A stretch of DNA of 42,645 bases from Planctomycetia bacterium. Its GTDB lineage: Bacteria > Planctomycetota > Planctomycetia > Pirellulales > UBA1268. The notes beneath the pieces are model-generated. The model made no database searches, was not told the origin of the DNA, and was given only the letters and a program-made list of their open reading frames with translations. The DNA is taken from contig JAIOPD010000137.1 of the NCBI GenBank assembly GCA_021414115.1, forward strand, positions 1 to 42,645. The letters are read 5' to 3'. Below, piece after piece: positions 1-42,645 of the stretch; the stretch's first letter is position 1, and the number at the start of each line of letters is the position of its first letter. Made by a program: the position numbers and the translations under genes.

Positions 1-138
1 CAGTCAGCCAGTCGACGTTGGCGACGACTCAACGGCCATCACCAGATCATTCTTGTTCTCGAAGGAAAAGTGTTCACCGATGGAGTCCTGCAGAACGCCG
101 CCTGATTCAGATCCCTTGAACACAACTCTTGACAATAG

Positions 139-354
139 CTCGATGACGCACGTGGGCGTGACGAGCACCGCATCAACCCGCCGGCCGAGCCGCGGCCCGG
201 CAAGGGAAGTCACCGCAACTACAGTCACCCGGTAGTTGCCACGTTGGTTACGATATCGGGTAGGGATGGCGACGATGCACGGCGGTATCACGAGAAAGCG
301 GTTCGAAGGGCCCTGGACGAGGTGAACCAATGGCGAAAGGCGACCGGTACGTGA
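139..354 (+). pseudogene. HicA-like toxin remnant (no start codon visible)
   Basis: An open frame without a recognisable start runs from a stop at 136-138 to TGA at 352-354. Its second half reads GKGSHRNYSHPVVATLVTIS followed by a charged helix (about GDDARRYHEKAVRRALDEVN). The GSHRxYxHP core resembles the dsRNA-binding-like fold of HicA mRNA interferases, in which this His is catalytic. The first half (residues before GKGSH) does not look like a HicA N-terminus and no ATG/GTG/TTG with a Shine-Dalgarno is evident, so the 5' part seems lost or frameshifted. The frame overlaps the HicB-like gene by 25 nt, the usual toxin-antitoxin coupling. The family call is by motif only; it could instead be an intact gene starting at an unusual codon. 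Confidence 0.45.
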
Positions 355-599
355 AGGTGGTCGAGTGGTCGGACGAAGACAACTGCTTCATCGGCAGTTG
401 CCCGGGGTTGTTCTATGGCGGGTGCCATGGCGACGATGCGACGAAGGTCTTCGTCGAGCTTTGCCAGATCGTCGAAGAGGCGATTGAGACGCTGGAGGCG
501 GCCGGCAAGCCCTTGCCACAGCCGCTCTCGCTGCCCGAACTCGGAGCCGTTCTGCAGGACGCGGAAACTCAGTACCCCCGACAGGGATCGAACCTGTGA
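330..599 (+). CDS. HicB-like antitoxin family protein
   Basis: This 89-residue protein begins MAKGDRYVKVVEWSDEDNCF and continues with a CPGLFYGGCHGDD segment and a helix containing VELCQIVEEAIETLEAAGKP. That is the partial RNase H-like fold typical of HicB antitoxins (VxEWSDED...CPxL...HGD). HicB proteins bind and neutralise HicA and often repress their own operon; whether this one has a live partner is doubtful because the upstream HicA-like frame looks broken. No DNA-binding domain is visible after the HicB fold, so it may be a solitary HicB-like protein. Its last nine codons run through the 3' half of the convergent tRNA-Arg gene and the stop codon lies inside that tRNA, so the C-terminus was probably acquired by insertion next to the tRNA. 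Confidence 0.6.
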   Translation: MAKGDRYVKVVEWSDEDNCFIGSCPGLFYGGCHGDDATKVFVELCQIVEEAIETLEAAGKPLPQPLSLPELGAVLQDAETQYPRQGSNL

Positions 600-646
600 C
601 CTGAGCTTTAGGAAAGCTCCGCTCTATCCAACTGAGCTACGGGGGC
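573..646 (-). tRNA. tRNA-Arg (anticodon CCT)
   Basis: Reading the minus strand, a 7-bp acceptor stem GCCCCCG/CGGGGGT (one G-T pair), D arm GCTC...GAGC, anticodon stem GAGCT/AGCTC with loop TTCCTAA, and T arm ACAGG-TTCGATC-CCTGT fold into a standard cloverleaf. The anticodon CCT reads AGG arginine codons. The discriminator base is A, and CCA is not encoded. The gene's 3' half is overlapped by the end of the convergent HicB-like gene, which makes this tRNA a plausible integration site. Confidence 0.93.
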
Positions 647-686
647 CAAACGCAGGCTCCCATCGAATCACGCGTCCGGCCGCCCG

Positions 687-2249
687 TCAACTGCATTCCG
701 CGCGGAACTCGGAGGGCGATGTGCCGACGATCGACCGAAAGACCTGAGCGAAGTGGCTCTGCGACGAAAACCCGATACGCAGGGCAATCTCGGCCACGGA
801 AACGTCGTCGGCTTGCAGCAGGCGAGCGGCCTCCCGCACCCGCCGAGCCCTCACAAACGCAGCCGGGCAGATTCCGAAGCTGAGCCGGAACTTGCGGGCG
901 AAATTCCCCGGACTAAGGCCCACCAGGCCTGCCAGCGAGTGGAGCTGAAACGTCGTCCCCAGGTTGCCTTCGACATAGTCGCAGAGCGATCTCATTTCCG
1001 CGCGTGTGAACCGAGCCGGATCGAACTGCCATCCCGGCCGGCCGCAGCCCTGCAGTTCCAGCAGCCGCATCACGACGGCATGACCATTCAGTTCGGCCAT
1101 CAGCACGTCGGCTGACTCGCCAGTCTGGCCTCCGAATCGGCGTAGCAGGGCGGCGAGCCCGGCATCCTCGAAGCAATGCCTGCCGCAGAGCTCTCCTGAG
1201 AGTCGTTGCTCCTCCGTATCGGCCACCATCTGAACGTAGTCCGGTGCCATCATCACCTGGAGCACCGTGGTCGGCTCCCGCGGCTCCCAACGAAAACGGT
1301 TGGTATCGGACGGGGGGAAATATGCACATGCTCCATCTCGGGCAAAGGCCTCTGGTCGGCCCGGTGCCGACAGCCAGATCGACCTCACGACCCCTTTGGT
1401 CACGACGCCAAAGAGGTGCCAGTCGCTGGCTCGCCGGATATCGGCCGGCTGGGACGCCGTGGTCGAAAACACCATGAACGGCGGGGCGTCACGGCCGAAG
1501 CCGGCGGCGTCGGCCGGATGGCAGGCGAGCGGTTGACGATCTGGACGAGCGTCCGGTCGATCGCCCCCGTGCCGCCGGTCGACCTGGAGATGCCGGCGCA
1601 ACTTCGCCAACGCGTGCACTTTTCTCCGGGAGACGGTGCCTGCCGAGATGCCGAGCGACTCGGCGATCACCTTCTGCGGTCGACCAGCCAACAGCATCTC
1701 GACGACGCGGCGATCGTCATAAGGCAGCGAATGGATGAGGCTCCTGAACGACGAGATCTGTTTCGCGGTGGGGCCGCCGTCGGCGGTCTTGTCTCCCCGC
1801 TGAACCGCGACGGCTGGGGCCAGGATCCCCAGGGTGGAAACTTGCTGAGCGAGGTCGCGACGTTGACGAACGAGAAGGTCGGTGAAGGTGGGTGAGCGCC
1901 GCACCCTGCGGCGCTCGCGCCGCAGCACGTCGCAGGCCCGTCCGCGCGTGAGCCAGAGCACGTAGCGCCGCCCGTCGTCGTCGCCATGTTTCGACCGGGG
2001 AGCGAAGGGCGTGACGGGCGTTTCGAGATCCTGGGCAGGGTGGAGTCGGCGGAGGTGATCGAGCACGAGCGAGACGACGTCGTCGACCGCCGCGGAGCTG
2101 CGAAACCCGGAGCGGCGGAGGATCGCGGCGGCCTGCGTCTCGATGATCGGCCGGATGGCCCCGACGAGCGACTCGAAGTCGTGCGGGTCGCCGATCGACT
2201 GCCACTCGATCAACAGTTCGCTGATCGTTCGCGTGTCGGACCGTGCCAT
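687..2249 (-). CDS. ECF-type sigma factor fused to an AraC-family regulator
   Basis: One uninterrupted 520-residue frame joins two transcription-factor classes. Residues about 25-120 resemble sigma region 2 (DFESLVGAIRPII..., DDVVSLVLDHLRR, YVLWLTRGRACDVLRRERRR). Residues about 165-222 form a sigma region 4 helix-turn-helix (LPYDDRRVVEMLLAGRPQKV, ESLGISAGTVSRRKVHALAK). After a linker (about 223-255) there is an AraC-like sensor region (about 256-410), then two AraC helix-turn-helices (about 436-466 and 483-516, with IALRIGFSSQSHFAQVFR and GTSPSEFR). The start chosen is ATG at 2249, five nt after AGGGGG; an in-frame GTG at 2255 lacks spacing from that signal. No anti-sigma gene is adjacent. 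Each domain is clear; how they cooperate is inference. The gene is transcribed toward tRNA-Arg and divergently from carA. Confidence 0.85.
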   Translation of the reverse strand: MARSDTRTISELLIEWQSIGDPHDFESLVGAIRPIIETQAAAILRRSGFRSSAAVDDVVSLVLDHLRRLHPAQDLETPVTPFAPRSKHGDDDGRRYVLWLTRGRACDVLRRERRRVRRSPTFTDLLVRQRRDLAQQVSTLGILAPAVAVQRGDKTADGGPTAKQISSFRSLIHSLPYDDRRVVEMLLAGRPQKVIAESLGISAGTVSRRKVHALAKLRRHLQVDRRHGGDRPDARPDRQPLACHPADAAGFGRDAPPFMVFSTTASQPADIRRASDWHLFGVVTKGVVRSIWLSAPGRPEAFARDGACAYFPPSDTNRFRWEPREPTTVLQVMMAPDYVQMVADTEEQRLSGELCGRHCFEDAGLAALLRRFGGQTGESADVLMAELNGHAVVMRLLELQGCGRPGWQFDPARFTRAEMRSLCDYVEGNLGTTFQLHSLAGLVGLSPGNFARKFRLSFGICPAAFVRARRVREAARLLQADDVSVAEIALRIGFSSQSHFAQVFRSIVGTSPSEFRAECS

Positions 2250-2499
2250 GGTCACCCCCTCAAGAACGCCCCTCGTACGAGTGGCAGGACTATGGCACGC
2301 GCGGCCGTTCCCTGTCTATCGAGAGACGCGCGCGAGAGATTTTTTAAACGGCGAGCGGCGGCTCCAGCGACGCTGCCGCGGGGGCCAAAACCCCGTCACG
2401 CCGCGGAAAAAGACCAGGGCGAGGGGCTCCCGTGCGGTGCCGCTATGATGGGTTTCATCGGCCTCCCCGGAGGCGATCCCATCACCAGGAGACATCGGC

Positions 2500-3642
2500 G
2501 TGGCACGCGCGGCGCTCGCACTCGAGGACGGCACGGTCTACTTCGGCGAGTCATTCGGGGCCCCGGGCACCACGTCGGGCGAGGTCTGCTTCAACACCTC
2601 GATGACCGGGTATCAGGAGATCCTCACCGATCCCTCGTACCGCGGCCAGATTCTCTGCATGACCGCACCGCAGATCGGCAACTACGGGGTCAACGACGCC
2701 GATGTCGAAAGCGGCAAGCTCCAGATGGCGGGATTCGTGGTGCGGGAGGCAAGCCGCTTGGCGAGCAACTTCACCTCCCAGGGAACGCTCGGCGGATATC
2801 TCGCCGCAGCGGGTGTCGTCGGGATCACCGGCATCGACACGCGGGCGCTCGTCCGCCGCTTGCGGATCCGCGGCGCCATGACGGGCGTGCTCTCGAGCGA
2901 CGTGCTCGACGCCGCCGAACTCGTCGCCCGAGCGAAATCCGCGCCGGGGCTCGTGGGCCGCGATCTGGTTCGCGAGGTGATGCCCGAGCGGCCGCGGGCG
3001 TGGACTGACACGCTCGACGACTGGGGGCGGCCGTTGACTCAGCCGCACGAGGGGGGCGAAATGCCGGCGGCTGCGCCGATCACTGCATCGAAGAAGGTCG
3101 TCGCGCTCGACTATGGCATGAAGTGGAACATTGCACGGCATCTCGTCACCGCCGGCTGCGACGTCACGGTGCTGCCAGGGCGTGCGACCGCGGCGGACGT
3201 GCTCGCGTACCAGCCCGACGGGGTCTTTCTCTCCAACGGCCCGGGCGACCCGGAGGTGCTCGGCTACTGCGTGGAGACGGTGAAGGGCCTCGTCGGCAAG
3301 CTGCCGATGTTCGGGATCTGCCTCGGTCACCAACTGCTCGCGCTCGCCTGCGGCGCCAAAACATTCAAGCTGAAGTTTGGCCATCGCGGCGCGAATCAGC
3401 CGGTGATGGACCTCACCACCGGCAAGGTGGAGATCACGTCGCAGAACCACGGCTTTGCAGTCGACGAGGCGTCGCTTCCCGCCGAACTCGAGGTCACGCA
3501 TCGCAACCTCAACGATGGCACGATCGAGGGCCTGAGACACCGCTCAGCCAACGCCGCGAGCGTGCAATACCACCCTGAGGCCGCCGCCGGCCCCCACGAC
3601 TCGGCCTATCTCTTCGCCCGTTTTCGCCAGATGATGGCCTAG
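2500..3642 (+). CDS. carA: carbamoyl-phosphate synthase small subunit
   Basis: CarA is the glutamine amidotransferase subunit that supplies ammonia to CarB for carbamoyl phosphate, the precursor of pyrimidines and arginine. The 380-residue length is typical. The N-terminal CPSase small-chain domain (residues 1-150, with LEDGTVYFGESFG and FNTSMTGYQEILTDPSY) is followed by a class I GATase domain from about 198. The triad is visible: Cys274 in FGICLGHQ, and His358 and Glu360 in YHPEA. The GTG start at 2500 is preceded by AGGAGA (2487-2492). carB is not in this window, so the subunits are not in one operon here. The gene faces away from the sigma/AraC gene. Confidence 0.97.
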   Translation: MARAALALEDGTVYFGESFGAPGTTSGEVCFNTSMTGYQEILTDPSYRGQILCMTAPQIGNYGVNDADVESGKLQMAGFVVREASRLASNFTSQGTLGGYLAAAGVVGITGIDTRALVRRLRIRGAMTGVLSSDVLDAAELVARAKSAPGLVGRDLVREVMPERPRAWTDTLDDWGRPLTQPHEGGEMPAAAPITASKKVVALDYGMKWNIARHLVTAGCDVTVLPGRATAADVLAYQPDGVFLSNGPGDPEVLGYCVETVKGLVGKLPMFGICLGHQLLALACGAKTFKLKFGHRGANQPVMDLTTGKVEITSQNHGFAVDEASLPAELEVTHRNLNDGTIEGLRHRSANAASVQYHPEAAAGPHDSAYLFARFRQMMA

Positions 3643-3681
3643 CGCAAGTGCCCTCGGCCGCAGGGGTTACGCTGAAAGATC

Positions 3682-3714
3682 CGGAAAAACCACGGGTTTT
3701 CGAGGGGTTTTTTT
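3682..3714 (+). terminator. possible carA terminator
   Basis: About 40 nt after the carA stop, AAAAACC (3684-3690) can pair with GGTTTTT (3706-3712), and the right arm runs into a T tract. The stem is A-T rich and shorter than the terminators elsewhere in the window, so this is a weak call. A TTGACA at 3713-3718 could alternatively be a -35 element for the next gene, but no good -10 follows. Confidence 0.35.
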
Positions 3715-3824
3715 GACAGAGCCGGGGGGTGTGCCAGAGTTGCTCGGAGCCGATTCCGCATCCCGGCTCCGCCGCCATTCCCTGGATCAGGCGGTCCCCA
3801 GTCTCTGCTCAGGAGGTTCTCTCC

Positions 3825-4334
3825 ATGATTCGCGCCCCGCGTGTTCTTCTGCTCTCGGCCCTCTCGATCGCCGCGGTCTGTGCCGCCACGCTCGCCGAGG
3901 CCGGCTTCCGTCATCGTCACCAGATCGATCCGGGCTGCGCCGCGGTCGAGCCGGGCTGCTCGGCCTTCGAGCCGGCCTGCACTATCGAGCCGTCGTGCGG
4001 GTTTGAGCCCGGCTGCGGCGCCGAGACGGTGTGTCCCACCAACCCGTGCATCAAGTATCGCCACAAGCACGCCCACAAGCACCACCACTGCAACAGCGGC
4101 TGCTGCGAAGAGCCGACGTATCAGACGGTGCTGACGCCGACGAGCCCCGAGACCTGCCAGACGGTGGCGGTGCCGGTCTGTCTGCCAGCCTGCTGCCAGG
4201 GTTGCCCCTGCGAGGCTTCGCGGTGCACGCTGCTCGGCTGCGGCCAGGTGCGATATGACTACGCCTGCGGCTGCTCGGTCGTGATCCGCTTCCAGAAGTG
4301 CGGCGACATCCTCGTCACCTACGTCGGATTCTGA
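3825..4334 (+). CDS. small secreted Cys/His-rich protein
   Basis: The start is ATG 3825, preceded by a strong AGGAGG at 3811-3816. The 169-residue product opens with a signal peptide (MIRAPRVLLLSALSIAAVCA, cleavage likely near LAEA-GF). The mature part holds about 21 cysteines, a run of short repeats of the form EPGC/EPAC/EPSC (residues about 35-65), and a histidine cluster KYRHKHAHKHHHCNSGCC. It ends with a less Cys-rich segment containing CGCSVVIRFQKCGDILVTY. I do not recognise a named family. The composition suggests either metal binding in the periplasm/cell surface or a disulfide-rich structural protein. It is monocistronic, with its own terminator downstream. Function is unknown. Confidence 0.8.
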   Translation: MIRAPRVLLLSALSIAAVCAATLAEAGFRHRHQIDPGCAAVEPGCSAFEPACTIEPSCGFEPGCGAETVCPTNPCIKYRHKHAHKHHHCNSGCCEEPTYQTVLTPTSPETCQTVAVPVCLPACCQGCPCEASRCTLLGCGQVRYDYACGCSVVIRFQKCGDILVTYVGF

Positions 4335-4388
4335 TCAGACTCCCGCTGGGCGGCCTGCCGCCGCCCAGCACCCAAGCACTGACCAAGA

Positions 4389-4425
4389 GCCCCGGCCCGG
4401 AGCAATCCAGGCCGGGGCATTTTTG
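4389..4425 (+). terminator. intrinsic terminator of the Cys-rich protein gene
   Basis: A 9-bp perfect stem, GCCCCGGCC (4389-4397) with GGCCGGGGC (4410-4418), is followed by ATTTTTG. It lies 55 nt after the stop codon of the Cys/His-rich protein gene. Confidence 0.85.
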
Positions 4426-4493
4426 ATGCACCGCGAGGGCTTCGCCGTGCTGTGAATCCGGCCGCAGCGCGGCGATTCGTGAGCGGCGGCATC

Positions 4494-4610
4494 GGGAAGC
4501 CCGGAGCGCGAGCGACGGGTATGCGCGTGGCGTCGAGGCGATCGTTTGCGGCGCTGCGGACGTTGCTTGTGAGGCTTCCCGTATACCCCGCGCTGGCGCT
4601 TGGGGCTTTC
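4494..4610 (+). repeat. REPIN-like palindromic repeat, copy 1
   Basis: Left arm (4494-4520) starts GGGAAGCCCGGAGCGCGAGC; right arm (4581-4610) contains GCGCTTGGGGCTTTC, the inverted counterpart. The 117-bp unit sits between the convergent Cys-rich and AAA-ATPase genes. Confidence 0.8.
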
Positions 4611-4613
4611 AGC

Positions 4614-6149
4614 TCAGCGGCTATCACCACGGCGGAGGCGGGTGAACAGGCTGCGGTAGTCGCCGGGGCGGACGCTGAAAATCGACCGCGGTGTCTCGTC
4701 GGTCTCGTGCAGGTCGTCTTCGATGACCACCATGTCGGCATCGTCGAGTTCGGCGCCATCGGCGACCACCGCGGCCGCATGGGCAGGAGTGGTCTGCGGT
4801 TCGGCGTGGGCTTCTCGGCTCGCTTCCGGTTCCCGCTGCTCCCGATCCGGCTCGGACGCGGCCGGTTGCGGTCCGCCGTCGAGTTGGGACAGCGTCACGA
4901 GCAGCCGCCCCATGGCCTGTCCCTCGCGGCTCGTCACCGGCCGGCACGAGCGGAAGTCGTCCGGTCCTTCCACGACGAGACGTTGTGTCGCGTGGCCATC
5001 CTCGCGAAAGAACGAGTCGAAGGGATCGGTCGCCTGATCGAAGACGAGTTCGACGTCGGGCCCGTTCCAAGGATCGCCGTCGTGCGGTTTCGCGGGTTCG
5101 CAGTGGGCCGCCGGTTCGGCGGGTGCCGGGGTCTCGAACGCGGCGAACGCGTCATCGCCCGAGCCAAACTCGATCATCTCCATGGCGTCATCGCCGAACG
5201 CGGAATTGAGTTGCTCGTCGCCGATGTCGCGGGCCGCCTCAGGCATGCGGTCGTCGGTTGGGACGCGAGGCTCCAGACCCATCGGCGCGGGCAGCCGCTG
5301 GATCTCCCGCCAGGCGGCGGCGATGTCGGCGGGGGTCACCTGCCGGCTCGATTCGGCGACGATCACGAGCGCCTGATCGCAGAGCTGGTTGATCAGCCGC
5401 GGCACGCCGTCGGTGGCCGTGAAGACGGCGTCATCGCAGCCGGCGGCAAACAACCGATCCCAGGACAGGCCGGCAGCCTTCGTCTGCGTCCGCAGGTAGG
5501 CCATCGTCTCGGCGTGGTCGAGCGGTTCGAGGTAGGCGCGAACGGCGATGCGCTGCGAGAGACTTTCCATCCGCGGGCCCGCGAGCATCTCCTCCAGCCG
5601 CAGCGTGCCGGCCAGGACGAGATGCACGGCCGGGAGCGGCGTGGGCACATTGGTGAGCAGCCGCAACTCCTCGATCAGCCGGGTGGGCAGCGTGTTGGCT
5701 TCATCGACGAGGATCGCGAGCCCCGATCCGGAGGCGGCGAGGCCCCGGATCCGTTCCACCAAGGCGATGCGGAGATCGGCCTCGTCGATGCCGCGGTAAG
5801 GCTCGCCGATCGCGGCCAGCACGGCCTGCCAGAGCGCGCGGCGGGTGCAGATGCTCGCGCCCGACAAGAGCGCGACGTCGAAGTCGTCGCGGACATGATC
5901 GGCGACCTTCGCCAGCAACAGCGACTTCCCCGTGCCCGGCGATCCCACGACCAGCGACGCCCCTTCGGCCCGCCGGATGCACCGCTCGATTCCCTTGAGG
6001 GCGGCCTCGATCTGCGTCGCAGGATGATAGAACTGCGTTCGCGGTGCGGCCATGAAGGGGCGGCTCGACGGGTGCCGGCTGGGGATATGCATGTCGCGTG
6101 TCATTCCGGTGACGTGTGGGGACCTCGCTCGGATCTCGACAGAAGTCAT
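4614..6149 (-). CDS. ExeA/GspA-like AAA+ ATPase
   Basis: This 511-residue protein has an AAA domain typical of ExeA/MshM-type secretion-assembly ATPases. It has a Walker A GSPGTGKS (about residues 69-76), a Walker B-like LAILVDEAN, and a TDGVPRLINQLCDQAL sensor-2/lid motif, which is the signature of that group. It opens with the phrase FYHPATQIEAALKGIERCI, corresponding to the usual 'F..tP.....al..l...i' start of ExeA proteins. The second half (about 310-490) is acidic, rich in Ala/Pro/Glu, and probably disordered. In other bacteria these proteins help assemble type II secretion or pilus secretins, or load peptidoglycan-binding partners; no secretion genes flank it here, so the role is inferred. 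ATG 6149 has a distant GGAGG; starts at residues 16 or 20 are also possible. Confidence 0.85.
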   Translation of the reverse strand: MTSVEIRARSPHVTGMTRDMHIPSRHPSSRPFMAAPRTQFYHPATQIEAALKGIERCIRRAEGASLVVGSPGTGKSLLLAKVADHVRDDFDVALLSGASICTRRALWQAVLAAIGEPYRGIDEADLRIALVERIRGLAASGSGLAILVDEANTLPTRLIEELRLLTNVPTPLPAVHLVLAGTLRLEEMLAGPRMESLSQRIAVRAYLEPLDHAETMAYLRTQTKAAGLSWDRLFAAGCDDAVFTATDGVPRLINQLCDQALVIVAESSRQVTPADIAAAWREIQRLPAPMGLEPRVPTDDRMPEAARDIGDEQLNSAFGDDAMEMIEFGSGDDAFAAFETPAPAEPAAHCEPAKPHDGDPWNGPDVELVFDQATDPFDSFFREDGHATQRLVVEGPDDFRSCRPVTSREGQAMGRLLVTLSQLDGGPQPAASEPDREQREPEASREAHAEPQTTPAHAAAVVADGAELDDADMVVIEDDLHETDETPRSIFSVRPGDYRSLFTRLRRGDSR

Positions 6150-6286
6150 TTCGACAAACGGGCTCCGCTTCCTCCACCGCCCCGCGCTGCCATAGACTTT
6201 TCCGATCGGGAAAAAGGCACACCGCGTGGCGGTCGCGCCGGATCTGACGCCCGGAGACGGCGCCGACGGGTGCGGAGCGAGATGCG

Positions 6287-6982
6287 ATGTTTCACGTGAA
6301 GATCTGTGGCGTGATGACGGCGGCCGATGCGCGGCTGGCCGTCGAAGCGGGCGCCGATGCGATCGGGATCAACTTCGTTCCCGGCTCGCCCCGCTGCCTT
6401 TCGACCGAGGCCGGCCGCGAGGTGGCGATGGCCGTGGAAGGCCAGGCCCTCGTCGTGGGAGTGTTTGCGGGGACGATCCCGGCGGAGATGCGCCGGGTGG
6501 CCGAGGCGGTCGGTCTCGACGCGATCCAGTTGCACGGTCACCTGGCCGGCGACGGCGCCGTCGATCAGCCGGAGTCGTGCGCGGCGGTGGCGCCGCTGCC
6601 GGTAATCCGCGCGGTGCGTCTCGGGGTCACCGGGTTTGACGAAACGCGCCGCTGGATCGCGGAAGCGCGAGCCGCGGGAGCCGGGCCGGTCATGGCGGTG
6701 GTCGATGCGGCGGTGCCATCGTCGGCGACGGCCGGGCATCTCGGCGGGACCGGCGACACGGTGGACTGGAGCCGACTCGTCGAGGCGGGCGACCTGGGCA
6801 TCCCGCTCGCGCTCGCCGGCGGGCTCACGCCTGCGAACGTCGCCGCGGCGATTCGGGCAACGGGTGCCAAGGCGGTCGATACCGCCAGCGGCGTCGAGAT
6901 CGCACCGGGGCGGAAAGATCCGGAAAAAATGCGTGCGTTTTGTGCCGAAGCCCGCCGGGCCTTTGCCGCTGCGGCAGGCTGA
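6287..6982 (+). CDS. trpF: phosphoribosylanthranilate isomerase
   Basis: TrpF performs the Amadori rearrangement of N-(5-phosphoribosyl)anthranilate to CdRP in tryptophan synthesis. The 231-residue TIM barrel shows every landmark: KICG with catalytic Cys7, GINF (27-30), QLHG (81-84), VVDA with general-acid Asp140, LAGGLTPANV (176-185) and VDTASGVE (197-204), the phosphate-binding end of the barrel. No other trp genes are adjacent. The start ATG lies in a parS-like palindrome. A Shine-Dalgarno is weak (GGAGCGAGATGCG just upstream). It is divergent from the AAA ATPase gene. Confidence 0.96.
   Translation: MFHVKICGVMTAADARLAVEAGADAIGINFVPGSPRCLSTEAGREVAMAVEGQALVVGVFAGTIPAEMRRVAEAVGLDAIQLHGHLAGDGAVDQPESCAAVAPLPVIRAVRLGVTGFDETRRWIAEARAAGAGPVMAVVDAAVPSSATAGHLGGTGDTVDWSRLVEAGDLGIPLALAGGLTPANVAAAIRATGAKAVDTASGVEIAPGRKDPEKMRAFCAEARRAFAAAAG
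6289..6302. promoter_or_regulatory. parS-like site overlapping the trpF start
   Basis: GTTTCACGTGAAGA begins at the G of the trpF start codon and matches the parS core GTTTCACGTGAAAC at 12 of 14 positions, including the central CACGTG. It encodes residues MFHVK. ParB binding here is inferred from sequence only; the gene for ParB lies 5 kb to the right. Confidence 0.45.
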
Positions 6983-7065
6983 ACCCTTTGCGAATCCGCC
7001 CGACCGGCTAAGATTCGAGACATTCATCGGCGGGCAGTCGCCCCCGTCCCTATAAGGAGGTTCCC

Positions 7066-8379
7066 GTGGCCCACGTCGAAACCCGTCTGCCCTACAAAGT
7101 TGCCGATCTCTCGCTCGCCGATTGGGGCCGCAAGGAGATCATGCTGGCCGAAAACGAGATGCCCGGCCTGATGGCGCTGCGGGAAAAATACGGCCGCTCG
7201 AAGCCGCTGGCCGGCGCCCGGATCGCGGGCTGCCTCCACATGACGATCCAGACCGCCGTGCTCATCGAGACGCTCAAGGAACTGGGGGCCGAGGTCACCT
7301 GGAGCAGCTGCAACATCTTCTCGACGCAGGATCACGCCGCCGCGGCCATCGCCAAGGCCGGCTTCCCGGTCTACGCCTGGAAGGGCATGACCAACGAGGA
7401 GTTCGACTGGTGCATCGAGCAGACGCTGTTCTTCCCGGACGGCGAGCCGCTCAACATGATCCTCGACGACGGCGGCGACCTCACCGCCATGGTGCACCAG
7501 AAGTATCCGGAACTGCTCGGCGGCATCCGCGGCCTCTCCGAGGAGACGACCACGGGCGTGCACCGGCTCTATCAGATGCATGAGAACGGCGAGCTCAAGC
7601 TCCCGGCGATCAACGTCAACGACTCGTGCACCAAGAGCAAGTTCGACAACCTCTACGGCTGCCGCGAGAGCCTGGCCGACGGCATCAAGCGGGCCACCGA
7701 CGTGATGGTAGCCGGCAAGGTGGTGGTGGTGGCCGGCTACGGCGACGTGGGCAAGGGCTGTGCCCACGCGATGAAGGCCCTCGGGGCCCGCGTGATCGTC
7801 ACCGAGGTCGATCCGATCAACGCCCTCCAGGCGGTGATGGAAGGCTATGAAGTGACGACGATGGAGGAGGCGGCTCCTCGCGGCCAGATCTTCGTGACGG
7901 CCACCGGCTGCCGCGACGTGATCCTCGGCAAGCACATCGAGAAGATGCCCAACGACGCGATCATCTGCAACATCGGGCACTTCGACCTCGAGATCGACGT
8001 GGCCTGGCTGGAAAACACGAAGGGTGTCAAGAAGGTCGAGATCAAGCCGCAGGTGGACCGCTACACGCTCCCCTCCGGCAACAGCGTGCTCGTGCTGGCC
8101 GAAGGGCGGCTTGTGAACCTTGGCTGTGCGACGGGCCACCCGTCGTTCGTGATGAGCACGAGCTTCACCAACCAGGTGCTCGCGCAGCTGGCCCTCTGGA
8201 CGGAGACCGACAAGTACGACGTCGGCGTCCACCTGCTCCCCAAGAAGCTCGATGAGGAGGTGGCCCGGCTGCACCTCGACAAGCTCGGCGTGAAGCTGAC
8301 CAAGCTCACGAAGGAGCAGGCCGAGTATCTGCACATCCCGGTCGAGGGTCCGTTCAAGCCCGAGTATTACCGCTATTGA
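7066..8379 (+). CDS. ahcY: S-adenosylhomocysteine hydrolase
   Basis: AhcY cleaves S-adenosylhomocysteine to adenosine and homocysteine, keeping methylation reactions going. At 437 residues it is of standard length. It shows [13 protein letters not shown] (58-70), LDDGGDLT (133-140), [11 protein letters not shown] (185-195, where most homologues have NDSVTKSKFDN), the NAD-binding loop GYGDVGKG (224-231), GHFDLEID, and the conserved C-terminal KPEYYRY. The GTG start at 7066 follows an excellent AAGGAGG (7053-7059). The stop codon lies inside a long perfect palindrome. No SAH-riboswitch-like leader is seen in the short 83-nt gap before it. Confidence 0.97.
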
Positions 8380-8406
8380 TCAGCGAGCCAGCGGCTCGCT
8401 GATCAA
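8376..8406. terminator. perfect 14-bp hairpin over the ahcY stop codon
   Basis: TTGATCAGCGAGCC (8376-8389) and GGCTCGCTGATCAA (8393-8406) are exact inverted copies around an AGC loop, and the left arm includes the ahcY stop. There is no T tract, so it may stabilise the 3' end or work with the next hairpins rather than terminate alone. A second hairpin, CCTGCACGG/CCGTGCAGG, follows at about 8413-8442. Confidence 0.6.
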
Positions 8407-8484
8407 TGCTCCGCCTGCACGGCCATCCATGGCCCGTGCAGGCGGGGAGCGGCCGCGGGCAAGCCGAGGTTTGCCCGGGCCTGC

Positions 8485-8520
8485 ATACGGCCGCCCTCCG
8501 GGGCGGCCGTATTCTTTTCT
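8485..8520 (+). terminator. intrinsic terminator downstream of ahcY
   Basis: A perfect 12-bp stem, ATACGGCCGCCC (8485-8496) with GGGCGGCCGTAT (8501-8512), has a TCCG loop and is followed by TCTTTTCT. It is the likely transcription end for ahcY. Confidence 0.8.
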
Positions 8521-8611
8521 GCGGCGCGGCCGCGGCCGTTTCACATGGAACCGAAGCCGATCGCATGTGGAATGCGGAGTGGCGATCTGCGCGTCGTGGC
8601 ATCGGGTGCCC

Positions 8612-8729
8612 GGGAAGCCCGGAGCGCAAGCGACGGGTACGCGGGCGACATCGAGGCGGGCCCGGACAACGCCGCGGAGGCCGATTCATCGGCCATCCGT
8701 TTACCCCGCGATCGCGCTTGGGGCTTCCC
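8612..8729 (+). repeat. REPIN-like palindromic repeat, copy 2
   Basis: Left arm 8612-8638 (GGGAAGCCCGGAGCGCAAGC) and right arm 8701-8729 (GATCGCGCTTGGGGCTTCCC) are separated by a 62-bp spacer. It fills part of the 450-bp gap between ahcY and the DUF1015 gene. Just after it, GCGAGGGGCTGCCC (about 8741-8754) recurs at about 23397-23410. Confidence 0.8.
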
Positions 8730-8830
8730 AGGGCACGAACCCAGCGAGGGGCTGCCCCGGCGCCGCGGCGCCGCTCCGTTTTGCTACCATTCCGACTCCC
8801 GTTCCCGAACCCTGAAGAGCAAGGATCAGC

Positions 8831-10153
8831 ATGCCCACCGTCGCCCCGCTCCGCGGCCTCCGCTATGACCCCAAACACGTCGGCACCCTGTCGCAGGTGA
8901 TCGCGCCCCCGTATGACGTGATCGACGCCGCGCTCCAGACGAAGCTCTACGAGCGGCACCCCGCCAACGTGATCCGACTGGAACTCAACCGGGAGGAGCC
9001 GGGCGACGACGAGCGAACCAACAAATACTCCCGGGCCGCGCGGTTCTTGAAGGAGTGGCGGGAGCAGGGGGTGGTGATGCAGGAGCCGGCGGCGGCCCTC
9101 TACGTCTACCACCAGGAGTTCGAGGTCGAGGGGCAGACGTTCGTTCGCCGGGGCGTGATGGCGCGGGTGCGGCTGGAGCGGTTCGGAACCGGCAACATCC
9201 ATCCCCATGAGGAGACGATGTCGGGCCCGAAGCAGGACCGGCTCCTGCTCACGCGTGCCTGCCGGGCAAACCTCAGCCAAGTGTTCGGCCTTTATCCCGA
9301 TCCGCAGGGAGAGGTGCAGGAGATGCTCGACAAGGCGGTGGCCGGTCAGCCTCCGGTCGAAGCGACCGACCACCTCGGCGTGAAGAGCTGGATGTGGCCG
9401 CTCACCGACGAGGGGGTGGCCGCGAAGGTGGCGGGGCTGATGGGGCCGAAGCCGGTGTTCATCGCCGACGGGCATCATCGCTACGAGACCGCCTGCAACT
9501 ACCGCGACGAGATCGCGGCGGCCTGGGCCGCAGAGCATGGCGGCGAGACGCTGCCCCCGGATCACCCGGCCAACTTCGTGCTCATGATGCTCGTGGGGAT
9601 GAGCGATCCGGGGCTCGTGGTGCTGCCCACCCACCGGCTCTTCGTTCAGCCGTCGGTGGCGAACGCGGCAGACCTCGCGGCGAAGCTCGGCGACTGCTTC
9701 ACCACGCGGACGTCGTGGAAGGGGCCGGAGGCCGCTGAGACGGTCTGGTCCAACATCGAACTGGAGGGTGACCAGGGCACGATCGGCTTCTTCACGGCCG
9801 GCGACCAGACCTGGACGCTCGCCAAGATCACGCCGGCGGGCCGGACCCGGATGGACGCCGTGGCCGCCGATCATGGGGCCGCCTGGCGGGGGCTCGGGGT
9901 CTCGATTCTTCACCGGCTCGTGATCGGTGAGTTGCTCGGGGCGAAGGAGATCCCCACGCCGGGCTACGTGCATCTCGTCCGCGAGGTGGTCGAGGGACTC
10001 GGCAGCGGGAAGTATCCGCTGGCCGCCCTCGTGATGCCGGCGAGCGTCGAGGACATTCGCAAGGTGAGCGAGACGGGCGAACGCATGCCCGCGAAGAGCA
10101 CGTACTTCTACCCCAAGCTCGCCAGCGGCCTCGTGTTCAACCCGCTCGACTGA
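8831..10153 (+). CDS. DUF1015 family protein
   Basis: The 440-residue protein carries the DUF1015 hallmarks: an N-terminal RGLRYDPK...APPYDVID segment (residues about 8-38), NVIRLELN, NIHPHEETMSGPKQDRL (about 120-136) and the invariant FIADGHHRYETA (about 211-222). The family is widespread in bacteria; its biochemical role is not settled in my knowledge and I assign none. It probably folds as a soluble cytosolic enzyme with the DGHHRYET motif as a ligand or metal site. The ATG lies six nt after AGGATC, with AAGAGCAAGGATC giving a modest Shine-Dalgarno. It is followed by a degenerate repeat and the parAB locus. Confidence 0.85.
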   Translation: MPTVAPLRGLRYDPKHVGTLSQVIAPPYDVIDAALQTKLYERHPANVIRLELNREEPGDDERTNKYSRAARFLKEWREQGVVMQEPAAALYVYHQEFEVEGQTFVRRGVMARVRLERFGTGNIHPHEETMSGPKQDRLLLTRACRANLSQVFGLYPDPQGEVQEMLDKAVAGQPPVEATDHLGVKSWMWPLTDEGVAAKVAGLMGPKPVFIADGHHRYETACNYRDEIAAAWAAEHGGETLPPDHPANFVLMMLVGMSDPGLVVLPTHRLFVQPSVANAADLAAKLGDCFTTRTSWKGPEAAETVWSNIELEGDQGTIGFFTAGDQTWTLAKITPAGRTRMDAVAADHGAAWRGLGVSILHRLVIGELLGAKEIPTPGYVHLVREVVEGLGSGKYPLAALVMPASVEDIRKVSETGERMPAKSTYFYPKLASGLVFNPLD

Positions 10154-10229
10154 GCGACAGCGGATGCGCGTGGTGCAAAGCGGGGTGAAGTGGCGGGCGT
10201 ATTCCCCGCGCTCGCGCTTGGGGCTTCCT
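10154..10229 (+). repeat. REPIN-like repeat, copy 3 (left arm degenerate)
   Basis: The right arm at 10201-10229 (ATTCCCCGCGCTCGCGCTTG then GGGCTTCC) is intact. The left arm is reduced to a GAGCGACAGCGGATGCGCGT segment that still aligns with copy 1. It sits between DUF1015 and parA, just before the first parS-like site. Confidence 0.6.
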
Positions 10230-10243
10230 GGCGGGAGGCGGGC

Positions 10244-10259
10244 TGTTTCATGTGAAACA
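10244..10259. promoter_or_regulatory. parS-like centromere site 1
   Basis: TGTTTCATGTGAAACA matches the bacterial parS consensus TGTTTCACGTGAAACA at 15 of 16 positions, the change being in the centre. It is 130-200 bp upstream of the parA start candidates. ParB is expected to load here and spread; the role is inferred from consensus and location. Confidence 0.8.
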
Positions 10260-10308
10260 CGGCGACCCCGGATGACTGCGGGGAGTGCGCGTGCTGCGCA
10301 AGATCGGC

Positions 10309-10324
10309 GGTTTCACGTGAAACT
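10309..10324. promoter_or_regulatory. parS-like centromere site 2
   Basis: The 14-bp core GTTTCACGTGAAAC (10310-10323) is a perfect palindrome and a perfect match to the parS core. It lies 65 bp from site 1 and immediately upstream of parA, so ParB bound here could also affect parAB transcription. Confidence 0.85.
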
Positions 10325-10375
10325 CCGCCCTCGACCTTGCGCTCGCGGAGGTTTTCGCGGGGCAGCGGGGACGGC

Positions 10376-11200
10376 GTGACGATCGTGCCCGAAGTGGCCG
10401 ATATCCCGATGGTGCCCGGAATGCTTCCGGGACCGGTGGGAAGGATTCTGCGCGTGGGAAGGATTCTCTGCGTGGCCAACCAGAAGGGCGGCGTCGGCAA
10501 GACGACCACCGCCTCCAACCTCGCGGCGGCCCTTGCCCATGGTGGCATGCGGACGCTCCTCGTTGATCTCGACCCGCAATGCAACGCCACGACGGGCTTC
10601 GGTGCGACACCGGCCGCCACGCATCCGCTCGTGCTCGAGACGCCGCTCATCGAGTCGATCGTGGCGACGGCCGTGCCCAACCTCTCGATCTTGCCGGGGA
10701 GCCGCCGCGTCCGCGACGTGGAGCGGATCGCGGCCCAGTCGCGTGCCGGAGCGGCGCTGCTGGAAAGCCACCTCAGCCTGGGGCTGGCAGCCTGGGACTA
10801 CTGCCTCATCGACTGCCCGCCGTCGATCGGCGACCTGACGAGAACGGCGCTCGCCGGCAGCACCGAGGTGCTGATGCCGATCCAATGCGAATACTTCGCG
10901 CTCGAGGGACTCACTCAGATGATCGAGGTGATCCGCGACGTGATGCAGGAGCGGCCCGGCAGGCTCTCCTTCAGCGGCATCGTGCTCACCATGCACGACG
11001 CCACACTCGAACTGACGGCCGAGGTCGAGGCCGAGGTCCGCGACTTCTTCGGGGAGATCGTCTTCGAGACGGTGATCCCGCGAGACGTCGCCGTCTCGGA
11101 GGCACCCAGCCACGCCCAGAGCGTGCTCGACTACGCACCTCGCTCACCGGGAGCGCGGGCCTACACGGAACTCTGCATGGAGGTACGCGACTGTGAGTAA
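10376..11200 (+). CDS. parA: chromosome-partitioning ATPase ParA
   Basis: ParA/Soj is the deviant Walker ATPase that moves ParB-parS complexes. Residues (from GTG 10376) include the deviant Walker A KGGVGKTT (37-44), the A' motif LLVDLDPQCNAT, and a Walker B-like YCLIDCPPSIGDL. The product is about 274 residues. The start is ambiguous: GTG 10376 after GGGGA, ATG 10409, or GTG 10436/10454. The last two lie in an exact-looking 18-bp tandem duplication that repeats VGRIL just before CVANQKGG, and the first copy's GGAAGG would be a Shine-Dalgarno for GTG 10454. Most ParA proteins begin close to this point, so the true start may be the internal GTG. It overlaps parB by 8 nt. Confidence 0.94.
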   Translation: MTIVPEVADIPMVPGMLPGPVGRILRVGRILCVANQKGGVGKTTTASNLAAALAHGGMRTLLVDLDPQCNATTGFGATPAATHPLVLETPLIESIVATAVPNLSILPGSRRVRDVERIAAQSRAGAALLESHLSLGLAAWDYCLIDCPPSIGDLTRTALAGSTEVLMPIQCEYFALEGLTQMIEVIRDVMQERPGRLSFSGIVLTMHDATLELTAEVEAEVRDFFGEIVFETVIPRDVAVSEAPSHAQSVLDYAPRSPGARAYTELCMEVRDCE

Positions 11201-12269
11201 GGAACGACGTCTGGGCCGTGGTTTGGAGGCACTCCTCGGCCGTGCCGGGATCGACACGCCGCCGGCCGTGACGCAGGGCACGTCCGCCGTTGCCCAGCAG
11301 CCGGCTCGCGGCACGCCGCCTGCCGGTCTGGGTTCGGGCGCCGCGCGGCTCATGCTCCATGCGCCCGACGAGGTCGAGCAGGCGGCCGCCACCCTGCCCA
11401 CCAGCGAGGTCGCGCCGGCCCGCATCGATCCGAATCCCTGGCAGCCGCGGAGCATCGTCGACGACGCCGACCTCGCCGAACTCGCGGCGAGCCTCGGCGA
11501 GCACGGCCTCGTGCAGCCGATCGTGGTGCGGGCGCAGGGCGACCGCTATCAGCTCATCGCTGGTCAGCGGCGGCTCGCGGCCGCGAAGCGGCTCGGCTGG
11601 GAGAAGGTGCCGGTCCGCGTGCTCGATGTCGACGACCGGCAGATGTCGGAGATCGCGATCGTCGAGAATCTCCAGCGCCGCGACCTCGACGCGCTCGAGA
11701 AGGCGGCGAGCTTCAAACAGTATCTGGCCACGTGGAACTGCACGCAGGACGAACTGGCCAAGCGGCTCTCCGTCGATCGCTCGACGGTGGCCAACTTGAT
11801 CCGGCTCCTGGAACTCCCCGCGGGGGTGCAGCAGAAACTCCGCGCGGGCGGGATCTCGATGGGCCATGCCCGGGCCCTGCTGCCGCTCGGCGACGAGGAC
11901 CAGCAGGTGCGGCTGGCCGACCGCGTGGCGGCCGAGGGACTCTCGGTGCGGGCGATCGAGTCGGAGGTGCAGGAGATCATCCGCCGCGAGGAGGCCGACG
12001 AACTCGGCGAGGACGCCGGCGATGAGGCCGACAATGCCGCGCTCGTGACCGACGAGGGGGCGGCCGGCGTGCCCTCGGCGCCCAAGCGGAAGCCGGGCCG
12101 GCCGGCGACGCGGCGATCGAGCCAGGTCGCGGCCGTCGAGGGCCAGCTGCGGCGGGCGCTCGGCGTGAAGGTCGTGGTGCATGCCAACGGCAAGGGAGCG
12201 GGCCGGATCGTGATCCCGTTCGGGGATCTTGACGAGTTCCAGCGGCTGCTCGACCACATCACCGATTGA
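11193..12269 (+). CDS. parB: chromosome-partitioning protein ParB
   Basis: ParB/Spo0J is the parS-binding CTPase clamp. The 358-residue protein starts RLGRGLEALL (6-15), the ParA-stimulating N-terminus. The CTP-binding domain follows: NPWQPR (81-86), HGLVQPI, GQRRLAAAK (124-132, in place of the common GERRxxA) and ENLQRRDL (158-165). A parS-recognition helix-turn-helix lies at about 184-206 (TQDELAKRLSVDRSTVANLI). A basic, Pro-rich linker precedes a C-terminal dimerisation segment. The GTG start at 11193 overlaps the parA stop, indicating translational coupling. Two parS-like sites lie just upstream of the operon. Confidence 0.96.
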   Translation: MSKERRLGRGLEALLGRAGIDTPPAVTQGTSAVAQQPARGTPPAGLGSGAARLMLHAPDEVEQAAATLPTSEVAPARIDPNPWQPRSIVDDADLAELAASLGEHGLVQPIVVRAQGDRYQLIAGQRRLAAAKRLGWEKVPVRVLDVDDRQMSEIAIVENLQRRDLDALEKAASFKQYLATWNCTQDELAKRLSVDRSTVANLIRLLELPAGVQQKLRAGGISMGHARALLPLGDEDQQVRLADRVAAEGLSVRAIESEVQEIIRREEADELGEDAGDEADNAALVTDEGAAGVPSAPKRKPGRPATRRSSQVAAVEGQLRRALGVKVVVHANGKGAGRIVIPFGDLDEFQRLLDHITD

Positions 12270-12313
12270 GCCGGGGAGCCCGCCGGCACCCCGACCGACT
12301 CCCAGCGGCGTGA

Positions 12314-12319
12314 TACACT
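12314..12319 (+). promoter_or_regulatory. possible -10 element for tRNA-Pro
   Basis: TACACT occurs 10 bp before the tRNA-Pro gene; the same hexamer precedes the tRNA-Thr cluster at 32424. No convincing -35 is seen at 17 bp upstream, so the call is weak. Confidence 0.3.
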
Positions 12320-12329
12320 CTCGCTGCCT

Positions 12330-12402
12330 CGGAGCGTAGCGCAGTTGGTAGCGCGCTTGGTTTGGGACCAAGAGGTCGAGAGTTCGAATCTCTCCGCTCC
12401 GA
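12330..12402 (+). tRNA. tRNA-Pro (anticodon TGG)
   Basis: Acceptor CGGAGCG/CGCTCCG, D arm GCGC...GCGC, anticodon stem CTTGG/CCAAG with loop TTTGGGA, and T arm GAGAG-TTCGAAT-CTCTC form a full cloverleaf. The C1-G72 pair is typical of tRNA-Pro. The discriminator is A, and CCA is not encoded. Confidence 0.96.
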
Positions 12403-12510
12403 CTCGACGCAGCCCGCCGGTGAACATTTCCGGCGGCGCTGCGTAGCAGTGATTCGGCCGGTGGTGTCGGCCCGAGTATTCCCGTTCCCCGGAAGGTCCC
12501 CCATCCCGAA

Positions 12511-13974
12511 ATGCTGCACTTCTCCAAACGGATCCTGTTCGTCGGCTTCGGTGCCGTCGCACGCTGCACGCTGCCGATCCTGCTCGATCACGTGAGGGTG
12601 AAGCCCTCCGACATCACGATCCTGGAGTTCGAGCCTCACGAGGAGGCGCTGCGGCCCTGGATCGAGAAGGGCGTGAACTTCGTTCGCGGCAAGGTCGAGC
12701 CCGACAACCTCGGATCGCTGCTGGGCCAGCACGTCTCGGCCGGCGACATCCTCATCGATCTCGCCTGGAACATCGACTGCCTCGAAATCGTGCAGTGGTG
12801 CCACGACCACGGCGTGCTCTACCTCAACACCTCGGTCGAACTCTGGGACCCGTACGAGCACTCCAAGGGTGCTCACCCGACCCACCTCACGCTCTACTGG
12901 CGGCACATGAACCTCCGGCGGATGCTCGCCGGCTGGAAGACGCCGGGGCCGACGGCCGTGCTGGAGCATGGCGCCAATCCCGGCCTCATCAGCCACTTCA
13001 CCAAGCACGGCCTGCTCGACATCGCGCGGGTCTGCCTCGAGGAGAAGAAGTTCGTGGGCGAGCAGGCGGAGCGGATCGCGCAGCACGCCAAGAGCCACGC
13101 CTTCAACCACCTGGCCCACGAGTTGGGCGTGAAGGTGATCCACTGCAGCGAGCGCGACACGCAGATCTCCAATCGCCCCAAGGAGGTCGACGAGTTCGTC
13201 AACACCTGGAGCGTGGAGGGCTTCCGCGAGGAGGGCACGACCACCGCCGAAATGGGCTGGGGCACGCATGAGAAAGAGCTTCCCCCGTTCGCCTACGAGC
13301 ACACCGACGGCCCCAAGAGCCAGATCTGCCTGGCCCGGATGGGCATCAACACGCAGGTGGCGAGCTGGGTGCCCCCCAACCACACCATCGTGGGCATGGT
13401 CGTCCGCCACGGCGAGGCCTTCAGCATCACCGAGAAGCTTTCGGTGCGCGACGAGGCCGGCGCGACCATCTACCGGCCGACGGTGCATTACGCCTATTGC
13501 CCCTGCGATGCGGCGATCGCGAGTCTTTGGGAACTGCGGGGCAACGACTTCCGTCTGCAGCCCAAGATCCGCATCATGACCGACGAGATCACCAGCGGCT
13601 CCGATATGCTCGGGGCGCTGCTCATGGGCCATCCGCTCACGAGCTGGTGGTGCGGCACCGACCTCTCGATCGAGGAGTCGCGGCAGCTTGTGCCCCATCA
13701 AAACGCCACCACGATGCAGGTGGCGATCTCGGTGGTCGCCGCCACGATGTGGATGATCGAGAATCCCGATCAGGGCGTGAAGCTCCCGGACGACCTGCCG
13801 CACGACTACGTGCTCGGGATCGCCAAGCCCTACCTCGGCAAGTTCATCTCCGTGCAGAGCGACTGGACGCCGCTGAAGCATTACTCCAGCGCCTTCCACG
13901 GCTATAACCGGCCTCACATCGACCCCGCCGACCCCTGGCAGTTCAAGAACTTCCTCCTCACCGACGGAGACTGA
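12511..13974 (+). CDS. hss: homospermidine synthase
   Basis: This 487-residue protein has the N-terminal dinucleotide-binding motif ILFVGFGAVARCTLPIL (about 8-24) and the overall sequence of bacterial homospermidine synthase, a saccharopine-dehydrogenase-fold enzyme. Family landmarks include WNIDCLEIVQWC, YLNTSVELWDPY, LEHGANPGLISHFTKHGLLD, SWVPPNHTIVGMVVRHGE and SSAFHGYNRPHIDP. It makes sym-homospermidine from putrescine with NAD. The following decarboxylase starts one nt after its stop, so the two form an operon that would turn ornithine into putrescine and then homospermidine. ATG 12511 has a modest GGAAGG 13-18 nt upstream. The 108-bp gap after tRNA-Pro holds nothing else I recognise. Confidence 0.88.
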   Translation: MLHFSKRILFVGFGAVARCTLPILLDHVRVKPSDITILEFEPHEEALRPWIEKGVNFVRGKVEPDNLGSLLGQHVSAGDILIDLAWNIDCLEIVQWCHDHGVLYLNTSVELWDPYEHSKGAHPTHLTLYWRHMNLRRMLAGWKTPGPTAVLEHGANPGLISHFTKHGLLDIARVCLEEKKFVGEQAERIAQHAKSHAFNHLAHELGVKVIHCSERDTQISNRPKEVDEFVNTWSVEGFREEGTTTAEMGWGTHEKELPPFAYEHTDGPKSQICLARMGINTQVASWVPPNHTIVGMVVRHGEAFSITEKLSVRDEAGATIYRPTVHYAYCPCDAAIASLWELRGNDFRLQPKIRIMTDEITSGSDMLGALLMGHPLTSWWCGTDLSIEESRQLVPHQNATTMQVAISVVAATMWMIENPDQGVKLPDDLPHDYVLGIAKPYLGKFISVQSDWTPLKHYSSAFHGYNRPHIDPADPWQFKNFLLTDGD

Positions 13975-13975
13975 G

Positions 13976-15109
13976 TTGAACCAGAAGACGCTCCTCGACC
14001 TCGCCAAGAAGCACGGCACGCCCCTGTTCGTCGTGGACCACGCCGAGCTGCGGAAGAACTACGCCCTGTTTCGCAAGCACTTTCCCCGAGTGCAGGCCTA
14101 CTATGCGGTGAAGGTCAACAGCGATCCGGCGATCGTGGAGACGTTCTACAAGCTCGGCGGCAGCTTCGACGTGGCGAGCATCCAGGAGTTTCGCACGGTC
14201 TACCAGTTCATCGCGAAGCTTCCCGCGAAGCAGCGGCAGGACTTCATCTGGGACAAGATCATCTACGCCAACCCGATCAAGCCGATCGAGACGCTCGAGG
14301 AACTCGACCAGTACAAGCCGCTCGTGACGTACGACAACCACGAGGAGGTCAAGAAGATCGCCAAGCACGCGCCGCATGCCGGGCTGGCCTTGCGGCTCCG
14401 CGTGCCCAACACGGGCTCGATGGTGGAGCTCTCGAGCAAGTTTGGTGCGCTGCCGGGCGAGGCGGTTGACCTGATCAAGGATGCCCACGACCACGGTCTC
14501 GTCGTGGAGGGGCTGTCATTCCACGTGGGCAGCCAATGCACCAACCACGAGAACTACATCCAGGCGATCCATCTCTGCGCCGGGATCTTCGCCGAGGCGA
14601 AGTCGCGGGGCTTCAATCTCAAGCTCCTCGACATCGGCGGCGGCTTTCCCGCGGCCTACGATGCGACGGTGCCGAAGTTCTCGGAATTGGCGAAGAAGAT
14701 CAACCACGAGCTCAATCGGCTGTTTCCCAAGGAGATCGAGATTCTCGCCGAGCCGGGCCGGTTTCTCGTGGCCTCGGCGGGCAACGCCGTCAGCAAGATC
14801 ATCGGCAAGGCCGTCCGCAACGAGAAGCTGAGCTACTACGTCGACGACGGCGTCTATCACACCTACTCGGGCGTGATCTTCGACCACTGCACGTACCACA
14901 TGAAGAGCTTCAAGCGTGGCGCTCCGCAGATGTGCGCCGTCTTCGGGCCGACCTGCGACGCCCTCGATACGATCAGTCTTTCGGAGCAGCTGCCCGACCT
15001 TCCGATCGGCGAGTATCTCTACAGCGAGAACATCGGCGCTTACTCGGCTGCGAGCAGCACGCACTTCAACGGCTTTCCGCCGGCGAAGGTGATCCACGTC
15101 AATCGGTGA
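13976..15109 (+). CDS. type III (alanine-racemase fold) ornithine/lysine decarboxylase
   Basis: The 377-residue product is a fold-III PLP decarboxylase of the eukaryotic ODC type. It has the PLP lysine Lys46 in YYAVKVNSD, HVGSQ (183-187), the glycine loop GGGFP (221-225), EPGR (259-262) and the inter-subunit active-site Cys327-Asp328 with Asp331 in GPTCDALD. It starts at TTG 13976, after GGAGA, immediately behind the homospermidine synthase stop. The specificity loop reads IYANPIKP where ODCs usually have IYANPCK, so ornithine versus lysine preference cannot be settled by eye. The operon context favours putrescine supply for homospermidine synthase. Confidence 0.87.
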   Translation: MNQKTLLDLAKKHGTPLFVVDHAELRKNYALFRKHFPRVQAYYAVKVNSDPAIVETFYKLGGSFDVASIQEFRTVYQFIAKLPAKQRQDFIWDKIIYANPIKPIETLEELDQYKPLVTYDNHEEVKKIAKHAPHAGLALRLRVPNTGSMVELSSKFGALPGEAVDLIKDAHDHGLVVEGLSFHVGSQCTNHENYIQAIHLCAGIFAEAKSRGFNLKLLDIGGGFPAAYDATVPKFSELAKKINHELNRLFPKEIEILAEPGRFLVASAGNAVSKIIGKAVRNEKLSYYVDDGVYHTYSGVIFDHCTYHMKSFKRGAPQMCAVFGPTCDALDTISLSEQLPDLPIGEYLYSENIGAYSAASSTHFNGFPPAKVIHVNR

Positions 15110-15112
15110 AAC

Positions 15113-15209
15113 GCCCGGAGCGCGACGGGGAGCCGGGCGGCTCCTCAACGCGCTGCGGCGCGGGTTGGGGTGGAGGACGTATTCCCCGCGCTTGCGATTG
15201 GGGCTTCCT
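15113..15209 (+). repeat. REPIN-like repeat, copy 4 (degenerate)
   Basis: The right arm 15181-15209 (ATTCCCCGCGCTTGCGATTG then GGGCTTCC) is near consensus; the left arm is shortened to CGCCCGGAGCGCGACGGGGA. It begins four nt after the decarboxylase stop codon. Confidence 0.6.
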
Positions 15210-15236
15210 GACGGGACGCGTGGCATCGAATGCTTC

Positions 15237-15346
15237 GGGAAGCCCGGAGCGCGAGCGACGGGGGTCGAGGTGGCGAACCTACGGGGATCCGTAGCTCCTG
15301 TCGGCGTGGAGGACGTATACCCCGCGCTGGCGCTTGGGGCTTCCCG
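15237..15346 (+). repeat. REPIN-like palindromic repeat, copy 5
   Basis: Left arm 15237-15263 (GGGAAGCCCGGAGCGCGAGC) and right arm 15316-15346 (GCGCTGGCGCTTGGGGCTTC). The 27-bp linker between copy 4 and copy 5 (15210-15236) recurs, inverted and with one difference, at 23223-23250. The end of copy 5 abuts the rsmC-like stop codon. Confidence 0.8.
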
Positions 15347-15353
15347 ACCTGCG

Positions 15354-16430
15354 TCAGGCCCGTACCGCCTCGATGAGGTGGTAGGTCTTCACTTCTTCGC
15401 GGACGACGTCCGTCCACATCCGCGGCAGGTTTTCGAGATACCACGTCGGCTGCTTCGTGACGACGAGGAGCGTGCCGCCGGGGGCGAGGGCGAGCCGCGC
15501 CGCTTCCACGAAGAGCTCCGCGAGGCGGAAGTCGGAGTAGTAGGGGGGATTGGCGAGCGCGAGATCCCACGTGCCGGGCTCCGGCACGTGACCCTGGGCC
15601 TCCAGATCGACGGTCACGTTGGCGAGCCCATTCTTCTCGATGCCACGGCGGGTGCAGTCGACGGCGCGGGCGGACGAGTCGAGGGCGTGCACGCGCACGC
15701 TCGGGTCGCGGGCGGCAATGCCGAGGGCCACGCAGCCCGAACCGCAGCCGATGTCGAGCACGCGGGTCCCGGCGGCGAGGTCCACGGCATTGAGCAGGTG
15801 CCGGGCGCCGGGGTCGATCCGACGATGGGCGAAGACACCGGGCCGCGTGAACGCCGTGAGCAGGTTGCCGCAGTCCCGAAACACGACCTCGCAGGAGAAG
15901 TCGCGGAGCTTCGCCGGCTCGTGGGTCTTTTGCACGACGTAGGCGAGCGTGCCGCTTCTGGCCTTCGCGGACGCACCTTCGGCGGGGCGGACACGGACTG
16001 TTTCGCCGGTCTCGGCGAGCTGCTCCCGCAGCCACTTGTCCCGCGGGTTGTCGATCCCGGCCACGAGATGGCCCCCGATCGACAGGTTGGCCAGCGCCGC
16101 CTGGAGGATGTCCCGCGAGAGTTCGGCTTCACCGTCCTTGGCGAGCGGCACGACGGCGAGATCGTGCGGGCCCGGCGGCATGTCAGCGACGCAGGCGGCC
16201 GTGAGGTTGGACGGCGCGGGCGACCAGGCCGCCTGGGCCGCAGTACAGGGATGGAGGTCGAGAAACCATGCGGCGACGGCGGCGTCGGGCCGCTCGGTTG
16301 CCAGTGCATAGGCGGCCTGACCTCGGCCCGCCGTGGTGCAGACGATCCGGTTTGCCGGCAGCGTGCGGGCCACGGCGAGCGCGTGGGCTTCGGCGGGACG
16401 GGCGGGGAGATGCTCTGCGGAGGGTTTCAT
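15354..16430 (-). CDS. RsmC-like rRNA guanine-N2 methyltransferase
   Basis: The 358-residue protein has the two-domain plan of RsmC/RlmG methyltransferases: a degenerate N-terminal Rossmann domain (about 1-190) and a C-terminal catalytic one. The latter shows SAM motif I VLDIGCGSGCVALGIA (about 222-237), motif IV NPPYYSDF and the final WYLENLPRMW region. Members N2-methylate guanine in rRNA, so the target is likely 16S or 23S rRNA; the exact position cannot be read from sequence. It is convergent with the decarboxylase gene, with two repeats between them. Confidence 0.85.
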   Translation of the reverse strand: MKPSAEHLPARPAEAHALAVARTLPANRIVCTTAGRGQAAYALATERPDAAVAAWFLDLHPCTAAQAAWSPAPSNLTAACVADMPPGPHDLAVVPLAKDGEAELSRDILQAALANLSIGGHLVAGIDNPRDKWLREQLAETGETVRVRPAEGASAKARSGTLAYVVQKTHEPAKLRDFSCEVVFRDCGNLLTAFTRPGVFAHRRIDPGARHLLNAVDLAAGTRVLDIGCGSGCVALGIAARDPSVRVHALDSSARAVDCTRRGIEKNGLANVTVDLEAQGHVPEPGTWDLALANPPYYSDFRLAELFVEAARLALAPGGTLLVVTKQPTWYLENLPRMWTDVVREEVKTYHLIEAVRA

Positions 16431-16541
16431 GTTCCGGAAAGCATACCCTCACTTATTGGTCCGCTTGTTTTTTGTGGGGAGGAAGTCATTGGGCGTCGTT
16501 GCATCAGCGAGGTGATCCGCGAGCCGTGGCATTTGGTGCCC

Positions 16542-16650
16542 GGGAAGCCCGGAGCGCGAGCGACGGGGATCGGGGTGGCGACCCTCGCAAGCGCCGCGGA
16601 GCGGGTTGAGGTGGAGGACGCATTCCCCGCGCTCGCGCTTGGGGCTTCCC
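16542..16650 (+). repeat. REPIN-like palindromic repeat, copy 6
   Basis: Left arm 16542-16568 (GGGAAGCCCGGAGCGCGAGC) and right arm 16621-16650 (CGCTCGCGCTTGGGGCTTCC) with a 52-bp spacer. It occupies most of the 315-bp gap between the EF-hand gene and the methyltransferase start. Right after it TTCCGACGAAGAG-type words occur twice (about 16647 and 16707). No promoter is recognisable. Confidence 0.85.
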
Positions 16651-16745
16651 GACGAAGAGGCGCATGCCGTTGCGGTCGAGGCGGCGCTCCCGTGCTCCGG
16701 GCCTTCCGACGAAGAGATGCTGTCGAGAGGTCTGAATGGACCGAC

Positions 16746-17372
16746 TTATTCCGGCCGTCGGGGGCGCTCGGGGCGGCCCTCGCCCTCCGATCCTTCCGGC
16801 CTGCGGCGCGGGCCGGCACCGTCGCGATTGGCCATGGCGCTTCGCATGCGTTCCGCCATCTCGCCGGCGAACTTTTCCAGTTCACCCTTGTCGAGTTTGC
16901 CGTCGCCGTCGGCATCGAACGTCAGGGCCCGCTCGACGAACCGTTCCGGTGATGGCCCACCGGCACGCGGCGGGCCCTCGCCACCGCCGCCGCCCTCGCG
17001 CGGCGGCCGGCCCTCACCTCGGAGTCCTCGCCCGCGACCGGGACGCGCTTCCGACTCGCCATCCGGGGGCGGAGGCGGACCGCGAAACCCTTCGCCGCCG
17101 TGCGGGATCGGCGGCATCGGCGGGCGAAACTCGTCGCGGTCGATCTTTCCGTCGCCGTTCTTGTCGGCCTTGGCCAGGCTCGCGGACGCGTTCTTGATCT
17201 CGTCGGCGTCGAGTTCGTGGTCGCCGTTGGTATCGAGCGCATCGCGGAGGCCGTCGCCGCGGCCCGGACGCGGCGGGCCGTCGCGGCCCTCCGGCGGCTG
17301 GGCCAGCGCGGTCGCGAAAGCCGCGCCGAGGAGCGTGACCGTGACCACGCTGAAAGTGAGGCGGTGTCTCAT
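16746..17372 (-). CDS. secreted EF-hand calcium-binding protein
   Basis: The start is ATG 17372, with AGGAGA just upstream. The 208-residue product has a signal peptide (residues 1-24, ending TALAQ). It has three canonical EF-hand loops with Asp/Asn at the calcium positions: DTNGDHELDADE (47-58), DKNGDGKIDRDE (70-81) and DADGDGKLDKGE (153-164). Long Gly/Pro/Arg-rich low-complexity stretches separate and follow them (about 85-142 and 185-208). EF-hand exported proteins of this kind are common in planctomycetes; ligands and function are unknown. A longer in-frame extension upstream runs through a repeat and is not credible. Confidence 0.85.
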   Translation of the reverse strand: MRHRLTFSVVTVTLLGAAFATALAQPPEGRDGPPRPGRGDGLRDALDTNGDHELDADEIKNASASLAKADKNGDGKIDRDEFRPPMPPIPHGGEGFRGPPPPPDGESEARPGRGRGLRGEGRPPREGGGGGEGPPRAGGPSPERFVERALTFDADGDGKLDKGELEKFAGEMAERMRSAMANRDGAGPRRRPEGSEGEGRPERPRRPE

Positions 17373-17482
17373 CGTGGAATCTCCTGAAAAGTCGTAAATC
17401 CCTTGCCACGGATTCAACGTGCCGGTCGGGAAAAGGTTTCGGGTCCATCGGGGATTTTCATGGGTTGGGCGCTGCCTCCGGT

Positions 17483-17592
17483 CGGGAAGCCCCAAGCGCG
17501 AGCGCGGGGAAGACGTTCTCCACCCCGTCTCGTTCCGCGGCACCGTCACGCTCTGCCACCCGGATACCCGTCGCTCCCGCTCCGGGCTTCCC
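17483..17592 (-). repeat. REPIN-like palindromic repeat, copy 7 (inverted)
   Basis: In reverse orientation relative to copies 1-6: GGGAAGCCCCAAGCGCGAGC at 17483-17510 and GCTCCCGCTCCGGGCTTCCC ending at 17592. It occupies the 378-bp gap between the EF-hand gene and the small exported-protein gene; nothing else is recognised there. Confidence 0.8.
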
Positions 17593-17750
17593 GAGCAGCC
17601 GATGCCACGGCGCGCTATCGCCACGCCGAGTGGTTTTGGCCTCTGCACGTGCCACCCGCTCCCCACAACAATCCCTGAGGGACCAGGTTTCGATCACGCC
17701 CCGCGCGGGCCGCTGGAGCGGCGGACGCGTGATTATCCGCGGGGGGGCGA

Positions 17751-18005
17751 TCAGTTGGCGGCCGCGGTGGACCAGGAGCTGAAAAGATCACCCCGCTTGA
17801 TGCGGGCGGCGTCTTCACGCATCACCTCGGGGGTGCGGCGGATCGCCCGCACCGTCGACCGCCGGTGCCGCCAGGTGCGGGAATGGGCCGCCGTCGCGGG
17901 GCCGACGTTTCGCGGCGCGGCTACGATCGTGGGCGGCGCCGCGTCGGCGATGCCTGCGGCGAGGGCCGACAGGATGAGGGCGACCATGACGGTGTGGTTT
18001 ATCAT
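17751..18005 (-). CDS. small exported protein coupled to the M16 peptidase gene
   Basis: The ATG at 18005 overlaps the TGA of the upstream M16-like gene (ATGA), so it is translationally coupled. The 84-residue product has a signal peptide (MINHTVMVALILSALAAGIA, cleavage near ADA-AP) and a basic mature part ending RIKRGDLFSSWSTAAAN. I recognise no family. The overlap and coding-like composition support a real gene that belongs to the M16 operon, but it is short and lone. Confidence 0.55.
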   Translation of the reverse strand: MINHTVMVALILSALAAGIADAAPPTIVAAPRNVGPATAAHSRTWRHRRSTVRAIRRTPEVMREDAARIKRGDLFSSWSTAAAN

Positions 18006-19591
18006 CTCGATTCCTTCGCCTCGGGGAGCGGCTCGAGCGTGAGCGGGTCGCGGAGCGGTAGGTGCTTCACCTCGCCCTTGAAAAAATCCTTCATCGTGGC
18101 GCGGCCCTCGAGATCGCCCTTGGCGATCGTGTCCCAGTCGCCGACCACGAGGATGGCCATCGTCGCCGGATCGAGGTATTTTCTCGCCACCCGCTGCAGG
18201 TCTTCGCGGGTCACGCCGGCCACCTTCTGGCGAAATGTCTTCCAGTAGTCGGCCGGCCGCTTCGTCCATTGGTCGTTGACGAACACGCGGAGCATCTGCG
18301 GCTTGCTCTCGAACTGCCGGGGAAACGTCTCGATCACGCTCTTCTTCGCCGTGTCGAGCTCATCCTCGGTCACAAGCTCGTTGCGGACCTTGCCGATCTC
18401 GTCGAGCACGATCTTCGCCGCCAGAGCCACTGTCTCGCTCTTACTCTCGAAACCCGCGCGGAAGTCGCCCGGATAGTCCACCTTCGGCGCGATGGTCGAG
18501 CGGACGGAGTAGGCGAGCCCCTGGTTGCTCCGCACCTGCTGCATGAGCCGGCTCGTGAAGCCGCCGGCGCCGAGGATTTCATTGAGGAGCAGCAGCGGAA
18601 TCGCGTCGGGATCGTCCCGCTTGATCGCCCGGCAGCCCATGAGCACTTTGCCCTGCGGGATGTCTTTCGGCACGTGGTACAGCCCCGGAGCGAGCGTGGC
18701 CGTGGGGGCCACAGGGCTGGGCGCAGTCGGCCCCCGCTCCCAGCCTGCGAGCGCCTTTTGCAGCCTCGTGAGCATCTCCTGCTCGTCGAAGTCGCCCGAG
18801 ACGGCGACGATCAGATTGCCCGGATGAAACACCCTCGCGTGCATGGCGGCAAGGCGATCCCGATCGATCGCCGCGACCGTCTTGTCGGTCGGCTCGGCGG
18901 CCTCGAAGTGGGTTGGCCCGTAGATGAGCCGCTTCCACTCCCGGCCGATGATCGACGAGGCATCGTCGTTTCGCTGCTTGAGGTCTTCCACGATGCGGGC
19001 CTTGGCCGTGTCGATTCGTCCCTGGTCAAACCCCGGGGTCCGCAGCATTTCGAGGAACAGCGACAGGCTCTCGTCGAGGTTGCGCTTCAGGCAGTTCATC
19101 GTGGCGACGGTGAAGGTGTCGTTGGCCGACACGCCAACCTCCGTCGCGAGGAAGTCGAGCGTTTCGTCGAACTCGGTGGGCTTCCGCCGGGCCGTGCCTC
19201 CCTCGCGGATCAGCCGCGCCGTCATGGCGGCGAGCCCCGGGGCGTCGGCCGGATCGAGCGACGCGCCGCCCTTGAAGGTCATCGAGACGGTGACGAGGGG
19301 AAACTCATGTGACGGCGCGAGATAAACGACGGTCCCGTCGGGGAGCACGCGACGAAACATCTTCGCATCCGGAGGCTCGAAAGCGAGGGGCTCGAAGGCA
19401 ATCTCCTCGGGCCGTTTCGGAATCGCGGCCTTGGCGGCCGGCCCTGCTGCCGGCGACGCGGGCCGCGCGACCGTGGCCGGCGGGGCCGACGCGGCGGTGC
19501 GGTGCGGCAGCAACACCGCCCAGGCGACGAGCACGGCAACGCCGACGAATGGGTGGATGGTTCGGGGAAGCAAGATGGTCCGGTGGGTCAT
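18002..19591 (-). CDS. M16-family peptidase-like protein lacking the zinc motif
   Basis: The 529-residue product has an N-terminal hydrophobic segment (about 12-30, signal or anchor), an Ala/Pro-rich linker, and two M16 (pitrilysin/insulinase) halves. At the place of the HxxEH zinc motif it reads PGLAAMTARLIREGG (118-132), so it lacks the metal ligands. The second half keeps the family's GGFTSRLMQQVRSNQGLAYS substrate-binding region. Bacterial M16B enzymes often work as an active plus an inactive subunit, and the gene just upstream encodes an HFFEH-containing partner, 48 nt away. This is therefore probably the non-catalytic partner of a heterodimeric periplasmic protease. Confidence 0.9.
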   Translation of the reverse strand: MTHRTILLPRTIHPFVGVAVLVAWAVLLPHRTAASAPPATVARPASPAAGPAAKAAIPKRPEEIAFEPLAFEPPDAKMFRRVLPDGTVVYLAPSHEFPLVTVSMTFKGGASLDPADAPGLAAMTARLIREGGTARRKPTEFDETLDFLATEVGVSANDTFTVATMNCLKRNLDESLSLFLEMLRTPGFDQGRIDTAKARIVEDLKQRNDDASSIIGREWKRLIYGPTHFEAAEPTDKTVAAIDRDRLAAMHARVFHPGNLIVAVSGDFDEQEMLTRLQKALAGWERGPTAPSPVAPTATLAPGLYHVPKDIPQGKVLMGCRAIKRDDPDAIPLLLLNEILGAGGFTSRLMQQVRSNQGLAYSVRSTIAPKVDYPGDFRAGFESKSETVALAAKIVLDEIGKVRNELVTEDELDTAKKSVIETFPRQFESKPQMLRVFVNDQWTKRPADYWKTFRQKVAGVTREDLQRVARKYLDPATMAILVVGDWDTIAKGDLEGRATMKDFFKGEVKHLPLRDPLTLEPLPEAKESR

Positions 19592-19639
19592 GGGGCGTCC
19601 GTGAAAGGGAGTGGTCGGGAGGAGCCGTCGTGCCGGGGT

Positions 19640-21175
19640 TCAGTCAGCCTTGCGGCGATACGAGGCGACGCTGCGATTGGTCGCCTTGAAATATTTCCTG
19701 ACGACGCGGCGAATGTCCGCGGCGGTGACGGCCTCATACTTGGCCGGCCCGTCGTTGATCTCCCGCCAGTCGAGCACCGCCTCGGCGAAGGCCAGCTGGA
19801 CGAACAGCGACATGTTGTTCTCGAGCCGCCGGTAGTTCTGGGCGGCGACCCTGTTCTTCACCTTGCGGAGTTCCCGTTCGGGCACATCCTCCTGCTCGAG
19901 CTTCAAGAGCTCCTCCTCCCACGCCTGTTCGAGTTGCGCGGGCGTGGCGTCGCCGCGGGTCTGCGCCGACACGGCGAACATCCCGGCGTATTTCCGCGTG
20001 TCGGAGGATGCCTGGGCCGTCGCGGCGATGCCCCGGCCCTCCACGAGGCCCCGATAGAGCCGGCCGGTCCGGTCGTTGAGAATCTCGGCGAGCATGTCGA
20101 GCGGATAGCTGTCGACATGGCCGGCGGGGACCGTGTGGTAGCGGACCTCGATCGACGGCGGGAAATCACCCGTGGCGTTCATCCGTTGCTCGGCGATCTG
20201 CTCCACCTCCAGCGTGACCACCGGGGGCGGTGGTTGCTTCCCCGGCTCGAGTCGCGAGAAGTAGTTGGTGATCAACTGCCGGGCCCGCGCCGGCTCGAAG
20301 TCACCCACGAGGATGCCGACGAGGTTGTTGGGGCGATAGTAGATGTTCCAGTAGTCCTGAGCCTGCTCGACCGTGTAGCTGTTCAGGTCGCTCGGCCAGC
20401 CGATCACGGGCCATGAATAGCCCGACGACGACCAGAACATGGCGTCGAACTGTTCCTCGAACTTTCCCGTCGGCGTGCTCTCGGTTCGTAGCCGCCGCTC
20501 CTCGTGGACGACGTCGCGCTCCGAATAAAACTCTCGGAACACGCTGTCGTGGAGCCGGTCGCTCTCCATCCACGCCCAGAGCTCGAGTTTGTTGGACGGC
20601 ACGGTGATGAAGTAGCACGTCAGATCGTAGGTGGTGAAGGCGTTCATCCCGCTGCCCCCCGCCTTCGTGTAGACCTGGTCGAACTCGTCCTTGACGATCG
20701 TGCCCGCCTCCGGCCCCGCCTCGCCGCGGCCCTGCTGGGCCTTGATGAGCGCGTCGAGCCTGGCGCGAAGCACGCGAAGTTCCTGCGTGTCGTTGGCGGA
20801 GTTCCAGGGGTCGTCGATCTCGCCCCGGAAGTAGCGGTCGTATTGCCGTGTCCAGACGAGCCGGTTGATCTCGTCGCGGATCGCCTTTTGTTCGGTTCGG
20901 TATTTCGCGTCACGAGCGGGCTCACGGGTGCCGATGGTGTCGGTGCCCTTGAACATCATGTGTTCGAAGAAGTGGCTGATGCCGGTGATCCCCGGTCGCT
21001 CGTTGACGCTTCCCACGCGGGCGACCCAGCCGGCACTCACCACGTTGGGCTGGTCGCTCCGGGGCACGAGCAGAAACTGCATGCCGTTGGGGAGCGTGAA
21101 CTCCTCGACCTCGACCTTCTGCGCGTGGGCGGTGGCGGCGGTGGAAAGCAACGCGGCGAGCAGAGCGAATCGCAT
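19640..21175 (-). CDS. M16-family zinc peptidase (catalytic subunit)
   Basis: The start is ATG 21175, preceded by GAGAGGAC; a 15-residue upstream extension is unlikely because residues 1-18 from this ATG form a signal peptide (MRFALLAALLSTAATAHA). The 511-residue product has the inverted zinc motif HFFEH at 68-72 in GISHFFEHMMFKGT, and downstream acidic residues in SERDVVHEERR that can provide the third ligand. The M16 C-terminal half begins near DSYPLDMLAEILNDRTGRLY. It likely degrades peptides in the periplasm with the motif-less partner encoded next. No terminator is seen between the two genes. Confidence 0.92.
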   Translation of the reverse strand: MRFALLAALLSTAATAHAQKVEVEEFTLPNGMQFLLVPRSDQPNVVSAGWVARVGSVNERPGITGISHFFEHMMFKGTDTIGTREPARDAKYRTEQKAIRDEINRLVWTRQYDRYFRGEIDDPWNSANDTQELRVLRARLDALIKAQQGRGEAGPEAGTIVKDEFDQVYTKAGGSGMNAFTTYDLTCYFITVPSNKLELWAWMESDRLHDSVFREFYSERDVVHEERRLRTESTPTGKFEEQFDAMFWSSSGYSWPVIGWPSDLNSYTVEQAQDYWNIYYRPNNLVGILVGDFEPARARQLITNYFSRLEPGKQPPPPVVTLEVEQIAEQRMNATGDFPPSIEVRYHTVPAGHVDSYPLDMLAEILNDRTGRLYRGLVEGRGIAATAQASSDTRKYAGMFAVSAQTRGDATPAQLEQAWEEELLKLEQEDVPERELRKVKNRVAAQNYRRLENNMSLFVQLAFAEAVLDWREINDGPAKYEAVTAADIRRVVRKYFKATNRSVASYRRKAD

Positions 21176-21253
21176 GAACAGATGTCCTCTCGGGTGGGGA
21201 TTGATGGTTATAGCCGACACGGGGGATTCCAGACGAACCGCCTTGCCGCGAGG

Positions 21254-22147
21254 TCAGTGTCCGTCCGCCGCCAGCGCCCACCGGAGCAGCGTGAGGAGGA
21301 TCTCGAACACGATCAGTCCCACGATCGCCCACTCGACCCGCAGCGAGCGGCGGTTTTGCAGGAGTTCGAGGGCTGTTTCGGCCGTCCGTGAGATGAGGGC
21401 GAGTTTGCCGTGGAGTGCGGCGAAGCGTTCGCGGATCTCAAAGTCGTCCCGCAATCGGGCCCAGAGCCGCTCCAGTTCCGGATGGTCCCAGAGCAGTTCG
21501 GGCGAGTCGTCCACGCGGGCGCCGGCCACGACACGGTGCTCGGCGAGCAGCGCGGTGCCGAGATGCTGGAGGAGTTCCCTGGCGGCACGGCCCCCACGAC
21601 CCCAGTGATCGAGGTTGGTGGCGAAGGGCTCGATCCGCTCGAACTGCCGCTCGATGGCCCGTTCGTGATGGGCCAGCGACACGCTCTTGGCGAGGACGTC
21701 GGCTACGAGCTGGAGCTTCTCGAGCGTCATGTCGGCGAGCACGAGCGTGTTGCCCTCCATCGTTTCCTTGCCGGTGGGGGCGATGCGGATGTCGAGCGCC
21801 TCGGTCTCCTGCTCCACCAGCGGAAAGGGCTGGCGGATGAAGGCCGCGATCTGGCGGACGTAGTCCGTGGCCGCGGCGGGCGAGACGTCGAAAAATACGA
21901 TCGCGCCGTAGCGGAAGAGCACGGCGAGCCCATTGCCTGCGGGTGGATTCGAGGAGAGAACACCCCCCAGCTGCGAGCCGACAAGCTCCACGACGAGCGG
22001 CGCGTTGCCCGTGCGGTCGTTCAGGCCGAGCGCCAGGACATCGATCCCGGTGCCGGCAAGCACGGCCCTGGCCTGGAAGCCGAGGTGGTTCATGACGGAC
22101 GGATCGGCGACGACCGCGGTGTCATTCGGCTGGGGCTCATCGGGCAT
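21254..22147 (-). CDS. RMD1/DUF155 family membrane protein
   Basis: From ATG 22147, with GAGGAA upstream, the 297-residue product carries the RMD1/DUF155 signature LFRYGAIVFFDV (77-88) and, downstream, a long helical region. It ends with the usual single C-terminal transmembrane helix (VEWAIVGLIVFEILLTLLRW, about 270-289). Eukaryotic members are mitochondrial/sporulation factors and bacterial ones are uncharacterised. It is separated by a short gap from the M16 gene, so it may be cotranscribed. The 140-bp space to the divergent hemerythrin-like gene should contain both promoters, but none stands out. Confidence 0.82.
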   Translation of the reverse strand: MPDEPQPNDTAVVADPSVMNHLGFQARAVLAGTGIDVLALGLNDRTGNAPLVVELVGSQLGGVLSSNPPAGNGLAVLFRYGAIVFFDVSPAAATDYVRQIAAFIRQPFPLVEQETEALDIRIAPTGKETMEGNTLVLADMTLEKLQLVADVLAKSVSLAHHERAIERQFERIEPFATNLDHWGRGGRAARELLQHLGTALLAEHRVVAGARVDDSPELLWDHPELERLWARLRDDFEIRERFAALHGKLALISRTAETALELLQNRRSLRVEWAIVGLIVFEILLTLLRWALAADGH

Positions 22148-22287
22148 GCGACGGTTCCTCGACTGGCGGACGGTTTCCCGCAAGTGTCCATCAGTTCGGG
22201 GCCGGGCACCAGCCGGCTGGCAAGGAAGTCTCCTGTCAGGCTCATGCGACGAGCGAAGAATCGTATCGAGCGGGCGAGGCTTCTCCT

Positions 22288-22767
22288 TTGCAAAGCACGA
22301 ATGCAATGTATTCAACCGACCGCATCGACCCGGTGATTCTCGGTCATATCCTCGGCCAGCATCGGGAACTTCATTCGCAACTGCTTTCCATGCGGGCTGA
22401 GTTCACCAACCCCGATCTCCCCGACGCCCAGCGGTTGGGGGCCGTGCGGGAGATGCTCGCGGGGCTACGGGACTACCTCAGGACCCATTTCGAGCAGGAA
22501 GAGCGGGGCGGTTTCATGGAGGAGTCGATCGCCCGGATGCCCCGACTGTCGTCCGCCGTCCAGAAGGTCATGGCCGACCATCCCGGCCTGCTCGCGGAAC
22601 TCGACACCTTGTTGGAAACGATCGGGATGCGGGATATTTCTCCAGAGACATGGGCCGAGGCCACTCGCGGCTTCGCGGCCTTCTCCGATCATCTGCTTGT
22701 CCATGAAAGGAATGAGAATGCCGTCGTGCAGGAAGGCTACAACGAGGATCTCGATCTCGCCGACTGA
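22288..22767 (+). CDS. hemerythrin-like (HHE) protein
   Basis: The frame encodes 159 residues from TTG 22288 (GCGAGG eight nt upstream) or 153 from ATG 22306. The spacing of His and Glu is that of hemerythrin HHE cation-binding four-helix bundles: GHILGQHRELHSQL, THFEQEE, ADHPGLLAELDTL and DHLLVHERNENAVVQEGY. Such domains bind a di-iron centre and sense or carry O2/NO or buffer iron. The 3' end overlaps the start of the cytochrome gene by about 50 nt in another frame, which argues for joint function in redox or gas sensing. Confidence 0.8.
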   Translation: MQSTNAMYSTDRIDPVILGHILGQHRELHSQLLSMRAEFTNPDLPDAQRLGAVREMLAGLRDYLRTHFEQEERGGFMEESIARMPRLSSAVQKVMADHPGLLAELDTLLETIGMRDISPETWAEATRGFAAFSDHLLVHERNENAVVQEGYNEDLDLAD

Positions 22768-23176
22768 CTCCGTTTGGCTCCGCTGGGCGGTCGTGGGCGG
22801 CGTGGTGCTCATGGCGGTGTTACTGCACGGCTCGCGGCCCGGAGCCGAGGAGCCCGGCACGCGGCCCGATCAGGTGGCCGGGTTCATGCGGGCCAAACTC
22901 GCCCATGCGCAGAACGTTCTCGAAGGTCTGACGGTCGAAGACTACGAGCTCATCGACAAAGCCGCCCAGGAACTGTCGCTCGCCAGCGAAGACGCCAGTT
23001 GGCAGGTGCTGCAGACCGAAGACTACGCCAGGCAAAGCGCCGAGTTTCGCCGGTCATGCGACAGCCTGCGGAAGGCCGCCAGGGAGCGGAATCTCGATGG
23101 AGCGGCGCTGGCCTGGATGGAGGTCACCATGAAGTGCGTCCAGTGTCACAAGTACGTCCGCGACGAAGGCCGCTGA
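22718..23176 (+). CDS. membrane-anchored c-type cytochrome, class II-like
   Basis: The likely start is ATG 22718, seven nt after GAAAGG, inside the hemerythrin-like gene. The 152-residue product has one hydrophobic export/anchor segment (WLRWAVVGGVVLMAVLL). It then has a helical domain and a single haem c motif CVQCH close to the C-terminus (MKCVQCHKYVRD). A C-terminal CxxCH after a helical bundle is the plan of cytochrome c'/class II cytochromes. It should be periplasmic and may take electrons from, or pass them to, a partner of the hemerythrin. The stop is followed directly by repeats. Confidence 0.75.
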   Translation: MPSCRKATTRISISPTDSVWLRWAVVGGVVLMAVLLHGSRPGAEEPGTRPDQVAGFMRAKLAHAQNVLEGLTVEDYELIDKAAQELSLASEDASWQVLQTEDYARQSAEFRRSCDSLRKAARERNLDGAALAWMEVTMKCVQCHKYVRDEGR

Positions 23177-23195
23177 CCCGCGTCGCCACCCGGAT

Positions 23196-23222
23196 ACCCG
23201 TCGCTCGCGCTCCGGGCTTCCC
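23196..23222 (-). repeat. REPIN-like half element, copy 8
   Basis: A lone inverted A-type arm (GCTCGCGCTCCGGGCTTCCC at its end) lies 20 bp after the cytochrome gene stop. It is linked to copy 9 by a 28-bp linker that is the inverse of the linker between copies 4 and 5. Confidence 0.7.
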
Positions 23223-23250
23223 GAAGCATTCGATGCCACGCCTCCCGTCA

Positions 23251-23358
23251 GGAAGCCCCAAGCGCAAGCGCGGGGAATACGCCGTCCACCCCAACCCGCT
23301 CCGCGACGCGTTCAAGGGTCGGTAACCGTCCACCCGTCGCTCGCGCTCCGGGCTTCCC
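23251..23358 (-). repeat. REPIN-like palindromic repeat, copy 9 (inverted)
   Basis: Arms GGAAGCCCCAAGCGCAAGCG (from 23251) and GCTCGCGCTCCGGGCTTCCC (ending at about 23358) enclose a 52-bp spacer. It lies in the convergent gap between the cytochrome and WYL-regulator genes. Confidence 0.8.
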
Positions 23359-23391
23359 CAGCAACGAACACCAGCAACGAACACCAGCAAC
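23359..23391. repeat. 13-bp tandem repeat, 2.5 copies
   Basis: CAGCAACGAACAC is repeated exactly at 23359-23371 and 23372-23384, and then partly at 23385-23391, directly after repeat copy 9. Confidence 0.8.
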
Positions 23392-23400
23392 AACCCGCGA

Positions 23401-23532
23401 GGGGCTGCCCGTGCCCCGAGAGCCGGGCTCGGCGGCCAGCGCAGGCAGGATGCCGAAGCGCAGCCGGCGTGCAGCGAGCGGAGGCCACGAGGGCCGTAGC
23501 GAACGTCCGGCTCGCGGGGCACGGGCAGCCCC
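23401..23532. repeat. 26-bp inverted repeat enclosing 80 bp
   Basis: The segment 23401-23426 and the reverse complement of 23507-23532 agree at 25 of 26 positions (outer part GGGGCTGCCCGTGCCCCG, inner part AGCCGG). The 80-bp interior is GC-rich and has no evident gene. It could be a MITE-like insert or a very stable RNA/DNA hairpin. The rest of the gap (23533-23628) shows nothing recognisable. Confidence 0.8.
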
Positions 23533-23628
23533 GCGCTGCGTACCTCAAGAGTCCGCGGCCTTCCGGCCGGTCGGCTTCCCGGAGTGAGCGTCAGGCGTTT
23601 CGCCAACGTCGACTGCGCTCACTTGGGA

Positions 23629-24381
23629 TCAGCGATTCGGCAGGATCGTCGGGTCGATGGGACGGTGCGTGAACGTGCTGTCGAGCGTCGTCACCTTCTC
23701 GATGTCCTCGATGTCGAACACGACCGGCGGATCCGCGCCGGATGGCGACGACCAGCCGACCAGCTGCACCTTCGGCAAGCGGATCATCAGCATCACCGGC
23801 TGGATGCGGCGGCGGACCGCGCCGCTCGGGTCGCGTGACTCGATCTCGATCTCCCGGCAGTCGGCGATCGCGGTGCTGATCGCCGAGAGAAGCCGCGGAT
23901 GCGAGGCATACTTGGCGTTATCCAGGGGCTCGACGTGAAACACGCGGCGGGCTTCGTCGACCCGCTTCAGGAGTTCCGCAGGCAGCCCGGCTTCGATCTT
24001 CGACCGCAGCGACTCGATGCCGGTCCAGAGGATCGTGCCCTGGAACGTGCGGAGGAGGTCGCGGGCCACGTTGAAGGCGACGAGCTCCAGGATGGTCAGC
24101 GGCTCGCCCGGCGGCCGCCGGGCCGCCATCGCCTCCTTGTCGAGCAGCCAGCCGTGCCGCCGGTCACCCGGGAGCTGGGGCCTGTCGATCGGGTAGCCGC
24201 AGGCAACGAGAAACTCGCAGTCGCGGTGCAATGTCCGCGGCGAGAGCCGGGAGAATCCGAGGCGATCCTTGATCAGTCCGATCAGCGTCTGGTCGTCGAG
24301 CGGCTGGCGGGCGGAGGAGAGGATGTCGAGCAGCGAGTAGATGCGCAGAAACTGTTCATACCGGGCGAAGTTTCGGGGCAT
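23629..24381 (-). CDS. WYL-domain transcriptional regulator
   Basis: The 250-residue protein starts with a winged-helix/DeoR-like HTH region (residues about 8-65: RIYSLLDILSSARQPLDDQT followed by LSPRTLHRDCEFLVACGYPI). It continues with a region resembling a WYL ligand-sensing domain in its second half (about 145-240, with IEIESRDPSGAVRRRIQP and VQLVGWSS). Such regulators bind nucleic acid or nucleotide signals and control defence, DNA repair or metabolism. The exact W-Y-L motif is not preserved, so the WYL label rests on overall arrangement. The 207-bp gap before the next gene to the right shows nothing recognisable. Confidence 0.65.
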   Translation of the reverse strand: MPRNFARYEQFLRIYSLLDILSSARQPLDDQTLIGLIKDRLGFSRLSPRTLHRDCEFLVACGYPIDRPQLPGDRRHGWLLDKEAMAARRPPGEPLTILELVAFNVARDLLRTFQGTILWTGIESLRSKIEAGLPAELLKRVDEARRVFHVEPLDNAKYASHPRLLSAISTAIADCREIEIESRDPSGAVRRRIQPVMLMIRLPKVQLVGWSSPSGADPPVVFDIEDIEKVTTLDSTFTHRPIDPTILPNR

Positions 24382-24588
24382 AGTCGCAAGGTGCGGATCA
24401 CGGGATGGAAGTCGACGTCATGCGCTCTCGCAGAGTCGTCAGACGTCCGCAAAGCGATCTCGTCTTCCAATCGGCAATGCGGACTCAGCGCGATGAACGA
24501 TCGCGCCGACTGCCGCATCATCCAACCCCATGCGGCACCCTTGGTCAGCATGCCGTCCTACCCCGGGTTCACCGGCCAAAGGGCGTCG

Positions 24589-25089
24589 TCAGGCCGCGTC
24601 CTGCTCGTCCGAATCCCTTCCGGGGAGGGGTGAGCCGCGTCGTCTGCGGCCCCTCGACGAGCGCGACGTCGTGCTCTCCAGCGCGGTCTGCCAGCACTCC
24701 GCTGCTTCGACGATGCGGTCGACCATCGAGAGCAGTTGGAGTCGCGTGAGCTCGCCATCCTCGACGACGTTTTCCACGGTCATCCGCAGATTCTCGAAAT
24801 CCTCCGCATACTCGACCGAGACGAGCGGCGTGTCGGCTGCCAGCCGGCACAGGTCGAGGCAGGTCAGGGCCGCGTTCAGACCGGGCGTGAACGCCCGCTC
24901 GATCGAGACACGGCAGCGATGGCCGTCGTCCGGGGTCTCGATGCGGACCAGCGCAAGCTTCTCGCCCCGCAGATTGCGGTAGCGCTTCGTGACGAACGCG
25001 AGGCGAATCGCCCCCTCGGCTTGGTCGACGTGATGCCGCACTCCATCACCGGAGAGAATCGCCGCGCATTTCGAAACACTCGTGGACAT
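24589..25089 (-). CDS. YbjN-like (type III chaperone-fold) protein of unknown function
   Basis: ATG 25089 follows GGGAGG closely and gives 166 residues; an upstream 20-residue extension has no support. The protein looks like the YbjN/Tir-chaperone-like fold: a beta-rich region (IRLAFVTKRYRNLRGEKLAL, VRIETPDDGHRCRVSIERAF) and a terminal helix (LQLLSMVDRIVEAAECWQTA). A basic, Arg/Ser-rich tail follows. Homology is judged by pattern only. It is preceded (on the minus strand) by three evenly spaced direct repeats that may regulate it. Confidence 0.55.
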   Translation of the reverse strand: MSTSVSKCAAILSGDGVRHHVDQAEGAIRLAFVTKRYRNLRGEKLALVRIETPDDGHRCRVSIERAFTPGLNAALTCLDLCRLAADTPLVSVEYAEDFENLRMTVENVVEDGELTRLQLLSMVDRIVEAAECWQTALESTTSRSSRGRRRRGSPLPGRDSDEQDAA

Positions 25090-25230
25090 GTCGCCCTCCC
25101 TTGCGTGTGAAAAGTGGGAATCCCTTCCCACCCAGGAACAGGGTAGCACACCCCCCCCATAGAACGATACGCCTAATCGATCATGTCATGCGCGCGGAAA
25201 GCGACAGGGCGATGATGTGATGCGAGTGCT

Positions 25231-25307
25231 GACCAACCGTGCGCGATGTCGCACGGCATCAAGACCAACCGTGCGCGACGTCGTGATGTGTGCAGACCAA
25301 CCGTGCG
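25231..25307. promoter_or_regulatory. three 13-bp direct repeats with exact 32-bp period
   Basis: GACCAACCGTGCG occurs at 25231-25243, 25263-25275 and 25295-25307; the first two copies extend to CGA(T/C)GTCG. A relaxed fourth copy (GACGACCGTGCG, about 25324) lies in the end of purU. The array is in the gap between purU and the YbjN-like gene, 142-218 bp upstream of the latter. A 32-bp period is close to three helical turns, placing copies on one face of the DNA. Confidence 0.7.
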
Positions 25308-25314
25308 TTGATCA

Positions 25315-26168
<854 letters not shown>

Positions 26169-26172
<4 letters not shown>

Positions 26173-28649
26173 CCCCAGGCCCCGCTTTCGGCCGACCCGC
26201 CGCTCGACCGCGCGGGCACCCAGGCGAGCACGACCTCGTCGACGGCGATGTCGGTCTTCTTGGCCGGCACGTCGATCGATTCCAGCGCGAGCGACTCCGG
26301 GCCGGATTCGAGCCGAATGCGGTCGAGTTCCTCCTCGATCTCCTGCTCCAGAGCCACTCTTTTCTCCTCGAGCGTCGAGAGGCTTTCCTCGGCATGGGCG
26401 ACGTCGGCCTGCTGCCGGGCGGCGCGGCTGGCCGATCGCATCGAGGTGGCCGCCCGGCCGATCGTGGTGGCGCTGGCCTTCTTGCGGCCGAGCAGGGCGC
26501 CGAGCACGGCCGTGCCGATGGAGACATACGTCTGCAGCGACTGGTTCTTGGCCTCGGCCTTCTCCCGCTCCACCTTCTGGCGGGCCCGATCGATTTTGTC
26601 GGCGAGGGTCGCGAGTTTGGCCGCCTGTTTGTCGCGGACCTTGTCGATCTGGTCGTCACGCCACTCCTTCACGCGGTGGGCGATCCGCACCCGAAAGTCG
26701 CCCTCCGACTCGCCCGGTCGCGACACGGCCCCGATCGCCGGGGCGGACCAGGCGGAGAGTTTCGACGTGCGGCCGAGATGGCTTTTCAGCGAGGCTGCGA
26801 GCGTCGCGTAGCCCCGCGGCCCGGAGAGCGCCGCCGGTAGCGGTGCGAACGACCCGGTTCGTGGCGCCGGTTCGAGATGCGGCGTTTCCGTGAACTGCTC
26901 GGCCGCCTCCCAGGCCGATTCGCCGAGCGAATCGCCCGCCGGCGCCAGACAGACGACCTCGCGATCGACTTCGATACCGGCTGTCGGTTTGGAATAGCGG
27001 ACGCGGGCCCTGCCGAGAATCGCGGGCTCATAGCGGATCGTCGCCTCGATCGGCACGAGTCCCTCCGGCGCGAGAAAGACCTCCCGCACTCCCGGCGGCA
27101 GGATGGGCCGCGGGCCACCGCGTGGCCACCCGGGGGTCGATGTGGCTGTGTCTGTCGACGCGTTCACCGCGGCCGGACCGGCCACCGCGGCCTGAGCCGT
27201 TAGCCGCCGGATTTCGTCGCGCAGCAACGGGCCGCGGAGATACGCCATCGTCCAGCGGCTCTGGAAGAGCGTCTCCTCGTCGCCGTGCACGCTGTGCATG
27301 AGGAAGCGACGCTGCTCGAGCCCCGAGAGGATCGCATCGAGTCGACCGCGGTCGAACGAGCCGCCGGTGGCCTGGGCCGCGCCTTCGAGGCCGTCGAGAA
27401 CGCGGGCCTTGTCCCGCGCCGTCTGCAGCCTGCCGAGAAACCAGAGGCCGGCGTTGGAGAGGCCCTTGTAGTCGAGGTCGACGGGATTCTGCGTGGCGAG
27501 CACGACGCCGAGGCCATAGGCCCGTGCCTGCTTCATGAGCGTCAGGATCGGAGTCTTGCTCGGCGGGTTCGCCGTCGGCGGCACGTAGCCGAAGACCTCG
27601 TCCATCAGGAACAGCGCCTTGAGCGACGACGTGCCCCCCTGCCCTCGCATCCACGACACCGTCGCCCCCGCGAGCAGCGTCACAAACGCCATCCGCTGGG
27701 CGTCGGCGAGATGGGCGATCGACACGACCGCGACTCGGGGCCGGCCCTCGGCGGTCCAGAGCAGACGGCCGATGTCGAGCGGTTCGCCGTCGAGCCAGGC
27801 CTCGAAGCCGGGCGCCGCCGCGATCGTGTTGAGCCGGCTGGCGAGCTGAAACCGCTCTCCGGCCGGAAAGAAGTTTTCCAGATCGAGAAAGCCCACCCGC
27901 TCGATCGGCGGCGCGGGGATCGCCCGTACCAGCGTGCCGAAGTCGACCTTCTGGCCGCTCTTCCACAGGGCATCGAGGATCGTGGAGAGCAGCACGTGCT
28001 CCCGGCTGCGGCCCGGCTCGCCGTCGATGCCGACCAGCGCGAGGACGGCCGAGACGACCGACTCGATCCGTTCACGGCGGGCCTCGGGGTCGTCGAGGAT
28101 CGCGGCGGAGGGAGCGTCGATGCTGCCGAGCATCGAGAGCGGTCGGCCGGTACGGCTGCCAGGCGTGTAGACGACCATCTCGGCAGCCTCGTGCAGGCGG
28201 CGGATCCGGTCGCCCGACTGGCCGCTGGCCGCGAGACCGTCGGCCCACTTCTGCGCTGTCCGCTCGGCCAGTTCCTCGAGCGTGATCCCGTCGCGCTTTG
28301 CCGCCTCGGGTTCGAGCCACGGGAGGAAGTCCGCCGGGGCGAGATTCGGAAACGAGAGCAGGACGTTGGCCAGGTCGCCCTTGGGGTCGATGACGAGCGT
28401 CGGAATGCCGTCGAGCGCCGCCTCCTCGATCAGCCCGATCAGCAAGCCCGTCTTGCCGCTGCCCGTCATGCCCACGCAGACGGCATGGGTGGTGAGCCGT
28501 TTGGCGTCGATGAGCAGCGGCTCGCCCGTCGTCTTGCCACTGGCACCGTCGATTTTCTGGCCGAGGTAGAAGACCCCGAGGCCCTCGATGGCCGCCGGGA
28601 TCGCATCCTTGGGCGTGCTCCGCGTCGGCCGCTTCTTTTCGGTCGCCAT
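26169..28649 (-). CDS. HerA/FtsK-like ATPase (helicase HerA central-domain family)
   Basis: From ATG 28649 (GGAGA upstream) the product is 826 residues; a longer in-frame N-terminus is not supported. It has Walker A CVGMTGSGKTGLLIGL (58-73), the HerA-type LVIDPKGDLANVL (85-97) and a Walker B-like segment KALFLMDEVFGY. It also has LATQNPVDLDYKGLSNAGLW (a sensor/arginine-finger region of the HerA/DUF87 clade). The C-terminal third holds a coiled coil (about residues 690-790) around a hydrophobic stretch (TYVSIGTAVLGALLG), suggesting oligomerisation or membrane contact. HerA ATPases translocate DNA with NurA nucleases, but no NurA neighbour is seen. The role is unknown. Confidence 0.82.
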
Positions 28650-28887
28650 CGCTGATTCTCCGCCGGTCGTCGGGGTCACTCGATTGCCACGATTCAACGT
28701 CACCACGCGGAATCGTGCAACCCGGCGCCGCCACGGCCCGCTCGGACAAACCAGCGGCGTAAATCGCCGGCGGGCGGGGATCGTCACGCTGAATCCCCGG
28801 CCCGCCGACGAAGCGATGGGCCGAACGCCTTCGGCCACCGACTGGGGCGGAAACTGACCGTCGCGGAAAAAGGAAAAGAACGCGACT

Positions 28888-29274
28888 TCAGCGTTTTTTG
28901 CGGTCCCGACACTGCGGAGCGGCGGCCAGTGTGATCACGATTACTTCTTCTCCGGTGACCGGGCTGATGTCGTGGTGCAGGTTGACCGGCGACGCCCCGG
29001 CCGCCTCGCGAACGAGCGATTCCAGCACCGTCCGTCCGGCGGTCACGAGCCGGCTGCGGAGCTGTTTCAAAAGGTCCGCCCCGGTTTCGCCGCCGGTACC
29101 GCGGCCCTCCAGCAGCCGCTGCTCCGCGGCGGTGAGCACGCCGTCCATGTGAACGAAGAGCCGGTTGTCGACGAGGTGGGCGTGGACGTTGCGCGGCCCG
29201 CGGCCCATGAACTCCTGCTGGAACCGCGACACCGCGTCGCAGACAGCGGCTTCGATCTCGCCTTGCGACTTCAT
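28888..29274 (-). CDS. DUF2294 (MpsC-like) protein 1
   Basis: ATG 29274 follows GGAG. The 128-residue product is nearly collinear with the third copy of this locus: both begin MKSQGEIEAAVCD, have QQEF(M/L)GRGPR and end with HHDIS...TGEEVIV. This is the DUF2294 pattern (PF10057, named after MpsC of the MpsABC Na+/bicarbonate-type membrane-potential system in staphylococci). The role of stand-alone copies is unknown. It is divergent from the other two DUF2294 genes. The 238-bp gap to the HerA-like gene on its far side contains only a short GTCGCG/CGCGAC inverted repeat near the stop codon. Confidence 0.8.
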   Translation of the reverse strand: MKSQGEIEAAVCDAVSRFQQEFMGRGPRNVHAHLVDNRLFVHMDGVLTAAEQRLLEGRGTGGETGADLLKQLRSRLVTAGRTVLESLVREAAGASPVNLHHDISPVTGEEVIVITLAAAPQCRDRKKR

Positions 29275-29475
29275 GATGACGCTCCAGAGCGGATACCCCC
29301 CCGAGAGGGGGTCGGTCGTAGAGATAAGGTTTCGGATCGTGCCGTGACCGAACATGAATCGAAATCGCACCGTCGCTGATGGATGCGCTCGCGACGGCGC
29401 CGGGCCAGATCTGCGCAGACATGGCCTCCGCGTGGGTCCGCCGCGCATCGCGCGGCGTGAGTTGCGCTCGCAGAC

Positions 29476-29540
29476 GAAGTGTCGGCGCAGATTTTTTGGT
29501 GTTCTTCCCGCTTCTGGAAGTGTCGGGCGGAAAAATCTGC
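29476..29540. promoter_or_regulatory. divergent regulatory region: direct and inverted repeats
   Basis: GAAGTGTCGG occurs at 29476-29485 and 29517-29526 (41-bp period). GCAGATTTTT (29487-29496) and AAAAATCTGC (29531-29540) form an exact 10-bp inverted repeat. Both pairs lie just upstream of the -35 of the rightward promoter, in the space between the divergent DUF2294 genes, so they are good operator candidates. The rest of 29275-29475 shows nothing I recognise beyond a C-run/G-run hairpin near 29297. Confidence 0.55.
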
Positions 29541-29568
29541 TTGCGTTGCCCAGACCCCCAAATATAAT
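29541..29568 (+). promoter_or_regulatory. sigma-70-type promoter with perfect TATAAT
   Basis: TTGCGT (29541-29546), a 16-bp spacer and TATAAT (29563-29568) form a strong housekeeping-type promoter in a GC-rich genome where TATAAT is rare by chance. Transcription would begin near 29575 and read into the structured leader. Confidence 0.7.
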
Positions 29569-29574
29569 CCCAGG

Positions 29575-29743
29575 CGTTCCGATGACGGGAACGGTGGAAA
29601 CACCGCTCGCGGCCGAGGAAAAGAGCAACAGATCGATCGGAAGACGGGACGAGGGGCAGTCCGGCACCAGCCGGAAGGTCCGTCGCAGCGTAAGCCGGCG
29701 AGAGAGAAAGCCTTCGGGCGTTCTTTCCCGCCGGCTTTTTTTG
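29575..29743 (+). ncRNA. structured GGA-rich leader RNA / sRNA candidate ahead of the DUF2294-csrA operon
   Basis: About 170 nt between the promoter and a strong terminator can fold into consecutive hairpins: CGTTCC/GGAACG (29575-29593), GGTG-GAAA-CACC (29593-29604, competing for one base), GCTC/GAGC (29605-29626, with GAGGA in the loop), and CCGGC-ACCA-GCCGG (29661-29674) inside an outer GACGGG/TCCGTC stem (29643-29684). Six GGA motifs occur, at about 29588, 29596, 29617, 29639, 29648 and 29673. No coding frame stands out. Because csrA is the second gene downstream, a CsrA-binding decoy or an attenuator is the simplest reading; I match it to no known riboswitch class. Confidence 0.55.
29692..29743 (+). 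terminator. strong intrinsic terminator upstream of the DUF2294-csrA operon
   Basis: AAGCCGGCG (29692-29700) pairs with CGCCGGCTT (29729-29737), extended inward by AGAAAG/TTCTTT around a TTCG loop and followed by a run of seven T. It lies 38-90 nt before the next start codon, a position suited to conditional readthrough. Confidence 0.9.
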
Positions 29744-29780
29744 TTTCCATCCGGCACCTTCAGGCACAGACACCGCCACG

Positions 29781-30242
29781 ATGAAAACGATCTCGTCGGA
29801 ACGACTCGCTCGCACGGTGGCCCACGTTGCCGCCAGTTTCGAACACGTGCTCCTGGGCCGCTCGCCGACGAGCGTCAGCGTGGTGGCGGAGGACGACTGG
29901 ATGGTCGTGCATCTGCACGAACCATTTTCGCCCACGGAGCGGCGGCTCGCCGGCGACGCGGAGGGCGCGCGGAAAGTTCGCGAGTTTCACCGCTATCTCT
30001 TCGACACCACGCTCGATTCGCTGCTGCGGCAGATCCGTCAGCGCACGGGCGTGGACCTTCGCGGCGCCATCGCGCATGTCGACACGCAGACCGGCAGCGT
30101 GCTCAAGACGCTGACGACCCGGCCGGCAGTCGACCTTTTTCTGCTGGGGCCGGGGCTGCCGGCCCTGGGTGTGCCGGTGAATGCCCACCTGCAGGCCAAT
30201 GCATCGATCATGGCGGGCGGCAATGGAGCCGTTCGCGGCTGA
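29781..30242 (+). CDS. DUF2294 (MpsC-like) protein 2, divergent
   Basis: The 153-residue product shares the DUF2294 outline but is more divergent than its neighbours. It begins SERLARTVAHVAASFEHVLL, then GRSPTSVSVV (in place of GRGPRxVHAH), FSPTERRLAGD and a long helix with RQIRQRTGVDLRGAIAHVDT. The usual TGEEVIV end is replaced by TGSVLKTLTTRPAVDLFLLG and a tail of about 20 residues. No clear Shine-Dalgarno precedes ATG 29781, which fits control through the leader. csrA follows after 46 nt. Confidence 0.7.
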   Translation: MKTISSERLARTVAHVAASFEHVLLGRSPTSVSVVAEDDWMVVHLHEPFSPTERRLAGDAEGARKVREFHRYLFDTTLDSLLRQIRQRTGVDLRGAIAHVDTQTGSVLKTLTTRPAVDLFLLGPGLPALGVPVNAHLQANASIMAGGNGAVRG

Positions 30243-30288
30243 GTGGATTCTACGAGGAGGGACCCGCAACACATGAGGAAGGTGAACC

Positions 30289-30573
30289 ATGTTGGTGCTG
30301 ACAAGAAAAAACCGTGAGAGCGTCGTCATCGGCCGGACCGACGAGATGCAGATCGTGCTCGAGATCACGGTCTTGGAGATCGAGGGAGGACGCGTGCGGC
30401 TCGGCTTCGAGGCCGATACTCGCATGCCGATCCACCGTCGCGAGGTGTGGGACCGCATCTGCAACGGCAATGGCGACGGAAATGGACACACCAACGGCAA
30501 GAGCACGGCGAGCGATCAGCCGCTCGCCACGGTGATGTCGAACGTGGGGGCTCGCCGCCAGGTGGGCGGCTGA
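30289..30573 (+). CDS. csrA: CsrA-like carbon storage regulator with C-terminal extension
   Basis: Residues 1-58 are typical CsrA: MLVLTRKNRESVVIG, then a beta-rich core and the conserved RVRLGFEAD...PIHRREV end; RNA-contact positions in LTRK and IHRREV are kept. CsrA dimers bind GGA motifs to block or stabilise mRNAs. The protein is 94 residues rather than about 60-70, with an extra tail that starts with an Asn-Gly-rich run (NGNGDGNGHTNG). The leader just before it holds GAGGAGGGA and ATGAGGAAGG around the ribosome-binding site, so autoregulation is plausible. It is followed after 2 nt by the third DUF2294 gene. Confidence 0.9.
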   Translation: MLVLTRKNRESVVIGRTDEMQIVLEITVLEIEGGRVRLGFEADTRMPIHRREVWDRICNGNGDGNGHTNGKSTASDQPLATVMSNVGARRQVGG

Positions 30574-30575
30574 CC

Positions 30576-31058
30576 ATGAAGTCCCAGGGAGAAATCGAGG
30601 CGGCAGTCTGCGACGGCATCTCGCGGTTTCAGCAGGAGTTCCTCGGCCGGGGGCCGCGTGACATCCACGCGCACCTCGTCGGGCCGCTCGTTGTCGTGCG
30701 ACTGCAGGGCGTGCTCACACCCGCCGAGCGGCAGTTGATGGCATCGAGTCCGGTGACGGCGGCCGTTGCCGAGGGGAACGGGAACGGGAATGGGAACGGT
30801 GATGGACAGAGTCATGCCAGTGGGAATGGCAACGGCAATGGTCACGGCGGTGACAATGGCAACGGACGCGCCCTTCTCAAGCAGGTGCGGGCGCACATGG
30901 TGGCCACGGGACGGCCACGGCTGCAGGAGATCGTGGAGACGGCCACGGCCGTGGCCCTGGTGAGCGTGCATCACGACATCTCGACGCTCACCGGCGAAGA
31001 AGTGATCGTGTTCTCGCTCAAGGAGCCACCCGCGTGCCGTGCGAAGCGGAAGCCCTGA
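30576..31058 (+). CDS. DUF2294 (MpsC-like) protein 3 with Asn-Gly repeat insert
   Basis: The 160-residue product starts MKSQGEIEAAVCDGISRFQQ and has EFLGRGPRDIHAHLV, LTPAERQLM, and a C-terminal HHDISTLTGEEVIVFSL, all DUF2294 features. A low-complexity insert of about 35 residues, largely alternating Gly and Asn (GNGNGNGNGDG... and SGNGNGNGHGGDNGNG), lies between the two halves where copy 1 has only a short loop. The insert resembles the tail of the adjacent CsrA-like protein. ATG 30576 is two nt after the csrA stop, so translation is coupled. Confidence 0.82.
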   Translation: MKSQGEIEAAVCDGISRFQQEFLGRGPRDIHAHLVGPLVVVRLQGVLTPAERQLMASSPVTAAVAEGNGNGNGNGDGQSHASGNGNGNGHGGDNGNGRALLKQVRAHMVATGRPRLQEIVETATAVALVSVHHDISTLTGEEVIVFSLKEPPACRAKRKP

Positions 31059-31146
31059 ATGGGGCGACCCGCCCGACACGGACGTCGCTTCGGTACGGGC
31101 TGTGGTAGCATCGCGGAGTCATCCACGACCCGTTCTTCTTTGGCCC

Positions 31147-32331
31147 ATGACCGCCGTCACATCCCCCGCTCCACGCGGCGTCTCCGTGCTGCTCGTCGAC
31201 GACCAGCCGATCATCGGCGAGGCCGTACGACGGATGCTCGCCGGGGAAGAGGGAATCTCCTTCCACTACTGTAAAGACGCCCCGGCGGCCCTGGACAAAG
31301 CCGCAGAGGTGCGGCCTACGGTGATCCTGCAGGACCTCGTGATGCCCGAGATCGACGGGCTCTCGCTCGTGCGGCGCTTCCGGGCCGACGAACGGTTTCG
31401 CGACGTGCCGATCATCGTGCTTTCCACCAAGGAGGAGCCGGCCGTCAAGGCGGAGGCCTTCGCCGTCGGGGCCAACGACTACATCGTGAAACTGCCCGAC
31501 CGGCTCGAACTCCTCGCGCGTGTGCGGTATCACTCGCGGGGTTACGTGGCGCTCCTGGAGCGGAACGAGGCCTTCATGGCCCTCGAGGCGAGCCGCGCGG
31601 TGCTCACCAATGACATCGCCACGGCCGCCAGGTATGTGCGGTCGCTGCTCCCGCCACCGCAGTCGCAGGGCACGATCCAGGCCGACTGGCGGTTTATTCC
31701 ATCGGCAGCGCTCGGGGGCGATGCCTTCGGCTACCACGATCTCGACGCCGACCACTTTGCCGTCTATCTGCTCGACGTCTGCGGCCACGGGGTGGGGGCT
31801 GCCCTGCTCTCGGTCTCGGCGCTCAACGCGATTCGCAGTGAGGCCCTTCCTGCCACCGACTTCCACGATCCCGGGGCGGTGCTTGCGGCGCTCAACAAGG
31901 CCTTTCCGATGGAACGCCAAAACGACATGTTCTTTACGGCATGGTACGGCGTGTTTCACCGCGGGAGCCGCACCCTGCGGTGGGCCGGCGGCGGCCATCC
32001 CCCGGCACTGCTCGTGACCGGCGACGGGGCCACCCCGCGCCGGCTTGATTCCGATGGGCCCCTCATTGGAGCGGTTGATGGGCTGGAGTTTGGGTCGAGC
32101 GAGGTGGTCGTTCCGCGATCCGCACGGCTCTTTGTCTACAGCGACGGCGCCTTCGAAATCATCCGGCCAGACGGTTCGATGTGGGCATTCGACGAGTTTG
32201 TGACCACGCTCGCGGCCGCCCCCCAGGGGCCGGAGAACCCGATGGACGCCCTGGTAACCCATGTCCGGGACCTGTCCGGGCGGGAGGATTTCAACGACGA
32301 CTTCTCGATGATGGCACTCGCCTTCGAGTGA
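31147..32331 (+). CDS. response regulator fused to PP2C/SpoIIE-type serine phosphatase
   Basis: The 394-residue product has an N-terminal receiver domain (VLLVDDQP with Asp18/19, phospho-acceptor Asp63 in LQDLVMPEIDG, Lys115 in YIVKLPD). After a helical linker (about 130-175) comes a PPM/SpoIIE phosphatase domain: LGGDAFGYHDL, LLDVCGHGVGAALLS, GGHPPALLV, YSDGAFE and DDFSMMAL supply the metal-binding aspartates. Such RsbU/HsbR-like outputs dephosphorylate anti-anti-sigma factors; HsbR of Pseudomonas is linked to CsrA/RsmA control through HsbA. The gene lies 88 nt after the DUF2294-csrA genes and may be cotranscribed. No anti-sigma partner is in the window. Confidence 0.92.
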   Translation: MTAVTSPAPRGVSVLLVDDQPIIGEAVRRMLAGEEGISFHYCKDAPAALDKAAEVRPTVILQDLVMPEIDGLSLVRRFRADERFRDVPIIVLSTKEEPAVKAEAFAVGANDYIVKLPDRLELLARVRYHSRGYVALLERNEAFMALEASRAVLTNDIATAARYVRSLLPPPQSQGTIQADWRFIPSAALGGDAFGYHDLDADHFAVYLLDVCGHGVGAALLSVSALNAIRSEALPATDFHDPGAVLAALNKAFPMERQNDMFFTAWYGVFHRGSRTLRWAGGGHPPALLVTGDGATPRRLDSDGPLIGAVDGLEFGSSEVVVPRSARLFVYSDGAFEIIRPDGSMWAFDEFVTTLAAAPQGPENPMDALVTHVRDLSGREDFNDDFSMMALAFE

Positions 32332-32401
32332 TCGCGTTTGTCGCCCTCGGGGGCGGAAAAGTCGGCCAAAAAGCGGCTCTTGGCCGGTGAAAACAGCCGT
32401 C

Positions 32402-32429
32402 TTGCAGGGGCGGATCGAATCCGTACACT
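32402..32429 (+). promoter_or_regulatory. promoter candidate of the tRNA-tuf cluster
   Basis: TTGCAG (32402-32407), a 16-bp spacer and TACACT (32424-32429) precede the first tRNA by 26 bp. The -10 hexamer is the same as the one before tRNA-Pro. Confidence 0.5.
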
Positions 32430-32455
32430 TCAAGGTTTCGCGGTTCCGACCGGCC

Positions 32456-32528
32456 GCTAGCGTAGCTCAATTGGCAGAGCAGCTGATTTGTAATCAGCAG
32501 GTTGCGGGTTCAACTCCCGCCGCTAGCT
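32456..32528 (+). tRNA. tRNA-Thr (anticodon TGT)
   Basis: Acceptor GCTAGCG/CGCTAGC, D arm GCTC...GAGC, anticodon stem GCTGA/TCAGC with loop TTTGTAA, T arm GCGGG-TTCAACT-CCCGC. The discriminator is T. It is the first of four tRNAs in the order seen in the E. coli thrU-tyrU-glyT-thrT-tufB unit. The following 160 bp show nothing else. Confidence 0.96.
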
Positions 32529-32687
32529 CAGCTTGAAGGCGCTTGCGCGGCACAGTCGGTCGAGAGCGGCGGCAAAAGCCGACGATCGCTACGGCGGTGC
32601 TTGTCCGCAGCGGCCGACCGGAACTTGAGTCCTCCAGTGCCCAACACGAGCGCAAAAAACACGAAGAGGAGTCCGCCGTACACCACA

Positions 32688-32770
32688 GGGGAGTTTCCCG
32701 AGCGGTCAAAGGGGTCAGACTGTAAATCTGATGGCTTATGCCTTCGCAGGTTCGAATCCTGCACTCCCCA
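32688..32770 (+). tRNA. tRNA-Tyr (anticodon GTA)
   Basis: A class II tRNA of 83 nt: acceptor GGGGAGT/ACTCCCC, anticodon stem TCAGA/TCTGA with loop CTGTAAA, a long variable arm (GGCTTATGCC), and T arm GCAGG-TTCGAAT-CCTGC. The discriminator is A. Confidence 0.96.
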
Positions 32771-32837
32771 GTCTCGTCCCGTTCGCCGCCTGGCTCTGGC
32801 TCCTGCAGGCGGAGGCACGGGCACCGAGGCTGCAGTC

Positions 32838-32908
32838 GCGGGTGTAGCTCAATGGTAGAGCAATAGCCTTCCAAGCTAAAGACGAGGGTTCGATTCCCTC
32901 TACCCGCT
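32838..32908 (+). tRNA. tRNA-Gly (anticodon TCC)
   Basis: Acceptor GCGGGTG/TACCCGC, D arm GCTC...GAGC, anticodon loop CTTCCAA between TAGC and GCTA, T arm GAGGG-TTCGATT-CCCTC. The top pair of the anticodon stem is an A-A mismatch. The discriminator is T. The 143 bp to the next tRNA show nothing recognised. Confidence 0.94.
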
Positions 32909-33051
32909 TTGGCCCCACCATCCACACTCATTCTTTGATTATCCGCACCCTGTTCTCAATCCACGCCGCACACCACACCGATACACATCCCATCACCACA
33001 ACATCCGATTCCCCGTCCACGATCCATGGCCTCGGCGTTCGCCTTCCATCC

Positions 33052-33127
<76 letters not shown>

Positions 33128-33187
33128 CGTTCGGTCGTACCCCCTAACCAACCCAGTCACCAGAAGAGGACCCTCAAGGGAGAAAGC

Positions 33188-34387
<1,200 letters not shown>

Positions 34388-34401
34388 CCTATGACTTTGA
34401 G

Positions 34402-34449
34402 TCCGGGGTCCCAGCCCCGGAGAGGTGAGTCCGGGGTCTCAGCCCCGGA
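34402..34449. repeat. two tandem CCGGGG hairpins after tuf
   Basis: TCCGGGGTCCCAGCCCCGGA (34402-34421) and TCCGGGGTCTCAGCCCCGGA (34430-34449) are near-identical hairpins with a 28-bp period. They have 7-bp stems counting the terminal T-A and a compensating neutral loop change. Confidence 0.85.
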
Positions 34450-34461
34450 GGTGGAAACAAC

Positions 34462-34497
34462 GAAGCCGGGTTTCGGAGTCATCCGAAGCCCGGCTTC
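34462..34497. terminator. 16-bp hairpin between tuf and tRNA-Trp
   Basis: GAAGCCGGG (34462-34470) pairs with CCCGGCTTC (34489-34497), extended by a wobble pair and TTCGGA/TCCGAA around a GTCA loop. There is no T tract; it may be a processing or attenuation element rather than a terminator, since tRNA-Trp starts four nt later. Confidence 0.55.
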
Positions 34498-34500
34498 CAC

Positions 34501-34573
34501 AGGGGCGTAGCTCAACTGGCAGAGCGCTGGTCTCCAAAACCAGAGGTTGCGAGTTCGATCCCCGCCGCCCCTG
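34501..34573 (+). tRNA. tRNA-Trp (anticodon CCA)
   Basis: Acceptor AGGGGCG/CGCCCCT, D arm GCTC...GAGC, anticodon stem CTGGT/ACCAG with loop CTCCAAA, discriminator G as usual for tRNA-Trp. The T stem GCGAG/CCCGC contains an A-C mismatch at pair 52-62. The tuf-trpT-secE order is common in bacteria. Confidence 0.95.
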
Positions 34574-34666
34574 CAGGTGTGATGCGTCGCGTGCGTATAC
34601 GCGGGGCGGTTTGGTGATGGGTTCGATCAGGACGAGAGGCGAGCGACGGATCGCTTGACACCGGAT

Positions 34667-35143
34667 ATGCAGGAAAACGCAAAAACCGCGACCATCTGGG
34701 GCGATGTCCTCAGTTTTTCCGTGTACAAGCGAAACCAGGGTCGGATGACCCGGCAGGTGACGTTTGCTGCGCTCGCGCTCATCGTTGGACTGGGCATCTG
34801 GCGGTTCGCTCAGTTGCTGGCGATCTGGTACGGCGGCGGCGACACGACCCTGTCGTCGATTTCCGGCGGTGCCACCGACATCGGCGTGGTGCGGTTTCTG
34901 CTGCCGGGTGTCCTGCTCGCGGCCGGGCTCTGGCTCTGCTTTCGAATCGTCAACATTCCGAAGTTCGCCGACTTCCTGATCGCAGTGGAATCCGAGGTTG
35001 CCAAGGTGTCGTGGCCGACGGCGGAGGAGGTGTTCCGCAGTTCCGCGGTCATCATCTTCCTGATCTTCGCGCTGGCGGCGATTCTTGCCGGATACGATTT
35101 GTTTTGGTGGTTCGTGCTCCGGTATGTCCTGAGAACCAGCTGA
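34667..35143 (+). CDS. secE: preprotein translocase subunit SecE
   Basis: The 158-residue product is longer than the E. coli-type minimum and has three predicted membrane helices: about residues 25-48, 70-95 and 125-152. The conserved cytosolic segment EVAKVSWPTAEEV before the last helix is the SecE hallmark. SecE clamps SecY in the inner-membrane translocon. ATG 34667 is chosen; an in-frame TTG 12 nt upstream has a slightly better GACGGA signal and cannot be excluded. The position before nusG is classical. Confidence 0.93.
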   Translation: MQENAKTATIWGDVLSFSVYKRNQGRMTRQVTFAALALIVGLGIWRFAQLLAIWYGGGDTTLSSISGGATDIGVVRFLLPGVLLAAGLWLCFRIVNIPKFADFLIAVESEVAKVSWPTAEEVFRSSAVIIFLIFALAAILAGYDLFWWFVLRYVLRTS

Positions 35144-35200
35144 GTCCGCGCCGCAGCTCCTTTTTCCAGTAGCCGTTTTCATCCATTCGGGTCGAGGCCC

Positions 35201-35941
35201 ATGAGCGACGAGACAAAAGATCCCGAGAAGCTGCCGGGCGACGAGCCTGTGGCCGTCACCCCGACCGATGTCGTCGGCATGGACCACGTGAACGAAGACG
35301 GCATGGAAGAGGACGACGGCACGCCCGCCGAACTCGCCGATCCGTTTGAAGGAGATGAGAACGCCAAACCGGTGGAGGTCGCGGCCGCCGAAGCGCCGCC
35401 CGTGGTGGGCGACAAGCAGTGGTACATCCTCAAGGTCCAGAGCAATCGCGAAGACTCGATCCGCGAGGCCCTTCTGAGGCGGATCTCCATCCAGGGCGTG
35501 GACAAGTGGTTTGGCGAGGTGATCGTCCCCAAGGAGCAGGTCACGGAGTTCAAGGGGGGCAAAAAACGCGTTGTTTCCCGCAAGCTCTACCCGGGATACA
35601 TCCTGGTGAACATGATCTTGAACGACGAAACCTGGTACCTCGTGCGGGAGACTGGCGGAATCGGTGACTTCACCGGCTCGGCTGGCCGGCCGAGCCCGAT
35701 GCTGCCGCAGGACGTGGCCAAGTTGCTGAACAAGACCGAGGAGAAGGCCGACGAGTCGCCCCGCCTGAAGATCACCTTCAAGAAGGGCGACCGCGTGAAG
35801 ATCAACGAAGGCACCTTCGAAAACTTCGAGGGCGAAGTGGAGCAGATCGACGAGGCCAATGGCCGCGTGACCGTGATGCTCAGCATTTTCGGAAGATCGA
35901 CGCCGGTGGACATCGAGTATTGGCAGATCGAGACGGTCTGA
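35201..35941 (+). CDS. nusG: transcription elongation/antitermination factor NusG
   Basis: The 246-residue product has an acidic N-terminal extension of about 70 residues that is rich in Asp/Glu/Pro/Ala. The NGN domain follows (about 72-175: QWYILKVQSNREDSIREALL, KLYPGYILVNM, GGIGDFTGS), then a KOW domain (about 190-246: FKKGDRVKINEGTFENFEGE). NusG binds RNA polymerase and links it to Rho and ribosomes. The acidic extension is unusual relative to the E. coli form. The ATG follows GTCGAGGCCC. It sits between secE and rplK. Confidence 0.96.
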   Translation: MSDETKDPEKLPGDEPVAVTPTDVVGMDHVNEDGMEEDDGTPAELADPFEGDENAKPVEVAAAEAPPVVGDKQWYILKVQSNREDSIREALLRRISIQGVDKWFGEVIVPKEQVTEFKGGKKRVVSRKLYPGYILVNMILNDETWYLVRETGGIGDFTGSAGRPSPMLPQDVAKLLNKTEEKADESPRLKITFKKGDRVKINEGTFENFEGEVEQIDEANGRVTVMLSIFGRSTPVDIEYWQIETV

Positions 35942-35984
35942 CGAAAAGACATCCGAGAAGACGGACTGAAGAAAGGTAATTGCG

Positions 35985-36410
35985 ATGGCAAAGCAGATGG
36001 TAGGACAGGCGAAGTTTCAGGTGCCGGGCGGCCAGGCCACTCCGGCCCCCCCGGTGGGCACGTCGCTCGGCCGGTTTGGCATCAACCTCGGCCAGTTTGT
36101 TCAACAGTTCAATGATCGGACCCGCGAGGCGGCCGGCATGCCGATCCCCGTCGTCGTCACGGTCTACAACGATCGGTCGTTCGACTTCGTGACGAAGAGC
36201 CCGCCGGCCGCGGCGCTCCTCAAGAAGGCCGCCGGCCTTGCCAAGGGGTCTGGTGTGCCCAATAAGGACAAGGTTGGCAAGGTCACCCAGGCGCAGGTCG
36301 ACGAGATCGTCCGCCTCAAGGGGGCCGACCTCAACGCCCGTGACGGGGAGCACGCCCGCCGCATGGTCGAGGGCACTGCCCGCAGCATGGGCATCACCGT
36401 CGAGGGCTGA
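35985..36410 (+). CDS. rplK: 50S ribosomal protein L11
   Basis: The 141-residue product shows the L11 N-terminal domain ([39 protein letters not shown]) and the rRNA-binding C-terminal domain ([12 protein letters not shown], ending [12 protein letters not shown]). L11 shapes the GTPase-associated centre with 23S rRNA. ATG 35985 follows AAAGGTAAT. Confidence 0.97.
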
Positions 36411-36494
36411 AACGGGTCGGCCCGTGCATCCGTCCGTTTCCCGAGTACCATCAACCGTTTCTGATCCATCACACGCAGCGATTTTCAAGGACTC

Positions 36495-37181
36495 ATGACC
36501 GTGGCCACCACCAAGCGCATGCGGGCAATGCTCGCAGTGAAGCCCAAGACTGACGATGCCCTCCCGTTGGCGGAAGCCGTCGCCGTCCTCAAGAAGTTCC
36601 CCCCGACGAAGTTCGACCAATCGGTCGAGATCCACATGCGGCTCGGCATCGACCCCAAGCAGGCCGACCAGATCATTCGTGGTTCGCTCGTGCTGCCCCA
36701 CGGCATCGGAAAGTCGAAGCGGGTGGTCGTGTTTGCGAAGGGCAATCTCGCCGACGACGCGAAGGCCGCGGGCGCCGAGGAGGTCGGGGCCGATGATCTG
36801 GCCAAGAAGATCAAGGAAGGCTGGACCGACTTCGACGTCTGCATCGCAGCACCCGACATGATGGGTCTTGTCGGTCCGCTCGGAAAGGTGTTGGGGCCGC
36901 GCGGTCTGATGCCGAGCCCCAGGGCCGGCACCGTCACCGCCGACATCAAAAAGACCGTCAGCGAATACAAGGCGGGCAAGGTGGAGTTTCGCAACGATCC
37001 CACCGGCATCGTGCACGCCGTTGTCGGTCGGGCGAGCTTTGATGCGGCCAAACTCGCCGACAACATCCGCGCCTTCATTGATCACGTCGTCGGTCTGCAG
37101 CCGTCGAGTGTTCGCGGCCAATACCTGAAAAGCATCTCGATCTCCGGGACCATGACGCCCGGGGTCATGGTGACGGCGTAG
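36495..37181 (+). CDS. rplA: 50S ribosomal protein L1
   Basis: The 228-residue product has the L1 landmarks ALPLAEAV-like start, [56 protein letters not shown] and a C-terminal [13 protein letters not shown]1 forms the mobile stalk at the E site and in many bacteria represses its own operon. ATG 36495 follows AAGGA (36487-36491). Confidence 0.97.
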
Positions 37182-37240
37182 TTCGCCATCCCCTCGGTTT
37201 CACACTCACCACACATCGTCTCCAACGGATTCATTTCGCC

Positions 37241-37792
37241 ATGAGCAAAGCCATCAAGGACATGCTGGTCGACGACCTCAAGAGCCGTCTCCGCGACGTC
37301 GGCGATGTGATCGTCGTCAGTCTCGGAAAACTCGACGCCCAGAAGACCACGCAGCTGCGGCAGACGCTTCGCAAGAAGCGGATCAGCCTGCAGCTCGTGA
37401 AAAACAGCCTGGCCCGGCGTGCGATGTCGGACACGCCGTTGGCGCCGGCGTTCGAGCAGGCCGAAGGCATGCTCGCGATCGCCTGGGGCGGCGAAGACGT
37501 CGTCGATCTGGCAAAAGAACTCGACCGGCTGCAGGGCGTCAAGGATTTCGAGGGCTTCGAGTGCCGCTGCGGCGCGCTCGACGGCTCGAGGCTCGAGGCG
37601 GCCGACGTCAAGCGGGTTGCCAAGTGGCCTACCCGCTCGGAGCAGCTCTCGATCCTCTCGGGTCAGATTTCCTCGCTGGGCTCCACGATTTCCGGGCAAA
37701 TCCTCTCGGCTGGGGGTTCACTCGCCGGGCAGCTCAAGTCTCGGGTCGAGGATCTGGAAAAGGCCGGGGAGGGCGCTGCTGCGGCCTCGTGA
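37241..37792 (+). CDS. rplJ: 50S ribosomal protein L10
   Basis: The 183-residue product contains the L10 pattern: VVVSLGKLDAQKTTQLRQTL, LQLVKNSLARRA and AEGMLAIAWGG, with the C-terminal helix that anchors L7/L12 dimers (residues about 140-180). The leader before it is only 59 nt and shows no large fold. Confidence 0.95.
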   Translation: MSKAIKDMLVDDLKSRLRDVGDVIVVSLGKLDAQKTTQLRQTLRKKRISLQLVKNSLARRAMSDTPLAPAFEQAEGMLAIAWGGEDVVDLAKELDRLQGVKDFEGFECRCGALDGSRLEAADVKRVAKWPTRSEQLSILSGQISSLGSTISGQILSAGGSLAGQLKSRVEDLEKAGEGAAAAS

Positions 37793-37989
37793 TGCCCGTT
37801 CCGGGCGGATTTTCGAGGGCGGGCTTCTCTCGGCCAATCTTCATGGTATGACAAAGGGCTCGGCGGTCAGGTTGCTCTTGACATCGCCGGCCCACGCGAC
37901 AACTCATTTTCGGCACCTCTCAAACCACTACCAACGGTCGTCCGTTTCTACGGTACGGCCGCATTTTCGAAGGGAAAGGACCTCGAGCG

Positions 37990-38409
37990 ATGGCAACGGC
38001 TGAAGCAACTCGTGAATTCTCGAAGGAGACCAAGGACCTCGGCGACAAGATCGTCGGCCTCACGCTGAAGGCAGCGAAGGAGCTCTCCGATTACCTCGAC
38101 GAAGTTCACGGCATCAAGCCGGCCGCCGGCGGAGCAGTCATGATGGCCGCTCCGGGCGCTGGCGGTGCCGCTGGCGGTGCGGAACCTGCCGCCGAGAAAA
38201 CCGAATTCGACGTCATGCTCGATGCCTTCGGTGACAACAAGATCGGTGTCATCAAGGTGGTGCGTGCGTCGACGGGTCTGGGTCTCAAGGAGGCCAAGGA
38301 TCTGGTCGAAGGAGCTCCTTCGAAGGTCAAAGAAGGAATTTCGAAGGCCGACGCCGAGAAGCTCAAGAAGGAGCTCGAGGACGCCGGCGCCAAGGTCTCG
38401 ATCAAGTAA
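37990..38409 (+). CDS. rplL: 50S ribosomal protein L7/L12
   Basis: The 139-residue product has an N-terminal dimerisation helix, an Ala/Gly/Pro hinge (about 48-68) and the globular C-terminal domain with [20 protein letters not shown] and [20 protein letters not shown]. The 197-nt gap after rplJ is longer than usual; it has TTGACA at about 37877 without a good -10, plus a small GCCCG/CGGGC hairpin, and nothing else I can name. ATG 37990 follows AAAGGACC. Confidence 0.96.
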
Positions 38410-38424
38410 AAAGCCGTACAATAG

Positions 38425-38465
38425 CCGTTTGGCGGCAGGTGATTGGCCTCACTGCCGTCAAACGG
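38425..38465 (+). promoter_or_regulatory. rplL-rpoB intergenic hairpin
   Basis: CCGTTTGGCGGCAG (38425-38438) pairs with CTGCCGTCAAACGG (38452-38465) over 14 positions with one G-T pair. It starts 15 nt after the rplL stop. It lacks a T tract, so partial attenuation or an RNase processing site is more likely than termination. Confidence 0.6.
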
Positions 38466-38471
38466 TATAGT
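38443..38471 (+). promoter_or_regulatory. possible rpoB promoter
   Basis: TTGGCC (38443-38448), a 17-bp spacer and TATAGT (38466-38471) resemble a housekeeping promoter; the -35 lies in the loop and the -10 right after the intergenic hairpin. The leader to rpoB would be about 235 nt; no further element is recognised in it. Confidence 0.45.
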
Positions 38472-38712
38472 ATTTGCGTTTTACCTGGTGTTCCTTGCCG
38501 CCCCTGCCTTGTCTCGCCATTTGTCCCTGTTTGATGGCCGCCCCTGAGGGTCGTCGTTTCCGTTGGTACATGCGCACCAACGGGATCATCGCGGTTGGGT
38601 TCGCGCTCCGTAATCCAGCTTCGAGTCGACGGCTCCGAATCACGACAGAGTCCTGATCGGATCGCGCCTGCCTCGCGCCCGCCACGAGACCAATCCGAGG
38701 AGTTTTTTGTCA

Positions 38713-42471
<3,759 letters not shown>

Positions 42472-42635
42472 CTGGAAGACAAGACAACGAATCGCGGGGC
42501 ATCGCCGGGGATACAAAAGTCTCCTCGCGATGGCCGCGGCGGCCGCAAGCTCGTCGAGCTTCCGCCGACCACGGCTCCCCGGACTCAACAGCAGACGATT
42601 GATCGCAAACGGCACTGAACCACAGGAGCATCCAC

Positions 42636-42645
42636 GTGAGTATCG
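42636..42645 (+). CDS. rpoC: RNA polymerase subunit beta' start (truncated by window end)
   Basis: GTG 42636 follows AGGAG (42624-42628) and opens the codons GTG AGT ATC. Only the first bases are in the window, so the identity rests on position directly after rpoB and on the ribosome-binding site. The 164-bp gap before it has only a small AAGCTCG/CGAGCTT inverted repeat. Confidence 0.7.

Follow-up and report, generated by a model that had tools for sequence, protein, structure and literature searches.

The systems that come closest to the element described here are ON riboswitches such as those for adenine (pbuE), fluoride (crcB) and ZTP (pfl), in which the closing stem of the aptamer overlaps the terminator. 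Tandem copies are typical of leader switches. Protein-read attenuation leaders of the PyrR, TRAP and LicT types likewise form either a terminator or an upstream fold that excludes it. Our element lies in a window (the whole stretch of DNA that was analysed, 42,645 nucleotides long) from a Planctomycetia bacterium. It resembles the pbuE, crcB and pfl switches in that the closing stem of its core shares bases with the 5' arm of the terminator, in its position in cis before same-strand genes and in its tandem copies, but it differs in the sequence and shape of the core, which is one unbranched helix with internal loops, and in its targets, which are stress genes rather than one pathway. It shares with the PyrR, TRAP and LicT leaders the choice between terminator and exclusive fold, but it matches no Rfam family and its regulon covers stress functions that are unrelated to one another. 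The structured RNA itself is genuine and conserved. Taking its conservation, covariation, cis location, shared terminator arm and computed exclusive folds together, we consider it probable that this is a cis-acting leader RNA controlling termination ahead of an mpsC-csrA-mpsC operon, and that it is one member of an RNA family through which planctomycetes control a general-stress set.

The features of the locus are collected in the table below. A sequence-only reading of this DNA had proposed a promoter, a GGA-rich RNA able to form four hairpins and a terminator ahead of csrA, acting either as a decoy for CsrA or as an attenuator. The promoter is present at the spacing proposed, with its -35 box TTGCGT at 29541-29546 separated by 16 nt from the -10 box TATAAT at 29563-29568, and so is the terminator, with a TTCG loop at 29713-29716 and seven T at 29736-29742. 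Genes including csrA follow, the first of which, mpsC1, starts 38 nt 3' of the U-run and has no evident Shine-Dalgarno sequence ahead of its start at 29781. The leader RNA folds into an unusually stable structure, with an energy of -82.7 kcal/mol where dinucleotide shuffles reach -61.3 +/- 4.7 (z -4.6). Rather than as four hairpins, it is better seen as three parts: a 5' hairpin domain that varies, a single long core helix interrupted by internal loops, and the terminator. A further mpsC gene lies upstream of the element in the opposite direction (29271-28888, minus strand), and the paralogues at 28888-29271 (minus) and 30576-31058 (plus), which flank the element in opposite directions, have near-identical N-termini (MKSQGEIEAAVCD). 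Low-complexity repeats rich in Gly and Asn (NGNGDGNGHTNG; GNGNGNGDGQ...) are encoded between 30450 and 30900, both in the C-terminal tail of CsrA and in the middle of MpsC2. A perfect 10-bp inverted repeat, GCAGATTTTT / AAAAATCTGC, occupies 29487-29540 and abuts the -35 box on its 5' side; one half, AAAAATCTG, is retained ahead of the promoter in several relatives (L003, L005, L009).

Table. Features of the leader, its core pairings and the operon behind it, in window coordinates
Feature	Position	Strand	Basis
Sigma-70-like promoter, TTGCGT-16-TATAAT	29541-29568	+	sequence
5' hairpin domain, sequence varies among copies, generally structured	29574-29626	+	fold
Conserved core, 62 nt	29636-29697	+	covariance model R1, covariation, RNAalifold
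P0	29638-29640/29695-29697	+	core pairing
P1	29644-29646/29689-29691	+	core pairing
P2	29650-29652/29683-29685	+	core pairing
P3	29654-29657/29678-29681	+	core pairing
P4	29660-29665/29670-29675	+	core pairing
Intrinsic terminator, UUCG loop, seven U	29692-29742	+	sequence, fold
mpsC1, first gene of the operon, Pfam PF10057 MpsC	29781-30242	+	
csrA, Pfam PF02599	30289-30573	+	
mpsC2, Pfam PF10057	30576-31058	+	

The core is a single unbranched helix of 19 pairs with three internal loops. From the outside inwards, P0 (CGG/CCG) is followed by a 3x3 loop (mostly AUG/AAG), P1 (ACU/AGU or ACG/CGU), a second 3x3 loop and P2, and then, after a mismatch, by P3 (GRGC/GYYC), a small internal loop and the variable hairpin P4; an approximate consensus, read off the alignment, is UCGGAUGACUAGAURARGRGCAA-hairpin-GGYYCGUUGACGAGUAAGCCG. 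The structure drawn by hand is identical to the 19-pair helix returned by RNAalifold from 22 copies. The check that the sequence-only reading had suggested, a covariance model search for stems with compensatory changes, was run, and its result favours a real RNA. The model, R1, was built from 22 sequences and covers the core only, with the 3' arm of the terminator left out; it matches the window copy, which belongs to its training set, with 81 bits (E 3.8e-22). In an alignment of 139 sequences, fitted to the model, two-sided changes that keep the pairing occur at 15 of the 19 pairs and fill 179 cells, compared with 33 +/- 6 in shuffles, and 94.5% of cells pair, a share that falls to about 44% when the partner is slid by one column; RNAalifold on that alignment alone returns 14 of the pairs. 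The P0 pairs are almost invariant, so that covariation says nothing about them, and their role is deduced from conservation, position and folding energies. The 5' hairpin domain has a mean z of -2.1 over 121 copies.

We found 192 non-redundant copies of the core. A DNA search of 40 related genomes showed that 29638-29746 is kept ahead of the same operon throughout the genus, that the sequence from promoter to core is variable among relatives, and that weaker copies occur in other families ahead of other genes. Within the order, R1 finds the core in 42 of 146 genomes. Across Planctomycetota as a whole it is sparse, with matches in 6 of 199 genomes sampled throughout the phylum, one of the six being the window's own. 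This last genome has nine matches, one of which is a reverse-strand echo of the window copy, leaving eight distinct places. A degenerate DNA pattern found at least 120 stretches in named genomes, although it demanded bases just 3' of the core, so that the taxon list is biased and incomplete. Among the matches listed the titles were planctomycete, apart from one 'bacterium', and none was a proteobacterium; some names of metagenome-assembled genomes (Kuenenia, for example) may be wrong. A plasmid collection gave no match for one relative. One leader (L064, minus strand) holds two complete cores (5725-5785 and 5854-5912), each with its own terminator, 69 nt apart, and copies form five more pairs on the same strand as well as eight divergent ones.

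A match to an unrelated known riboswitch family was one of the outcomes that the earlier reading had named as speaking against it. The window and seven loci with their relatives matched none of the 4227 families of Rfam 15 at the gathering score, lax thresholds included, and all sub-threshold matches were far below the gathering scores. In the literature we found no paper on such an element, the sole lead being the Rhodopirellula-1 motif, which Table 1 of Weinberg 2010 (PMC2864571) enters as an ambiguous RNA, judged cis-regulatory, from Proteobacteria and Planctomycetes and with no Rfam accession. As far as that table entry allows a comparison, the two are alike in being planctomycete, judged cis-regulatory and without an Rfam accession, and unlike in that Rhodopirellula-1 is listed also for Proteobacteria and as an ambiguous RNA (PMC2864571). 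We give identity of the two motifs a chance of about one in eight, by judgement and not by computation. Our element shows the features of a terminator-switch leader, namely a structured core with compensatory changes, a terminator that excludes it in computed folds, and a place in the 5' leader of same-strand genes. Unless it proves to be Rhodopirellula-1, the best reading is a new family of this known kind.

The last six bases of the core, AAGCCG, are the start of the terminator's 5' arm in the window, and this arm is shared with the end of the core in 176 of 185 copies. The terminator stem has about 20 pairs (median -34 kcal/mol) and is followed by seven U; its arms covary, with 0.93 paired to their own partner compared with 0.76 to shuffled partners. 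Since R1 was built without the 3' arm, the terminator represents independent evidence. Around 5% of copies are without a clear U-run, and these are mostly the variant found ahead of exported proteins in the window's own family. Such variant cores (GACGAGUUGCUGGGC...CCCCGGCGCAGCGUAGGCCG) occur in L083, L086, L090, L094, L101, L103 and L104, ahead of exported, partly PEP-CTERM proteins; several of these lack a clear U-run and carry a second hairpin downstream.

Bases 29695-29697 are common to the outer core helix and the terminator, and the two cannot coexist. In computed ensembles, the median probability of P0 is 0.97 before the 3' arm of the terminator is made and 0.00 after, by which point the terminator arm pairs with downstream bases at 0.96; for the window copy, the probability of P0 is 0.98 without the 3' arm and below 0.001 with it. 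On thermodynamic grounds, two mutually exclusive states are predicted, a closed core and then the terminator. This would fit a leader whose default is termination and which allows readthrough once the core is stabilised, although the reverse switch logic could conceivably apply. Terminator stems of about 20 pairs exceed what a simple terminator needs, which sits less easily with our explanation. A conserved upstream strand opposing P0 (UUCCGAU with AUCGGAA, taken from the minimum-energy fold of the window) was rejected, the copies' own upstream sequences pairing at 0.24 compared with 0.26 for swapped ones. Nor was there any evidence that the 5' hairpin domain pairs with the core.

The position of the copies points to action in cis. 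In 179 of 184 copies the element is followed by a same-strand gene, the median distance being 103 nt. Sites of the form TTGCnT-16-TAnAAT lie 44-82 nt 5' of the core in 121 of 185 copies, and strong promoter-like sites (score of at least 14) were found for 119 of 185 copies compared with 6 of 169 control stretches. No strong promoter-like site was found between terminator and start codon (0/118), whereas the stretch of equal size 5' of the core holds one in 58 of 121. Since strong sites precede the core but are missing 3' of the terminator, transcription of the downstream gene probably passes through the terminator in most copies; a separate promoter for that gene was considered and rejected on the same count. 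The attenuator half of the earlier proposal thus gains support. The promoters of the family (29540-29568 in the window, for example) share CTTGCnTT-16-TAnAAT and not TTGACA, and the sigma factor behind this pattern could be the house one or a special one.

About 190 genes, mostly stress-related, are preceded by the element. Among the 152 first genes called, using a home-made ORF score some of whose calls are wrong, 41 encode MpsC, often with csrA next, followed by CsbD (6), KaiC (4), sigma factors (4), PEP-CTERM proteins (4), GlsB/YeaQ (3), a desaturase (3), DUF1328 (2) and CsrA itself (2). Hsp70, catalase, ferritin, SufB, acetyl-CoA hydrolase and BON proteins also occur among these, and an acetate-kinase-like target was recognised by eye. 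In the window's own family, most further copies stand ahead of exported proteins and have a variant core. The targets do not point to one pathway, but they mainly follow one theme, which we take to be the stationary-phase and general-stress set.

We infer the ON direction, as well as the existence and nature of a signal, and propose the following sequence of events. RNA polymerase would start near 29575, transcribing the 5' hairpin before the core; the outer stem of the core, P0 (CGG/CCG), would sequester the bases with which the terminator stem is to begin. If no signal is present, the long terminator hairpin would displace the three P0 pairs and transcription would stop at the U-run. A signal, whether small molecule or protein, could bind the conserved purine-rich internal loops and stabilise P0 and P1, in which case the terminator could not nucleate and the operon would be transcribed. 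The leader would then be an ON switch without a separate antiterminator. We somewhat favour direct sensing of a small molecule over a protein-read leader. The fuller proposal, that this is a new riboswitch class responding to general stress or starvation through an alarmone or the like, and that RNA rather than an alternative sigma factor defines a planctomycete general-stress regulon, csrA included, is one that we advance only tentatively.

A leader read by an RNA-binding protein is less likely again, but it has more in its favour than the other alternatives, and regulation by a protein acting in trans would fit a set of general stress genes. In one form, CsrA would bind the conserved CGGA in the 5' strand of P0, keep P0 open and favour termination, so that csrA would limit its own operon. 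The GGA of this CGGA is kept in 96% of copies, CsrA is present in all 146 genomes of the order, and for 27 of 155 copies its gene lies no more than 1.5 kb downstream. Against this form, the CGG is already explained, being conserved because it pairs with CCG; copies with CGGU, UGGC or CGAA exist; and 104 genomes have CsrA but lack the motif. CsrA dimers usually bridge two GGA, whereas the conserved GGA is single, and the window leader (29577-29743) contains no ANGGA. Single-site CsrA feedback at the conserved CGGA is possible on those copies that precede csrA.

It may also be that the leader, once terminated, is the actual product, acting in trans as a small RNA of some 170 nt, with readthrough into the operon incidental. 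Its own promoter, compact fold, very strong terminator and several copies per genome would suit such a role, but its place directly before a same-strand gene at a narrow range of distances, the lack of a strong promoter-like site after the terminator, and a 5' domain, the expected place of a seed, that is not conserved in sequence make this improbable. More improbable still is that the conserved unit of promoter and terminator regulates nothing and is just an insulator or a mobile repeat; copies do occur in clusters and in tandem and divergent pairs, but the core loops are kept across distant families with compensatory changes, the target theme is consistent and copies nearly always precede genes. 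Least credible of all is the decoy of the sequence-only reading, a CsrB/RsmZ-type RNA titrating CsrA, which we rejected: a terminated RNA with six GGA (29588, 29596, 29617, 29639, 29647 and 29673) does adjoin csrA as had been described, but their number is what chance would give, both in the window leader at 29577-29743 (6, with 5.8 +/- 1.8 in shuffles) and across the family (3.06 per copy, with 3.08 expected), that leader has no ANGGA, let alone in repeated hairpin loops, the GGA lie outside the conserved loops save for the CGGA of P0, the motif is found in 42 of the 146 genomes that all have CsrA, and, unlike the stand-alone trans-acting genes CsrB, RsmY and RsmZ, the element stands in cis before many different and unrelated genes, most of them not csrA.

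Gene regulation in planctomycetes is little known. If the reading of this RNA as a cis-acting terminator switch is right, then it would provide a common RNA-level control point for planctomycete stress proteins, CsrA and, in one family, PEP-CTERM exported proteins. It would also represent a well-supported orphan switch whose ligand can be sought directly, and MpsC, DUF1328, CsbD and GlsB, whose genes are of unknown function, would gain a shared signal.
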